Shown: positions 1-64,000 of the stretch, one piece after another
How the letters are laid out: the number at the start of each line of letters is the position of its first letter
How positions within the stretch are numbered: the stretch's first letter is position 1
From: Schumannella sp. 10F1B-5-1
Lineage (GTDB): Bacteria > Actinomycetota > Actinomycetes > Actinomycetales > Microbacteriaceae
Direction of reading: 5' to 3'
DNA length: 64,000 bases
Assembly (NCBI RefSeq): GCF_006517535.1
Contig: NZ_VHQH01000039.1
Span: 430,798-494,797, forward strand
The notes under the pieces: generated by a model
What the model saw: the letters and a program-made list of their open reading frames with translations, nothing else
The model's database searches: none
Told to the model about the DNA's origin: nothing
Made by a program: the position numbers and the translations under genes

Positions 1-1177
1 CCTTCGAGGCCGGCGCGAGGTCTGCACCGCGGGCGAGCTCCGCCTCGATGTCGGCCGCGAGACGCTCCTCGAGCTCGGGGATGCCGATGCGCTGCACGAT
101 CTCCATCAGGAACCCGGCGACGACGAGACGGCGGGCCGTCTCCTCGGTGATGCCCCGCGCCTGCAGGTAGAACAGCTGCTCGTCGTCGAACCGGCCGGTC
201 GCGCTCGCGTGGCCGGCTCCGGCGATGTCGCCCGTCTCGATCTCGAGGTTCGGGATGCTGTCGGCGCGGGTGCCGTCGGTCAGCACGAGGTTCTGGTTCT
301 TCTCGTAGCTGTCGGTTCCCGTCGCATCCGGCCCGATCAGCACGTCGCCGATCCAGACCGTGCGGGCTCCGGCGCCCTGGAGGGCGCCCTTGTAGAGCAC
401 GTCGCCCTTCGTGTCGGGGCCCTCGTGGAAGAGGTAGACCTGCGACTCGAGGTGCTGGCCGGAGTCGGAGAAGGCGAGCCCGTAGAGCGCGGTCTCGGCG
501 CCCTCGCCGGCGAGGCGCACCGAAGGGTTGACGCGCACGACGCCGCCGCCGAACGAGACGACGATGTGCTTGAGGTTCGCGCGGGCGCCGACGACGGCCT
601 GGTGAGCGGAGGCGTGCACCGCGGTGTCGTCCCACTGCTGCACGCTGATGAGCGTCAGGTCGGCCTTGTCGCGCACGATGATCTCGACGTTCTGCGCGAG
701 CGCCGCCGATCCGCTGTGCTCGAGCACGACGGTCGCGTTGCTGCCGGGCAGGGCCTCGACCACGATGTGGGCGTTCGCGTGGCCGGCGGCGTCGACACCG
801 CGCAGCCGCACGAACACCGGCTCGGCGATGGCCTCGCCCTCGGGGATGCGCACGTGCAGCCCGGTCTCGCTGCGCTTCCAGGCGATCGCGCTCGGCAGGT
901 CCTCGGGGCGGAAGATCTCGCCGCGCACGGCGTCGCCCTCGGCGGGCGCGATCAGTCCGGCGGCCTCGAGAGCGGTCACGTCGAACTCGACGGCGCCCGA
1001 GGTCTCCTCATCGACGAACAGCGGCGCCAGGCGCGCCACGTCCGACAGCTTCCAGTTGACCTCGCGCCCGGTGGGCGTGCCGAAGTCGGCCGGGTCGAAG
1101 GAGGTCGGGCGCTCCGAGCGCGTCTGGATCGGCGCCGCCGATCCGGGGGTGGACGGGGCGGTGTCGACCAGGGTCAT
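1..1177 (-). CDS. sufD: Fe-S cluster assembly protein SufD (3' end outside window)
   Basis: SufD is part of the SufBC2D scaffold that assembles Fe-S clusters in the cytosol. The frame is open from an ATG at 1177 to the window edge (392 codons), so only a short C-terminal piece is missing. The signature [13 protein letters not shown] near the visible C-terminus is the SufB/SufD family hallmark, and the N-terminus ([13 protein letters not shown]) is a typical variable leader. The ATG overlaps the sufB stop by 4 nt (ATGA), so the two are translationally coupled. The usual actinobacterial order continues with sufC, sufS and sufU, which would lie beyond position 1. SufD rather than SufB is chosen because full-length SufB is the immediate upstream neighbour. 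Confidence 0.95.
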
Positions 1178-2592
1178 CCGACGCTGCCTTCCATGCTCAT
1201 CTCGATGAGCTTGTTCAGTTCCAGGGCGTACTCCATCGGCAGCTCGCGCGCGATCGGCTCGATGAAGCCGCGCACGATCATGGCCATGGCCTCGTCTTCG
1301 GGCATGCCGCGCGACTGCAGGTAGAACAGCTGCTCCTCGCTCACGCGCGACACGGTCGCCTCGTGGCCGAGCTGCACGTCGTCGACGCGGATGTCGATCG
1401 CGGGGTAGGTGTCCGAGCGCGAGATGGTGTCGACCAGCAGCGCGTCGCAGCGCACCGTGTTGGCGGCGTGGTGGGCATTCGCATCCACCCGCACCTCACC
1501 GCGGTAGCCCGCACGGCCGCCGCCGCGCGCGATCGACTTCGAGACGATCGACGACGTCGTGTACGGCGCCATGTGGATCATCTTCGCGCCGGCGTCCTGG
1601 TGCTGGCCGGGGCCCGCGAACGCGACCGACAGGGTCTCGCCCTTGGCGTGCTCGCCCGCGAGGTAGATCGACGGGTACTTCATCGTCACCTTCGAGCCGA
1701 TGTTGCCGTCGATCCACTCCATGGTCGCGCCCTCGTGCGCGATCGCGCGCTTGGTGACCAGGTTGTACACGTTGTTCGACCAGTTCTGGATCGTCGTGTA
1801 GCGCACGCGGGCGTTCTTCTTCACGATGATCTCGACGACGGCCGAGTGCAGCGAGTCGGACTTGTAGATCGGCGCCGTGCAGCCCTCGATGTAGTGCACG
1901 TAGCTGCCCTCGTCGGCGATGATCAGCGTGCGCTCGAACTGGCCCATGTTCTCGGTGTTGATGCGGAAGTAGGCCTGCAGCGGGATCTCGACGTGCACGC
2001 CCTTGGGCACGTACACGAAGGAGCCGCCCGACCAGACGGCCGTGTTCAGCGCGGCGAACTTGTTGTCGCCCGAGGGGATGACCGAGCCGAAGTACTCCTC
2101 GAAGAACTCCGGGTGCTCCTTGAGCGCCGTGTCGGTGTCCATGAAGATGACGCCCTGACGCTCCAGGTCCTCCTGGATCTGGTGGTAGACGACCTCGGAC
2201 TCGTACTGCGCGGCGACGCCGGCGACGAGGCGCTTGCGCTCGGCCTCGGGGATGCCCAGGCGGTCGTAGGTGTTGCGGATGTCCTCGGGCAGGTCCTCCC
2301 ACGACTGGGCCTGCTTCTCGGTCGACCGCACGAAGTACTTGATGTTGTCGAAATCGATGCCCGTGAGGTCGGCGCCCCAGGTCGGCATCGGCTTGCGGTG
2401 GAAGATGCTGAGCGCCTTGAGGCGGTTCTTCGTCATCCACTCGGGTTCGCTCTTCAGCTGCGAGATCTCGCTGACGATCTGGTCGGAGAGCCCGCGCTTG
2501 GCGATCGCGCCGGCGGCGTCGGAATCCGCCCAGCCGAACTCGTACTGGCCGAGGGAGGCGAGTTCGGGTCGGTCGATGAGCACATCGGACAT
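1174..2592 (-). CDS. sufB: Fe-S cluster assembly protein SufB
   Basis: A 472-residue SufB, the scaffold subunit on which nascent Fe-S clusters are built with SufC and SufD. The length is normal for the family. The conserved core includes [20 protein letters not shown] with Cys238, and the C-terminus carries [18 protein letters not shown] followed by the helical tail [18 protein letters not shown]. The ATG at 2592 is preceded by an ACGAGGTAACC ribosome site. It heads the visible SUF operon and overlaps sufD by 4 nt. The 202 nt upstream, to the ctaA stop at 2795, contain no sufR-type regulator gene; sufR could be elsewhere. I see no convincing consensus promoter in that gap. Confidence 0.97.
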
Positions 2593-2794
2593 GGGTTACC
2601 TCGTTTCTGCCGAAGCGGACTGTCCTGTCCGTGTCGGTCGCGTCGGGCTGCGCATCCGGATCCGGAGGATCGGCGTCGCAGACGCTGCGGTTCAGGCGCC
2701 GGGCTCGTCCGGAAGCCGGGGCGAGCGACCGTGCTCCTGAACCCATCAAGACTACAGGGCGCGAAGCCCGAACGCAGGCGCGCGCACGGCCTGT

Positions 2795-3766
2795 TCAGGA
2801 TGCGGTGACCGCGGGCTCCTCGGCGGCGGCCCGCGGCGCGCTCACGTCGTGCACGGCGAAGAGCCGCGTGTCGGTGTCGAGCAGCACGCGCAGCGCGCCG
2901 ATCCACACCAGCGCCGCGCCGACCAGGTGCAACGCGACCTGCCACTCGGGCAGCCCGGTCAGCGCCTGCGTCGCGCCGAGCGCGCCCTGCAGCACGGTGA
3001 CGACGATGAACGCGATCACGCGGCGACGCGCGAGCGGATACCCGCGCAGGGCGAGCAGCAGCGCGATCGCGAGCACGAGCACGCCCGAGCCGAGCACGGC
3101 GTGCACGACCGTGACCGAGGCCCAGTCGAAGGGCATGCGCGGAACGTCCGTCGAGTCGCCCGAGTGCGGGCCCGAGCCGGTCACGAGGGTGCCGACGAGG
3201 ATCAGCAGCAGCGTCAGCGAGACCAGCGCCCAGGCGAGTCCGCGGGCCAGGCGCGGCGCGCGCGGCGGATGCTCCTGCCGCAGCCCGGCGCGGGCGCGGT
3301 GCCAGGTGAGCGTCGCCGTGGCGAGCAGTCCGATCGCGAGCACGAAGTGCACCGCGACCATCCAGGGGCTCAGCTTGAACAGCACCGTGAAGCCGCCGGC
3401 CACCGCGTTCGCGACGACGAGCCAGAACTGCGACCAGGCGAGACGGGTCAGCACGCGGTCGCGCGGGCGCTGCAGTCGCGCCGCGACGATCGCCCAGCCG
3501 ACCGCCACGATGAGCAGGCCCGTCAGCATCCGGTTCGTCTGCTCGATCAGCAGGTGGATGGAGTCGGGCACGACCAGGATGACGCTCTCGCCGTCGCAGG
3601 TCGGCCAGGTCGGGCAGCCGAGGCCCGAGCCGGTGACGCGCACGACTCCCCCGCCGAGCACGATCAGCACGCTCACCACGAGCGCCGCGGTCGTGCCCCA
3701 GCGCAGCGCGCGCGGGCCGAGCCGCCAGCGCGCGGCCGCCCAGCCGAGCGGGGTCGTGATCCTCAT
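2795..3766 (-). CDS. ctaA: haem A synthase (COX15/CtaA family)
   Basis: Integral membrane protein of 323 residues that converts haem O to haem A for aa3-type cytochrome c oxidase. The N-terminal segment has a first membrane helix and then VRVTGSGLGCPTWPTCDGES. This contains the paired cysteines CPTWPTC found in the first extracellular loop of many bacterial CtaA proteins. Several further hydrophobic segments follow, in line with the eight-helix fold. The start is the ATG at 3766 (MRITTPLGW), since the frame upstream of it runs into ctaB coding sequence. Only 13 nt separate it from the ctaB stop at 3780, so ctaB-ctaA form one unit supplying the respiratory oxidase. Confidence 0.93.
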   Translation of the reverse strand: MRITTPLGWAAARWRLGPRALRWGTTAALVVSVLIVLGGGVVRVTGSGLGCPTWPTCDGESVILVVPDSIHLLIEQTNRMLTGLLIVAVGWAIVAARLQRPRDRVLTRLAWSQFWLVVANAVAGGFTVLFKLSPWMVAVHFVLAIGLLATATLTWHRARAGLRQEHPPRAPRLARGLAWALVSLTLLLILVGTLVTGSGPHSGDSTDVPRMPFDWASVTVVHAVLGSGVLVLAIALLLALRGYPLARRRVIAFIVVTVLQGALGATQALTGLPEWQVALHLVGAALVWIGALRVLLDTDTRLFAVHDVSAPRAAAEEPAVTAS

Positions 3767-3779
3767 CGCCGCGCCTCGA

Positions 3780-4715
3780 TCAGAACGGGATCGGCAGGTG
3801 CACGAGCGGGTCGATGCCCACCGCGAGGAAGACCAGCGTGAGGTAGCTGATGCTGGCGTGGAACACGCGCATCGGCTTGATCTCGGCGCCACGCACGGCA
3901 CGGCCGTAGAGCTTGTGCGACTCGACCACGAACCAGGCGCCCGAGGCGAGGGCCGCGACGCCGTAGATCATGCCCATCTGCGCGAGCGGCACGAGCAGCA
4001 GCGAGCACGCCACGGTCGCCCAGGCGTAGAGCACGACCTGCAGGCCGACCGCGGTGCCGCCGCGCACGACGCCGAGCATCGGCACCGAGACGGCCGCGTA
4101 GTCGGCCTTGTAGCGCATCGAGAGCGGCCAGTAGTGCGGCGGCGTCCAGAGGAACACGATGCCGAACAGGATGACGGGCGCCCAGTCGAGCGAGCCCGTC
4201 ACGGCCGCCCAGCCGATCAGCACCGGCATGCAGCCGGCCGCGCCGCCCCAGACGATGTTCTGCGGCGTGCGGCGCTTGAGCCACAGCGTGTAGACGAAGA
4301 CGTAGAAGAGGATCGCGACGAGCGAGAGCCCCGCGGCGAGCCAGGTCGTGACGACGCCGAGCCAGACGATCGACACGACGCCGGTCGTGAGGGCGAAGAC
4401 GAAGGCCTCGCGCGGGCTCAGCTCGCCGGTCACGAGCGGACGCTTCTTCGTGCGCTCCATGACCTTGTCGATGTCGCGGTCGATGTAGCAGTTGAAGGCG
4501 TTGGCCGACGCCGCCGACAGCGTGCCGCCGACCAGCGTGGCGAGCACGAGCCAGAGGTTCGGGATGCCGCCCGCGGCGAGGATCATGACCGGCGCGGTCG
4601 TGACCAGCAGCAGCTCGATCACCCGCGGCTTGGTCAGCGCGACGTAGGCCTTGACCTTGCGGCGGACGCCGATCCGCTCGAGCTGCGGGCTCGCGGTGTC
4701 GGCGACAGGCTGCAT
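3780..4715 (-). CDS. ctaB: protohaem IX farnesyltransferase (haem O synthase)
   Basis: A 311-residue UbiA-family membrane prenyltransferase that adds a farnesyl group to protohaem IX, giving haem O for CtaA next door. The N-terminal [17 protein letters not shown] and the metal-diphosphate binding motif [20 protein letters not shown] are diagnostic. Multiple membrane spans follow, including [18 protein letters not shown], another conserved family segment. The start chosen is the ATG at 4715 ([10 protein letters not shown]), preceded by a GAGGAACC ribosome site. The upstream in-frame extension is arginine-rich, out-of-character sequence. It is transcribed divergently from tkt. Confidence 0.95.
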
Positions 4716-5121
4716 GGTTCCTCGGGGTGACGATCCGGCGGGGTGAGCGCCGGGTGGCGACGCGGATGACGCGGGATGACGCGCCGGCGGCCCGGACGGC
4801 CGCCCGCCGGAGGTGACCCGGCGACTCCCTGAGTCTAGGCGATCCGCGCGCGCACGCCGACACGGCGCCCGGACCCGCCCGGTGCCCGGCGCGGGCTCGG
4901 CGCCGCCTGTGCGCCGCCTCCGATTCGGCGGCGGACGTGAGCACAGCACTAGGATCGGGACTGCTCGCCGACCGTCGCCTTCCACCCCCGGCCGACATCC
5001 CCGGTGCTCCGAGATGAGCAGCGCGGGAATCCGGCGCGGTGCGCCGACGACGACGACGGCGAGATGTCCAACCATCCGCGATGAATCCGTCCGTCGCACA
5101 GCACATGAAGGGTCACTCTCC
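4716..5121. other. 406-nt intergenic region between ctaB and tkt
   Basis: Divergent regulatory region. I see no credible gene in it: its long open frames are GC-biased extensions of tkt or small Arg-rich frames. On plus, TAGGAT at 4950-4955 is a fair -10 hexamer for tkt, implying a leader of about 160 nt, but I cannot find a good -35. On minus, TAGACT near 4834 is a possible -10 for ctaB, also without a clear -35. The 5' part is very GC-rich with short inverted repeats. Confidence 0.4.
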
Positions 5122-7221
5122 GTGGCAGCTCTCTCCTGGGAACCCATCGACGCGAAGGCAGTGGACACGGCGAGGGTTCTCGCCGCCGATGCCGTGGAGA
5201 AGGTCGGCAACGGCCATCCCGGCACCGCGATCAGCCTCGCTCCGGCCGCCTACCTGCTGTTCCAGAAGGTCATGCGTCGCGACCCGAGCGACGACCAGTG
5301 GATCGGCCGCGACCGCTTCATCCTGTCGGCGGGCCACAGCTCGCTGACGCAGTACGTGCAGCTCTACCTCGGCGGATACGGGCTCGAGCTCAAGGACCTC
5401 GAGGAGCTGCGCACCTGGGGTTCGCTGACCCCCGGCCACCCCGAGTACGGCCACACCAAGGGCGTCGAGATCACGACCGGCCCGCTCGGCCAGGGACTCG
5501 CCTCGGCCGTCGGCTTCGCCTACGCCCAGCGCTACGAGCGCGGTCTGTTCGACCCCGAGTCGGCGCCCGGCACGAGCCCCTTCGACCACCACGTCTACGT
5601 GATCGCCAGCGACGGCGACATCCAGGAGGGCGTCACCAGCGAGGCCGGCTCGCTCGCCGGTCTGCAGCAGCTCGGCAACCTCATCGCGATCTACGACTCG
5701 AACCAGATCTCGATCGAGGACGACACCGACATCGCCCTCGGCGAGGACGTCGCCGCCCGCTACGCCGCCTACGGCTGGCAGGTGCAGACGGTCGACTGGA
5801 ACACGAAGGCCGGCTACGTCGAGAACGTGCAGGAGCTGTTCGACGCGATCGAGACCGCCAAGGCGAACACGACGCAGCCGTCGCTGATCGTGCTGAAGAC
5901 GATCATCGGATGGCCGTCGCCCACCAAGCAGAACACCGGCAAGATCCACGGATCCGCGCTCGGCGGCGACGAGGTCTCCGGCCTGAAGAAGGTGCTCGGC
6001 TTCGACCCCGAGAAGCACTTCGACGTCGCCGACGACGTGATCGCGCACACGCGCCGCGCGATCGAGCGCGGCCAGGCCGAGCGCGCCGAATGGCAGACCG
6101 GCTTCGACGCCTGGGCCGCCGCGAACCCCGAGCGCAAGGTGCTGTTCGACCGCCTCGAGGCGGGCGAGCTGCCCGACGGCCTGGGCGAGGCGCTCCCGGT
6201 CTTCGAGCCGGGCAAGGACGTCTCGACCCGCGTCGCGTCGGGCAAGGCCATCAACGCCGTCGCCGGGCTCCTCCCCGAGTTCTGGGGCGGATCGGCCGAC
6301 CTGGCCGAGTCGAACAACACCACGATCGAGGAGGCCGGCTCCTTCGCGCCGGCCGAGCGCTCGACCGCGATGTGGAAAGCCAACCCCTACGGCCGCGTGC
6401 TGCACTTCGGCATCCGCGAGCACGCCATGGGCGCGATCGTCAACGGCATCGTGCTGCACGGCAAGACGCGGGCCTTCGGCGCGACCTTCCTGATCTTCAG
6501 CGACTACATGCGCCCCGCCGTGCGTCTGGCCGCCCTCATGGGCATCCCGTCGGTCTACGTCTGGACGCATGACTCGGTCGCGCTCGGCGAGGACGGCCCG
6601 ACCCACCAGCCGGTCGAGACCCTGACGGCGCTGCGCGCCATCCCGAACCTGACGATCGTGCGCCCCGCCGACGCCAACGAGACGGCGTGGGCGTGGAAGG
6701 CGATCCTCGAGCACCGCGACGGCCCCGTCGGCCTGGTGCTGAGCCGCCAGAACCTGCCCGTGTTCGAGCGCGGCGAGGGCGACGCGTCCGGCGACGTCTT
6801 CGGCGCCGCGTCGAACACCGCCAAGGGCGCCTACGTGCTCGCCGAGGCCCCGAACGGCACGCCCGACGTGATCTTCCTGGCCACCGGCTCGGAGGTGCAG
6901 CTCGCCGTCGAGGCGCGCGAGGTGCTGCGCGGTCAGGGCGTCAACGCCCGCGTCGTGTCGGTGCCCAGCCAGGAGTGGTTCCTGGCGCAGTCGGCCGAGT
7001 ACCGCGAGTCGGTGCTGCCGGCCGCCGTGAAGGCCCGCGTCTCGATCGAGGCCGGCCTGAAGCTCACCTGGGCGCCGTTCCTCGGCGACGCCGGGCGCAG
7101 CGTCTCGATCGAGCACTTCGGCGCCTCCGCCGACTACAAGACCCTCTTCCGCGAGTTCGGCATCACGACCGAGGCGGCCGTCGCGGCCGCCGTCGAGTCG
7201 ATCGCCGCCGCCCGCGCCTGA
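5122..7221 (+). CDS. tkt: transketolase
   Basis: A 699-residue thiamine-diphosphate enzyme moving two-carbon units between sugar phosphates in the non-oxidative pentose phosphate pathway. Visible motifs are the TPP/Mg segment [15 protein letters not shown] with its downstream Asn (YDSNQIS), [11 protein letters not shown] near the N-terminus, and [14 protein letters not shown] with the catalytic Glu at about residue 433. The start is the GTG at 5122 ([10 protein letters not shown]): it gives the normal family length, has AAGG about 10 nt upstream, and the region 5' of it has no in-frame ATG near the conserved N-terminus. It opens the plus-strand operon tkt-tal-pgi-zwf-opcA-pgl, 36 nt before tal. 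Confidence 0.97.
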
Positions 7222-7257
7222 CGAGTCAGAACAGACAGAGAGAAGAAGAAGCGGATC

Positions 7258-8373
7258 ATGTCCGACACCACAACCCCCACCGCCCAGCTCTCCGCCGTCG
7301 GCGTCAGCATCTGGCTCGACGACCTGTCGCGTGAGCGCATCGCCTCCGGCGGCCTCGAGAAGCTGATCGCCGAGCGCGACGTCGTCGGCGTCACCACGAA
7401 CCCGACGATCTTCGCGGGCGCGCTCGCCAAGGGCGAGGCCTACGACGAGCAGGTCGCGAAGCTGGCCGCCTCGGGCGCCAACGTCACCGAGGCCGTCTTC
7501 GCCATCACGACCGACGACGTGCGCGCCGCGTCCGACGTCTTCCGCGGCGTCTACGACGCGACCGCGGGCCAAGACGGCCGCGTCTCGATCGAGGTCGAGC
7601 CCGGCCTCGCGCACGACGCCGCCGGCACGATCGCCCAGGCCCAGCAGCTCTGGGACACGGTCGACCGCCCCAACGCGATGATCAAGATCCCCGCGACCCT
7701 CGAGGGCCTCGAGGCGATCACCGAGGTCATCGGCCGCGGCATCAGCGTCAACGTGACCCTGATCTTCAGCCTCGAGCGCCACCGACAGGTCATCAAGGCC
7801 TACCTCGCCGGCCTCGAGAAGGCGAAGGCCGCGGGCATCGACCTGTCGACCATCCGCTCGGTGGCGTCGTTCTTCGTGTCGCGCGTCGACACCGAGACCG
7901 ACAAGCGCCTGGCCGAGATCGGCACCGACGAGGCCGTGGCGCTGAAGAGCAAGCTCGGCGTCGCGAACGCCCAGCTCGCCTACCGCCTCTTCGAGGAGGA
8001 GTTCGCGACCGAGCAGGCGAAGGCCCTGCTCGAGGCCGGCGCGCACCCGCAGCGCCCGCTCTGGGCCTCGACCGGCGTCAAGGACCCGAGCCTGCCCGAC
8101 ACGCTCTACGTGACCGAGCTCGCCGTCGCCGGCGTCGTCAACACGATGCCCGAGAAGACGCTCGAGGCGACCTTCGACCACGGCGTCATCGAGGGCGACG
8201 CGGTCACCGGCTCCTACGCCGCGGCCGACGAGGTCTTCGCCGCCATCGCCGCGGCCGGCGTCGACTACGACGACGTCAGCGCCGTGCTCGAGAAGGAGGG
8301 CGTGGAGAAGTTCATCGTCAGCTGGAACGAGCTGCTCGACACCGTCACGGCAGCTCTGGAGGCGGCCAAGTGA
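7258..8373 (+). CDS. tal: transaldolase
   Basis: A 371-residue transaldolase that moves dihydroxyacetone units from sedoheptulose 7-phosphate to glyceraldehyde 3-phosphate. The Schiff-base lysine is Lys143 in [42 protein letters not shown] and [15 protein letters not shown] are conserved segments of the actinobacterial (about 370 aa) transaldolase subfamily. The ATG at 7258 follows a purine-rich AGAGAGAAGAAGAAG stretch that can serve as ribosome site. The stop overlaps the pgi GTG by 4 nt, so translation is coupled. Confidence 0.97.
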
Positions 8374-9977
8374 GTGCCACCGTGCACGCCACCGGCGCCG
8401 CGGCCGAGGCCGTGGCGCGGGTGGTGCCGCAGCTCGTCGCCGACGGCGTCGCGAGCGGCATCACCACGCAGGACCCGACCCTCTGGGGCGAGGCCGCCGA
8501 GTCCGAGTCGGCCAAGCGCCTCGGCTGGGTCGAGGCGGCCGCGGTCAGCGCGCCGCTCGTCGACGAGATCCTCGCCCTGCGCGAGCAGCTGCACAGCAAG
8601 GGCGTCGAGCACATCGTGCTCGGCGGCATGGGCGGCTCCTCGCTCGCGCCCGAGGTCATCACCCGCACCTACGGCGTGCCGCTGACGGTGCTCGACTCGA
8701 CCGATCCGCGCCAGGTGCGCGCCGCCCTCGACGACCGCCTCGCGGCGACCGCCGTGGTGATCTCGTCGAAGTCGGGCTCGACGCTCGAGACCGACAGCCA
8801 GAAGCGCGTCTACGAGGCGGCGTTCCGCGAGGCCGGCATCGAGCCGACCGAGCGCATCGTGATCGTGACCGACCCGGGCTCGCCGCTCGACGAGTCCGCG
8901 CGCGCCGACGGCTACCGCGTCTTCAACGCCGACCCCAACGTGGGCGGCCGCTACTCGGCGCTCACCGCCTTCGGCCTCGTGCCGAGCGGACTGGCCGGCG
9001 CCGACATCCGCGAGCTGCTCGACGAGGTGCAGGCCGCCTCGCTCGAGCTCGCGATCGACCGCGACAGCAACCCGGGTCTCGTGCTGGGCGCCGCCATCGG
9101 CGGCACGCAGCCCCTGCGCGACAAGATCGTGATCGTCGCCGACGGCACCCACATCGTGGGCTTCGGCGACTGGGTCGAGCAGCTGATCGCCGAGTCGACC
9201 GGCAAGGACGGCACCGGGCTGCTGCCCGTCGTCGTGGGCGTGGATGCTCCCGAGCTCTCCTCCCCCGCCGCCGACGTGCAGATCGTGCGTCTGGTGGCCG
9301 ACGCCGACGCGACCCGCGAGGTGCGCGAGGGCGAGATCGAGGTCTCGGGCTCGCTCGGCGCGCAGATGCTGACCTGGGAGTACGCGACCGCGGTCGCCGG
9401 GCGCCTGCTCGGCATCAACCCCTTCGACCAGCCCGACGTCGAGTCGGCCAAGGCCGCCGCGCGCAGCCTGCTCGAGGCCACCCCGGCCGCGGAGGAGCCG
9501 CTGTTCGTCGACGGCGCCGTGCAGGTGCGGGTGAAGGGCGACCTCGCCCCCGCCGAGCACACCGTGGCGTCCGCTGTTCAGGCGCTCGTCGCCGCGCTGC
9601 CCGCCGACGGCTACGTCGCGGTGCAGGCCTACCTCGACCGGCTCGCGCACGCCGAGCTCGAGTCGGTGCGGGATGCGCTCGCCAGCGCATCCGGACGCCC
9701 CGTCACCTTCGGCTGGGGCCCCCGCTTCCTGCACTCGACCGGCCAGTACCACAAGGGCGGAGCGCCGGTCGGCGTGTTCCTGCAGATCGTCGCCGACGCC
9801 GACAGCGACGGCCCCGACCTGCCGATCCCCGAGCGGCCCTTCACCTTCGGCCAGCTCATCCGGGCTCAGGCCGCGGGTGACGCGACGGTGCTCGCCGAGC
9901 ACGGCCGCCCGGTGCTGACGCTCACGCTGAGCGACGTGGCGGCGGGAATCGCCCAGATCCGCGCGGCGGTCGCCTGA
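8370..9977 (+). CDS. pgi: glucose-6-phosphate isomerase
   Basis: A 535-residue phosphosugar isomerase interconverting glucose 6-phosphate and fructose 6-phosphate, which connects the operon to glycolysis. It has the SIS-fold motifs [14 protein letters not shown] and [15 protein letters not shown], plus [18 protein letters not shown] near the C-terminus. It belongs to the divergent lineage often seen beside or fused to transaldolase rather than the classical E. coli-type PGI, which is an inference from the motifs and the context. The GTG at 8370 overlaps the tal stop by 4 nt, with GGAGGCGG just upstream. The ATG of zwf follows 2 nt after the stop. Confidence 0.93.
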
Positions 9978-9979
9978 GC

Positions 9980-11542
9980 ATGGCCCCTGCTGAGATCACC
10001 CCGGAGTCGAATCCGCTCCGGGTCTCCTACGACCGGCGCCTGAACCGGATCGCGGGGCCCAGCGGCCTCGTCATCTTCGGCGTCACCGGCGATCTGTCGC
10101 GCAAGAAGCTCATGCCGGCGGTCTACGACCTCGCCAACCGCGGTCTGCTGCCGCCGGGCTTCGCGCTCGTCGGCTTCGCGCGTCGCGACTGGGAGGACCA
10201 GGACTTCGCCCAGGTCGTGCACGACGCCGTCAAGCAGCACGCGCGCACCAAGTTCGACGAGGACGTCTGGGCGCAGCTCGCCCAGGGCATCCGCTTCGTG
10301 CAGGGCGAGTTCGACGACGACGCGGCCTTCGACCGCCTCAAGGAGACGCTCGACGAGCTCGACCGCGACCGCGGCACGATGGGCAACCACGCGTTCTACC
10401 TGTCGATCCCGCCGAAGTCGTTCCCCCAGGTCACCGAGCAGCTGCGCCGCAGCGGCCTCGCCGAGCCCAAGGGAGGCGAGAACGGCGAGCCCGGCCAGTG
10501 GCGTCGCGTCGTGATCGAGAAGCCCTTCGGCTCCGATCTGAAGACCGCCCGCGAGCTGAACGCCGTCGTCGAGTCGGTGTTCCCGCCCGACTCGGTGTTC
10601 CGCATCGACCACTACCTGGGCAAGGAGACGGTGCAGAACATCCTGGCTCTGCGCTTCGCCAACCAGCTCTACGAGCCCATCTGGAACGCCAACTACGTCG
10701 ACCACGTGCAGATCACGATGGCCGAGGACATCGGCGTCGGCGGGCGTGCCGGCTACTACGACGGCATCGGCGCGGCCCGCGACGTCATCCAGAACCACCT
10801 GCTGCAGCTCTTCGCGCTGACGGCGATGGAGGAGCCGGTGTCGTTCGACGCCGCCGACCTGCGCGCCGAGAAGGAGAAGGTGCTCTCGGCCGTGCACCTC
10901 GATGAGGACCTGTCGAAGGCCACGGCCCGCGGACAGTACTCGGGCGGATGGCAGGGCGGCGAGAAGGTCGTCGGCTTCCTCGACGAAGACGGCATGAACC
11001 CGGAGTCGGTCACCGAGACCTACGCCGCGATCAAGCTCAACGTGGACACCCGCCGGTGGGCCGGGGTGCCGTTCTACCTGCGCGCCGGCAAGCGCCTCGG
11101 ACGCCGCGTGACCGAGATCGCCGTCGTGTTCAAGCGCGCGCCGCAGTACCTCTTCGCCGAGGAGCAGACCTCGGCGCTCGGCCAGAACGCGCTCGTCATC
11201 CGCGTGCAGCCCGATGAGGGCGTCACGCTGCGCTTCGGCTCGAAGGTGCCGGGGGCGGGCATGCAGGTGCGCGACGTCACGATGGACTTCGGCTACGGCC
11301 ACGCCTTCACCGAGGCGAGCCCCGAGGCCTACGAGCGCCTCATCCTGGATGTGCTGCTCGGCGACCCGCCGCTGTTCCCGCGCCACCAGGAGGTGGAGCT
11401 GAGCTGGAAGATCCTCGACCCGATCGAGGAGTTCTGGGCCGCGCAGGGCGGACCGCTCGAGCAGTACAAGCCCGGCACGTGGGGGCCGTCGGAAGCCGAC
11501 GATCTCCTCGCCCGCGACGGACGTGTCTGGAGGCGCCCGTGA
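9980..11542 (+). CDS. zwf: glucose-6-phosphate 1-dehydrogenase
   Basis: A 520-residue enzyme oxidising glucose 6-phosphate to 6-phosphogluconolactone with NADP+ reduction, the first oxidative pentose-phosphate step. The N-terminal dinucleotide-binding segment is VIFGVTGDLSRKKLMPAVYD. The active-site signature RIDHYLGKE lies at residues 208-216. The conserved VIEKPFGSDLKTA and PFYLRAGKRL segments are also present. The length is normal. The ATG at 9980 is 2 nt from the pgi stop, and the stop overlaps opcA by 4 nt. Its activity probably depends on the adjacent OpcA, as in other actinobacteria. Confidence 0.98.
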   Translation: MAPAEITPESNPLRVSYDRRLNRIAGPSGLVIFGVTGDLSRKKLMPAVYDLANRGLLPPGFALVGFARRDWEDQDFAQVVHDAVKQHARTKFDEDVWAQLAQGIRFVQGEFDDDAAFDRLKETLDELDRDRGTMGNHAFYLSIPPKSFPQVTEQLRRSGLAEPKGGENGEPGQWRRVVIEKPFGSDLKTARELNAVVESVFPPDSVFRIDHYLGKETVQNILALRFANQLYEPIWNANYVDHVQITMAEDIGVGGRAGYYDGIGAARDVIQNHLLQLFALTAMEEPVSFDAADLRAEKEKVLSAVHLDEDLSKATARGQYSGGWQGGEKVVGFLDEDGMNPESVTETYAAIKLNVDTRRWAGVPFYLRAGKRLGRRVTEIAVVFKRAPQYLFAEEQTSALGQNALVIRVQPDEGVTLRFGSKVPGAGMQVRDVTMDFGYGHAFTEASPEAYERLILDVLLGDPPLFPRHQEVELSWKILDPIEEFWAAQGGPLEQYKPGTWGPSEADDLLARDGRVWRRP

Positions 11543-12540
11543 TCGTCGATCTGCCCAACACCACGACGAGCGCGGTCTCGAAGGCGCTCGTGTCGATCCG
11601 CGAGGAGGGCGGCGCCGTCGCCCTCGGCCGCGTGCTGACGCTCGTGATCTCGACCGTGCTCGGCGAGGAGGAGGAGGCCATCGAGGCCGCCAACGACGCC
11701 TCGCGCGAGCACCCGATGCGCGTCATCGTCGTGTCGCTCGGCCCCGACGCCCGCACGGGCGTCAAGACGGCCGCCCCGGCCGGAGCCGAGATCCAGGACG
11801 CGCGTCTCGACGCGCAGATCCGGGTCGGCGGCGACGCCGGTGCGAGCGAGGTCATCGTGCTGCGCGCCTACGGCGACGCCGCGTCGGACGAGGAGGGGCT
11901 CGTCACGAGCCTGCTGCTGCCCGACGCGCCCGTCGTCGTGTGGTGGCCGCACGTGACCCCCGAGAACCCGAGCGAGTCGCCGCTGGGCCGCATCGCCCAG
12001 CGCCGCATCACCGACTCGGCCACGGCCGACGACCCGAACACGTCCATCGAGCGTCTCGCCGCGACCTACCGCCCCGGCGACACCGACTTCGCCTGGACGC
12101 GCCTGACGCTGTGGCGGGCCCAGCTCGCCGCGGTGCTCGACCAGCCGCCCTTCGAGCCGGTCACCTCGATCCAGGTCGAGGGCGCCGCGCAGTCGCCGTC
12201 GACCGAGCTGCTGGCCGCCTGGCTCGGACTGCAGCTCGACGCGGAGGTGACGCTCGAGCTGGCCGGTCCCGGTCACGGCTCCAGCGGCATCCACAAGGTC
12301 GTGCTGAACCGCCCGTCGGGCGAGGTGCGCCTCGAGCGCATCACCGCGACGGTCGCGAGCCTCGTGCAGCCGGGACAGCCGACGCACGACATCTCGCTCC
12401 CCCGCCGCAGTCTGCGCGACTGCCTGGCAGAGGAGCTGCGCCGCCTCGACCCGGACGAGCTGTTCGGCGAGGTCGTGCAGACCGGCGTCGGCCGCCTCGA
12501 GCGCCGACTCGGCACCACCGTGGGAGGAGACCGGGCGTGA
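11539..12540 (+). CDS. opcA: glucose-6-phosphate dehydrogenase assembly protein OpcA
   Basis: A 333-residue OpcA-family protein, known in cyanobacteria and actinobacteria as the allosteric partner and assembly factor of Zwf. The N-terminus VIVDLPNTTTSAVSKAL and the internal LLLPDAPVVVWWPHVTP segment are typical. It has no catalytic motif of its own. The start is the GTG at 11539 that overlaps the zwf stop (GTGA), with GGAGG a few bases upstream; an upstream ATG at 11479 lies inside zwf and would add an Arg-rich leader. The stop overlaps the pgl GTG by 4 nt. Confidence 0.95.
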   Translation: MIVDLPNTTTSAVSKALVSIREEGGAVALGRVLTLVISTVLGEEEEAIEAANDASREHPMRVIVVSLGPDARTGVKTAAPAGAEIQDARLDAQIRVGGDAGASEVIVLRAYGDAASDEEGLVTSLLLPDAPVVVWWPHVTPENPSESPLGRIAQRRITDSATADDPNTSIERLAATYRPGDTDFAWTRLTLWRAQLAAVLDQPPFEPVTSIQVEGAAQSPSTELLAAWLGLQLDAEVTLELAGPGHGSSGIHKVVLNRPSGEVRLERITATVASLVQPGQPTHDISLPRRSLRDCLAEELRRLDPDELFGEVVQTGVGRLERRLGTTVGGDRA

Positions 12541-13340
12541 CCAACGAGCGGCGGGTGCTGGTTCACCCCGACAAGGCGTCGCTGGCCGGCAGCGTCGCCG
12601 CGCGCTTCATCACCAAGATCATCGACGTGCTCGAGGAGCAGGGCTCGGCCCATGTGTCGCTCACGGGCGGCAGCATGGGCGAGGCCGTGCTCAGCGCGAT
12701 CCGCGACTCCGCCGCACGGCAGAGCGTCGACTGGTCGAAGATCACCTTCTGGTGGAGTGACGAGCGCTACCTGCCGCGCGGCGACCCGGATCGCAACGAC
12801 ACCCAGGCGAAGGCCGCTCTGCTGGATGCGCTGGGGCTCGATCCCGCGCAGATCAAGTCCGCGCCCGCTCCCGGCGAGCACGCCACGATCGAGGAGGCCG
12901 CGGAGGCCTACGCGGCGGAGCTGAAGGCGGCGGCGCCCGAGGGCGCCGAGCACCCGCGCTTCGACGTGCTCTTCCTCGGCGTCGGCCCCGACGGGCACAT
13001 CGCGTCGCTCTTCCCCGAGCGCGCGGCCGTGCATGTCACCGACCGCACGGTCGTGGCCGAGACCGACTCCCCCAAGCCGCCGCCGGAGCGCCTCAGCTTC
13101 ACGCTGCCGGTGATCAACGCCGCCGACCGCATCTGGCTCGTGCTCGCGGGCGCCGACAAGGCCGGTGCACTCGGGCTGGCTCTGGCCGGCGCGAGCATCT
13201 CCGATGTGCCGGCCGCCGGCGCCGAGGGGCGCAAGCGCACGGTGTTCTTCGTCGACCAGGATGCCGCGGCCGAGGTGCCCGAGGATCTGATCACCCCCGA
13301 GCAGTTCTGGACGGCGGCGCACGCGGTCGACCCGCTCTGA
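12537..13340 (+). CDS. pgl: 6-phosphogluconolactonase
   Basis: A 267-residue DevB/SOL-type lactonase hydrolysing 6-phosphogluconolactone, the product of the adjacent Zwf. Motifs visible are the N-terminal SLTGGSMGEAVLSAI, WWSDERYLPRGDPDRND, and the catalytic-loop FLGVGPDGHIASLFPE. The GTG at 12537 overlaps the opcA stop (GTGA) and follows GGGAGGAGA. It is the last gene of the pentose-phosphate operon and is followed about 50 nt later by a strong hairpin. Confidence 0.97.
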   Translation: MTNERRVLVHPDKASLAGSVAARFITKIIDVLEEQGSAHVSLTGGSMGEAVLSAIRDSAARQSVDWSKITFWWSDERYLPRGDPDRNDTQAKAALLDALGLDPAQIKSAPAPGEHATIEEAAEAYAAELKAAAPEGAEHPRFDVLFLGVGPDGHIASLFPERAAVHVTDRTVVAETDSPKPPPERLSFTLPVINAADRIWLVLAGADKAGALGLALAGASISDVPAAGAEGRKRTVFFVDQDAAAEVPEDLITPEQFWTAAHAVDPL

Positions 13341-13388
13341 GCCGGCGCTGCGACCGCGCGCAGCACGCACCACGCAGCACGCACGCGA

Positions 13389-13418
13389 AAGGCCCGGATC
13401 CGTGAGGATCCGGGCCTT
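13389..13418. terminator. bidirectional hairpin between convergent pgl and rbpA
   Basis: Perfect 13-bp stem, AAGGCCCGGATCC / GGATCCGGGCCTT, with a GTGA loop. It lies between the ends of the plus-strand pgl operon and minus-strand rbpA. There is no long U-tract on either side, as is common in high-GC actinobacteria. The position between convergent genes supports a terminator for both strands. Confidence 0.8.
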
Positions 13419-13454
13419 CGTCGTCGGGGCTGCGCTCGCTCCGGCGCGCAGCGC

Positions 13455-13820
13455 TCAGGACGCGGCGCTGGTGCCGCGACGGGCGCGCAGCTGCTGCAGC
13501 GCCTCCTCGAGGAGCTGAGCGGCCTCCTCGTCGGTGCGACGCTCCTTCACGTAGGCGAGGTGCGTCTTGTAGGGCTCGTTCTTCGCCATCTGCGGCGGGT
13601 TCGCCTTGTCGCGACCGGCCGGCAGACCCGAGCTCGGGCTGTCGATGGTCTCGGGGATCTCCTCGGCCGGCACGTTCGCGGCGAAGTAGCGCACGGTCTC
13701 GTTGCCGAGCGCATCCCAGTAGGACACGGCGACGCGCTCCGCGTGATAGCCGCGGTCCTGCTCGCCCATGGGTCCGGATCCGACACGGGATCCGCGGATG
13801 GCACTGCCTCCGGTAGCCAC
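13455..13820 (-). CDS. rbpA: RNA polymerase-binding protein RbpA
   Basis: A 121-residue actinobacterial transcription factor that binds the primary sigma factor and RNA polymerase and stabilises open complexes. The central fold is in RVAVSYWDALGNETVRYFAANVPAEEIPE. The basic linker and sigma-interaction domain follow in KTHLAYVKERRTDEEAAQLLEEALQQL. The start is the GTG at 13820 preceded by AAGGAG at ideal spacing. It sits downstream of secG on the same strand, 53 nt from its stop, with a small 6-bp hairpin (CCGTCG/CGACGG at 13835-13851) in the gap. Confidence 0.95.
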   Translation of the reverse strand: MATGGSAIRGSRVGSGPMGEQDRGYHAERVAVSYWDALGNETVRYFAANVPAEEIPETIDSPSSGLPAGRDKANPPQMAKNEPYKTHLAYVKERRTDEEAAQLLEEALQQLRARRGTSAAS

Positions 13821-13873
13821 TGATGCTCCTTGCTCCGTCGCCGCGCGACGGATGCTCGATCGGGTGGCCGGGC

Positions 13874-14125
13874 TTACGCGCCGGCGTCGAACTTGGTGAT
13901 GAGGCCCAGCACGATCACCGACGCGACCCAGACGAGTCCGAGCACGACGGTGATGCGGTTGAGGTTGCGCTCCGCGACGCCCGAGGCGCCGAGGTTCGAG
14001 GTGACGCCGCCGCCGAACATGTCCGACAGACCGCCACCGCGACCGCGGTGCAGCAGGATGAGCAGGGTCAGCAGGAGGCTCGTGATGCCGAGCACCACCT
14101 GCACGATGACCTGGAGGATTTCCAC
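13874..14125 (-). CDS. secG: preprotein translocase subunit SecG
   Basis: An 83-residue membrane protein, the small auxiliary subunit of the SecYEG export channel. It has two predicted membrane helices (ILQVIVQVVLGITSLLLTLL and ITVVLGLVWVASVIVLGLI). Between them is the family-typical glycine-rich loop RGRGGGLSDMFGGG. The start is the GTG at 14125, preceded by AGGAAAGG. A TATACT hexamer about 55 nt upstream suggests its own promoter although it follows tpiA on the same strand. The secG next to tpiA-pgk-gap arrangement is widespread in actinobacteria. Confidence 0.96.
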   Translation of the reverse strand: MEILQVIVQVVLGITSLLLTLLILLHRGRGGGLSDMFGGGVTSNLGASGVAERNLNRITVVLGLVWVASVIVLGLITKFDAGA

Positions 14126-14179
14126 GCGAGACCTTTCCTGTGCTTCCGGGCGCGAAGAGGCGCCGGAATGCCAGCGTTC

Positions 14180-14185
14180 AGTATA
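14180..14185 (-). promoter_or_regulatory. candidate -10 hexamer of secG promoter
   Basis: TATACT on minus, one base from consensus, would give a leader of about 48 nt that includes a small GGCGC/GCGCC stem before the secG ribosome site. No good -35 is visible in the GC-rich upstream sequence, so this may be a weak or activator-dependent promoter. Confidence 0.45.
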
Positions 14186-14248
14186 GGCGACGGGCCGCGC
14201 GCCGAGGCGACGCGTCCCGCCGATGCCATGAGGCAGGTGAGCCGGAGC

Positions 14249-15037
14249 TCAGACGCCCACGTGGCTCTTGAAGCGCACGATCGCGGCGAACTCGTCGACC
14301 TGCAGGCTCGCGCCGCCGACCAGGGCGCCGTCGACGTCCTTCTCGCGCAGGAAGCCGGCGATGTTGCCCGACTTGACCGAGCCGCCGTACAGGATGCGCG
14401 TCGACTCCGCGGCCTCGGCGCCGAGCTCCTCGGCGACGACGGCGCGCAGCGCCTCGCAGACCTGCTGGGCCTGCTGCGCCGTGGCGGCCTGGCCGGAGCC
14501 GATGGCCCAGACCGGCTCGTAGGCCACGACGATCTCCGAGGCCTTGAGCGCGCCGCCGAGGGCGGTGCGCAGCTGGGCGACCGGCACGGCGCTGGGGCCG
14601 TGCTGCTCGAGGTCGTCGGCGGTCTCGCCCACGCAGATCACGGGCACGATGCCGTGACGGTGCGACGCGGCGACCTTCTCGGCGATGAGCTCGTCGGTCT
14701 CGCCGTGGTACTGGCGGCGCTCCGAGTGGCCGATGATGACGTACTTGGCGCCCAGGGCGGCGAGGAACGCGCCCGAGGTCTCGCCGGTGTACGCGCCCGA
14801 GTCGTGCGCCGAGACGTCCTGCCCGCCGTAGGCGAGCGAGTACTTGTCGGCGGCGGCCAGCGTCTGCACCGAGCGCAGGTCGGTGAACGGCGGGAAGACC
14901 GCGACCTCCGCGTCGGCGTAGTCGTGGTTGCCCTCTTCGAGCTTCCAGTGCAGCTTCTGCACGAAGGCGATCGCCTGCAGGTGGTCGAGGTTCATCTTCC
15001 AGTTGCCTGCGATGAACGGGGTGCGCTTCACTGCCAT
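14249..15037 (-). CDS. tpiA: triosephosphate isomerase
   Basis: A 262-residue TIM-barrel enzyme interconverting dihydroxyacetone phosphate and glyceraldehyde 3-phosphate. Catalytic residues are visible: Lys14 in GNWKMN, His104 in IIGHSERRQY, and Glu174 in AYEPVWAIG. The phosphate-binding YGGSVKSGN follows towards the C-terminus. The ATG at 15037 has GGAGGTCC upstream and overlaps the end of pgk by 10 nt, so translation of pgk and tpiA is coupled. The adjacent gap, pgk and tpiA form the lower-glycolysis cluster. Confidence 0.98.
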   Translation of the reverse strand: MAVKRTPFIAGNWKMNLDHLQAIAFVQKLHWKLEEGNHDYADAEVAVFPPFTDLRSVQTLAAADKYSLAYGGQDVSAHDSGAYTGETSGAFLAALGAKYVIIGHSERRQYHGETDELIAEKVAASHRHGIVPVICVGETADDLEQHGPSAVPVAQLRTALGGALKASEIVVAYEPVWAIGSGQAATAQQAQQVCEALRAVVAEELGAEAAESTRILYGGSVKSGNIAGFLREKDVDGALVGGASLQVDEFAAIVRFKSHVGV

Positions 15038-16236
15038 CCGAGGACCTCCAGTCCGGGGAGCTTCTTGCCCTCGAGGAATTCCAGGCTCGCTCCGCCGCCT
15101 GTCGAGATGTGTCCGAACTGTTCGTCGTCGAAGCCGAGCGTGCGCACGGCCGCGGCGGAGTCTCCGCCGCCGACGACGCCGAGACCCGAGACCCGGGTCA
15201 GCGCCTCGGCGACCGCCTTCGTGCCGGCCGCGAATGGCGCGAGCTCGAAGACGCCCATGGGCCCGTTCCAGAACACCGTGCGCGAGCGCTCGACGACGGC
15301 CGCGAAGGCCTTCGCCGTCTCGGGCCCGATGTCGAGGCCGAGTCCCTCGGCGCCGAACGGGGTGTCCTCGATCGCGTCGGCGGAGGTCACGACGTGCTCC
15401 GCGTCGGCGCCGAACTTCGAGGCCACCACGACGTCGGTGGGGATGATCAGCTCGACGCCGCGCTCCTCCGCCTCCTTCAGGTAGCCCTTCACGGTCTCGA
15501 TCTGGTCGGCCTCGAGCAGGCTCTTGCCGACCTGGTGGCCCTGGGCCGCGAGGAAGGTGAAGAGCATGCCGCCGCCGATGAGCATCGCGTCGACGCGCGG
15601 CAGCAGGTGGCCGATCACGCCGAGCTTGTCGCTGACCTTCGAACCGCCGAGCACGACCGCGTAGGGCTTCTCGGGGTTCTCGGTGAGCCGGTCGAGCACG
15701 TCGAGCTCCGCGGCGATGAGCAGACCCGCCGCGCTCGGCAGCTGCTGCGCGAGCTCGTAGACGCTGGCCTGCTTGCGGTGCACGACGCCGAAGCCGTCGG
15801 AGACGAGCACGTCGCCGAGCTCGGCGAGCTGCGCCGCGAAGGCCGCGCGCTCGTCGTCGGCCTTGGCGGTCTCGCCCGCGTTGAACCGCAGATTCTCGAG
15901 CAGCACGACACGCGCGCCGCTGTCGACGGCCGCGCGGGCGCTGTCGCCGACGGTGTCGTCGGCGAAGCGCACGTCCTCACCGAGCAGCTCGCCGAGTCGC
16001 GCGGCGACGGGAGCGAGGCTGTACTTCGGGTCAGGCGCGCCGTCGGGGCGGCCCAGGTGCGACATCGCGATGACGGTGGCGCCGGCCTCGACCAGCGCCT
16101 GGATGGTGGGCACCGACGCGCGCACGCGGCCGTCGTCGGTGATCACGCCGTCCTTGAGCGGCACGTTGAGGTCGCACCGCAGAAGGACCTTCGTGCCCGC
16201 GAGAGCGCCGAGGCTCTCGATCGTGCGAAGAGCCAT
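15028..16236 (-). CDS. pgk: phosphoglycerate kinase
   Basis: A 402-residue kinase making ATP from 1,3-bisphosphoglycerate. The N-terminal domain carries LLRCDLNVPLKDG and AMSHLGRPDGAPDPKYSLAP. The C-terminal nucleotide domain carries the glycine-rich GGGDSAAAVRTLG and HISTGGGASLEFLEGK. The ATG at 16236 follows AAAGGGAGAG. A perfect 15-bp hairpin lies between gap and pgk, with its pgk-proximal foot 19 nt from the start codon, so pgk expression may depend on read-through or processing of a gap-initiated transcript. Confidence 0.98.
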   Translation of the reverse strand: MALRTIESLGALAGTKVLLRCDLNVPLKDGVITDDGRVRASVPTIQALVEAGATVIAMSHLGRPDGAPDPKYSLAPVAARLGELLGEDVRFADDTVGDSARAAVDSGARVVLLENLRFNAGETAKADDERAAFAAQLAELGDVLVSDGFGVVHRKQASVYELAQQLPSAAGLLIAAELDVLDRLTENPEKPYAVVLGGSKVSDKLGVIGHLLPRVDAMLIGGGMLFTFLAAQGHQVGKSLLEADQIETVKGYLKEAEERGVELIIPTDVVVASKFGADAEHVVTSADAIEDTPFGAEGLGLDIGPETAKAFAAVVERSRTVFWNGPMGVFELAPFAAGTKAVAEALTRVSGLGVVGGGDSAAAVRTLGFDDEQFGHISTGGGASLEFLEGKKLPGLEVLGWQ

Positions 16237-16254
16237 GCTCTCCCTTTCTGCAGA

Positions 16255-16288
16255 GAGAGCCCGGAGCCCTGACGGGCTCCGGGCTCTC
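16255..16288 (-). terminator. gap-pgk intercistronic hairpin
   Basis: Perfect 15-bp inverted repeat GAGAGCCCGGAGCCC / GGGCTCCGGGCTCTC with a 4-nt loop, 9 nt after the gap stop on minus. It is stable enough to be a terminator, but pgk begins only 19 nt beyond it with no room for another promoter. Partial termination, or a stabilising end for an abundant gap mRNA, is therefore more likely than full termination. Confidence 0.6.
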
Positions 16289-16296
16289 CAGTCGGA

Positions 16297-17388
<1,092 letters not shown>

Positions 17389-18015
17389 TTACGACAGTAC
17401 CAGCAGGCCCTCGGTCTTCTGACGGGCGGCGTCGAGGCGGGCGGCCACGTTCTGCCAGTTCGCGATGTTCCAGATCGCCTTCACGTAGTCGGCCTTGACG
17501 TTCAGGTAGTCGAGGTAGAACGCGTGCTCCCACATGTCGATCTGGAAGATCGGGGTGAGGCCCAGGTTCGTGTTGCCCTGCTGGTCGAACAGCTGCTCGA
17601 TGATGAGCTTCTGGCCGATCGGGTCCCAGCCGAGCACGGCCCAGCCGGAGCCCTGGATGCCGGTCGCGGCGGCCGTGAAGTGCGCCTGGAACTTGTCGAA
17701 CGAGCCGAAGTCGTTCTCGATCGCGGCCTTCAGCTCGCCGTCGGGCTCGCCGCCGCCCTCGGGCGACAGGTTCGTCCAGAAGATCGAGTGGTTGACGTGC
17801 CCGCCGAGGTTGAAGGCGAGGTCCTTCGAGAGCTTGTTGACGTTGGCGAGGTCGCCGCTGTCGCGGGCCTCGGCGAGCTTCTCGAGGGCGGTGTTGGCGC
17901 CCGCCACGTAGGTGGCGTGGTGCTTGTCGTGGTGCAGCTCCATGATCTTGCCGCTGATGTGCGGCTCGAGCGCGGCGAAGTCGTACGGGAGCTCAGGGAG
18001 CGTGTACTGGGCCAT
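17389..18015 (-). CDS. sodA: superoxide dismutase, Mn/Fe family (probably Mn)
   Basis: A 208-residue cytosolic superoxide dismutase without a signal peptide. The four metal ligands are visible: His28 (LHHDKHH), His76 (HVNHSIFW), and Asp160 and His164 (DMWEHAFYL). Gln145 (in FDQQGN) occupies the position that is His in the iron enzyme of M. tuberculosis and Gln in manganese forms. Manganese is therefore the better guess, as an inference from family knowledge. The ATG at 18015 follows GAGGAG at slightly long spacing. It has its own promoter and two dyads upstream, and a terminator downstream. Confidence 0.95.
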
Positions 18016-18042
18016 TCGGATGTCATCTCCTCGGGGATCGAT

Positions 18043-18069
18043 CCGGATGCCAGTTCGAACTGCATCCGG
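18043..18069 (-). repeat. near-perfect palindrome in sodA leader
   Basis: CCGGATG-C-CAGTTC|GAACTG-CATCCGG on plus: 13-bp arms around TTCGAA, with a single extra C in one arm. It ends 27 nt before the sodA ATG, within the predicted 5' leader. It could fold as an RNA hairpin just upstream of the ribosome site or act as a DNA operator. Confidence 0.65.
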
Positions 18070-18080
18070 CTTCTTCTTTC

Positions 18081-18109
18081 ACAGTAGTGAAAGCCGCGAC
18101 CCCTTTCAG
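18081..18109 (-). promoter_or_regulatory. candidate sodA promoter with dyad over the -10
   Basis: On minus: CTGAAA, 17 nt, TACTGT, a reasonable sigma-70-like pair with a start site near 18074. The -10 sits in the centre of a 7-bp dyad CTTTCAC-AGTA-GTGAAAG (18076-18093). That is a good place for a repressor to bind. Which regulator would use it is unknown. Confidence 0.55.
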
Positions 18110-18149
18110 GGATTCCGTGAACGACGTCCAGAGAACTCCCGGTGCGCGC

Positions 18150-19127
18150 CTACTCGGCTCCCGGAGGCACGTTGGCCTCGGTGCCGGGGATGCCGCGGTC
18201 GGTCGCTTCCTTGTCGGCCATCGCGAGCAGGCGGCGGATGCGGCCGGCGACCGCATCCTTCGTCATCGGCGGGTCGGCGTGGTGGCCGAGTTCGTCGAGG
18301 CTCGCGTCGCGGTGCGCGAGGCGCAGCGCGCCGGCGTAGCGGAGGTGCTCGGGCACCCCGTCGCCGAGGATCTCGAGGGCGCGCTCGACGCGGGCGCAGG
18401 CGGCGACGGCGGCCTGCGCCGAGCGGCGCAGGTTCGCGTCGTCGAAGTTGACGAGGCGGTTGGCGGTGGCGCGCACCTCGCGGCGCTGGCGCATCTCCTC
18501 CCACTCGTCGACCGTGTTGCCGGCGCCCATGAGGCGCAGCATCGCCGAGATGGCCTCGCCGTCGCGCACGACGACGCGGTGGATGCCGCGCACCTCGCGC
18601 GCCTTCGCCGGGATGCGCAGACGACCGGCCGCGCCGACGAGGGCCATCGCGGCCTCGTTGCCCGGGCAGACGACCTCGAGCGCGGCCGAGCGGCCGGGAT
18701 CGGTGAGCGTGCCCGCGGCGAGGAAGGCGCCGCGCCAGATGGCCGCGAGCTCCTCGCGGGAGCCGGTGGTGAGGCGGTTCGGGAGTCCGCGGATGGGGCG
18801 GCGGCGCGCATCCATCAGCCCGGTCTGGCGGGCCAGGGTCTCGCCGCCGTCGATCACGCGCACGACGAAGCTCTCGCCCTTGCTGCGGCCGCCGCCGGCG
18901 CCGATCGAGGCGACCTCGCTGCGCACGCCGTAGAGCTCAGCCAGATCCTTGCGCACGCGGCGCGCGATCGCGGGCGTGTCGACCTCGGACTCGACCGCGA
19001 TGCGGCCGGAGATGATGTGCAGCCCGCCCGAGAAGCGCAGCAGCGACGCCAGCTCGGCGGCGCGGACCGTGTTCTTGCCGACCTGCACGGCGGTCAGCTC
19101 GTCCTTCACATCGGACGTCAATGCCAC
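18150..19127 (-). CDS. whiA: DNA-binding protein WhiA
   Basis: A 325-residue WhiA, the actinobacterial and Gram-positive protein joining a LAGLIDADG homing-endonuclease-like fold to a C-terminal helix-turn-helix. It is a developmental and cell-division regulator in Streptomyces. The N-terminal [20 protein letters not shown] and the C-terminal HTH region [22 protein letters not shown] are diagnostic. The start is the GTG at 19127 with GAGAGGA upstream. It lies 69 nt after rapZ in the conserved uvrC-rapZ-whiA cluster. The yvcK (CofD-like) gene that often lies between rapZ and whiA is absent. Confidence 0.96.
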
Positions 19128-19196
19128 GCCGGGTCCTCTCTCGCGGGATGTCAGGGGAAGTGCGGCGCGCGGGCGCCGCGGTGCTGGGGTGGGCTG

Positions 19197-20090
19197 CTAC
19201 TCGCGGCCCAGATCGCGGTGCTTCACGGTCACCGACACATCCGGTGCGGTGCGGAGCCTGCGGGCGATCTCCTCGGCCATCGCGACCGAGCGGTGCTTTC
19301 CGCCGGTGCAGCCGACAGCGATCGTAGCGTGTCGTTTGTTCTCGCGGAGATACCCCGCGAGCTGCGGCTCGAGCGCCGCCACATAGCGCTCGGCGAACTC
19401 GAGCGCGCCTTCCTGGCCGAGCACGTAGTCGGAGACCTCGGGGTCGAGTCCGGTGTGCTCGCGCAGCCCCGGAACCCAGAACGGATTCGGCAGGAAGCGC
19501 ACGTCGGCGACGTTGTCGGCATCGGCGGGCAGGCCGTACTTGAAGCCGAAGGTGAGCAGGATCAGCCGCAGGCGCACCGCGTTTTCGGCCGTGAAGCGCT
19601 CGGCCGTCTCGCGCGCGAGCTGGTGGATGTTGAGGTCGGAGGTGTCGATCAGCACGTCGCTGGTCGAGCGCAGCTCGGCCATGCGCGCACGCTCGGCGTG
19701 GATGCCGTCAAGCAGCGTGCCCTCGCCCTGGAGCGGATGCGGTCGCCGCACCTGCTCGAAGCGGCGCACGAGCGCGGCGTCGCTGGCGTCGAGGAACACG
19801 ACGCGCACCTCGGCCATCGAGCGCAGCTCGTCGATCGCCTGCTGCACGTCGGAGAACAGCCGGCCGCCGCGCACGTCGACGACGGCGGCGACCTTCGGGA
19901 CCGCGTCGGCCGCGTGGCCGGAGAGGTCGGCGAGCGGTCGCAGCATCTGCGGTGGGAGGTTGTCGACGACGTACCAGCCCAGGTCCTCGAGGGCGTTGGC
20001 GACCGTGGAGCGGCCCGCCCCCGACATCCCCGTGACGATGAGGATCTCGCGCTCGTCGGGACTGCTGGTGCTGTGGCCGCTGTCGGTCAT
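19197..20090 (-). CDS. rapZ: RNase adapter / nucleotide-binding protein RapZ (YvcJ family)
   Basis: A 297-residue P-loop protein. In E. coli RapZ targets the sRNA GlmZ to RNase E; the Bacillus homologue YvcJ hydrolyses NTP. In actinobacteria the role is not settled. The P-loop is GMSGAGRS at residues 21-28, with Arg in place of the usual Lys. The C-terminal domain has [29 protein letters not shown] and [20 protein letters not shown], the conserved ligand-binding core. The ATG at 20090 overlaps the uvrC stop by 4 nt (ATGA). Confidence 0.94.
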
Positions 20091-22188
20091 GGCTCCCCGG
20101 GGCTGCTGTCGTGGTCCGCGGTCGCGGGTACGGCATCCGCCGTTCCCCGCGTGCCCAGCCTAGCCGCGATGGTCGCGGCGAGAGCCGGGCCGATGCCCTT
20201 GACCTCGCCGATCGCATCGGCGTCGGCGGCGCGCAGGCGGGTCACCGAGCCGAAGTGCTTGAGCAGCGCCGTCACGCGGGTCGGCCCGAGGCCGGGGATG
20301 CCGCTCAGCTCGGTCTGGATGCCGCCCTTGCGCTTCTGCCGCTGGAAGGTGATGGCGAAGCGGTGGGCCTCGTCGCGCACCCGCTGCAGCAGGAACAGCG
20401 CCTCGCTGTTGCGCGGCAGGATGACCGGGTAGTCGCTGCCGGGCAGCCAGATCTCCTCGAGGCGCTTGGCGAGCCCGGCCAGCGGGATGTCGTCGGCGCC
20501 GGCATCGCGCAGGGCGCGGGCCGCCGCCTCGACCTGCGGCTGTCCGCCGTCGACGATGAGCAGGCCGGGACGGTAGGCGAAGCGCTTGCGCGGGCCCGTC
20601 GCCGTCTCGGCCGCGACGCGGTCGGCGATCTGCTCGGCGGAGGGCGCGGCGCCGTCGAGGTCGGACTCGGCCTCATCGGGATCCCCGCCGAGGCGCGCAT
20701 CCACGTCGTCGTCGAAGCCGTCGACGTCGTCGTCGGCCTCGTCGCGGAGCTCGATCGTCGTGCCCCGCTCCCCCGGCGACCCGGGCTCGGGGTCGTCGTC
20801 CAAGTGGGCGAGGCGCCGCGACAGCACCTGGTAGAGCGCGGCCGTGTCGTCGGCGTACTCGGGCACCGAGAACTTGCGGTACTGGTTCTTGCGCGGCAGG
20901 CCGTCTTCGAACACGACCATCGACGCGACGATCCCGGTGCCGCCGAGGTGCGACACGTCGTAGCACTCGATGCGCAGCGGCGCCTCGGCCAGGCCGAGCG
21001 CGTCGCGGATGTCCTCGAGGGCCTGCGTGCGCGCCACGTAGTCGCCCGTGCGCCGCGTCTTGTAGAGCGCGAGCGCCTGCTTCGCGTTCATGGTCGCGGT
21101 CTCGAGCACCTGGCGCTTGTCGCCGCGCTGCGCCGTGCGGATGACGACCTGGCGACCGCCGCGTCGCTCCCCCAGCCACAGCTGCAGCGCCTCGACGTCG
21201 TCGGGCACCTCGGGCACGATGATCTCGCGCGGCGGCTCCTCGCGCTCGTAGGCGGTCTCGAGCACGCCGTCGACGAGCTCGCCGAGCGGCACGTCGAGCT
21301 CCTTGTCGACGACCCAGCTGCGCACACCGCGCACCCGCCCGCCGCGCACCACGAACTGCTGCACGGCCGCCGCGAGCTCGTCGTGCTCGATGCCGAACAC
21401 GTCGGCGTCGACGCCGTCGGCCAGCACGACCGCGCTCTTCTCGAGCACGTTCTCGAGGGCCTGGATGCGGTCGCGCAGCTTGGCGGCCTCCTCGTAGTCC
21501 TGCATGCCCGCGGCATCCTTCATGTCCCGCTGCAGCCGGCCGATGATCGACCGGTCGTGGCTGGCCATGAAGGCGACGAACTGCTCGACGACGCGGCGGT
21601 GCTCCTCGATCGTGACCTTGTGCGAGCAGGGCCCGCCGCAGCGGCCGATCTGGCCGGGGAAGCAGGGCCGCCCGGTCTGCATCGCGCGCTTGTAGCTCGA
21701 GTCGGAGCAGGTGCGGATGGGGAACGCCTTCACCATCAGCTCGATCGTCTCGCGCACCGCCCAGATCTTCGGGTACGGCCCGAAGTAGCGGGCGCCCGGG
21801 ATGCGGCGGTTGCGCGTCACCATGACGCGCGGCGCCTCGTCGGCCATCGTCACCGCGAGGTAGGGGTAGCTCTTGTCGTCGCGGAACTTGACGTTGAACG
21901 GCGGATCGAACTCCTTGATCCAGGTGTACTCGAGCTGCAGCGACTCGAAGTCGCTGCCGACGACGGTCCACTCGACGCTCGCCGCCGTCAGCACCATCGC
22001 GCGGGTGCGGTCGTGCAGGCTGCGCAGCGGCTGGAAGTAGTTCGCCAGCCGCTGGCGCAGGTTCTTCGCCTTGCCGACGTAGATCACGCGGCCCGACGGC
22101 GACCGGAAGCGGTAGACGCCCGGCTGGGTCGGGATCTCGCTCGGCTTCGGCCGCCACGGGATGGCGTCGGCGCGCTCGGGCCTCGCCA

Positions 22189-22189
<1 letters not shown>
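20087..22189 (-). CDS. uvrC: excinuclease ABC subunit C
   Basis: A 700-residue nuclease making the dual incisions of nucleotide excision repair. Domains in order: GIY-YIG nuclease (GVYRF to [16 protein letters not shown], residues about 24-52), a cysteine-bearing segment ([13 protein letters not shown]), the UVR motif binding UvrB, the RNase H-like second nuclease ([20 protein letters not shown] and LIVDGGQPQ), and a C-terminal helix-hairpin-helix ([18 protein letters not shown]). The ATG at 22189 overlaps the uvrA stop by 1 nt (TGATG). An acidic, low-complexity insert at about residues 460-520 splits the second nuclease half and makes the protein longer than most UvrC. Confidence 0.97.
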
Positions 22190-25092
<2,903 letters not shown>

Positions 25093-25098
25093 CCCGAG

Positions 25099-25120
25099 AG
25101 TCTACGAACGACCACCGACA
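25099..25120 (-). promoter_or_regulatory. PafBC-type DNA-damage promoter of uvrA
   Basis: On minus: TGTCGGTG, then 8 nt (GTCGTTCG), then TAGACT. This matches the mycobacterial RecA-independent DNA-damage promoter, tTGTCRgtg-N8-TAnnnT, at every fixed position of the TGTCRgtg core and the -10. With the last -10 base at -7, transcription starts on the G of the uvrA GTG. The same element stands before uvrB. No GAAC-N4-GTTC LexA box is visible here. Confidence 0.8.
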
Positions 25121-25154
25121 TCCGCCGGACGGTCCGCTCTCGGCGGAGCCCTGC

Positions 25155-26636
25155 TCAGCCCTCCCGGAGGTAGCGCCGCGGCTTGCCCTCGCCGAGGTCG
25201 ATCGGGCGGGGCACCGCATCCACCTCGACCGGCACCCCGAGCAGGGCGTGGATGCGGCGGGCCGCGGCGGGCGCGTCTCCCCCGGCGATGCGCGCCAGCA
25301 CCGAGCCGTCGAGCCGCTGGGTGAGCGACCAGGCCAGCGCGCCCGCATCCTGCAGGTACTGGGTGAGGTCGACCGTGTTGATCGGCGCGCCGTCGGCCGT
25401 GACGAAGTCGACGTGCTCGCGCCCCTCGAGGTCGGCGATCGCCGGGGCGCCGTCGCGCAGCACGAGGCGTCCGTGGTCGCCCGTGCGGTAGCGCACGAGC
25501 GGCAGCAGCGGATTGCTGCCGGCCGTGACGACGAGCTCGCCGCGCGGGGTCGCTCCCTCGGCGTCCGGGGCGAGCATCCGGCCCGCATCGTCGGCCACCT
25601 CGACCCGCACGCGCGTGTCGAGCACGCGGAACGGACCGTCGTCGGCCCGCCAGGCGATCGGGCGGGTCTCGTGCAGGCCGTAGAGGTCGAGCACCGGAAC
25701 GCCGAAGCGCGCCTCGAGCGCCGCCCGCAGCGGGGCGGTCAGGTGCAGGGCGCCGCTCACGATCGCGAGCGGCGCCACGGCCGCAGCCGTGTCGGGCTCG
25801 AGCAGGGTCGCGAGGCTGCTCGGGTTGCCGCTGATCACCTGCGGGTCGTGCGCGCGCAGGAAGGCGACGCGGTCGGCGACGGGCCAGTCGCGGGCGTCGA
25901 GGTTGAGGCGGGCCATGATGCCCGGGCCGGCGGCGGCGGCGCCCGGAGCGTGCGGGCCCGCCGCGTCAGCGTCGGTGACGACATCGCCGGCGAACCCCGG
26001 GATGGGCGAGGCGTAGGTGAACGCCTGCCGCTGGTGCACGACGAGAGCGAGCGCCAGGCGCCGCGCATCCGGCTGCCAGTCGACGCCGAGCCCGGCGAGC
26101 AGCCGGCGCACGAGCCAGAAGGTGCGCGCGACGTCCTCGGTGTCGTCGGGCAGCAGCAGCGCCGCCCCGGTCGACCCCGAGCTCGAGCCCTGCACGAGCC
26201 GGCCGAGATCCGCGTCGCGCGGCACGAAGCCCGCGACGTCGGCGGCGAGGTCGCGGCGCGAGATCAGCGGGAAGTCGTCGAGCTCACGGAGGCCCGCGTC
26301 GTCGCTTCCCCGCAGGGCCCGATAGGCGGGCAGAGCCCGCGCGACCGCGAGATGCCCGGGCAGCCAGTCGTCGGCCGGCAGCTCGGTGCGCGCGCGAGCG
26401 ACGCCGTCGGCCGCGAGCCGGTGGCCGACGCGATGCCGCCAGACCGGCGCGGCGGGATGCGCGAGCACTGCCTCGAGTCGGTCGCGGTCGTGCGGGGCCA
26501 GCCCCGGCCAGCGCTCCTCGTCGCTCAGCGCGACGGTCGAGCCGGGCACGTAGTGCGGCAGCACGATGTCGGCGATCGGCTCCGTCGCGCTCCGAGGAGC
26601 GGCCGGATCGCTGATGCGGGCATCCGCCTCACTCAT
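25155..26636 (-). CDS. PaaK/CapK-like adenylate-forming protein of the MoxR operon
   Basis: A 493-residue protein of the phenylacetate-CoA ligase / CapK branch of the adenylate-forming superfamily. The nucleotide-binding loop [13 protein letters not shown] is at about residues 151-163, an adenine-pocket segment [10 protein letters not shown] is in the middle, and the hinge motif [16 protein letters not shown] is near the C-terminus. The short C-terminal domain ends in [12 protein letters not shown]. Substrate is unknown: it could activate an aromatic or fatty acid, or a protein-bound group. The ATG at 26636 overlaps the preceding gene by 8 nt, making it the last of five coupled genes. That operon context (MoxR ATPase, HExxH-VWA protein) is unusual for this family and points away from simple aromatic catabolism. 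Confidence 0.7.
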
Positions 26637-27297
26637 GCGAGTAGCGGGCCGCCGCCTCCGCCGCGCGCTTCTCGGCCAGAGCCGCCTGGATGCGCCGCCG
26701 GTGCTCCTCGTCGGCGACGAGCTCGCGCAGCGCCGCGTCGCGGGCCAGGCTGTCGCGGCGCTCCCAGCGGGCCCGCGCCGTCGGCACGTCCTCCCCGGCC
26801 GGCAGCCGTCCGCTCCACAGCAGGAACAGGCGGGCGGCCTCCTCGCGGGTGTCGTCGTCCGACAGCCAGCGTCGCGGGGGCGCGACCGGCGCGAGCCGGA
26901 AGGCGAGCGCGCCGATCGAGGAATGGGCCCAGCGCGCATCCAGAGGCGGATCGAAGGGCTCGAGCAGCTCGTCGCTGGCCCAGAGCCAGAGCGCGAGCGC
27001 CGCGCCCTGACGGCTCGCCGGATCGGGCTGCGCCTCGGCGGCGATGGCGGCGGCGCTCGCCCGCACGTGATCGGGCGCGCCGGCCAGCACATCGCCCGCG
27101 AGCGCGACGAGCGACACCGCATCGGCGAGGAAGGCCTGCGGCGCCGACGAGAGCCGGGTCTGCACGACGTCGAGCGACGGCCCGGGCGCGAGAGCGTCCC
27201 AGACGCGCACCTCGTCGAGGCGCAGGTCGAACCAGCGGCGCAGCGGCTGGTCGCCGAGTCCGCCCCCGGCCGGCCGGGGATCGGGACGGTCAGTCAC
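26629..27297 (-). CDS. unknown 222-aa protein of the MoxR-VWA operon
   Basis: I do not recognise this protein. It is alanine-, leucine- and arginine-rich, looks mostly alpha-helical, and has no signal peptide or membrane span. Aromatic residues cluster in RRWFDLRLDEVRVWD near the N-terminus and ALWLWASDELLEPF in the centre. The C-terminal 40 residues (RRRIQAALAEKRAAEAAARY) are predicted coiled or single-helix. It overlaps the upstream VWA gene and the downstream adenylate-forming gene by 8 nt each, so its synthesis is tied to both. A scaffold or adaptor role is only a guess from this position. Confidence 0.75.
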   Translation of the reverse strand: MTDRPDPRPAGGGLGDQPLRRWFDLRLDEVRVWDALAPGPSLDVVQTRLSSAPQAFLADAVSLVALAGDVLAGAPDHVRASAAAIAAEAQPDPASRQGAALALWLWASDELLEPFDPPLDARWAHSSIGALAFRLAPVAPPRRWLSDDDTREEAARLFLLWSGRLPAGEDVPTARARWERRDSLARDAALRELVADEEHRRRIQAALAEKRAAEAAARYSHE

Positions 27298-29263
27298 GGG
27301 CGTCCTCCTTCGCGGTGCGCACGATCGTGGCGGCGAGACGCCGACAGGCCGCCGGGGCGTCGGCGTGCGTGGCGATGTGCTCGAGCGTGTACCCGTTGGT
27401 CCGCGCGAGCGCCGGCAGATCGCCGAGCCACCCGATCACCAGCAGGGTCGCGGTGTCGACCTTCGCCCGCACCTCGCCCGCGACGTGCTCGAGCCCGTCC
27501 TGGCCGCGCCCGAACAGCGACTCGAGCCCGCCGTCCGAGAGCACGACGAGATGCCGCCGCCTGTCGGCGCGACGACGCTGCTCGCGGTAGCGCCGGCCGA
27601 GCAGGTCGAGCGGGAAGGTCGTGCCGCCGCCGAAGTAGTGCAGCAGCGCGCCGATCGCCTCGCTGCGGTTGCGCGTCGGCCGCTCGAGGCCGGCGACCTG
27701 ACCCGGGCCCGAGAACGAGGTGACCTGCACGCGCCCGCCGCCCGCGAGCACCGATTCGAGCAGGATCGCCCCGGCCAGCAGCGCCGGCGAATCGGCCGAG
27801 GGCCTTGGCATCGAACCCGAGGAGTCGACCCAGAGGTCGAGGTCGATGCCCTCCTCGCGCACGGGCGGATCATCGTCGAGCCAGGTGCGCCGGCGCGTGG
27901 TGACGCCCGGCACGATCCGCGGCGCCGCCGCGAGCGTCGCCCGCCAGTCGACCGCCGTCAGCTCGTCGTCGACGCCCCAGATCTCGGTCGGCCCGGGGAT
28001 CTGCTCCCCGGTCGGCTCGGGCACGGCGGGCTCCCGCAGCGGCGTCACCCAGCGCCGGGCGCCGTCGAGGTACCACGCGCGCAGCACGCGGTCCGCCATC
28101 GCCGGCCCGTAGAGCTCGAGCGTCTGCGCGAGCCCATAGCCCTGACCGCCCGAGGCGGCGGGCGCGCCGGCGCTCGTCGCGACCTCCTGCACGGCGCTCG
28201 CGCCGCTGCCGCCGCCCGCCTCCAGCGCCGGATGCTGCGGGGTCTCGCTGAGGCGCGCATCCCGCAGCACCTCGCCGAGCTCGGCCTCCGTGGGATCGGG
28301 GCTGCCGATCTCGCCGGCGCAGGGCACGCCCGTGCCGCCCGCATCGCCCGCGCCGCCGCGACCCGGGCGGCCGCGCCCGGAGCCGCGCCCGCCGCCGCCG
28401 CCGGCACGATCGGCCTCGAGCAGGTACGGGGCCAAGATCATCCCCGCCCGCAGCGCGCCGCGGATCGGGTCGTCGCCGAAGGTGCGCACCGTCCGCGCCA
28501 GCAGACGCGCGTCGGCCTCGGGATGCGTGCGGGTCAGCGCGAGCAGCTCGGCGTGCGCGCGCTCGGCCTCGGCGGTCGCGGCGTCGAGCTTCGCCTGCTG
28601 CTCGCGGAACCGCTCAGCGACCGCGGTCGCGCGCGCCGCCGAGGGCTCCGGTACCGCGGGCGGCGGCGGGGCGGCGGGCGGCTCGATCGGCACCAGGCTG
28701 CCGTCGGGCAGGTCCCACAGGTGCTCGTAGGCACGCAGCACGACCCAGAACAGCCGACCCGGCGGCTCGGTCGACAGCAGACGCCAGAGACGGATCATGC
28801 CGGGCTCGCGCACGACGCCGTCGCGCGCATCCCGCTGCGCCTGCATCTCGGCGACGCGCACGTTGATCAGCATGTCGGACCAGAGATTCGCCATCAGGGC
28901 CGCGCGATCGGCGAGGTCGTGCGGCGCCTCGAACGAGCTCGCCACGAGCGCCCGCGCCATCTGCTGGCGGATCTTCAGACTCGCGATCCGCGTGCTCGGC
29001 GACAGCACGTGGTGGCCGATCTCGTGCGCGAACACGGTCGCCCACTCCCGGTCGGCGCCGACGCGCCGCGCCTCGACCGGGTCGACGGTCACCTGCGGCG
29101 GGAAACCGAACCAGGCGAAGCTCGGCTGCCCGGCCTTCGGCTCGATCTGCGCGGGGTGCAGGCGCACGCCCCACAGCTCCTGCGCCTCCTCCCACGCCGG
29201 CGCGAGCTCGGGCGGCAGCGGCTGCGGCCGCGCCCGCGATCCCGGGTGCGCCGCGCGGCTCAC
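27290..29263 (-). CDS. zincin-like (HExxH) and von Willebrand A domain protein
   Basis: A 657-residue cytoplasmic protein with two recognisable parts. The N-terminal part has HEIGHH at residues 80-85, a zinc-metallopeptidase-like HExxH in the context ATVFAHEIGHHVLSPS. The middle is low-complexity, Pro- then Gly/Arg-rich (GGGGGRGSGRGRPGRGG). The C-terminal part is a von Willebrand A domain with a complete MIDAS start DSSGSM (Asp480, Ser482, Ser484). VWA proteins commonly work with MoxR AAA+ ATPases, here encoded two genes upstream. The start is the GTG at 29263 overlapping the previous stop (GTGA); further upstream the frame is an Arg/Ala shadow. A predicted peptidase joined to a VWA domain fits a regulated protease or metal-loading machine. 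Confidence 0.82.
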   Translation of the reverse strand: MSRAAHPGSRARPQPLPPELAPAWEEAQELWGVRLHPAQIEPKAGQPSFAWFGFPPQVTVDPVEARRVGADREWATVFAHEIGHHVLSPSTRIASLKIRQQMARALVASSFEAPHDLADRAALMANLWSDMLINVRVAEMQAQRDARDGVVREPGMIRLWRLLSTEPPGRLFWVVLRAYEHLWDLPDGSLVPIEPPAAPPPPAVPEPSAARATAVAERFREQQAKLDAATAEAERAHAELLALTRTHPEADARLLARTVRTFGDDPIRGALRAGMILAPYLLEADRAGGGGGRGSGRGRPGRGGAGDAGGTGVPCAGEIGSPDPTEAELGEVLRDARLSETPQHPALEAGGGSGASAVQEVATSAGAPAASGGQGYGLAQTLELYGPAMADRVLRAWYLDGARRWVTPLREPAVPEPTGEQIPGPTEIWGVDDELTAVDWRATLAAAPRIVPGVTTRRRTWLDDDPPVREEGIDLDLWVDSSGSMPRPSADSPALLAGAILLESVLAGGGRVQVTSFSGPGQVAGLERPTRNRSEAIGALLHYFGGGTTFPLDLLGRRYREQRRRADRRRHLVVLSDGGLESLFGRGQDGLEHVAGEVRAKVDTATLLVIGWLGDLPALARTNGYTLEHIATHADAPAACRRLAATIVRTAKEDARD

Positions 29264-29925
29264 GCGCGCCGCCGCACGGTCACGAGGTAGCTGTCGGGCG
29301 CGATCGCGGCCTCGAGACGGGCGTCGGGATGCGCGGCCCCCGCGGGCGCGTCGGCTCCGAGCGGCACGGACTCGAGCGCGTGCAGGCGCACGCCCACCGC
29401 ATCCAGCTCGACCCGCCACCAGGCGCCGTCGGCCCGCACGGCGAGATCCTCGCCGGCGCCGACCACGACCTGCGCGGGAGGGGCGGTCCAGGCTCCGCCG
29501 AGCCCGCGGAATCCGCCGACGCGCACGATCTCGTCACCGGGTCCGGTCCCGGGCCAGAACAGCGGATCGTCCGCCGCCGCACGCCAGTCCGCCACCGCCG
29601 CGACGCCGATGCCGAGCACGGCCGCCACCGCCGCATCCGGCAACGCGCCGGCGCCCTCGTGAGCGCTGCGCCGGAACGCCGGGATGCCGGAGCGCCACGC
29701 CGCGAGCGTGCCCAGCGCGCGCACCGCCGCGTCGGTCGCCGCTGTCGCATCGTGCCCCGCGGCATCCAGCGCCGCCAGCCCGGCCGCCGCGGCGGCCCGG
29801 TAGCGGGCGACGTCGCCGCCCCAGGTCGCGACGCGCTCGACCGTGGCGGCGAGCGGCTCGGGCAGCGCGCCCGGATCCGCGACGACGCCGGCGTCGTTCG
29901 CCGACACCCCGGGGTGGCGCATCAT
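29260..29925 (-). CDS. unknown 221-aa protein of the MoxR-VWA operon
   Basis: I do not recognise this protein. The N-terminal half is alanine-rich and helical. The C-terminal half reads like a small beta-rich domain (GDEIVRVGGFRGLGGAW, GAWWRVELDAVGVRLHALES, SYLVTVRRRA). There is no signal peptide, membrane helix or obvious catalytic motif. It overlaps the MoxR gene upstream and the VWA gene downstream by 4 nt each (ATGA, GTGA). In described MoxR-VWA systems the third partner is often a beta-propeller or other adaptor. Whether this beta-rich C-terminus is such an adaptor cannot be told from the sequence alone. Confidence 0.75.
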   Translation of the reverse strand: MMRHPGVSANDAGVVADPGALPEPLAATVERVATWGGDVARYRAAAAAGLAALDAAGHDATAATDAAVRALGTLAAWRSGIPAFRRSAHEGAGALPDAAVAAVLGIGVAAVADWRAAADDPLFWPGTGPGDEIVRVGGFRGLGGAWTAPPAQVVVGAGEDLAVRADGAWWRVELDAVGVRLHALESVPLGADAPAGAAHPDARLEAAIAPDSYLVTVRRRA

Positions 29926-31490
29926 CGCCGCGACGACTCGAGCCAGCGCAGGTAGTTCGTGTAGCGCTGGTGCAGGTATTTGAGGGCGAGCAGGTCGTCG
30001 TAGTCGCGGCCGTAGAGCTTGCCGGTCGCGGCGATCGCGCCGATCGCCGACTCGACCGCGGTCACCCGCCGCGACGTGGTCAGCGCATCCAGCCCCTCGA
30101 GCCCGGGCGCGGCCTCGGCGAGCAGCCGACCCACCGGATCCTCCCGGTCACGGCGCAGCGTGGCGAACTGCGCCGACGACTGCCGCCACAGATCGCGCAG
30201 CCAGGCCACCGCATCCGTCGCCAGCTCGCGATCGAGCTCGCCCTCGAAGCGCGGATGCGTCGGGTTCGGCAGCAGCTTGCCGCGCAGCACGAAGGGCAGC
30301 ACGGCCGCCACGTCGTCGTGCGTGACCTCGGCGACGCCGCGGAACCAGGCCATCGCCTTCGCGTACAGCACGAGCGTCTGCAGCGCGCGCACCGAGATGC
30401 TGTTGGTGGTCTGCGCCCCGAGGTCGGCCTCGAGGTCGGCGCCGCCGTTGCTCTCGATCACCTCGGCGACGCTCGCGCCGGCCGTCGCCACCGTGTCCTT
30501 GGTGCGGTACTCGAAGGCGCGACCGCCGTGCTGCACGAACTCGAAGTGACTCGTGAAGAACTCCAGCCGCCGCAGCACGGGCGCCGGCACCGGCACCGCG
30601 CGGATCTCGGCGGCCATGCTGCGCCGCCCCTCGGCGTCGAAGCGCAGCTCGGGCGGCACGTGGTCCTCGGGGCGCTCGCCGCGCTCGACCCGCGCCACCA
30701 GCTCGCCGAAGAAGCGGCTGTTGAAGCCGAGCGCCGCGACCGTCACATCCATGCGATCGCGCAGCGCCTGGATGACCGGGAAGGTGCCGCCGCCGGCGTC
30801 GTCGTTCGCCGTGAAGTACCAGGCGTCGACCCCCGACTCCCCCGCCGTGCGCAGCTGCTGGTCGTAGCTCTCGACGTAGCCCTCGGCCACCATCGTGAGC
30901 AGCGCCGACTGCGTCTTCGTCGGGATGCGGTTGTACTCGTCGACGATCTTCACCGGCCGGGCGAGCCAGCCGCGCCAGGCGACCCGCACCGCATCCAGGC
31001 TCTCGGCCTCGACCAGGTCGCGCGGCAACGGGGCGCCCACGAGGTCGCTCACGGTGAGCTGCGGCTGACCCTGCACGACGGCCGTGCGCACGGCGGCGGG
31101 CTCGTCGCCCGCCAGCACGCCCATGAGCACGGCGAGTGTCGTCTTGCCGCGCCCCGGCCCGCCGATCAGCAGGCAGCGTCCGCCGACGGCGAAGGTCAGC
31201 AGCGGCAGCAGCACGTTCGACGAGTACGACTGGTCGGTCGCCAGCTCGAGCCGCGCGCCCGCGTCGCCCAGCTCGAACGAGAGCGGCGCATCCCGCGAGA
31301 ACTCGACGTCGTAGAACGGCGAGATGACGGCCCGGTTCACGAGCCAGAAGTAGGCCTGCCGCAGCCGCTCGTCGAGCGGCGGCGCGACCGGCGCCGCCGT
31401 GCCGAAGAGGTCGTCGGCGTCGAGCTCGGCGCCCTGGTCGGCCCCGCTGCGGGTGGGCGACGACGAGACGTGGCTCCAGCGGTCGCTCAT
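29922..31490 (-). CDS. MoxR-type AAA+ ATPase
   Basis: A 522-residue AAA+ ATPase. Walker A is GGPGRGKT at residues 110-117, Walker B is KIVDEYNR around Asp184-Glu185 (compare LLDEINR of MoxR), and the sensor 1 region is WYFTANDD. A typical AAA lid follows, then a helical C-terminal extension. MoxR ATPases act as chaperones that remodel or load cofactors into partner complexes, usually with a VWA protein, here two genes downstream. The ATG at 31490 has no Shine-Dalgarno; TAGGGT ends 7 nt upstream, so the mRNA is probably leaderless. It heads the five-gene coupled operon 31490-25155. I cannot assign it to a named MoxR subfamily. Confidence 0.88.
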   Translation of the reverse strand: MSDRWSHVSSSPTRSGADQGAELDADDLFGTAAPVAPPLDERLRQAYFWLVNRAVISPFYDVEFSRDAPLSFELGDAGARLELATDQSYSSNVLLPLLTFAVGGRCLLIGGPGRGKTTLAVLMGVLAGDEPAAVRTAVVQGQPQLTVSDLVGAPLPRDLVEAESLDAVRVAWRGWLARPVKIVDEYNRIPTKTQSALLTMVAEGYVESYDQQLRTAGESGVDAWYFTANDDAGGGTFPVIQALRDRMDVTVAALGFNSRFFGELVARVERGERPEDHVPPELRFDAEGRRSMAAEIRAVPVPAPVLRRLEFFTSHFEFVQHGGRAFEYRTKDTVATAGASVAEVIESNGGADLEADLGAQTTNSISVRALQTLVLYAKAMAWFRGVAEVTHDDVAAVLPFVLRGKLLPNPTHPRFEGELDRELATDAVAWLRDLWRQSSAQFATLRRDREDPVGRLLAEAAPGLEGLDALTTSRRVTAVESAIGAIAATGKLYGRDYDDLLALKYLHQRYTNYLRWLESSRR

Positions 31491-31496
31491 GTCGCC

Positions 31497-31502
31497 ACCC
31501 TA
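31497..31502 (-). promoter_or_regulatory. leaderless -10 hexamer of the MoxR operon
   Basis: TAGGGT on minus with its last base exactly 7 nt before the ATG, so transcription should start on the A of the start codon. The window between this and the stop of the upstream membrane-protein gene is only 28 nt. No -35 consensus and no TGTCRGTG element is present. Confidence 0.5.
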
Positions 31503-31518
31503 GCCGCCGGGTCGGTGA

Positions 31519-32604
31519 TCACTCGTCGACCGTCACGGTCACCGTGTCGCCGTCGAAGGAGCCCGATCCGCGCAGCACGATGGTCGACTCCCGCTGCTGG
31601 GATGACGTCGCACCCGACCGGTCGGTGACGTCGTAGGTCGCGACGGCGACCCCCTCCACCCGCCACTCGAAGGCGCCGTCGGGCTGGATCGACACCTGCG
31701 CCGGCTGCCGCGACCCCAGGCTCCAGCTGACGGGCCCGGTGCGCGCGGGCAGACCGGGCATCAGGCAGTCGCCCCGGTTCGGCCAGGGGTCGCTCGTGTG
31801 CAGGCAGGCCGCGATGCGCGCGTCGGCCACCGGGTCGATCTGGGCCGCGAGATCGTCGGTCGCCTGCGCCTGCAGCAGCAGACTGCGATCGCCGAGCGTG
31901 TCGGACATGTACGTCCAGACCGGCCCCGCCGTCTGCCAGCGATCGCCCGCCCAGCTCGCCTCGTAGCGGCCGGGCATGACCGCGAACGACCGCGGTGCGC
32001 CGTTCTCCAGATCGACGTCGACGCCGTTGACCTGCACGGGAGCTCCCGGCAGCTCGTGGATGTCGAAGCCGATCGCCGTCGAGACGGAGATCTGGCCCCG
32101 CAGCGGCTCGGTGACCTGCCAGCTGTCGAGCAGCACGCGGGGCTTGTCGAAGCGCGGAGACCGCAGACGGACCTCCGTGTGCACGGTCTCGCCGCCCAGC
32201 GCGTAGGCGACCTTCACGGTCGCCTCGTCCCACTCACGGCCCACGTGCTGGCTGACGGCGCCGATGCGGATGTCGCGGATGCGCGACCCGGCGGGCAGCG
32301 CGGCATCGACGAGCAGCGGGTCGGCGTCGGTCTCGTCGGCGTCGTCGGCGGCGTCGGACTCCCCGGCGTCGTCGCGCTCCTCCATCGCGATCGCCGCGCG
32401 CACCTGCCCGTGCGCGATCGCGTCGAGGTAGTCCCGCACCCGCTGCTCGGGCGAGAACCACTGCGCATTGACGACGGCGACCGCAGCGACTCCGGCGATC
32501 AGCGCGAGCACCACGAGCGACGCCGTGACGGTCATCCACGGCCGGATATAGAGCACGCGCCGACCGTGCTCGTCGAAGCGCGGCTCGTCGCGCAGGTCGG
32601 CCAT
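31519..32604 (-). CDS. single-pass membrane protein, tandem paralogue 3 of 3
   Basis: A 361-residue protein of unknown function. A short cytoplasmic N-terminus is followed by one membrane helix (residues about 22-45, VTASLVVLALIAGVAAVAVV) and a large extracytoplasmic part. Right after the helix comes WFSPEQRVRDYLDAIAHGQVRAA, resembling the start of an NTF2-like or DUF4878-type domain. An acidic insert (DDADETDAD) follows, then VNGVDVDL, PGRYEASW, a Cys pair (ACLHTSDPWPNRGDCLMPG), and a final SW-to-VATYDV segment. All of these correspond to positions in the next two genes upstream. The ATG at 32604 overlaps the preceding stop by 1 nt. It is the last of the three and ends 28 nt before the MoxR operon. 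Confidence 0.8.
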   Translation of the reverse strand: MADLRDEPRFDEHGRRVLYIRPWMTVTASLVVLALIAGVAAVAVVNAQWFSPEQRVRDYLDAIAHGQVRAAIAMEERDDAGESDAADDADETDADPLLVDAALPAGSRIRDIRIGAVSQHVGREWDEATVKVAYALGGETVHTEVRLRSPRFDKPRVLLDSWQVTEPLRGQISVSTAIGFDIHELPGAPVQVNGVDVDLENGAPRSFAVMPGRYEASWAGDRWQTAGPVWTYMSDTLGDRSLLLQAQATDDLAAQIDPVADARIAACLHTSDPWPNRGDCLMPGLPARTGPVSWSLGSRQPAQVSIQPDGAFEWRVEGVAVATYDVTDRSGATSSQQRESTIVLRGSGSFDGDTVTVTVDE

Positions 32605-33743
32605 CAGTCGGCCGTCACGGTCGGCTCGGCGCCGTCGAGCGCGACGGACCCGCTGACGACCGAGCGCACCCGGCGCGTGCTGGTCTCGGGCCCGGCGCCG
32701 TCGTCGCGGGTGTAGGTGGCGACGACCACGCCCTCGCCCGACCAGCTGAGCTCGTGCTCGTCGACGAGGCGGAAGTCGAGGCGCGGGTACGACTCGACCG
32801 ACCAGGTGACGGCGTCGACGCCGCGGATGCTCGTGCCGAAGGGGCACCCGGCGGGCATCGAGGCGGTCTGCGCGAGGCAGGCGTCGACCTCGCCGTCGGC
32901 CACCGGCTGCACCAGGGCGGCCAGATCGTGCGAGGCGCCGAGACTGAGGCTGATCGCCGCCTTGTCGTCGTCGGCGCCGACGGCGGTCGAAGCGCTCGCG
33001 GCGTAGAGCCAGCGCGAGTCGCGGTACTCGGCGTCGTAGCGGCCCGGCAGCACGGCGAACACGGCCTGCCCGCCGTCGACGTCGACATCCACGCCGTTGA
33101 CGGTCGCGGTGTCGACGGTGTCGATGCGCACGCTCAGCTCGCGGTCGAGGCCGCGCACGACGCGCCAGTCGTCGAAGACGCCCCACTGACGGCCGCGGGA
33201 CTCGAGCTCGATCTCGGTCTGCACCTCGGCGCCGCCCAGCTGGTACTCGACCTCGATGACGGCTCGGTCGACGCCGTCGCTCGTCGTGCGGCGCACGTCG
33301 CCGAGCTTCCAGTCCTGGAGGCGGCTCTCGGGATCCGCCAGCGCCGCGTCGACCAGCAGCGCGGACCCGCCGTCGGCGGTCGGCGGCGCCAGCTTCACGG
33401 CCTGCGCGACATCACCGCGGGCGACCAGGCGCAGGTACTGCTCGGCCGTGCCGGTCGGCGCGAACATGGCGCGGTTGACGGCGCCGATCGTGATGCTGCT
33501 CGCGATGATCAGCACGAGAAGCACGGCCGCCGAGATGGCGATGGCGCGCACCCGGCGCCCGCGACGCGAGAGCCCGGTCGGCGCCGCTGACGGGTTCGCG
33601 CCCGCGGCGACCGGCGGGACGTCGGCACGCGGCGCCTCGGAGAAGACGGCGCGACGCCCGTGGTCGGCCGGCAGCTCGTTCGCGCGGCGGTAGCCGAGAT
33701 CGAAGGGAGGCGGAGCAGGATCGCTCCTCGGAGGGGTGGTCAT
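32604..33743 (-). CDS. single-pass membrane protein, tandem paralogue 2 of 3
   Basis: A 379-residue paralogue of its two neighbours. The cytoplasmic N-terminus (about 60 residues) is Pro- and Arg-rich. One membrane helix follows at about residues 66-88 (IAISAAVLLVLIIASSITIG), then the extracytoplasmic region with FAPTGTAEQYLRLVARGDVAQA. Next come a beta-rich middle (VNGVDVDVDGGQAVFAVLPG, then RYDAEYRDSRWLYA), the Cys pair in ACLAQTASMPAGCPFG, and SWSVESYPRLDF followed by VVATYTRDD. No enzyme motif is visible. The domain plan suggests an exported sensor or envelope-assembly factor with the Cys pair possibly disulfide-bonded; this is inference only. Confidence 0.8.
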   Translation of the reverse strand: MTTPPRSDPAPPPFDLGYRRANELPADHGRRAVFSEAPRADVPPVAAGANPSAAPTGLSRRGRRVRAIAISAAVLLVLIIASSITIGAVNRAMFAPTGTAEQYLRLVARGDVAQAVKLAPPTADGGSALLVDAALADPESRLQDWKLGDVRRTTSDGVDRAVIEVEYQLGGAEVQTEIELESRGRQWGVFDDWRVVRGLDRELSVRIDTVDTATVNGVDVDVDGGQAVFAVLPGRYDAEYRDSRWLYAASASTAVGADDDKAAISLSLGASHDLAALVQPVADGEVDACLAQTASMPAGCPFGTSIRGVDAVTWSVESYPRLDFRLVDEHELSWSGEGVVVATYTRDDGAGPETSTRRVRSVVSGSVALDGAEPTVTAD

Positions 33744-33798
33744 CTCGGCTCCGCCTCGCTCGATGCGCCGGGTCGTCGTCGCGACCGTGTTCCGCGGG

Positions 33799-34995
33799 TC
33801 AGGAGTAGGTGATCTTGACCTTGCCGCCGGAGATCGTCACGTCGCCGTAGAGGTAGAACGTGTCGGTGTCGACCTGGGTCTCGTACGCCGAGCTCGAGCT
33901 GTAGCGCTGCTGGTACGTCGCCGTCGCCGATCCGTTCTCACCCGAGAAGCGGATGCTGCTGCCCGAGTCGATCGTCAGGTCGGGGTAGCTGTCGATCTTC
34001 CAGCTGAGGCCCTGCACGTCGCCGTAGGCGTAGGTGCGGAAGGGGCATCCGCTCGGACGCGTGTCGGTGCTGGCCGCGCACTCGTCGAGGTAGGCCTTGA
34101 CCTGCGACTCGACCTCCTTCTCGAGCGCCTGCGTCGGCTTGACCTCGAGGTCGGCCGACGAGTACGAGGCGGCGCTGCCGCCGACGACGAGCTTGGCCTT
34201 GTCGGCAGCGAGCCACTTGCTGGTGTCGGGGATCGACACGTCGTAGACACCCGGGTAGGCGACCATGCGCACGACGCCGTAGTCCTTCTGCGGCAGATCG
34301 ACCTCGACGCCGTTGACCGACACGGCGTCGGCCCCGCGGGCGCTGACCGTGATGGTGCCGGCGAGCGAGTCGGCGATGACCCACTTGTCGAAGAAGACGG
34401 CCTGCTTGCCGTCGCGCTCGAGGCGCAGGTAGTCGTTGTTGGTGCGGCCGTCGAGCTTGTAGCTGATCGTGGCGTAGCCGCCGCTCGAGATGCGCGAGAC
34501 CTTCACGTCGGAGATGCGGTTCTCGGCCGACTTCAGCACCTCGCTGTTCACGAGCGAGGTATCGGGGCTGCCGGTGCCGTCGGGCTCGATCATCTTGTCG
34601 GCCTTCTCGAGGTCGCCCGACGCGATCGCGTTGAGGTACTCCATCGCCACGGCCTTGGGCGAGAACGCGACGTCGCGGATCGTGTTGACGGCGAAGACGC
34701 CGACCACGAGGGCGGCCAGAACGATGCCGCCGATCACGATGCCGCGGGCGAGACCGGTCATGCCCGGCGTCGCGTTCGGGTAGCCGGGGTGACGGCCGTC
34801 GGGGCCCGGCGTCGCCGTGGGGGCGACGGGGGTGCCGCCGCCGTAGGCCGCGCCGTACGGGGCGCCGGCGGGCGCGCCCTGCGGCGGGGTCGGCTGCTGC
34901 TGCGGAGCGCCCTGCGGCGACCCGTATCCGAAGCCGCCGTTCGGCTGCTGACCGTGCTGCTGCGGATACGCGTTCGGATCGTTCGGGGTGGACAT
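33799..34995 (-). CDS. single-pass membrane protein, tandem paralogue 1 of 3
   Basis: A 398-residue protein, first of the three in transcription order. The cytoplasmic N-terminus (about 78 residues) is Pro/Gln/Gly-rich (PQQQPTPPQGAPAGAPYG). A single helix spans about residues 80-104 (ARGIVIGGIVLAALVVGVFA). The outside part has FSPKAVAMEYLNAIASGDLEKA, VNGVEVDLPQKDYGVVRM, YPGVYDVSIP, the Cys pair in CAASTDTRPSGCPFRTY, LSWKIDSYPDLTI and ATYQQRYS. The ATG at 34995 follows GGAGCAGAG. A TAGGGT hexamer about 37 nt upstream gives a plausible short leader. Of the three it is the least Arg/Glu-rich outside and the most Ser/Thr/Tyr-rich. Confidence 0.82.
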   Translation of the reverse strand: MSTPNDPNAYPQQHGQQPNGGFGYGSPQGAPQQQPTPPQGAPAGAPYGAAYGGGTPVAPTATPGPDGRHPGYPNATPGMTGLARGIVIGGIVLAALVVGVFAVNTIRDVAFSPKAVAMEYLNAIASGDLEKADKMIEPDGTGSPDTSLVNSEVLKSAENRISDVKVSRISSGGYATISYKLDGRTNNDYLRLERDGKQAVFFDKWVIADSLAGTITVSARGADAVSVNGVEVDLPQKDYGVVRMVAYPGVYDVSIPDTSKWLAADKAKLVVGGSAASYSSADLEVKPTQALEKEVESQVKAYLDECAASTDTRPSGCPFRTYAYGDVQGLSWKIDSYPDLTIDSGSSIRFSGENGSATATYQQRYSSSSAYETQVDTDTFYLYGDVTISGGKVKITYS

Positions 34996-35031
34996 GCGCT
35001 CTGCTCCGTGTCTCGTCGTGAAGTCCGAATC

Positions 35032-35037
35032 ACCCTA
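35032..35037 (-). promoter_or_regulatory. candidate -10 hexamer for the membrane-paralogue cluster
   Basis: TAGGGT on minus (context GGTTAGGGTGA) would start transcription near 35025 and give a leader of about 30 nt containing the GGAG ribosome site. No clear -35 is present. Confidence 0.35.
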
Positions 35038-35170
35038 ACCGAGAAGTCGAGGGGTCTTCGACGCCCGTCGGGGATGACACCATGGTGCTCCCCCGTCCGC
35101 TCCGACGCGATGGAGAGCACTCCCCATCAGCGCGGGACCCCGCCGGAGGCGACTCCGCAGCACGGCGGGA

Positions 35171-37237
<2,067 letters not shown>

Positions 37238-37243
37238 GGCTCC

Positions 37244-37265
37244 AGCCTAGGGACGACCACCGACA
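37244..37265 (-). promoter_or_regulatory. PafBC-type DNA-damage promoter of uvrB
   Basis: On minus: TGTCGGTG, 8 nt (GTCGTCCC), TAGGCT, ending 7 nt before the ATG. It shares 13 contiguous bases (TGTCGGTGGTCGT) with the uvrA element 12 kb away. The match to the mycobacterial RecA-independent consensus and the identical placement on two repair genes make this the best-supported regulatory call in the window. Confidence 0.82.
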
Positions 37266-37397
37266 CGCGCTGGGGTGCCGGGAGCGCCCGGACGTTGCCT
37301 GAGCGCCGGACGGGTGGACATAGCCTGAACATAGGGTGGACGAGTAGCGTTCCCGGGTGATCCTGCGCCCCCGAAACCCGCGATCCGAGGTCATCCG

Positions 37398-38699
37398 ATG
37401 AGCGTCACCGCGCCCTCCCCCGTGCGTCCCACCCCGCTTCTGCACCGTCGACGCACCCGGGTGGTGGTGCTGCTGTGCGTCATGTACTTCATCGCGTACT
37501 TCGACCGCACCAACATCTCGACCGCGGCGACGCACATCATGGACGAGTTCAGCCTCGACAAGGCCCAGTTCGGCCTGCTCGCCTCGGTGTTCTCAGCCTT
37601 CTACGTCTCGCTGCAGATCCTCGGCGGCTGGGTCGGCGAGAAGATGGGCCCGCGCCTCGGCCTGCTCGTGCTCGGTCTGCTCTGGGGCGTCTCGACGCTC
37701 TTCACCGGCATGGCGGTCGGCCTCGTGACGCTGCTGCTGGCGCGCGGCCTGCTCGGCCTCAGCGAGTCGGCCACGTTCCCGACGGCGACCCAGGCCATGA
37801 GCCGCTGGGTGCCGCAGGACCGCAACGGCTTCGTGCAGGGCATCGTGCACTCCGCATCCCGTCTCGGCACCGCCGCCGCGCCCTTCGTCGTCGCGTGGCT
37901 CATCGGCCTGGTCGACTGGCGCTTCTCGTTCATCGCCGCCGGCGTCGTCAGCATGGGCTGGGCGGTCGTCTGGTACATGCTCTTCCGCGATCGCCCCCGC
38001 GACATGAAGGGCATCAGCCGTCAGGAGCTGTCGGAGATCCCCGACATCCCCAAGGCCGCCGACCGCCCGCCGGTGCCGTGGAAGCGCCTGATCCGCTCGA
38101 TCCTGCCGGTCACGATCGTCGACTTCGGCTACGGCTGGGTAGCCTGGGTGTTCTTCACCTGGATCCCGACCCTGCTCACCGAGACCTACGACCAGGCGCT
38201 CACCGGCACCGGCATCCTGGCCTCGGTCATCCTGGCGGGCGGCGTGATCGGCGACACGCTCGGCGGCGTCTGGAGCGACCGCATCTACGTGCGCACCGGC
38301 GACGCGCTGCGCGCCCGCAAGACGCTGCTGCTGATCGGCTTCATCGGCTGCGTCGTCTGCCTGCTGCCGGTCGTCTTCACCCCGCCGCTGTGGGTCGCCG
38401 TCGTGTCGCTCGCGCTGTCGTTCTTCTTCCTCGAGCTGACCAACGCGCAGCTGTGGTCGATCCCGATGGATGTCGCGCCCACCTGGTCGGGAACGGCCAG
38501 CGGCATGATGAACACCGGCTTCGGCATCGCCGGCATCGTCTCGCCCCCGATCATCGGCGCGCTGGCCGACTCGACCGGCAGCTTCGGCTTCCCGTTCGGG
38601 CTGTCGATCGGCATCCTCGTCGCCGCGACCGTGCTGGCCGCGGTCATGCGCCCGAAGCGCGTCGACCCGATCGCTCCGGCCGAGGAGCGCGTGGCCTGA
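37398..38699 (+). CDS. MFS transporter, anion:cation symporter-like
   Basis: A 433-residue major facilitator with about twelve membrane helices. The N-terminal VVLLCVMYFIAYFDRTNIST, in which the first helix ends in DRTN, is typical of the ACS family (hexuronate, galactonate, phthalate carriers). The loop 2-3 signature is LGGWVGEKMGPRLGLLVLG, and a second loop GDTLGGVWSDRIYVRTGDAL mirrors it. The likely substrate is an organic acid anion. No catabolic gene is nearby to identify it. The ATG at 37398 follows a GAGG site. The gene is divergent from uvrB and convergent with the acyltransferase, whose stop is only 4 nt away. Confidence 0.85.
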   Translation: MSVTAPSPVRPTPLLHRRRTRVVVLLCVMYFIAYFDRTNISTAATHIMDEFSLDKAQFGLLASVFSAFYVSLQILGGWVGEKMGPRLGLLVLGLLWGVSTLFTGMAVGLVTLLLARGLLGLSESATFPTATQAMSRWVPQDRNGFVQGIVHSASRLGTAAAPFVVAWLIGLVDWRFSFIAAGVVSMGWAVVWYMLFRDRPRDMKGISRQELSEIPDIPKAADRPPVPWKRLIRSILPVTIVDFGYGWVAWVFFTWIPTLLTETYDQALTGTGILASVILAGGVIGDTLGGVWSDRIYVRTGDALRARKTLLLIGFIGCVVCLLPVVFTPPLWVAVVSLALSFFFLELTNAQLWSIPMDVAPTWSGTASGMMNTGFGIAGIVSPPIIGALADSTGSFGFPFGLSIGILVAATVLAAVMRPKRVDPIAPAEERVA

Positions 38700-38703
38700 G
38701 CGG

Positions 38704-39822
38704 TCAGCCGCCGACGCGGCGGCGCTGGTAGCGGCGCCCCGTCAGCGGCAGGCTGGCCGGGGTGCGCCGCGCGATCTCGGCGAACACGATCGAGCCCGCG
38801 ATCACGGTCACGTAGACCAGCAGGGTCAGCCACGGACTCGGCACGACCGAGGCGAGCCAGCCCGCGCCGGCCCAGCCGAGCACCCAGATGAGCAGCGGGT
38901 GGATCAGGAAGATCGCGAAGGAGCGGTCGGATGCCTGGTCGACGGCGCGCGCCGTGAAGCTCGCCGGGTCGCGGCGATCGGCCCACCAGGTGCCGAGGGC
39001 GAGGAAGCCGAGGCCGATCGCGGCCGACCAGACCATCATGATCGGCTGCAGCGGCGTGCCGGCGCGGTAGAGCGAGAGCCCCTGCAGGTGCGCGATCCAC
39101 CACCAGGTCAGCAGCACGAGCGCGCCGACCGCGGTGATCACGGCGATCAGCCGCCGGTTGCCGCGCACCCAGCCCAGGAACGCATCCTTGTGCCAGGCGC
39201 AGACCGCCCCGGCCAGGATGAAGAACAGGTAGCTGAAGAAGAAGATCTTCGAGTTCGACGATACGAAGCCGAGCGAGCCCGGCAGGTACATGTAGACCGC
39301 CGTGATCGCGAGCTGGAACACCGCCGCGACGCTCAGCAGCAGCGCATGCCGGCCGGCCGTCTTGCGCACGAGCCACATGATCAGCGGGTGCAGCAGGTAC
39401 ACCTGCATCGTCACGAGCAGGAAGTACAGGTGGTACCAGCCGGTGCCGGTCACGACGCGGTAGAGGAAGCCGCCGATGTCGTTCCACTCGAGGTCGTCGC
39501 GCTGGATGTTGGAGGCGAGGAAGTAGATCGCCGTCCAGGTCAGATACGGGATGCCGACCAGCAGGAAGCGCTTCGGCCAGAACTTCTTCAGCGGCGTCGG
39601 CTTGGCCAGGTAGCTCAGCGCGAGCACGAAGCTCGTCAGCCAGAAGAACACCTCGCGGGTGAAGTGCAGCAGGGCGAGCAGGCCGTAGAGCCCGACGTCC
39701 TCCGAGCGGGCCGTATGGCTCGTCGTGTGCACGCCGATGACGCAGGCGAAGGTCAGGATGCGCAGCACATCCACCTCGTAGAGGTGACGTGCCTTCGTGA
39801 CGACGGTGGCGGCGGCGCTCAT
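38704..39822 (-). CDS. membrane acyltransferase, AT3 (acyltransferase_3) family
   Basis: A 372-residue integral membrane protein with about ten hydrophobic segments and the AT3 pattern. The N-terminal VDVLRILTFACVIGVHTTSHT has the Arg and His positions of the family's R/H motif, and the C-terminal SDRSFAIFLIHPLLIWVLGW is also family-typical. Such enzymes O-acetylate or acylate cell-surface glycans, lipids or antibiotics using cytosolic acyl donors. The ATG at 39822 overlaps the stop of the adenylate-forming gene by 4 nt. An enzyme making the acyl donor and one transferring it across the membrane would be a sensible pair, but neither substrate is known. Confidence 0.85.
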   Translation of the reverse strand: MSAAATVVTKARHLYEVDVLRILTFACVIGVHTTSHTARSEDVGLYGLLALLHFTREVFFWLTSFVLALSYLAKPTPLKKFWPKRFLLVGIPYLTWTAIYFLASNIQRDDLEWNDIGGFLYRVVTGTGWYHLYFLLVTMQVYLLHPLIMWLVRKTAGRHALLLSVAAVFQLAITAVYMYLPGSLGFVSSNSKIFFFSYLFFILAGAVCAWHKDAFLGWVRGNRRLIAVITAVGALVLLTWWWIAHLQGLSLYRAGTPLQPIMMVWSAAIGLGFLALGTWWADRRDPASFTARAVDQASDRSFAIFLIHPLLIWVLGWAGAGWLASVVPSPWLTLLVYVTVIAGSIVFAEIARRTPASLPLTGRRYQRRRVGG

Positions 39823-41459
39823 CCGGCGGCTCCGGCCGGCGCCGAGGGCGCGGTCGGGCCGGTGGGACCGGAGGGGGCGGCCGGGCCGCTCGGGGCGTCG
39901 AGCTCGCGCACGCGGCTGCGCTGCACCTTGCCGGCGGCGGCGCGCGGCAGGTCGGCGACGACCGCGATCTCGACGGGGCGACGGAAGCGCGCGAGCCCCC
40001 GATCGGCGGCCGCGGTGAGCGAGGCGACCAGCTCGGCGTCGGCGGACTCGGAGCGCTCGACGCCCGGCGCCGGGATCACGTAGGCGACCGGCACGGCCCC
40101 CAGCACCTCATCGGGGCGGCCGATCACGACCGCCTCCTGCACGCGCTCGTCCTGCAGCAGCACTTCCTCCACCTCTCCGGGATAGACCTTCTCGCCGCCG
40201 CGGTTGATCACGTCGTCGTCGCGGCCGACCAGGCTGACCCGGCCGTCGGCATCCACCGCGCCGAGGTCGCCCGTGCGCAGCCAGCCGTCGGCGTCGAAGC
40301 GGTCGGCCGCCGCGCCGAACAGATAGCCATCGATCACGCCGGGTCCGCGGATCCAGAGCGCGCCGACCTCGCCCGCGGCCAGCGCCGCACCGTCGTCGCC
40401 GCGCGCGACGACCTCGCTCCCCCGCGGCAGGCCGACGCCCTCCGCGCTCGCCGCCGGGGTCGGGTCGGTCGCCGTGATCTGGCTGGCGCCCTCGGTCATT
40501 CCCCAGCTGAGCACGAGCGGGATCGGGTCGAGCTGCTCGCGGATGCGGTCGGGCAGGGGCGACGACGCGCAGCGGATGAGGCGCAGGGTCGCGGGCGGCG
40601 CGAGCGGACCCGAGCGGGCGAGCACGGCGAGGATGGCCGGGACGGCGTTGAGCCAGGTCACGCGCCGTTCGGCGAGCAGCTCCCAGAAGCCGGTGCGCCG
40701 GAAGCGGCGGTCGAGCACGAGCGTCGAGCCCGCCGTCAGCGTCGCGAGCAGCGCGACGACCTCGGCGTTGACGTGGTGCAGTGGCAGCGAGTTGAAGCCG
40801 CGATCGCCGGGCTCGAGGCGCAGGTCGTCGACGACCTGACGCGCGACGAACAGCAGCTGCGGCTCGGGCAGCTCGACGCCCTTCGGCGTCCCCGTGCTGC
40901 CGGAGGTGAAGAGCACGGCCGAGCCGGTCTCGCGGGGCTCGGCGGGGTCGACCGGCACGGTCGCGGCTGAACCGGCGTCGGCGGGGAACTCGACGACATC
41001 GGGGCGGAGACCGCCGCTCTCCGCATCGGCGGGGCGGATGCGCGCCACGCCGGCGACCGCGCGGTCGTCGTCGCCGTCGCTCACGAGCACGCCGGCGCCG
41101 CGGATGAGTCCGGCCAGACGCGCGGGCTCGCCCGCCGCGGCGGAGGGGTCGACGGGCAGCGACCGGAGTCCGTGGGCGATCGCCGCCAGGTGCACGACCG
41201 CGAAGGCGAGGGGATCGGCCAGGTCGACGAGCACGGCGGCCGAGGGGCGCAGCGCGAGCTCGCCGAACCGCTCGCGCCAGGCGGTGGTCAGCTCACGCAG
41301 CTCGGCGAAGGTCAGGGCTCGGTCGCTGCGGGCGTCTTCGAGGTAGACCGCGTCGGGGCTCTGCGCGGCGCGCTGCGCGAGCAGCGCATCCAGGGTCCCG
41401 GTCGACGCGGCGACCGGATCGTCGGCGCTGCCGCCATCGGGAGTTCGGGCGTCGTTCAC
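39819..41459 (-). CDS. acyl-CoA synthetase-like adenylate-forming enzyme
   Basis: A 546-residue class I adenylate-forming enzyme with all core motifs. These are VLFTSGSTGTPKGVELPE (P-loop), LSWGMTEGASQITAT, DGWLRTGDLGAVDADG, LVGRDDDVINRGGEKVYPGE (hinge), and the catalytic lysine at about residue 511 in PRAAAGKVQRSRV. It should activate a carboxylic acid as adenylate, then CoA thioester. The last 25 or so residues are a Pro/Ala/Gly/Ser tail (APSGPTGPTAPSAPAGAAG) unrelated to the fold. The GTG at 41459 overlaps the coaE stop by 4 nt, and its stop overlaps the acyltransferase, so coaE, synthetase and transferase are translated together. Confidence 0.88.
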   Translation of the reverse strand: MNDARTPDGGSADDPVAASTGTLDALLAQRAAQSPDAVYLEDARSDRALTFAELRELTTAWRERFGELALRPSAAVLVDLADPLAFAVVHLAAIAHGLRSLPVDPSAAAGEPARLAGLIRGAGVLVSDGDDDRAVAGVARIRPADAESGGLRPDVVEFPADAGSAATVPVDPAEPRETGSAVLFTSGSTGTPKGVELPEPQLLFVARQVVDDLRLEPGDRGFNSLPLHHVNAEVVALLATLTAGSTLVLDRRFRRTGFWELLAERRVTWLNAVPAILAVLARSGPLAPPATLRLIRCASSPLPDRIREQLDPIPLVLSWGMTEGASQITATDPTPAASAEGVGLPRGSEVVARGDDGAALAAGEVGALWIRGPGVIDGYLFGAAADRFDADGWLRTGDLGAVDADGRVSLVGRDDDVINRGGEKVYPGEVEEVLLQDERVQEAVVIGRPDEVLGAVPVAYVIPAPGVERSESADAELVASLTAAADRGLARFRRPVEIAVVADLPRAAAGKVQRSRVRELDAPSGPAAPSGPTGPTAPSAPAGAAG

Positions 41460-42142
41460 CGCTCCACGCTACCGGCGTCGGACTGAGCGGCCGATGCGCC
41501 GGGTGTGTGCGGGCTGTGAGCGGCGTGTGCTGAGGGCGACGCGAGCGCCGTGTGCTGCGTCCACCAGGCGTCGACCTGGGCGAGCGTGCTCTCGAGGGTT
41601 CCGCTGGAGTCGATGATCCGCGTGGCGACCGCGGCGCGCTGCGCGTCGCTCGCCTGCGCGGCGATGCGGCGCTCGGCCTCCGCGCGTTCCATGCCGCGCA
41701 GCTCGACCATGCGCCGGATGCGCTCCTCGGCCGGCGCCTGCACGACCAGCACCTCGTCGAAGCCGTGATCGCTCCCCCGCGACTCGACCAGCAGCGGCAC
41801 GTCGTTGACGACCACCGCCTGTGAGTCGCGGGCGAGAGCGGCATCCCGCAACGCGCGCGTGCGCTCCCGGATCGCCGGATGCAGGATGCCCTCGAGCACC
41901 CCGCGCTTCTCGGGGTCGCGGAAGACGATCGCGCCGAGCGCGGGCCGGTTCAGCGCGCCCTCCGCGTCGAGCACCTCGGGGCCGAAGGCCTCCGCCACGG
42001 CCGCGAGCCCCGGCGTGCCGGGCTCCACGACCTCGCGCGCGACCACGTCCGCGTCGATCACGACCGCGCCGTGCTCGGCCAGACGTGCGGCGACCGCCGA
42101 CTTGCCCGCCGCGATGCCTCCGGTCAGTCCGATCCAGCTCAC
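41456..42142 (-). CDS. coaE: dephospho-CoA kinase
   Basis: A 228-residue P-loop kinase performing the last step of CoA biosynthesis. The P-loop TGGIAAGKS is at residues 7-15, followed by DADVVAREVVEPGTPG, HPAIRERTRALR and VVVNDVPLLVES, all typical. The C-terminal tail (SAHAAHSPHTPGAS) is low-complexity and extends beyond the normal fold. The start is a GTG at 42142 without Shine-Dalgarno; TAGGCT ends exactly 7 nt upstream, indicating a leaderless mRNA. It heads a three-gene coupled operon with a CoA-ligase-like enzyme and a membrane acyltransferase, and lies downstream of rpsA behind a terminator. Confidence 0.95.
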   Translation of the reverse strand: MSWIGLTGGIAAGKSAVAARLAEHGAVVIDADVVAREVVEPGTPGLAAVAEAFGPEVLDAEGALNRPALGAIVFRDPEKRGVLEGILHPAIRERTRALRDAALARDSQAVVVNDVPLLVESRGSDHGFDEVLVVQAPAEERIRRMVELRGMERAEAERRIAAQASDAQRAAVATRIIDSSGTLESTLAQVDAWWTQHTALASPSAHAAHSPHTPGASAAQSDAGSVER

Positions 42143-42148
42143 CGATCC

Positions 42149-42154
42149 AGCCTA
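42149..42154 (-). promoter_or_regulatory. leaderless -10 hexamer of coaE
   Basis: TAGGCT on minus ends 7 nt before the coaE GTG, so the predicted start site is the first base of the start codon. There is no TGTCRGTG element upstream and no good -35. Confidence 0.5.
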
Positions 42155-42217
42155 GCCAGCCGGATGCGGCATCCACTCGCCGACGGCGGTCCTGCAGCAG
42201 GCCCGGTGGTGATACGC

Positions 42218-42254
42218 CGGAAGCCGGCCGACACGAGGTGTCGACCGGCTTCCG
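42218..42254 (-). terminator. terminator hairpin of rpsA
   Basis: A 16-bp stem with one mismatch (CGGAAGCCGGCCGACA / TGTCGACCGGCTTCCG) and a 5-nt loop, 36 nt after the rpsA stop and upstream of the coaE promoter. Its length and location make it a good intrinsic-type terminator despite the lack of a T-run. Confidence 0.75.
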
Positions 42255-42290
42255 AAGCGGGTCTCGGCTGGATCAGCCGATGACGTGCGA

Positions 42291-43751
42291 TCAGGCGTTG
42301 CCCGACAGCTTCTCGCGCAGAGCCGCGAGCGACTCGTCGTCGGCGAGGGTGCCGGAGTTGCTGTCGCTCGAGTAGCTCGACGACGTGCTCGGGAGGAAGT
42401 CGTCGTTGTCGCCGGCCGCCTCGGCCGCCAGGATCTGCGCCTTGTGCGCCTCCCAGCGGGTCTGAGCGGCGGCGTACTCGCCCTCCCAGGCCTCGCGCTG
42501 CGCCTCGAAGCCCTCGAGCCACTCGCCCGTCTCCGGGTCGAAGCCCTCGGGGTACTTGTAGTTGCCCTGCTCGTCGTACTCGGTGACCATGCCGTACAGC
42601 GCGGCCAGGCCCGAGTCGAACTCGGCCGAGTTGGGGTCGATGCCCTCGTTCGCCTGCTTCAGCGAGAGGCTGATGCGGCGACGGTCGAGGTCGATGTCGA
42701 TGACCTTGACGAAGACCTCGTCGCCGACCGAGACGACCTGCTCGGCGAGCTCGACGTGCTTGGTCGAGAGCTCCGAGATGTGCACGAGGCCCTCGATGCC
42801 GTCGGCCACGCGCACGAAGGCGCCGAAGGGGACGAGCTTGGTGACCTTGCCCGGGGCGATCTGGCCGATCGCGTGGGTGCGGGCGAAGACCTGCCACGGG
42901 TCCTCCTGCGTCGCCTTGAGCGACAGCGACACGCGCTCGCGCTCCAGGTCGACCTCGAGGATCTCGACGGTGACCTCCTGGCCGACCTCGACGACCTCGC
43001 TGGCGTGCTCGATGTGCTTCCAGCTGAGCTCGGAGACGTGCACGAGGCCGTCCACGCCGCCCAGGTCGACGAACGCGCCGAAGTTGACGATCGACGAGAC
43101 GACGCCCTTGCGGACCTGCCCCTTCGAGAGGTTGTTGAGGAAGGTCGAGCGCGACTCCGACTGGGTCTGCTCGAGCAGCGCACGGCGGCTCAGGACCACG
43201 TTGTTGCGGTTCTTGTCGAGCTCGAGGATCTTCGCCTCGATCTCCTGGCCGAGGTACGGCGTGAGGTCGCGCACGCGGCGCAGCTCGATGAGCGAGGCCG
43301 GGAGGAAGCCGCGGAGGCCGATGTCGACGATGAGGCCGCCCTTGACGACCTCGATGACGGTGCCGGTGACGACGCCGTCCGACTCCTTGATCTTCTCCAC
43401 GTCGCCCCAGGCGCGCTCGTACTGCGCGCGCTTCTTCGACAGGATCAGGCGGCCTTCCTTGTCCTCCTTCTGGAGAACGAGGGCCTCGACGGTGTCGCCG
43501 ACCTCGACGACCTCGTTGGGGTCGACGTCGTGCTTGATCGAGAGCTCGCGCGAGGGGATGACGCCCTCGGTCTTGTAGCCCACGTCGAGGAGGACCTCGT
43601 CGCGATCGATCTTGACGACGGTGCCCTCGATGAGGTCTCCGTCGTTGAAGAACTTGAGCGTCTTCTCGACCGCGGCCAGGAAGTCGTCGGCGGATCCGAT
43701 GTCGTCGATCGCGATCTGCTTGGGGGCCGTGGCGGTCGTAGCGGTAGTCAT
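42291..43751 (-). CDS. rpsA: 30S ribosomal protein S1
   Basis: A 486-residue S1 with four S1/OB RNA-binding repeats. They begin about at [57 protein letters not shown] and [19 protein letters not shown], each followed by a HVSELS/HISELS-type segment in the last two. The four-repeat form is typical of actinobacteria (six in E. coli). The C-terminal 100 residues are outside the repeats, acidic and then Ser-rich ([13 protein letters not shown]). The ATG at 43751 follows GGAG at slightly long spacing. It has its own strong promoter with a leader of about 140 nt and a terminator. Confidence 0.97.
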
Positions 43752-43899
43752 GTAGTGGTTGCTCCGTGGGGCGGATGCCCGGGGGTCATGTCAGGCCGAC
43801 GACGACGTGCTTCCGGAGGAAGAGGACCGGTCTCACGCGAGTGATCACGATGCTTCGCCGACGGCGTGCGGATGGGATGTCGCAGAGAAGCGACGGTCT

Positions 43900-43928
43900 A
43901 GCTTAGCCATCCCGGGGAAACGGTTCAA
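43900..43928 (-). promoter_or_regulatory. rpsA promoter
   Basis: On minus: TTGAAC, 17 nt, TAAGCT, a strong sigma-70-like promoter with start near 43893. The leader of about 140 nt begins with a small stem (GTCGC/GCGAC at 43879-43894). A long leader would allow autoregulation by S1, as known in other bacteria, but I see no specific S1-binding structure. Confidence 0.7.
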
Positions 43929-43960
43929 CCACGGCATCCATTCCCCGCGGTCAGATGGGA

Positions 43961-44647
43961 TCAGCTGTCGTGGTCGGCGCCGGGCGCGAGCGTCACGATC
44001 GTGATGTCGGCGTAGACCAGCCCCACCGAGACGACCCCCGGCCACAGCCCGTCGTCGTCTCCCGGCCCTCCGAGCGCGATCGCGATCCCGTGGCTCCCGT
44101 CCGGGCCGTCCGCATCGCGGTAGTACTCGATGAAGAGGTCGCCGAGGTCGTCGCCGCCGGCGTAATCATCGATCAGCTCGAATCCTCGCGCCTGCAGACG
44201 CGCCAGCAGCGCGTCGCGTGCCGTGCGCAGTTCGGCCGGATCCCGCGCGTAGTAGTAGGCCTGCACGAAAGCGCCGTCAGGGAACTGCGCGTCGCAGTCC
44301 CAGCCCGCGCAGTCGTCGACCCCTCCACCACCCCAGGATGAGGTGCCCGCGAGCACGCAGGATGGCGCGACATCGAAGAGGAGCTCGGCGTCGACGGCCC
44401 CGGAGTACGGCGCGAGCCCCCAGGCCTCGCGCCATGTGGCGCTCCACTCGGCCGCGAGGTCACTGCCATCGGGGTCGGCGCAGGTGCCCTCGTCGGCGCC
44501 GACCTGCGTCGTGCGTGCGGAGTCGTCGGCGCTCGATGCACCGGCGTCGCCATCGCCCATCCCACGGACGAAGGGCTGCAGTGCGCAGCCCGCGAGGAGG
44601 GTCACCACGACGAGAGCGGGCGCGAGCACGCGGATGGCACGGCGCAT
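43961..44647 (-). CDS. putative lipoprotein
   Basis: A 228-residue exported lipoprotein. The signal peptide (MRRAIRVLAPALVVVTLLAGC) has the lipobox LLAGC with Cys21 as the lipidated residue. The mature part is acidic, rich in Gly, Asp and Ala, and contains several cysteines (TCADPDGS, PSCVLAG, DDCAGWDCDA) that may form disulfides. I do not recognise a family. The ATG at 44647 has AAAGGG upstream, and a TACGCT hexamer (44672-44677) gives a leader of about 18 nt. It is flanked by rpsA and the DUF885 gene with no obvious operon partner. Confidence 0.8.
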   Translation of the reverse strand: MRRAIRVLAPALVVVTLLAGCALQPFVRGMGDGDAGASSADDSARTTQVGADEGTCADPDGSDLAAEWSATWREAWGLAPYSGAVDAELLFDVAPSCVLAGTSSWGGGGVDDCAGWDCDAQFPDGAFVQAYYYARDPAELRTARDALLARLQARGFELIDDYAGGDDLGDLFIEYYRDADGPDGSHGIAIALGGPGDDDGLWPGVVSVGLVYADITIVTLAPGADHDS

Positions 44648-44730
44648 GATGAGGCCCTTTCGACTTCATCGAGCGTAGGTGCCATCGTGCGCGCGTCCGA
44701 TCCCCCGACCGGGGGTGGACGCCGGAGCGG

Positions 44731-46410
44731 TCAGTCGAGCAGCGCCGACTTCAGCGTGTCGAGGCCGACGCCGCCGATGTCGAGGGCCTTCTGGTGGAAG
44801 CGCTTCATGTCGAAGGCCGCGCCCTCGCGGCGGCGGTACTCGTCGCGGAGCTGCTCCCAGATGCGCTGGCCGACCTTGTACGACGGCGCCTGCCCCGGCC
44901 AGCCGAGGTAGCGGTTGGTCTCGAAGCGCACGAATTCGTCGGGCATGTTCACATTGGCGCGCAGGAAGGGGAAGGCGTCGTCGCCCGTCCAGACCCGGTC
45001 GGAACCGGGCATCCGCTTCTCGAGGTGCACGCCGATGTCGAGCACGACGCGGGCCGCGCGCATCCGCTGCCCGTCGAGCATGCCGAAGCGGTCGGCCGGC
45101 CTGTCGAGGTAGCCGAGGTCGGCCATGAGGCGCTCGGCGTAGAGCGCCCAGCCCTCGGCGTGACCCGAGGTGCCGGCGAAGCGGCGCCAGGTGTTGAGCT
45201 CGGCCTTGTTGAAGGTCGCCTGCGCGATCTGCAGGTGATGGCCCGGAACGCCCTCGTGGTAGACGGTGGTCAGCTCGCGCCAGGTGTCGAACTCGGTCAC
45301 GCCCTCGGGCACGCTCCACCACATCCGGCCCGGGCGCGCGAAGTCGTCGGAGGGGCCGGTGTAGTAGATGCCGCCCTCCTGCGTCGGCGCGATGCGGCAC
45401 TCGAGCGCGCGCATCTCGGGCGCGATGTCGAAGTGGGTGCGGCCGAGCTCCTCGATCGCCCGGTCGCTGGTCTCCTGCATCCAGCGCTGCAGCGCCTCGG
45501 TGCCGTGCAGCTTGCTCGCCGGGTCGGCGTCGAGGAACGCGATGGCCTCGGCCACTCCCCCGCCCGCGACGATCTCGGCGGCGATCGACTCCTGCTCGGC
45601 GGTCATGCGCGCGAGCTCCTCGATGCCCCACTCGTAGGTCTCGTCGAGGTCGACGACGGCGCCGAGGAAGCCGCGCGAGGCGAGCTCATAGAGCTCGCGG
45701 CCCACCGCGTCCTTCTCGGGCGCGACGGGGGCGAGCTCCTGCTCGAGGAACTCGGCGAGGCGGCCGTAGGCGGCCGTGGCGCCTTCGGCGGCGCGGCCCA
45801 GCTCGGTGCGCAGCGACTCGGGCAGCTCGTGGCCGTCGGCCGTGGCCGAGCCGGTGAACTCGGCGAAGAAGCCGTCGGCGGCGGCCTGGCGGCGGGCCTG
45901 CGTCGCGACCTCGCGCACCTGGCGCACGGCCGGCACGACGCCGGTGCGGATGCCCTCGCGCAGCGTCGCGACGTAGCCGTCGAGAGCGCCCGGCAGATTG
46001 CGCAGGCGGGTCGCGATCGCCTCCCAGTTCTCGGGGATGGCGGTCGGCTCGAGGTCGAGGATGTCCCGCAGCTCCTGCGCGGGCGAGGCGATCACGTTGA
46101 GGTCGCGCAGGGGGAAGCCGGCCTCGTGCTTCGCGATCTCGAGCTCGAGCTCGCGGCTCAGGTCGAGCTGCGTGACGCGGTCGATCTCGTCGGCGACGGG
46201 CGCGCGACGCACCTCGTCGAGGGTCGCGCGCATCGCGGCGACGGCGCGCTCGGAGCCGGCCGGCGAGTAGTCGGAGTACTCGCCCTCGCGGCCCGGGCGG
46301 CCGAGGTAGACGTGGAACTCGGGGAAGAGCTCCAGCTGGGTGTCGATCCATCGCTCCGCGACGGCGTCGAGCTCGGTGGATGCGCGGCCGGGCTGGGGTT
46401 CATTCGCCAT
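44731..46410 (-). CDS. DUF885 family protein (putative zinc peptidase)
   Basis: A 559-residue protein of the DUF885 family, predicted M1/M32-like metallopeptidases of unknown substrate. The zinc motif is HEGVPGHH at residues 385-392. It is followed by FAGTSGHAEGWALYAERLM with the further conserved Glu, and by the family C-terminal segment YLGWPGQAPSYKVGQRIW. There is no signal peptide, so it is cytoplasmic. The ATG at 46410 lies 65 nt after ptsH on the same strand, and it could be the last gene of the PTS operon. I see no clear promoter of its own. Confidence 0.88.
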   Translation of the reverse strand: MANEPQPGRASTELDAVAERWIDTQLELFPEFHVYLGRPGREGEYSDYSPAGSERAVAAMRATLDEVRRAPVADEIDRVTQLDLSRELELEIAKHEAGFPLRDLNVIASPAQELRDILDLEPTAIPENWEAIATRLRNLPGALDGYVATLREGIRTGVVPAVRQVREVATQARRQAAADGFFAEFTGSATADGHELPESLRTELGRAAEGATAAYGRLAEFLEQELAPVAPEKDAVGRELYELASRGFLGAVVDLDETYEWGIEELARMTAEQESIAAEIVAGGGVAEAIAFLDADPASKLHGTEALQRWMQETSDRAIEELGRTHFDIAPEMRALECRIAPTQEGGIYYTGPSDDFARPGRMWWSVPEGVTEFDTWRELTTVYHEGVPGHHLQIAQATFNKAELNTWRRFAGTSGHAEGWALYAERLMADLGYLDRPADRFGMLDGQRMRAARVVLDIGVHLEKRMPGSDRVWTGDDAFPFLRANVNMPDEFVRFETNRYLGWPGQAPSYKVGQRIWEQLRDEYRRREGAAFDMKRFHQKALDIGGVGLDTLKSALLD

Positions 46411-46475
46411 GAGCCCCAGCCTGGCACGCGGTGGTCCGGACGGTCCACCGACCGGACCGGACGATCAGCGGGTCG

Positions 46476-46745
46476 TCACTCCTTGTCGAGGTCGCGCGAC
46501 AGCAGCGCGACGAGCTCGTCGAGCGCGCCCTCCGAGCCCTCGGCATCGGAGGCCAGGGTGACCTCCTCGCCCGAGCCGATGCCGAGCGAGAGCACGCCGA
46601 GGATGCTGGCGGCGTTGACCGACTTGCCGGCGGCCGAGGTGAGCGTGACGGGCACTCCGACCTTCGCGGCGGCCTGGCTGAAGAGCGAGGCGGGGCGGGC
46701 GTGCAGGCCGACGCTCGAGGCGACGGTGACGGTGCGTTCGGGCAT
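46476..46745 (-). CDS. ptsH: phosphocarrier protein HPr
   Basis: An 89-residue HPr, the small phosphotransferase carrier that passes phosphate from EI to EIIA. The active site is His15 in SVGLHARPAS. The regulatory serine region reads KSVNAASILGVLSLG, with Ser47 at the Ser46 position. The ATG at 46745 has AGGAGG at ideal spacing. The longer frame upstream lies out of frame within the dehydrogenase gene and is not coding. It sits 70 nt after the dehydrogenase stop, at the end of the hexitol PTS operon. Confidence 0.96.
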   Translation of the reverse strand: MPERTVTVASSVGLHARPASLFSQAAAKVGVPVTLTSAAGKSVNAASILGVLSLGIGSGEEVTLASDAEGSEGALDELVALLSRDLDKE

Positions 46746-46815
46746 GGGATCCTCCTGAGGGTCGGGGGTCGTGGTGGTCGGAAGTCGAAGTCGGACGGCG
46801 GCGGACCGCCGGAGG

Positions 46816-47856
46816 TCAGGGCTCGATCGTGACCTTGATGGCCTCGCCGCGGGCGACGAGCTCGATCGCGTCGAGCACCTGCTCGAGCGGGAGGCGGTGG
46901 GTGATGAGGTCGGCGACCGGCACGGCGCCGGTCGCGATGAGGCGCAGCGCCTCGGCGTTGTGGGCGGGGCTCGAGCCGTTGACGCCCAGCACGCTGAGCT
47001 CGCGGTAGTGCACGAGGTTCGCATCCAGCGCGATGACGGCGGCGTCCTTCGGCAGCCCGCCGAACAGGCTGAGCCGACCCCGGCGGGCCAGCATCTGCAG
47101 GCCCAGCTCCTGGGCTCGGCCTGACGCGGCGGCGGTGATGACGACGTCGGCGCCGTCGCCGCCGGTCGCTTCGAGAACCTGCTCGACGATGTCGCCGTCG
47201 CCGGCCGCGAGGGCCAGGTCGGGCTGCACGAGCGCGGCCGAGGCCGCCAGGCGTTCGGCGTTGAGGTCGATCAGGATGACGCGCTCGGATCCGCGGGCCC
47301 GCGCGAGCCGCACGTGCAGGCAGCCGATCGGGCCGGCGCCGATCACGACGACCGTGTCGCCGTCGCCGACGCCCGCGATCTGCTGGCCGTTGAGCACGCA
47401 GGCGAGCGGCTCGGCCAGCGAGGCCTCGGCGAAGGAGAGGGTGTCCGGGATGCGGTTCAGTCCGTCGACCGCGAGCACCTCGCGCGGCACGATCATGTGC
47501 TCGGCGAAGCCGCCCGCGAACTGGTAGCCCATCGACAGCTGGTTGCGGCACACCGCCGGAAAGCCGGAACGGCACTCCCGGCAGGTGCCGTCGGGGATCG
47601 CGGCGATGACCTGCACGCGATCCCCGACGCTCCACCCGTCGACGCGCGCGCCGACCTGGGTGATCTCTCCCGCGATCTCGTGGCCCATGACCTGCGGAGC
47701 AGACATGTTCGGGTGGCCCGAGCGGGAGATCTTGACGTCGGTTCCACAGGTCGAGCACGCGCGCACGCGGATCACGACCTCGTCGTCAGACGCCACCGGG
47801 TCGGGATCCGTCTCGAGACGGATGTCGCCCGGGGCGTGGAACCTCGCGACTCTCAC
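46816..47856 (-). CDS. zinc-dependent MDR alcohol/polyol-phosphate dehydrogenase
   Basis: A 346-residue medium-chain dehydrogenase. Catalytic zinc ligands are Cys37 (ACSTCGTDVK), His59 and Glu60 (MGHEIAGEI). The cofactor-binding Rossmann motif is VVVIGAGPIGCLHVRLAR, with Asp in ILIDLNAER favouring NAD+. The structural zinc site, normally four cysteines, reads D89-x2-C92-x2-C95-x7-C103, so the first cysteine is an aspartate. GatD (galactitol-1-phosphate dehydrogenase) and sorbitol dehydrogenase are the nearest known types. Its place 7 nt after a mannitol-type EIIA suggests it oxidises the PTS product, a hexitol phosphate. Classical MtlD is a different family and is not present here. Confidence 0.87.
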   Translation of the reverse strand: MRVARFHAPGDIRLETDPDPVASDDEVVIRVRACSTCGTDVKISRSGHPNMSAPQVMGHEIAGEITQVGARVDGWSVGDRVQVIAAIPDGTCRECRSGFPAVCRNQLSMGYQFAGGFAEHMIVPREVLAVDGLNRIPDTLSFAEASLAEPLACVLNGQQIAGVGDGDTVVVIGAGPIGCLHVRLARARGSERVILIDLNAERLAASAALVQPDLALAAGDGDIVEQVLEATGGDGADVVITAAASGRAQELGLQMLARRGRLSLFGGLPKDAAVIALDANLVHYRELSVLGVNGSSPAHNAEALRLIATGAVPVADLITHRLPLEQVLDAIELVARGEAIKVTIEP

Positions 47857-47863
47857 GAGCTGA

Positions 47864-48325
47864 TTACTCGTCCTCGTCAGTGGCGGCGAGCAGCTCGTAG
47901 ACCGTCTCCGGGGTCGTCGCGCCGCGCAGGGCGGCCGCCTTCTCCGGGTCGAGCAGGATCGTCGCGAGCTGCGAGAGCAGGGCGATGTGCCCGTTGCCCT
48001 TCGCGGCGATCCCCACGGCCACGCTGACCTCGTTGCCGTCCCAGTCGACCGTGGCGGGGAAGCGGATGACGCTGAGCGCGTCGTCCTTCACCGCCTCCTT
48101 GCCGGCGAGGGTGCCGTGCGGGATCGCCACACCCTCGCCGACGAAGGTCGACACCGAGTTCTCGCGCTCGAGCATCGCGTCGATGTACGAGGCGTCGATC
48201 GCCCCCGCGTCGAGCAGGGCCTGGCCCGCCTGACGGATCGCGTCGTCGCGGTCGGTCGCCGTCGCATCCAGTCGGATGGACTGCTCGGCCAGCAGCTCGG
48301 TCAGGGGCTTCGACTCGTCGCTCAT
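47864..48325 (-). CDS. PTS EIIA component, mannitol/fructose type
   Basis: A 153-residue soluble phosphotransferase domain of the PTS-2 (fructose-mannitol) class. The active-site histidine is His70 in GVAIPHGTLAG, after the conserved FVGEG. The remainder (DWDGNEVSVAVGIAAKGNGH, HIALLSQLATILLDPE) fits the family throughout. It accepts phosphate from HPr and passes it to the EIIB encoded next door. ATG at 48325, 4 nt after the EIIB stop. The separate EIIA, EIIB and EIIC genes differ from the fused E. coli MtlA. Confidence 0.94.
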   Translation of the reverse strand: MSDESKPLTELLAEQSIRLDATATDRDDAIRQAGQALLDAGAIDASYIDAMLERENSVSTFVGEGVAIPHGTLAGKEAVKDDALSVIRFPATVDWDGNEVSVAVGIAAKGNGHIALLSQLATILLDPEKAAALRGATTPETVYELLAATDEDE

Positions 48326-48329
48326 CGGA

Positions 48330-48638
48330 TCAGACCTCGACCGTCTCGCCGTTCAGGATCGCCTTGACGACCTTGGTGACCGAGGGGTCGCCCATGAAGA
48401 GCTGGAAGGGCACGACCGGGACGTCGGGCACGACGCCCCGGGCGCGCTCAGCCAGGCTCGCCTGGGTGACAACCACGTCGGCGTCGGCCGGGATGTGCGC
48501 GACGGGCGAGTGCTCGACCGTCACGCCGCTCTTGGCGAGCTGCTTCTTGAGGGTCGAGGCGAGCATGACGCTCGATCCCATCCCCGCGTCGCAGGCCACG
48601 ATGAGCTTCTTGACGTTCGATCCGTCGATGGTTGCCAT
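48330..48638 (-). CDS. PTS EIIB component, mannitol type
   Basis: A 102-residue EIIB with active-site Cys16 in VACDAGMGSSVMLAS, the P-loop typical of mannitol EIIB. It is phosphorylated by EIIA and phosphorylates the sugar during EIIC transport. The ATG at 48638 follows GGAGAGACC. EIIC ends 34 nt upstream. The stretch VVVTQASLAERARG matches the family's second conserved segment. Confidence 0.94.
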   Translation of the reverse strand: MATIDGSNVKKLIVACDAGMGSSVMLASTLKKQLAKSGVTVEHSPVAHIPADADVVVTQASLAERARGVVPDVPVVPFQLFMGDPSVTKVVKAILNGETVEV

Positions 48639-48672
48639 GAGGGTCTCTCCTTCGATGAGTGAGGTGGTCGGG

Positions 48673-49929
48673 TCAGCTCGCGGCGTCGGCCGCGGGCTGG
48701 TTCTTCGACTGTGCCTTATTCTGCGCCGACTTCTGCTGAGCCGCTTCGAGGTTCATCGCCTCGTCAGCTGCGCTCTCACCGCGGCCGAACTTGAGCAGGG
48801 CCGAGCCGACGAGCGCCGCGACCGCGGCCGCCAGCACGATGCCGACCAGGTTGAGCAGCACGTTGTCAGGCGGCGAGACCAGGATCCAGGCGATCACGGA
48901 TCCCGGGGAGGCGGGAGCCCGCAGGCCCAGACCCCAGATGACCTCCCACAGCACGCCGGTGGCGCCACCCGCGATCGCGGCGATCACGAGGATCGGCTTC
49001 ATGAGCACGTAGGGGAAGTAGATCTCGTGGATGCCGCCGAGGAAGTGCACGACCATCGCGGCCGGGACGGTCGGGCGGATCGCACGGGGTCCGAAGAGCA
49101 GCATCGCGGTCAGGATGCCGAGGCCCGGGCCGGGGTTCGACTCAAGCATGAAGAGGATCGACTTGCCGGCCTCGCCCGCGGCCTGCTCGGCGCCCAGCGG
49201 GGTGAACACGCCGTGGTTCAGGGCGTTGTTGAGGAAGAGGATCTTCGCGGGCTCGACGATGATCGACACCAGCGGCAGCAGCTTCGCCTCGACCAGCGCG
49301 TTCGTCGCGGCGCCGAGTCCCTGAGCGACCCAGAAGGTGGCCCAGCCGACGACGTAGAGGCCGAGCACGGCCATGGCGCCGCCGATGATGCCGGCCGAGA
49401 AGTTGTCGACCAGCATCTCGAAGCCGCCCTTGACCTTGCCGGCGATGGCGCGGTCCCAGAGCTTCAGCAGCAGGGCGGTGAGCGGTCCGAGGATGAAAGC
49501 CGCGAGGAAGTTCGGCGCGATGCCCGCGATGTTCTCGGGGGCGGCGGCCGGCTCGTCGGCGTTCAGCTGGATGCCGACGAGCTGCAGCGCGACGGGCGAC
49601 AGCATGCCGCCGAGGGTCGCGACCGCGCCGACGACGGCGCCGCGGGTCTCGTAGACCATCTTGCCGCCGGTGTAGCCGATCAGCAGCGGCAGCAGGATCG
49701 AGATCAGCGGACCGACGAGCTGCCCGATCTGCACCGTGATGGGCAGCGGGTTCTCGGTGGTGCCGGCGATCGTGTTGATCCATCCGGTCGGGATGAAGAG
49801 GGCCGTGACGAGGCCGAAGGCGATGAACGCGCCCAGGTTCGGCATCACCATGCCGGCGAGGAACGCGCCGAACCGCTGGACGCGGGCGCGCGCCCCGGAG
49901 CCGGTGGCGGCGGGGGTGTAGTCGGACAT
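48673..49929 (-). CDS. PTS EIIC component, mannitol type
   Basis: A 418-residue membrane permease of the mannitol EIIC family with about eight to ten hydrophobic segments. Diagnostic motifs are FLAGMVMPNLGAFIAFGLVT near the N-terminus, FLNNALNHGVFTPLG, and HFLGGIHEIYFPYVLMKP in the region of the substrate site. The last 35 residues are a hydrophilic Ala/Gln tail (EAAQQKSAQNKAQSKNQPAA), the point at which EIIB is fused in E. coli MtlA. The ATG at 49929 follows GGAG. Substrate is inferred as mannitol or a related hexitol. Confidence 0.93.
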   Translation of the reverse strand: MSDYTPAATGSGARARVQRFGAFLAGMVMPNLGAFIAFGLVTALFIPTGWINTIAGTTENPLPITVQIGQLVGPLISILLPLLIGYTGGKMVYETRGAVVGAVATLGGMLSPVALQLVGIQLNADEPAAAPENIAGIAPNFLAAFILGPLTALLLKLWDRAIAGKVKGGFEMLVDNFSAGIIGGAMAVLGLYVVGWATFWVAQGLGAATNALVEAKLLPLVSIIVEPAKILFLNNALNHGVFTPLGAEQAAGEAGKSILFMLESNPGPGLGILTAMLLFGPRAIRPTVPAAMVVHFLGGIHEIYFPYVLMKPILVIAAIAGGATGVLWEVIWGLGLRAPASPGSVIAWILVSPPDNVLLNLVGIVLAAAVAALVGSALLKFGRGESAADEAMNLEAAQQKSAQNKAQSKNQPAADAAS

Positions 49930-49989
49930 CGGGGGTACTCCTTCGTACAGAGTGAGGTGCGGTGGTAGGTGGTGGTGCAGGGTTCGGCG

Positions 49990-50970
49990 TCAGCCGGCCA
50001 CGAGGGGCCGATCCAGGTCTGGCTGCCACACCAGCTGGACGTTCTCGGGATGGAGGTCGCCGGGCGACGGCACGGCGCTGCCGGGGAGTCCGGCCGCGGC
50101 CGCGCCCCAGGTCAGGCCGGTCGTGAACGCATCGGCGAGATCGCTCTCGACCGACGCGCCCGCGCTGAAGGCCCCGTCGGCGCCGTAGCGCGACAGGAAC
50201 CCGGCGAGCAGGCAGTCTCCCGCGCCGACCGGGCTGACCGGGCGGGCGACGGGCGACTCGCCGACGAGCTCGACGTCGTCGGCGACGAGCACGGCGCCCG
50301 CGGCGCCGAGCGTGACGAGCACGATGCCCACGCCGCCGTCGCGCACCTGGCGCGCGGCGTCGAGCACGTGGGCGATCGTGTGCAGGGGGCGGCCGACGAG
50401 CTCGGCGAGCTCGTCGCGGTTGGGCTTCAGGATGCGCGGCGCGGCCGACACCGCCGCGGCGAGGGCCTCGCCGCTCGTGTCGACGGCGACCTGGGCTCCC
50501 CCGGCGCCGGCGGCCTCGATGAGGGCGCGCAGGTCGTCGGCGATGAGCCCGGGCGTGACGCTGCCCGAGACGACCAGCCAGTCGCCGGGGCGCACGGTGC
50601 CGCGCAGCGTGGTCGCGATCGCGAGCAGATCGTCCGCGTCGAGCGGCGAGCCGGGCTCGTTGAGCTTGGTGACGGTGCCGTCGTCGCCGACGATGCTGAG
50701 GTTCGAGCGGGTGCGACCGCTCACGGCGACGTAGCGGCCGTCGACCTCCGCCGCATCCAGCAGCCGGCCGAGCTCGCTGCCCTCGGCTCCGGCGACGGGC
50801 ACGACCGCGATCGAGGGGTGGCCGTTGGCGGTGAGCGCGCGGGTGACGTTGACGCCCTTGCCGCCGGGCTCGAGCACGGGCTCGGAGGTGCGCAGCACGG
50901 CGCCGGGCACGAGCCGGTCGAGCGTGACCGTGCGGTCGAGGCTCGGGTTGAGGGTCAGCGTGACGATCAC
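49990..50970 (-). CDS. PfkB-family kinase (1-phosphofructokinase/tagatose-6-phosphate kinase type)
   Basis: A 326-residue ribokinase-fold sugar-phosphate kinase. The N-terminal TLTLNPSLDRTVTLDRLVPG and PGGKGVNVTRALTANGH are typical of the FruK/LacC branch. The C-terminal PfkB signature is SPVGAGDCLLAGFLSRYG with the catalytic Asp in GAGD. It would phosphorylate fructose 1-phosphate or tagatose 6-phosphate, a route not needed if mannitol 1-phosphate were oxidised to fructose 6-phosphate in the classical way. The GTG at 50970 overlaps the deoR stop by 4 nt, and EIIC follows after 60 nt. Confidence 0.88.
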   Translation of the reverse strand: MIVTLTLNPSLDRTVTLDRLVPGAVLRTSEPVLEPGGKGVNVTRALTANGHPSIAVVPVAGAEGSELGRLLDAAEVDGRYVAVSGRTRSNLSIVGDDGTVTKLNEPGSPLDADDLLAIATTLRGTVRPGDWLVVSGSVTPGLIADDLRALIEAAGAGGAQVAVDTSGEALAAAVSAAPRILKPNRDELAELVGRPLHTIAHVLDAARQVRDGGVGIVLVTLGAAGAVLVADDVELVGESPVARPVSPVGAGDCLLAGFLSRYGADGAFSAGASVESDLADAFTTGLTWGAAAAGLPGSAVPSPGDLHPENVQLVWQPDLDRPLVAG

Positions 50971-51731
50971 GGCACGATCACCACCCGCGGTCCGGCGTTC
51001 TCGAGGTCCTCAGCCAGCTCGGCGTCGATCGCGGCGTCGGTGATGATCGTGTCGATCGCCGAGATCGGGGCGACGCGGGCGAAGTCCTCGCGGCCGAACT
51101 TGGTGTGGTCGGCCAGCAGCACCGTGCGGCGCGCGGCGGCGATGAGCTCGCGCTTCACCGAGGCCTCGGCCATGTCGGGCGTGGTGAGACCGCGCTCGAC
51201 GCTGATTCCGTTCGTTCCCATGAACGCCACGTCGGCGAAGACCTCGCCGATCTGCGCCCGCGTCCACTCGCCGACGGCGGCGAGCGTGCGCGGACGGACG
51301 ACGCCGCCCAGCAGGTGCAGGCTGATGTTCGGGCGCGCGACGAGCGCGGCGGCCACGGGAAGACTGTGGGTGACGACCGTGAACTCGCGGTCGGTCGGCA
51401 GGAGCTCGGCCAGGCGCACGGTCGTGGTGCCGGCGTCGAGGATGATCGAGCCGCCGTCGGGCAGCTCGTCGAGCGCGGCGCGGGCGATGGTCTCCTTCTC
51501 GCCGGTCGCGCGCACCTCGCGGTCGGCGACGCCCGGCTCGATGCCCAGGCGCTCGACCGGGATGGCCCCGCCGTGCACGCGACGCAGCACGCCGCGGCGT
51601 TCGAGGGCGGTCAGATCGCGGCGCACCGTCTCGGGCGTGACCGAGAGCTCCTTGGCGAGACCGGCGACATCCACGCGACCGCGCGAGCGCGCGGTGGCGA
51701 GGATCTGCTGGTGACGCTCCGGTGCGTACAT
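50967..51731 (-). CDS. DeoR-family transcriptional repressor
   Basis: A 254-residue DeoR/GlpR regulator. The N-terminal winged helix is YAPERHQQILATARSRGRVD to LSVTPETVRRDLTALERRGVL, residues about 2-48. The C-terminal sugar-phosphate sensing domain carries LDAGTTTVRLAELLP and LADHTKFG. It is the first gene of the PTS operon and probably represses it until a phosphorylated sugar binds. The ATG at 51731 follows AGAGG. A strong promoter and two related operator-like sites lie within 115 nt upstream, so autoregulation is likely. Confidence 0.92.
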   Translation of the reverse strand: MYAPERHQQILATARSRGRVDVAGLAKELSVTPETVRRDLTALERRGVLRRVHGGAIPVERLGIEPGVADREVRATGEKETIARAALDELPDGGSIILDAGTTTVRLAELLPTDREFTVVTHSLPVAAALVARPNISLHLLGGVVRPRTLAAVGEWTRAQIGEVFADVAFMGTNGISVERGLTTPDMAEASVKRELIAAARRTVLLADHTKFGREDFARVAPISAIDTIITDAAIDAELAEDLENAGPRVVIVP

Positions 51732-51786
51732 CGATCCGACCTCTTCGTGGGATGCGATCGCCGATCGCCGTGCTGATTTCTGACAA

Positions 51787-51802
51787 AGACCTGTGTTGGT
51801 CT
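51787..51802 (-). promoter_or_regulatory. candidate DeoR operator over the start site
   Basis: AGACC-TGTGTT-GGTCT on plus: 5-bp dyad around TGTGTT, located over and just downstream of the predicted transcription start (about 51802). It shares TGTGTTG with the site at 51832-51844, in opposite orientation. Confidence 0.5.
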
Positions 51803-51808
51803 GTGCCC

Positions 51809-51837
51809 ATAAAAGCCCGATTGCCTGCGGATGTCAA
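51809..51837 (-). promoter_or_regulatory. promoter of the deoR-PTS operon
   Basis: On minus: TTGACA (perfect -35), 17 nt, TTTTAT. This is the closest match to the sigma-70 consensus I found in the window. The start is near 51802, giving a leader of about 70 nt before deoR. A strong promoter bracketed by operator-like repeats is what a repressor-controlled operon needs. Confidence 0.75.
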
Positions 51838-51844
51838 CACAGAC
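51832..51844 (-). promoter_or_regulatory. second operator-like site overlapping the -35
   Basis: GTCTGTGTTGACA on minus overlaps the -35 and repeats the TGTGTTG core of the site at 51787-51802. The two cores lie about 42 nt apart in inverted orientation, so DNA looping or cooperative binding by DeoR is possible. Confidence 0.45.
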
Positions 51845-51895
51845 GGGCGGCGCGGCGTGGCGAACCCGGAACGAAACGGGCGAGATCGGGGGTGT

Positions 51896-54553
51896 CTAGT
51901 GCGCGGCGGCGTCCCAGTTCGCGCCGACGCCGACCTGCACGACGAGCGGCACCGACAGCTCGGCGGCGCCCTCCATGCGCGAGCGCACGATCTCGGCCAT
52001 CGCCTCCTGCTCGCCCTCGGCGACCTCGAAGACGAGCTCGTCGTGCACCTGCAGCAGCATGCGCGAGGCGAGCTGCTGCTCGCGGATGTCGGCGTCGATG
52101 TCGATCGAGGCGCGCTTGATGATGTCGGCGGCCGAGCCCTGGATGGGCGAGTTCAGCGCCTGGCGCTCGGCGTTGTCGCGCAGCACGCGGTTCGTCGACA
52201 CCAGGTCGGGGAACGGCCGGCGACGACCGAAGATCGTGGTCGTGTAGCCGTCGACGCGCGCCTGCTCGACGACGCCGCGCAGGTAGTCGCGCACGGCCCC
52301 GAAGCGGGCGAAGTAGTCGGCCATGAGCTCCTTGGCCTCCTTCGTCTCGATGCGCAGCTGCTTCGACAGGCCGAAGGCGCTCAGGCCGTAGGCGAGGCCG
52401 TACGACATCGCCTTGACCTTCGTGCGCATGACCGGCGTGACATCGGCGGGGTCGACGTGGAAGATGCGCGCGCCGACGAAGCGGTGCAGGTCCTCCCCCG
52501 AGTGGAACGCCTCGATCAGGCCCTCGTCGCCCGAGAGGTGCGCCATGATGCGCATCTCGATCTGCGAGTAGTCGGCCGTGATCAGCTGCGAGAACTCCGG
52601 CCCGCTGCGGAACGCCGAGCGCACCTCGCGCCCGGTCTCGGTCTTGATCGGGATGTTCTGCAGGTTGGGGTCGTTCGACGACAGGCGGCCCGTGCTCGAG
52701 CCGGCCTGCTCGTAGGTCGTGTGCACGCGGCCGTCGGCCGCGACCGCCTTCTCGAGGGTCTCGACCATCTGCTTGAGCTTGGTCGCGTCGCGATGCTTGA
52801 GCAGCAGCTCGAGGAAGGGATGCGGGTTCTGCTCCTGCAGGTCGGCCAGCGCCGCCGCATCCGTCGAGTAGCCGGTCTTGTTCGCGCGGGTCTTGGGCAT
52901 CTGCAGCTGCTCGAAGAGCACCTCCTGAAGCTGCTTGGGCGAGCCGAGGTTCACCTCGCGGCCGATCTCGGCGTAGGCGGACGCGGCGTACTCCCCCGCC
53001 GCCTCGGTCAGGCGCGTGTTGAGCGAGCCGAGCACCTCGCCGTCGACCGTGATGCCCTGCAGCTCCATGCGGGCGAGCACCGGGATGAGCGGCACCTCGA
53101 TGTCGGCGAGCACGCCGAGCGAGCCGGCGTCGAGCTGCTCCTGGAACTCGTCGCGCAGGCGCAGCAGGTACCAGGCCTCGGTCGCCGGGCTGACCTGAGC
53201 CTCGGGCACGAGCTGGTTGGGGTCGGGCTCGGGCAGGGTCTCGCCGAGGTGGTCGTAGACCTGCTTCGACAGCGACTCCGGCTTGTTGCCGGGCCGCAGC
53301 AGCCAGCCGGCGATCGCGGTGTCGAAGACGACGCCGTCGAGCGGGATGTCGAGCCGGGCGAGCGCCTTGATCGCGCGCTTCGACTCGTGCAGCACCTTGG
53401 GGGCCGGGCTCGCCAGCCATTCCTCGAGCGCGGCGTAGTCGGGGCGGTGGGCGCCCCAGGGGACCCAGGCGGTCTCGGTGGGCGTCGCGATGCCGAAGCC
53501 GTCGAGTTGCCCGCCGGTCACGACCACGCGCAGGCCGAGCGGATCGCTCGACTTCGTGGCGGTCTGCAGCCACTTCGCGAGCTCCTCGTCGACCATCTGG
53601 CGCACGGCGGGCGCACCGGCTCCCGCCAGCGTCTGCTCGACGCCGGCCGCCGCATCCTCGGCCGTGCCCTCGAGCTTGATCACGCGATCGAGCAGCGTGC
53701 GGAACTGCAGTCGCGCGAAGACCTCGCGCACCGCGGCCGCGTCGATCGGCTTGCGCGCCAGGTCGGCGGGGCCGTAGGGCAGCTCGACGTCGCGCACGAG
53801 ACGGTTGAGGCGGCGGTTGCGCACCGCGCGGTCCTGCTGCTCGCGCAGGTTGTTGCCGACGACGCCCTTGATGTCGTCGGCGTGCTTCAGCAGCTCGTCG
53901 ACGGTGCCGTACTGCTGGATCCACTTGACGGCGGTCTTCTCGCCGACCTTGTCGATGCCGACCAGGTTGTCGCTGGTCTCGCCGACGAGCGCCGCGATCT
54001 CGGGGTACTGCGCCGGCTCGATGCCGTAGCGCTCGACGACGGCGTCGCGGTCGTAGCGCTTGAGCTCGGAGACCCCGCGCACGTTCGGGTAGAGCAGCGT
54101 GATGTCATCGTCGACGAGCTGGATCGTGTCGCGGTCGCCCGACACGACGAGCACGCGATAGCCCTCGGCCGCCCCCTGGGTCGAGAGGGTGGCGAGGATG
54201 TCGTCGGCCTCGAAGTCCTCTTTGCTCAGGGTCGCGATGCCCATGGCGTGCAGCGCCTCTTCGAGCAGCGGGATCTGCCCGACGAACTCGGCCGGCGTCT
54301 CGCCGCGGGTGCCCTTGTACTCCGGGTGCTCGCGCGTGCGGAAGGAGTAGCGCGAGATGTCGAAGGCGACCGCGAGGTGCGTCGGTTTCTCGTTCTGCAG
54401 CAGGTTGAGCAGCATCGAGATGAACCCGTGGATGCCGTTCGTGTGCTGCCCGTCGCGGGTCACGAAGCTGTCGACCGGCAGCGCGTAGAAGGCGCGGAAC
54501 GCGAGCGAGTGGCCGTCGATGATCAGGAGTGTGGGCTTGTCGTCGTCAGGCAC
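51896..54553 (-). CDS. polA: DNA polymerase I
   Basis: An 885-residue Pol I. The N-terminal 5'-nuclease (flap) domain includes LLIIDGHSLAFRAFYALPVD and ALVGETSDNLVGIDKVGEKT. The middle 3'-5' exonuclease-like domain lacks the DxE metal-binding motif I, as in other actinobacterial Pol I, so proofreading is unlikely. The polymerase domain has TADYSQIEMRIMAHLSGDE, KAMSYGLAYGLSAFGLSKQL and LLQVHDELVFEV (motifs A, B, C). The start is a GTG at 54553 without Shine-Dalgarno. TAGGCT ends 7 nt upstream within a degenerate PafBC-type element, so a leaderless, perhaps damage-induced transcript is predicted. Confidence 0.98.
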   Translation of the reverse strand: MPDDDKPTLLIIDGHSLAFRAFYALPVDSFVTRDGQHTNGIHGFISMLLNLLQNEKPTHLAVAFDISRYSFRTREHPEYKGTRGETPAEFVGQIPLLEEALHAMGIATLSKEDFEADDILATLSTQGAAEGYRVLVVSGDRDTIQLVDDDITLLYPNVRGVSELKRYDRDAVVERYGIEPAQYPEIAALVGETSDNLVGIDKVGEKTAVKWIQQYGTVDELLKHADDIKGVVGNNLREQQDRAVRNRRLNRLVRDVELPYGPADLARKPIDAAAVREVFARLQFRTLLDRVIKLEGTAEDAAAGVEQTLAGAGAPAVRQMVDEELAKWLQTATKSSDPLGLRVVVTGGQLDGFGIATPTETAWVPWGAHRPDYAALEEWLASPAPKVLHESKRAIKALARLDIPLDGVVFDTAIAGWLLRPGNKPESLSKQVYDHLGETLPEPDPNQLVPEAQVSPATEAWYLLRLRDEFQEQLDAGSLGVLADIEVPLIPVLARMELQGITVDGEVLGSLNTRLTEAAGEYAASAYAEIGREVNLGSPKQLQEVLFEQLQMPKTRANKTGYSTDAAALADLQEQNPHPFLELLLKHRDATKLKQMVETLEKAVAADGRVHTTYEQAGSSTGRLSSNDPNLQNIPIKTETGREVRSAFRSGPEFSQLITADYSQIEMRIMAHLSGDEGLIEAFHSGEDLHRFVGARIFHVDPADVTPVMRTKVKAMSYGLAYGLSAFGLSKQLRIETKEAKELMADYFARFGAVRDYLRGVVEQARVDGYTTTIFGRRRPFPDLVSTNRVLRDNAERQALNSPIQGSAADIIKRASIDIDADIREQQLASRMLLQVHDELVFEVAEGEQEAMAEIVRSRMEGAAELSVPLVVQVGVGANWDAAAH

Positions 54554-54559
54554 GCGACC

Positions 54560-54581
54560 AGCCTAGCGACGACCTGCGACA
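54560..54581 (-). promoter_or_regulatory. leaderless, PafBC-like promoter of polA (degenerate)
   Basis: On minus: TGTCGCAG, 8 nt (GTCGTCGC), TAGGCT, ending 7 nt before the GTG. It matches the uvrA/uvrB element at 6 of 8 bases of the TGTCGGTG box, keeps the 8-nt spacing and even resembles the spacer. The two mismatches are in the less conserved GTG part of the consensus. Confidence 0.5.
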
Positions 54582-54639
54582 CCCGATCCGGGCTCCCGGC
54601 GCCGGCCGCCGGTCCTTCCGCCGCGGGCGGCGGCGCGGC

Positions 54640-55392
54640 TCAGACGGGCGGCGCGATCGTCACCGGCACGCCCCAGTCGCGGTAGACGAAGAGCGTGTCG
54701 GCCTGCACCCCGTCGGGCGTCTGCGAGCGGCCCGCCGAGCTGAGCGGACGGTAGTCGGCGTCGAGCACGAAGGCGAGATCGGAGATCACGACCGTGTCGA
54801 GGTCGCGCCGGTTCTCGACCGGCTCGACCCGCATCCCGCTCGCGCCGCCGACCGTCTCGGGGCCGGTGACGGTCCACTCGTCGAACTGGGCGATGTACTC
54901 GGCGTTCGCGCTCGGGTCGGCGACGGTCTTCAGCGTCGACACCGCCCCGGAGGCGGAGATCGCGCGCAGGTCGCCGTTCGGATCGGCCTCGATCCAGCCG
55001 GCCGGATCGCGCAGCCAGCCGCGGTCGCCGATGAGGATGATCTCGCCGATGCTGGCGTCGCCGACCAGGTGGACCGAGGTCGGGTCGGTGGTCGTGAAGG
55101 TCAGCGACGCCGCGATCCGGCTGCCCAGCGCATCCACGGTCGCGGTGGCGGCGCCCGAACCCGCCTTCTCGGTCGCGGCGACCACGCAGGCCGAGAGGTC
55201 GGCGCCGCTGATCCGGTCGCCCTCCTCGAGGGCCGGGCAGACGGTGGATGCGGTGTCCTCTGCCGCGGCGTCGTCGCCCCTCGTCGACGTTCCCGACGAC
55301 GAGCTCGGCGTCGTCGGCGTGCAGGCGCTGAGCGCGAGCACCGCGGCGGAGGCGAGGGCGAGCAGGGCGGGGGCGAGTCGTCGGGCGCGCAT
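54640..55392 (-). CDS. putative lipoprotein
   Basis: A 250-residue lipoprotein with lipobox LSAC (Cys24) after a short signal peptide (LAPALLALASAAVLAL). A Thr/Ser-rich linker (TPTTPSSSSGTSTRGDD) follows, then a beta-rich domain of about 190 residues (ATATVDALGSRIAASLTFTT, HLVGDASIGEIILIGDRGWL, DLAFVLDADYRPLSSAGRSQ). This looks like the LppX/LprG or LolA-like half-barrel group that binds lipids, but I cannot be certain. The ATG at 55392 has TAGTCT ending 8 nt upstream and no clear Shine-Dalgarno, so it may also be leaderless. It lies between polA and the divergent thioesterase. Confidence 0.8.
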   Translation of the reverse strand: MRARRLAPALLALASAAVLALSACTPTTPSSSSGTSTRGDDAAAEDTASTVCPALEEGDRISGADLSACVVAATEKAGSGAATATVDALGSRIAASLTFTTTDPTSVHLVGDASIGEIILIGDRGWLRDPAGWIEADPNGDLRAISASGAVSTLKTVADPSANAEYIAQFDEWTVTGPETVGGASGMRVEPVENRRDLDTVVISDLAFVLDADYRPLSSAGRSQTPDGVQADTLFVYRDWGVPVTIAPPV

Positions 55393-55547
55393 CCGCTCCA
55401 GACTAGGCGCGCGTGTCAGCCGCGGCGCGGCCGCGCGCGCTCCTGTGGAGAACTCGCCGCACCGCGCAGCGCTCTCCCATCGCCAACCGCTCGCCGGGCC
55501 GCGACGTAGGCTCGAGGCATCCGTCTCGCGAACCGAAGGAGCCCCGC

Positions 55548-55973
55548 GTGGTGCAGCTGCCGCCCGACCTCGACCCCGAACTCGTCGACCGCATCGCGGG
55601 CACCCGCGGCGGCGCGCTGAGCCAGAAGATGGGCATCGAGCTGCTGGAGCTGTCGGCCGAGCGCTCGGTCGCGCGGATGCCGGTCGAGGGCAACACGCAG
55701 GTGATCGGGCTGCTGCACGGCGGCGCGCACGTCGTGCTCGGCGAGTCGCTCGGCTCGATCTCGGCGGCGATCCACGCCGGTCCCGGGCGCTACGCGGTCG
55801 GCATCGAGATCAACGCGACCCACAGCCGCTCGATCACCGAGGGCTGGGTCACCGGCACCTGCACGGCGCTGCAGCTCGGCCGCACCCTCTGCACGCACGA
55901 GATCGTCAACACCGACGAGCAGGGGCGCCGGCTGTCCACCATCCGCATCACGAACCTGCTGCGCGACCGGTGA
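55548..55973 (+). CDS. hotdog-fold thioesterase (PaaI family)
   Basis: A 141-residue hotdog-fold protein. The motif GLLHGGAHVVLGESLGS carries the HGG of the PaaI/4HBT-II active site, with a Glu five residues on as likely catalytic base. The remaining GIEINATHSRSITEGWVTGT matches the central helix and sheet. It probably hydrolyses an acyl-CoA thioester. The start is one of two adjacent GTG codons (55548 or 55551) after AAGGAG; 55548 is chosen for spacing of 6 nt. Sequence 5' of it, though open, is Arg-rich and not coding-like. Its stop overlaps the phosphatase GTG by 4 nt. Confidence 0.9.
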   Translation: MVQLPPDLDPELVDRIAGTRGGALSQKMGIELLELSAERSVARMPVEGNTQVIGLLHGGAHVVLGESLGSISAAIHAGPGRYAVGIEINATHSRSITEGWVTGTCTALQLGRTLCTHEIVNTDEQGRRLSTIRITNLLRDR

Positions 55974-56731
55974 GCGCGGAGCCGAGCTCAGAGCCGAGCG
56001 CCGCGCCGTCGAACCCGCCCTCCACGCCGCGCGACGTCGCGTGGGAGGGACTCGCGAACGGCCGCGACCTCGGCGGCCTGCCGCTCGGCGACGGCGCCGA
56101 GGCGGCCCGCGGGCGTGTGTTCCGCTCGGGGCGCCCCGACGGACTGACGGCCGCGGGCTGGGATGCGCTGGCCGCCGCCGGAGTGCGCCGGATCGTCGAT
56201 CTGCGCAGCGACTGGGAGCGCACGGAGCTCCCGGGCGTGCCGGCGTCGGTCGAGATCGCCCACCGCCCGATCGAGGACGTCGACGACGAGGAGTTCATGG
56301 CCGAGTGGCGCGCCCACCTCGGCGGCCCCGCCTACTACCTGGCCGCGATGCGGCGCTGGCCCGACCGCCTGGTGGCGGCGCTGACGGCGATCGCCGACGC
56401 CCCGGCCGACGGCGGCGTGCTCGTGCACTGCTCGGCGGGGCGCGACCGCACCGGGATGATCGTGGCGCTGCTGCTGCGCGAGGCCGGAGCCGGGGTGGAC
56501 GCGATCGCCGACGACTACGCGGCCGCGGCCCGCGGCATCCGCGCGCACTTCGCGACGATGCCGGATGCGCCCGAGCGGCCGGTGGAGGACGCCGTCTTCG
56601 AGCGCGCGCTCGCCGAGAACCTCGCGGCGCTGCAGGTCTTCCTGACGGAGGTCGACACCGCCGAGGGGCTGCGCGCCGGCGGCGCGGATCCCGGGCTGCT
56701 CAGCCGGGCCGCCGCGCGACTGCGCGGCTGA
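55970..56731 (+). CDS. tyrosine/serine protein phosphatase, Y_phosphatase3 type
   Basis: A 253-residue cysteine-dependent phosphatase. The P-loop is VHCSAGRDRTGMIVALLL, with catalytic Cys and Arg in CSAGRDR. The N-terminal LANGRDLGGLPLG and VFRSGRPDGLTAAGWDALAA with IVDLRSDWERTE are typical of the MptpB-like and Siw14-like group, which act on phosphoproteins, phosphoinositides or phosphosugars. It has no signal peptide. The first 20 residues are Ser/Pro-rich. The start is the GTG at 55970 overlapping the thioesterase stop (GTGA). Confidence 0.9.
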   Translation: MSAEPSSEPSAAPSNPPSTPRDVAWEGLANGRDLGGLPLGDGAEAARGRVFRSGRPDGLTAAGWDALAAAGVRRIVDLRSDWERTELPGVPASVEIAHRPIEDVDDEEFMAEWRAHLGGPAYYLAAMRRWPDRLVAALTAIADAPADGGVLVHCSAGRDRTGMIVALLLREAGAGVDAIADDYAAAARGIRAHFATMPDAPERPVEDAVFERALAENLAALQVFLTEVDTAEGLRAGGADPGLLSRAAARLRG

Positions 56732-56770
56732 GCGGGGCGGCTGACGCCAGCATCCCGAATCGGGCGGCGA

Positions 56771-57379
56771 CTACTTCTTCGCGGCCAGCTGGTCGATGAT
56801 CGCCTGGGCGACGTCGTGCATCGTCAGACGGCGGTCCATCGACGCCTTCTGGATCCAGCGGAACGCCTCGGGCTCGCTGAGGCCCATCTTCTCGTTGAGC
56901 AGGCCCTTGGCGCGGTCGACGAGCTTGCGGGTCTCGAAGCGCTCGACGAGGTCGGCGACCTCCGACTCGAGTGTGACGATCTGCTGGTAGCGGCTCAGGG
57001 CGATCTCGATCGCCGGCAGCAGGTCGTTCGGCGTGAACGGCTTGACGACGTAGGCCAGGGCTCCGGCCTCGCTGGCGCGCTCGACGAGCTCCTTCTGGCT
57101 GAACGCGGTCAGCAGCACGACGGGGGCGATGTGGTTCTTGCTGAGCTTCTCGGCGGCCGAGATGCCGTCGAGCTGCGGCATCTTGACATCCATGATGACC
57201 AGGTCGGGCTTGAGCTCGGTGGCGAGCGCGACCGCGGTCTCGCCGTCGCCCGCCTCGCCGACGACCTCGAAGCCGTTGTCGCGCAGGATCTCGACGATGT
57301 CGAGTCGGATGAGGGACTCGTCCTCGGCGACGACGACGCGTCGCGGGGCGCTGTTCTCGGTCTGGTCGCTCACGGTCAT
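56771..57379 (-). CDS. ANTAR-domain response regulator (PdtaR-like)
   Basis: A 202-residue response regulator: receiver domain with phosphoacceptor Asp64 (VIMDVKMP), then a C-terminal ANTAR RNA-binding domain (LVDRAKGLLNEKMGLSEPEAFRWIQ). The closest well-known protein is PdtaR (Rv1626) of M. tuberculosis, which binds hairpins in mRNA leaders to counter termination after phosphorylation by PdtaS. The ATG at 57379 has no Shine-Dalgarno; TACCGT ends 7 nt upstream, so the mRNA is probably leaderless. The alternative start is the GTG at 57373, with TAGGCT at 57381-57386 as its -10. No sensor kinase is adjacent. Confidence 0.92.
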   Translation of the reverse strand: MTVSDQTENSAPRRVVVAEDESLIRLDIVEILRDNGFEVVGEAGDGETAVALATELKPDLVIMDVKMPQLDGISAAEKLSKNHIAPVVLLTAFSQKELVERASEAGALAYVVKPFTPNDLLPAIEIALSRYQQIVTLESEVADLVERFETRKLVDRAKGLLNEKMGLSEPEAFRWIQKASMDRRLTMHDVAQAIIDQLAAKK

Positions 57380-57385
57380 GAGCCT

Positions 57386-57391
57386 ACGGTA
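57386..57391 (-). promoter_or_regulatory. leaderless -10 hexamer of the ANTAR regulator
   Basis: TACCGT on minus, ending exactly 7 nt before the ATG. A second hexamer, TAGGCT at 57381-57386, overlaps it and would fit a start at the in-frame GTG 57373. Confidence 0.4.
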
Positions 57392-57488
57392 TGTCCGCGC
57401 ACCCCCTGCGCCGCGGTGAACGGATGTGCGCGCCGGAGACGCGCGCCCGGTCGGGTATCGTTCGAGTGCCGCGCCGTCGTGCGCGTGC

Positions 57489-57572
57489 GCCGGATTGGCG
57501 GAATTGGCAGACGCGGGGCACTCAAAATGCTCTGTCCGTGAGGGCTTAAGGGTTCGAGTCCCTTATCCGGCA
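57489..57572 (+). tRNA. tRNA-Leu (anticodon CAA)
   Basis: 84 nt with acceptor stem GCCGGAT (57489-57495) pairing ATCCGGC (57565-57571). The anticodon loop CTCAAAA has CAA at 57523-57525. A class II variable arm is present, and the T-arm is around GGGTTCGAGTCCC. It reads UUG leucine codons. Discriminator base A572. The 3' CCA is not encoded in full (ACCG), so it needs CCA addition. Confidence 0.97.
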
Positions 57573-57659
57573 CCGCAGCTCGGAGTCGGCGACGGCCGGC
57601 CCGGGCGACCTCGGCCGGGCGACCCCGACCCGTTCGGCCTCGGCCGGCGAGGCCCCGGC

Positions 57660-57917
57660 TCAGGCGTCGCCGTGATCGGCGTCGGTGAAGTGCCCCGGGT
57701 GCTCCTCCTCGGCGCCCGCGTGCTTCTCCTCGCCCGGGATCTCGGCATCCGTGAACTCCCCCGGACGCACGCCGCTGCGCGCACGGCCGTCCTCGCCCGG
57801 GATGTCGGCGTCGGTGTACTCGCCGAAGGTCGCGTCCGGCACGATCGCGGGATCGGTCGGGATGTCGGAATCGGGGTACTCGCCCTGCAGGTCTCCGTCG
57901 TTGATGCGCTCGGTCAT
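57660..57917 (-). CDS. small acidic repeat protein of unknown function
   Basis: An 85-residue, strongly acidic protein built of four imperfect copies of a nine-residue unit: GEYPDSDIP, GEYTDADIP, GEFTDAEIP and a degenerate GHFTDADHG near the C-terminus. Two copies are followed by GE. There is no hydrophobic core, signal peptide or membrane span, so it is likely disordered. The start is the ATG at 57917 (MTERINDGDLQ), preceded by GGAGGG at long spacing, with TAGCCT at 57955-57960 as a possible -10. The upstream in-frame extension to 58013 reads as non-coding. Function unknown; I recognise no family. Confidence 0.75.
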   Translation of the reverse strand: MTERINDGDLQGEYPDSDIPTDPAIVPDATFGEYTDADIPGEDGRARSGVRPGEFTDAEIPGEEKHAGAEEEHPGHFTDADHGDA

Positions 57918-58077
57918 CGCGTCTCGTTCCCTCCACTCGGGTGCTGACGCGGCCAGGCTAGGCCCGGCATCCGTCGCCGAGGGCGACTCTCCGCTCACGT
58001 CCAGACAGCGCACTCGCGACGCCCGGCGACGGCGCCGACGACGATCGCGACCGGAGAGGCGCGACCGCAGAGAAGCG

Positions 58078-58111
58078 ACGAGGCGGAGCCCCCGCAGGGA
58101 CTCCGCCTCGT
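58078..58111 (-). terminator. terminator hairpin downstream of pyk
   Basis: An 11-bp perfect outer stem, ACGAGGCGGAG / CTCCGCCTCGT, with a further CCC/GGG pairing inside, starting 29 nt after the pyk stop on minus. It separates pyk from the small repeat-protein gene downstream. Confidence 0.7.
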
Positions 58112-58140
58112 GTGATCATCCGCTCGCGCGGACGGGGCGA

Positions 58141-59598
58141 TCAGTCGGCGTGCTCGCCCGACTCCCACACCGGCGCGGCGCCGTCGACGGCGGAGCCGAT
58201 CACGTGCACGCGCATGTCGTTGGTCGATCCGGGGACCCCGGGAGGGGATCCCGAGATCACGACGACCTTGTCGCCGCGCTCCGCCAGGCCGCCCTCGAGC
58301 AGGATCTCGTCGACCTGCTTGTACATCGCATCCGTGTGGTCGACGCGGTCGACCAGGAAGGACTCGATGCCCCAGGTCAGCGACATGCGACGGCGGATCG
58401 CCTCATCGGGCGTGAAGGCCTTCATCGGGATGCGGAAGCGCAGTCGCGACATACGGCGGGCGGAGTCGCCCGACTCGGTGAAGACGCAGACGAACTTCGC
58501 CTCGACGAAGTCGGCGACCTCGGCCGCGGCGAGGGTGATCGCGCCGCCCTGGGTGCGCGGCTTGGTGCCGAGCGGGGGGATGCGCTCCAGACCGTGGTCC
58601 TCGGTCGACGCGACGATGCGCGCCATGGTGGAGACCGTGATCGCGGGGTACTCGCCCACGCTGGTCTCGCCCGAGAGCATGACCGCGTCGGCGCCGTCGA
58701 GCACCGCGTTCGCGACGTCGGAGGTCTCGGCGCGGGTCGGGACCGGGCTGCCGATCATCGACTCGAGCATCTGGGTGGCGACGATGACCGGCTTGGCCAT
58801 GCGGCGGGCCAGCTCGACGGCGCGCTTCTGCACGATCGGCACGGCCTCGAGCGGCAGCTCGACGCCGAGGTCGCCGCGGGCGACCATGATGCCGTCGAAG
58901 GCGTCGATGATGCCCTCGAGCGCCTCCACGGCCTGCGGCTTCTCGATCTTGGCGATGACGGGCACGCGGCGCCCCTCCTCGGCCATGATCTCGTGCACGC
59001 GGGTCACGTCGTCGGCGTCGCGCACGAAGGAGAGCGCGATGTAGTCGGCGCCGAGGTTCAGACCCCAGCGCAGGTCGGCCTCGTCCTTCTCGCTCAGGGC
59101 GGGCACGTTGACGGCGACGCCGGGCAGGTTGATGCCCTTGTTGTTCGACACGGCGCCGGCCACGACGACCTCGGTGCGCACGCGCACGCCGTCGGTGTCG
59201 AGCACGCGCACGCGCACCTTGCCGTCGTCGATCAGCAGGAAGTCGCCGGGCTTCACGTCCTGCGGCAGACCCTTGAACGTGGTGCCGACGAGCTCCTTGG
59301 TGCCCTCGACCTCCTCGGTCGTGATCGTGAAGATGTCGCCTTCGGCCAGCTCGTGCGGTCCGTCGGCGAACCGGCCGAGCCGGATCTTCGGGCCCTGCAG
59401 GTCGACCAGAACGGCCACGGGCTTGTCCGCGTCGGCGGCGACCTGCCGCACGTTCGCGTAGACCTCCTCGTGCACGGCGTAGCTGCCGTGGCTGAGGTTC
59501 ATGCGGGCGACGTCGACGCCCGCATCGACGATGGCCCGGATGTTCTCGTAGCTCGAGGTCGCGGGCCCGAGGGTCGCGACGATCTTCGCTCGTCTCAT
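58141..59598 (-). CDS. pyk: pyruvate kinase
   Basis: A 485-residue glycolytic kinase making pyruvate and ATP from phosphoenolpyruvate. The N-terminal RRAKIVATLGPATSSYENI and DVARMNLSHGSY carry substrate- and K+-binding residues. The active-site segment is KIEKPQAVEALEGIIDAFDG, followed by MVARGDLGVELPLEAVPIVQ and TQMLESMI. There are two adjacent ATG codons (59601 and 59598). The AAGGA ribosome site ends 1 nt before the first but 4 nt before the second, so the second is preferred and gives the canonical MRRAKIV N-terminus. It lies 42 nt after gltD on the same strand. Confidence 0.97.
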   Translation of the reverse strand: MRRAKIVATLGPATSSYENIRAIVDAGVDVARMNLSHGSYAVHEEVYANVRQVAADADKPVAVLVDLQGPKIRLGRFADGPHELAEGDIFTITTEEVEGTKELVGTTFKGLPQDVKPGDFLLIDDGKVRVRVLDTDGVRVRTEVVVAGAVSNNKGINLPGVAVNVPALSEKDEADLRWGLNLGADYIALSFVRDADDVTRVHEIMAEEGRRVPVIAKIEKPQAVEALEGIIDAFDGIMVARGDLGVELPLEAVPIVQKRAVELARRMAKPVIVATQMLESMIGSPVPTRAETSDVANAVLDGADAVMLSGETSVGEYPAITVSTMARIVASTEDHGLERIPPLGTKPRTQGGAITLAAAEVADFVEAKFVCVFTESGDSARRMSRLRFRIPMKAFTPDEAIRRRMSLTWGIESFLVDRVDHTDAMYKQVDEILLEGGLAERGDKVVVISGSPPGVPGSTNDMRVHVIGSAVDGAAPVWESGEHAD

Positions 59599-59640
59599 CA
59601 TGTCCTTACTCGGTGGTGGTGGTAGGTGACGCAGACGGTG

Positions 59641-64000
<4,360 letters not shown>

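What the first reader, a model, noticed from the sequence alone, without database searches (positions are those of the whole stretch)
25155..31490. Five-gene coupled MoxR / HExxH-VWA / adenylate-forming operon with two unrecognised proteins
Seen: MoxR AAA+ ATPase, 221-aa protein, HExxH-plus-VWA protein, 222-aa protein and PaaK/CapK-like protein, every junction overlapping by 4 or 8 nt, one leaderless promoter. Known: MoxR ATPases with VWA partners act as chaperone or cofactor-loading machines, and some MoxR-VWA sets with a third partner have been proposed as conflict systems. Inference: a single machine in which the ATPase and MIDAS protein control a zinc peptidase or a modification reaction. 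I know of no described system with this set, so it is the best candidate for something new here.
Basis: partly seen in the sequence, partly recalled or inferred. Interest (0 to 1): 0.78.

Follow-up and report, generated by a model that had tools for sequence, protein, structure and literature searches.

The report
NAD-linked five-gene MoxR machine
Five overlapping bacterial genes appear to make one conserved but undescribed ATP-driven protein machine, and most bacteria found to carry it also carry a gene for salvaging the vitamin nicotinamide riboside, which is the first clue to what it does.

Summary
In detail: five minus-strand genes (MoxR, p221, HExxH+VWA, p222, CapK/PaaK-like) overlap by 4, 4, 8 and 8 nt. 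The set is conserved: of 97 MoxR-selected loci 92 hold all five and 91 in one order and strand, in Actinomycetota, Planctomycetota and Myxococcota. p221 and p222 match no curated family convincingly; their confident models (pLDDT 92) have no significant solved match. PnuC-NadR (nicotinamide riboside import and conversion to NAD) lies beside the cassette in about 68 of 97 loci. Genome-wide, NadR is in 15 of 15 cassette genomes of the window's order against 16 of 381 others, in 14 of 18 main-clade Planctomycetota/Myxococcota carriers against 0 of 33 controls, and elsewhere in the genome in 13 of 13 carriers looked up that lack adjacent nadR. The set is mostly invariant, which speaks against a conflict system, though one subclade has inserted genes and no capK next door. 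Best reading: a MoxR/MIDAS/zincin machine plus an adenylate-forming enzyme in an NMN/NAD branch pathway. The NAD link is well supported; the reaction is inferred. No paper in the searched library joins MoxR with PnuC.

The parts
29922..31490 (-). MoxR-family AAA+ ATPase, 522 aa, first gene of the cassette
   Evidence: AAA_3 E 7.5e-7 and AAA_lid_2 E 2.6e-8, both over cut-off; Walker A GGPGRGKT and VDEYNR invariant in 12 aligned sequences
29260..29925 (-). p221: unclassified protein; helical N-terminal half, beta C-terminal half
   Evidence: no Pfam/NCBIfam match (0 of 41 aligned members at E 0.01); model pLDDT 92.4; Foldseek PDB best E 0.57
27290..29263 (-). zincin-VWA protein, 657 aa: HEIGHH at residues 80-85, N126-D130-N134 motif, MIDAS D480-x-S482-G-S484 and D577
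   Evidence: these residues invariant in 16 divergent members; HExGH in 103 of 103 and D[SC]SGS in 96 of 103 open frames
26629..27297 (-). p222: unclassified all-helical protein with a conserved C-terminal helix
   Evidence: Pfam match in 1 of 41 members, E 0.0065; model pLDDT 92.1; Foldseek PDB best E 2.8; alignment
25155..26636 (-). CapK/PaaK-like adenylate-forming enzyme, 493 aa
   Evidence: NF045666 E 3.5e-13, below its cut-off; PaaK structure 2y4o E 9e-7; SSGSTG, YGxxE, RTGD and C-terminal Lys
31497..31502 (-). TAGGGT, possible leaderless -10 element of the cassette
   Evidence: same spacing in two same-genus and three Agreia loci, not in four mycobacterial loci; inference

Best explanation
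The five genes encode one machine in a branch of nicotinamide riboside/NMN/NAD metabolism. Shown by comparative genomics: the five are inherited as a block, and the block goes with NadR (riboside kinase/NMN adenylyltransferase), usually with PnuC (nicotinamide riboside import), beside it or elsewhere in the genome. Inferred: MoxR forms a ring that remodels the MIDAS (VWA) protein; that protein carries a zincin site and works with p221 and p222 as dedicated subunits; the CapK-like enzyme makes an acyl-adenylate. The most likely job is to build or install an NMN/NAD-derived or NMN/NAD-dependent modification or cofactor, with PnuC-NadR supplying or recycling the pyridine nucleotide.
For: Conserved block. 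PnuC and NadR identified by NCBIfam and Pfam. nadR in 68 and pnuC in 67 of 97 loci, 67 nadR upstream on the same strand with a median gap of about 15 nt. Other placements: divergent in L135, pnuC directly downstream of capK in L164, convergent downstream in L189, and convergent beyond a second vwa-p222 pair in L192. NadR in 15 of 15 cassette genomes of the order against 16 of 381 others; at E 1e-40 or better 13 of 15 against 14 of 381 (p 2.5e-15). 14 of 18 main-clade carriers against 0 of 33 controls in Planctomycetota/Myxococcota. 13 of 13 carriers looked up without adjacent nadR. Motifs kept in the zincin, MIDAS and CapK parts. A deeper MoxR branch lies in some genomes with Asn_synthase, a UDPGT-like transferase and PIG-L deacetylase, which favours biosynthesis.
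Against: No substrate or product is known. PnuC-NadR also exists without the cassette (16 of 381 genomes; L141-L143, L145, L146), so the dependence runs one way. Two of the 15 (G335, G363) have only weak NadR hits of about 30% identity, and a same-genus genome without the cassette (G381) has the like. The 13 of 13 had no cassette-free controls from the same genera. 4 of 18 non-actinobacterial main-clade genomes show no NadR, perhaps through genome gaps. A subclade (L163, L165, L166, L195) lacks capK, and in L165 and L166 p222, in the stretch fetched. The deep branch has NadR in only 2 of 14, and its protein in the p221 slot is not demonstrably p221, so the core machine may not be about NAD as such.
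Confidence: 0.45

Rival explanations
1. An NAD+-centred conflict (anti-phage) system: MoxR-VWA senses an invader, the machine consumes or diverts NAD+, and PnuC-NadR restores it afterwards.
For: MoxR-vWA pairs occur in proposed conflict systems (PMC7159879, PMC8195603; passages). Patchy distribution: 15 of 396 in the order, 2 of 396 in the phylum sample, one of them the window's own genome. Two planctomycete loci carry a Nuc_deoxyrib_tr-domain gene between moxR and p221. One subclade has other genes or long gaps inside the cassette (L163, L165, L166, L195; AlbA_2- and ParA-like labels in L163 are by eye).
Against: No variable effectors in most loci: 92 of 97 hold the same five families. PADLOC gave only two weak P-loop hits to MoxR, E 0.04. 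No match to MoxR in the plasmid, phage or viral-contig collections. In the window it sits next to uvrA.
Confidence: 0.15
2. A maturation or control device for NadR/PnuC themselves: the MoxR-VWA chaperone activates or degrades NadR and so sets salvage flux.
For: Co-occurrence with NadR is near obligatory in the actinobacterial genomes examined. Actinobacterial NadR here lacks the usual P-loop lysine (GAESTG[ST]T in 64 of 70 cassette-linked frames), so its kinase half might need help.
Against: Five NadRs of cassette-free genomes also lack this lysine, and NadR beside the cassette in L135, L189 and L192 has it. 16 of 381 genomes hold NadR without the cassette. It leaves CapK and the deep branch unexplained.
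Confidence: 0.15
3. A MoxR-VWA envelope or metal-stress chaperone whose link to NadR reflects shared lifestyle only.
For: Patchy occurrence in the order. Several known MoxR-VWA pairs are chaperones (recalled).
Against: Lifestyle does not explain adjacency in several arrangements over three phyla, nor 15 of 15 against 16 of 381.
Confidence: 0.1

Closest known systems
MoxR AAA+ ATPase / VWA (MIDAS) systems (RavA-ViaA, NorQ-NorD, CbbQ-CbbO, Mg/Co chelatases; names recalled)
   Same: MoxR-type AAA+ ATPase encoded with an intact-MIDAS VWA protein
   Different: VWA is fused to an HExxH domain; two unclassified proteins and a CapK-like enzyme are regular partners; NadR-PnuC is the recurrent neighbour
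MoxR-vWA ternary conflict systems (Kaur et al. 2020, PMC7159879; 2021, PMC8195603; passages only)
   Same: MoxR plus vWA plus further components
   Different: no third component of theirs identified; no variable effector on the VWA protein; mostly invariant gene set
PaaK/CapK adenylate-forming enzymes (PaaK 2y4o)
   Same: AMP-binding core and motifs
   Different: below the curated cut-offs of the families matched; part of a MoxR operon
PnuC-NadR nicotinamide riboside salvage
   Same: the neighbour genes are PnuC (TIGR01528, over cut-off) and NadR-like (TIGR01526, below cut-off)
   Different: salvage as known needs only these two genes (recalled); no description with the five-gene set was found
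Nickel-pincer nucleotide pathway LarB/LarE/LarC (recalled, not tested)
   Same: analogy only: a nicotinate nucleotide is activated by adenylation and receives a metal
   Different: no Lar homology was looked for; the chemistry here is unknown

Membership tests
MoxR AAA+ ATPases | AAA_3 core with AAA_lid_2, Walker A and B | tested here: met
   both Pfam models over cut-off; motifs invariant in 12 sequences
MoxR AAA+ ATPases | encoded beside a VWA partner with intact MIDAS | tested here: met
   D[SC]SGS in 96 of 103 open frames; D480, S482, S484, D577 invariant in 16; Pfam VWA_2 itself only sub-threshold
MoxR-vWA ternary conflict systems | variable effector domains C-terminal to the VWA | tested here: not met
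   in the window protein the Pfam VWA match ends at residue 578 of 657 and no further domain is matched; the same five families recur in 92 of 97 loci; C-termini of the other VWA proteins were not examined one by one
MoxR-vWA ternary conflict systems | third component VMAP, iSTAND, FtsH, beta-propeller or TERNS3 | tested here: inconclusive
   no Pfam match for p221 (0 of 41) and one weak for p222 (1 of 41); p221 residues 129-221 align to beta-propellers at best Z 6.0, rmsd 3.0, 79 residues, a middling score
Peptidase M48 | M48 profile match over cut-off | tested here: not met
   PF01435 17.4 bits against 20.3; 2 of 16 members match at E up to 0.1
Zincin (HExxH) metallopeptidases | HExxH plus a third metal ligand | tested here: inconclusive
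   HExGH in 103 of 103, invariant N126-D130-N134; D130 as ligand is inference
Adenylate-forming (PaaK/CapK) enzymes | AMP-binding motifs incl. SSGSTG, YGxxE, RTGD, C-terminal Lys (motif names recalled) | tested here: met
   G154 35/35, E323 35/35, D387 34/35; Lys485 in 26 of 31 rows with a letter; Pfam hit below cut-off
NadR | nucleotidyltransferase plus P-loop kinase domains | tested here: met
   TIGR01526 E 2e-50 over both domains though below its cut-off; CTP_transf_like and AAA_28 in L135; P-loop Lys absent in actinobacterial copies

The most novel reading that the evidence does not exclude
The cassette is an assembly line for an undescribed pyridine-nucleotide-derived cofactor. PnuC-NadR supplies NMN/NAD, the CapK-like enzyme activates a carboxylate as an acyl-adenylate, and the MoxR/MIDAS/zincin complex with p221 and p222 inserts a metal or attaches the product to a target enzyme.
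Probability: 0.12. Interest if true: 0.95.

Novelty: new variant of a known kind. Interest (0 to 1): 0.74.

Why it matters
A conserved multi-protein AAA+ machine in three phyla, with three of five proteins below or outside every Pfam and NCBIfam model checked, has no assigned function. Near-obligatory co-occurrence with NadR turns it from 'unknown operon' into a testable hypothesis about NAD metabolism: a new use of, or a new derivative of, nicotinamide riboside. It would also give a MoxR-VWA pair a defined metabolic context.

Tried and rejected
Conflict system: looked for effector swapping, PADLOC matches and mobile carriers. PADLOC gave only two weak P-loop hits; plasmid and phage records gave no match at E 1e-5 and viral contigs none. 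Kept as a rival because of the subclade with inserted genes.

Fold of p221 and p222: Foldseek had nothing at E 0.001 or better. VIA-align gave Z 6.0 at best for p221 (propellers, EED and others) and 4.8 for p222. Both are within the range of common arrangements, so no fold is claimed. Profile searches of PDB sequences found none for either at E 1.

Deep MoxR branch: I hoped its second gene was p221; profile comparison gave probability 0.1%, so homology is not claimed. Several deep-branch loci show only MoxR and VWA, two only MoxR.

Extra conserved partners: in 30 divergent loci the only same-strand neighbours recurring within 3 kb upstream of moxR were PnuC and NadR, in 20 of 30. Other genes between nadR and moxR in three loci examined (labels by eye) look incidental.

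NadR P-loop loss as a cassette trait: rejected, since NadRs of cassette-free genomes share it.

The 448 stretches may include other MoxR families; only the best 80 were kept. The window's own genome is among the 15 (without it 14 of 14 against 16 of 381). In one search the deep/main split of G883, G949, G1153 (deep) and G1205 (main) rests on bit score, not on the tree; the 33 controls were the first listed without a match, not drawn at random, and their completeness is not told. In one search, 12 genomes of the 29 loci without adjacent nadR, plus G586, were looked up; the other 17 loci were not looked up there (of these, one search covers the genomes of the window, L049 and L050, and those of L121, L129, L134 and L138). 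The tree used 111 rows after I dropped 11 ids as duplicates or short loci (L032, L047, L051, L053, L063, L091, L104, L107, L126, L131, L171).
Full report
What is there. Five genes lie head to tail on the minus strand between 31490 and 25155, overlapping by 4, 4, 8 and 8 nt. They encode a MoxR AAA+ ATPase, p221, an HExxH+VWA protein with a GTG start at 29263, p222 and a CapK/PaaK-like protein. MoxR is over Pfam's cut-offs; the HExxH+VWA and CapK-like proteins only reach sub-threshold matches; p221 and p222 match nothing. Downstream lies uvrA; upstream is a pair of same-strand genes without Pfam match, the nearer of which ends 28 nt before moxR. A TAGGGT hexamer 6 nt before the ATG is kept in two same-genus and three Agreia loci whose flanks have diverged, not in four mycobacterial ones, so the leaderless promoter is plausible, though not shown.

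It is a conserved unit. In 396 genomes of the window's order, 15 hold this MoxR at E 1e-20 or better, the window's own among them. A scan of species genomes found 448 stretches with relatives at E 1e-3, of which the best 80 were fetched. Window plus 96 loci were searched with iterated profiles: MoxR 97, p221 96, zincin-VWA 95, p222 95, CapK 92 of 97. 92 loci have all five, 91 in the same order and strand; L098 is rearranged; four of the five loci without capK end too early, and L121 has room but no capK. MoxR of this kind also occurs in 11 of 246 planctomycete genomes and 18 of 227 genomes of the phylum of a Myxococcales MAG, but in only 2 of 396 genomes drawn over the window's phylum, one of them the window's own. 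Plasmid, phage and viral-contig searches gave nothing.

It is not quite invariant. Among 13 further main-clade loci (L160, L163-L166, L189-L196) eight hold all five; L163 and L195 lack capK, L165 and L166 lack p222 and capK in the stretch fetched, and L196 is a short contig. These last five, with L164, form one clade, with inserted genes or gaps of 2-3 kb inside the cassette. Eleven loci form a deeper branch (L167-L170, L197-L203), where often only MoxR and VWA are recognised.

Anatomy. The zincin-VWA protein keeps HExGH in 103 of 103 open frames and D[SC]SGS in 96 of 103. In 16 divergent members H80, E81, H84, N126, D130, N134, D480, S482, S484 and D577 are invariant. CapK keeps the adenylation motifs and in most rows the C-terminal lysine. 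AlphaFold2 models of p221 and p222 are confident (pLDDT 92.4 and 92.1), but no solved structure matches well and no PDB sequence does at E 1.

The missing partner. Clustering of flanking frames in 30 divergent loci showed two more same-strand genes upstream of moxR in 20 of them. They are PnuC, the nicotinamide riboside transporter (TIGR01528 over cut-off), and a NadR-like nucleotidyltransferase/kinase (TIGR01526 E 2e-50, below its cut-off). Over the 97 loci nadR is found in 68 and pnuC in 67; 67 nadR lie upstream on the same strand with a median gap of about 15 nt, while four rows (two Oerskovia genomes, each fetched twice) have about 3.4 kb between. In other phyla the pair sits differently: divergent upstream in the planctomycete L135, pnuC directly downstream of capK in L164, convergent directly downstream in L189, and convergent beyond a second vwa-p222 pair in L192. 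On a MoxR tree of 111 rows the label needs at least 9 changes.

Genome-wide test. Some carriers, the window's genome among them, lack adjacent nadR. In the order sample NadR is present in 15 of 15 cassette genomes against 16 of 381 without (Fisher 5.6e-19). Two of the 15, G335 and G363, rest on weak hits; at E 1e-40 or better the counts are 13 of 15 against 14 of 381 (2.5e-15). The window's genome has its own pnuC-nadR at G000:C322:139902-141682, about 290 kb before the window. Thirteen carriers without adjacent nadR (five Mycolicibacterium/Mycobacterium, four Agreia, two of the window's genus, Actinokineospora, G586) all have it elsewhere, though none reaches the family cut-off and no cassette-free controls of those genera were run. 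In Planctomycetota and Myxococcota NadR is in 14 of 18 main-clade carriers, 2 of 14 deep-branch carriers and 0 of 33 controls (main against control 2.4e-9). The reverse does not hold: PnuC-NadR occurs without the cassette.

Deep branch. In L167 and L202 the MoxR-VWA genes lie with an Asn_synthase, a UDPGT-like glycosyltransferase and a PIG-L deacetylase; L171 shares the last two. This points to biosynthesis in these three; the other deep-branch loci did not show the set. The protein in the p221 slot there is not demonstrably p221.

How it may work. Shown: conserved block, intact catalytic motifs, coupling to NadR. Inferred: a MoxR ring works on the MIDAS protein; the zincin domain, p221 and p222 form the rest of the complex; CapK supplies an acyl-adenylate; the pathway uses or makes an NMN/NAD-related compound. 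I give the NAD link high confidence and the biosynthetic reading 0.45.

Literature. Passages of Kaur 2020 and 2021 (PMC7159879, PMC8195603) describe MoxR-vWA ternary systems with other third components and variable effectors; the passages seen name no CapK, NadR or HExxH-VWA set. Passages of PMC9503650 cover NadR in phages. Searches for MoxR with PnuC (0 papers), MoxR with nicotinamide riboside (2, unrelated by title) and wider ones (listings only beyond the three papers named) showed no description of this set in the held open-access library; subscription papers and preprints are mostly not covered.

Noticed in passing
L047 and other loci, nadR: Actinobacterial NadR, with or without the cassette, reads GAESTG[ST]T where the P-loop lysine is expected (64 of 70 cassette-linked frames, 3 unread, 3 with Lys; also the window genome's own copy). 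Its kinase half may be atypical.
   Followed up: partly
L138:11513-12535, L134 frame ending 2829: Two planctomycete cassettes carry an extra gene between moxR and p221 with a C-terminal Nuc_deoxyrib_tr domain (over Pfam's cut-off only in L138) and an unassigned N-terminal part that looks macro-like by eye.
   Followed up: partly
L202:448-5101, L167:15441-19001, L171:2511-7058: Three deeper-branch MoxR loci lie beside a recurrent Asn_synthase / UDPGT-like / PIG-L gene set (L171 without the Asn_synthase), which looks like a glycoside gene cluster in two phyla; L167 also has a B12-binding radical SAM gene right before moxR.
   Followed up: partly
L163, L165, L166, L195: A subclade of cassettes has inserted genes or long gaps and no capK next door.
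   Followed up: partly
L192:15149-17592: A second vwa and a second p222 follow capK in one genome of the Myxococcales MAG's phylum.
   Followed up: no
L098: The cassette of Mycolicibacterium houstonense shows split or duplicated p222, vwa and capk frames, perhaps a rearrangement.
   Followed up: no
window 31519-33743: Two adjacent same-strand paralogues (about 31% identical) without Pfam match lie directly upstream of moxR; similar genes precede moxR in two relatives of the same genus.
   Followed up: partly
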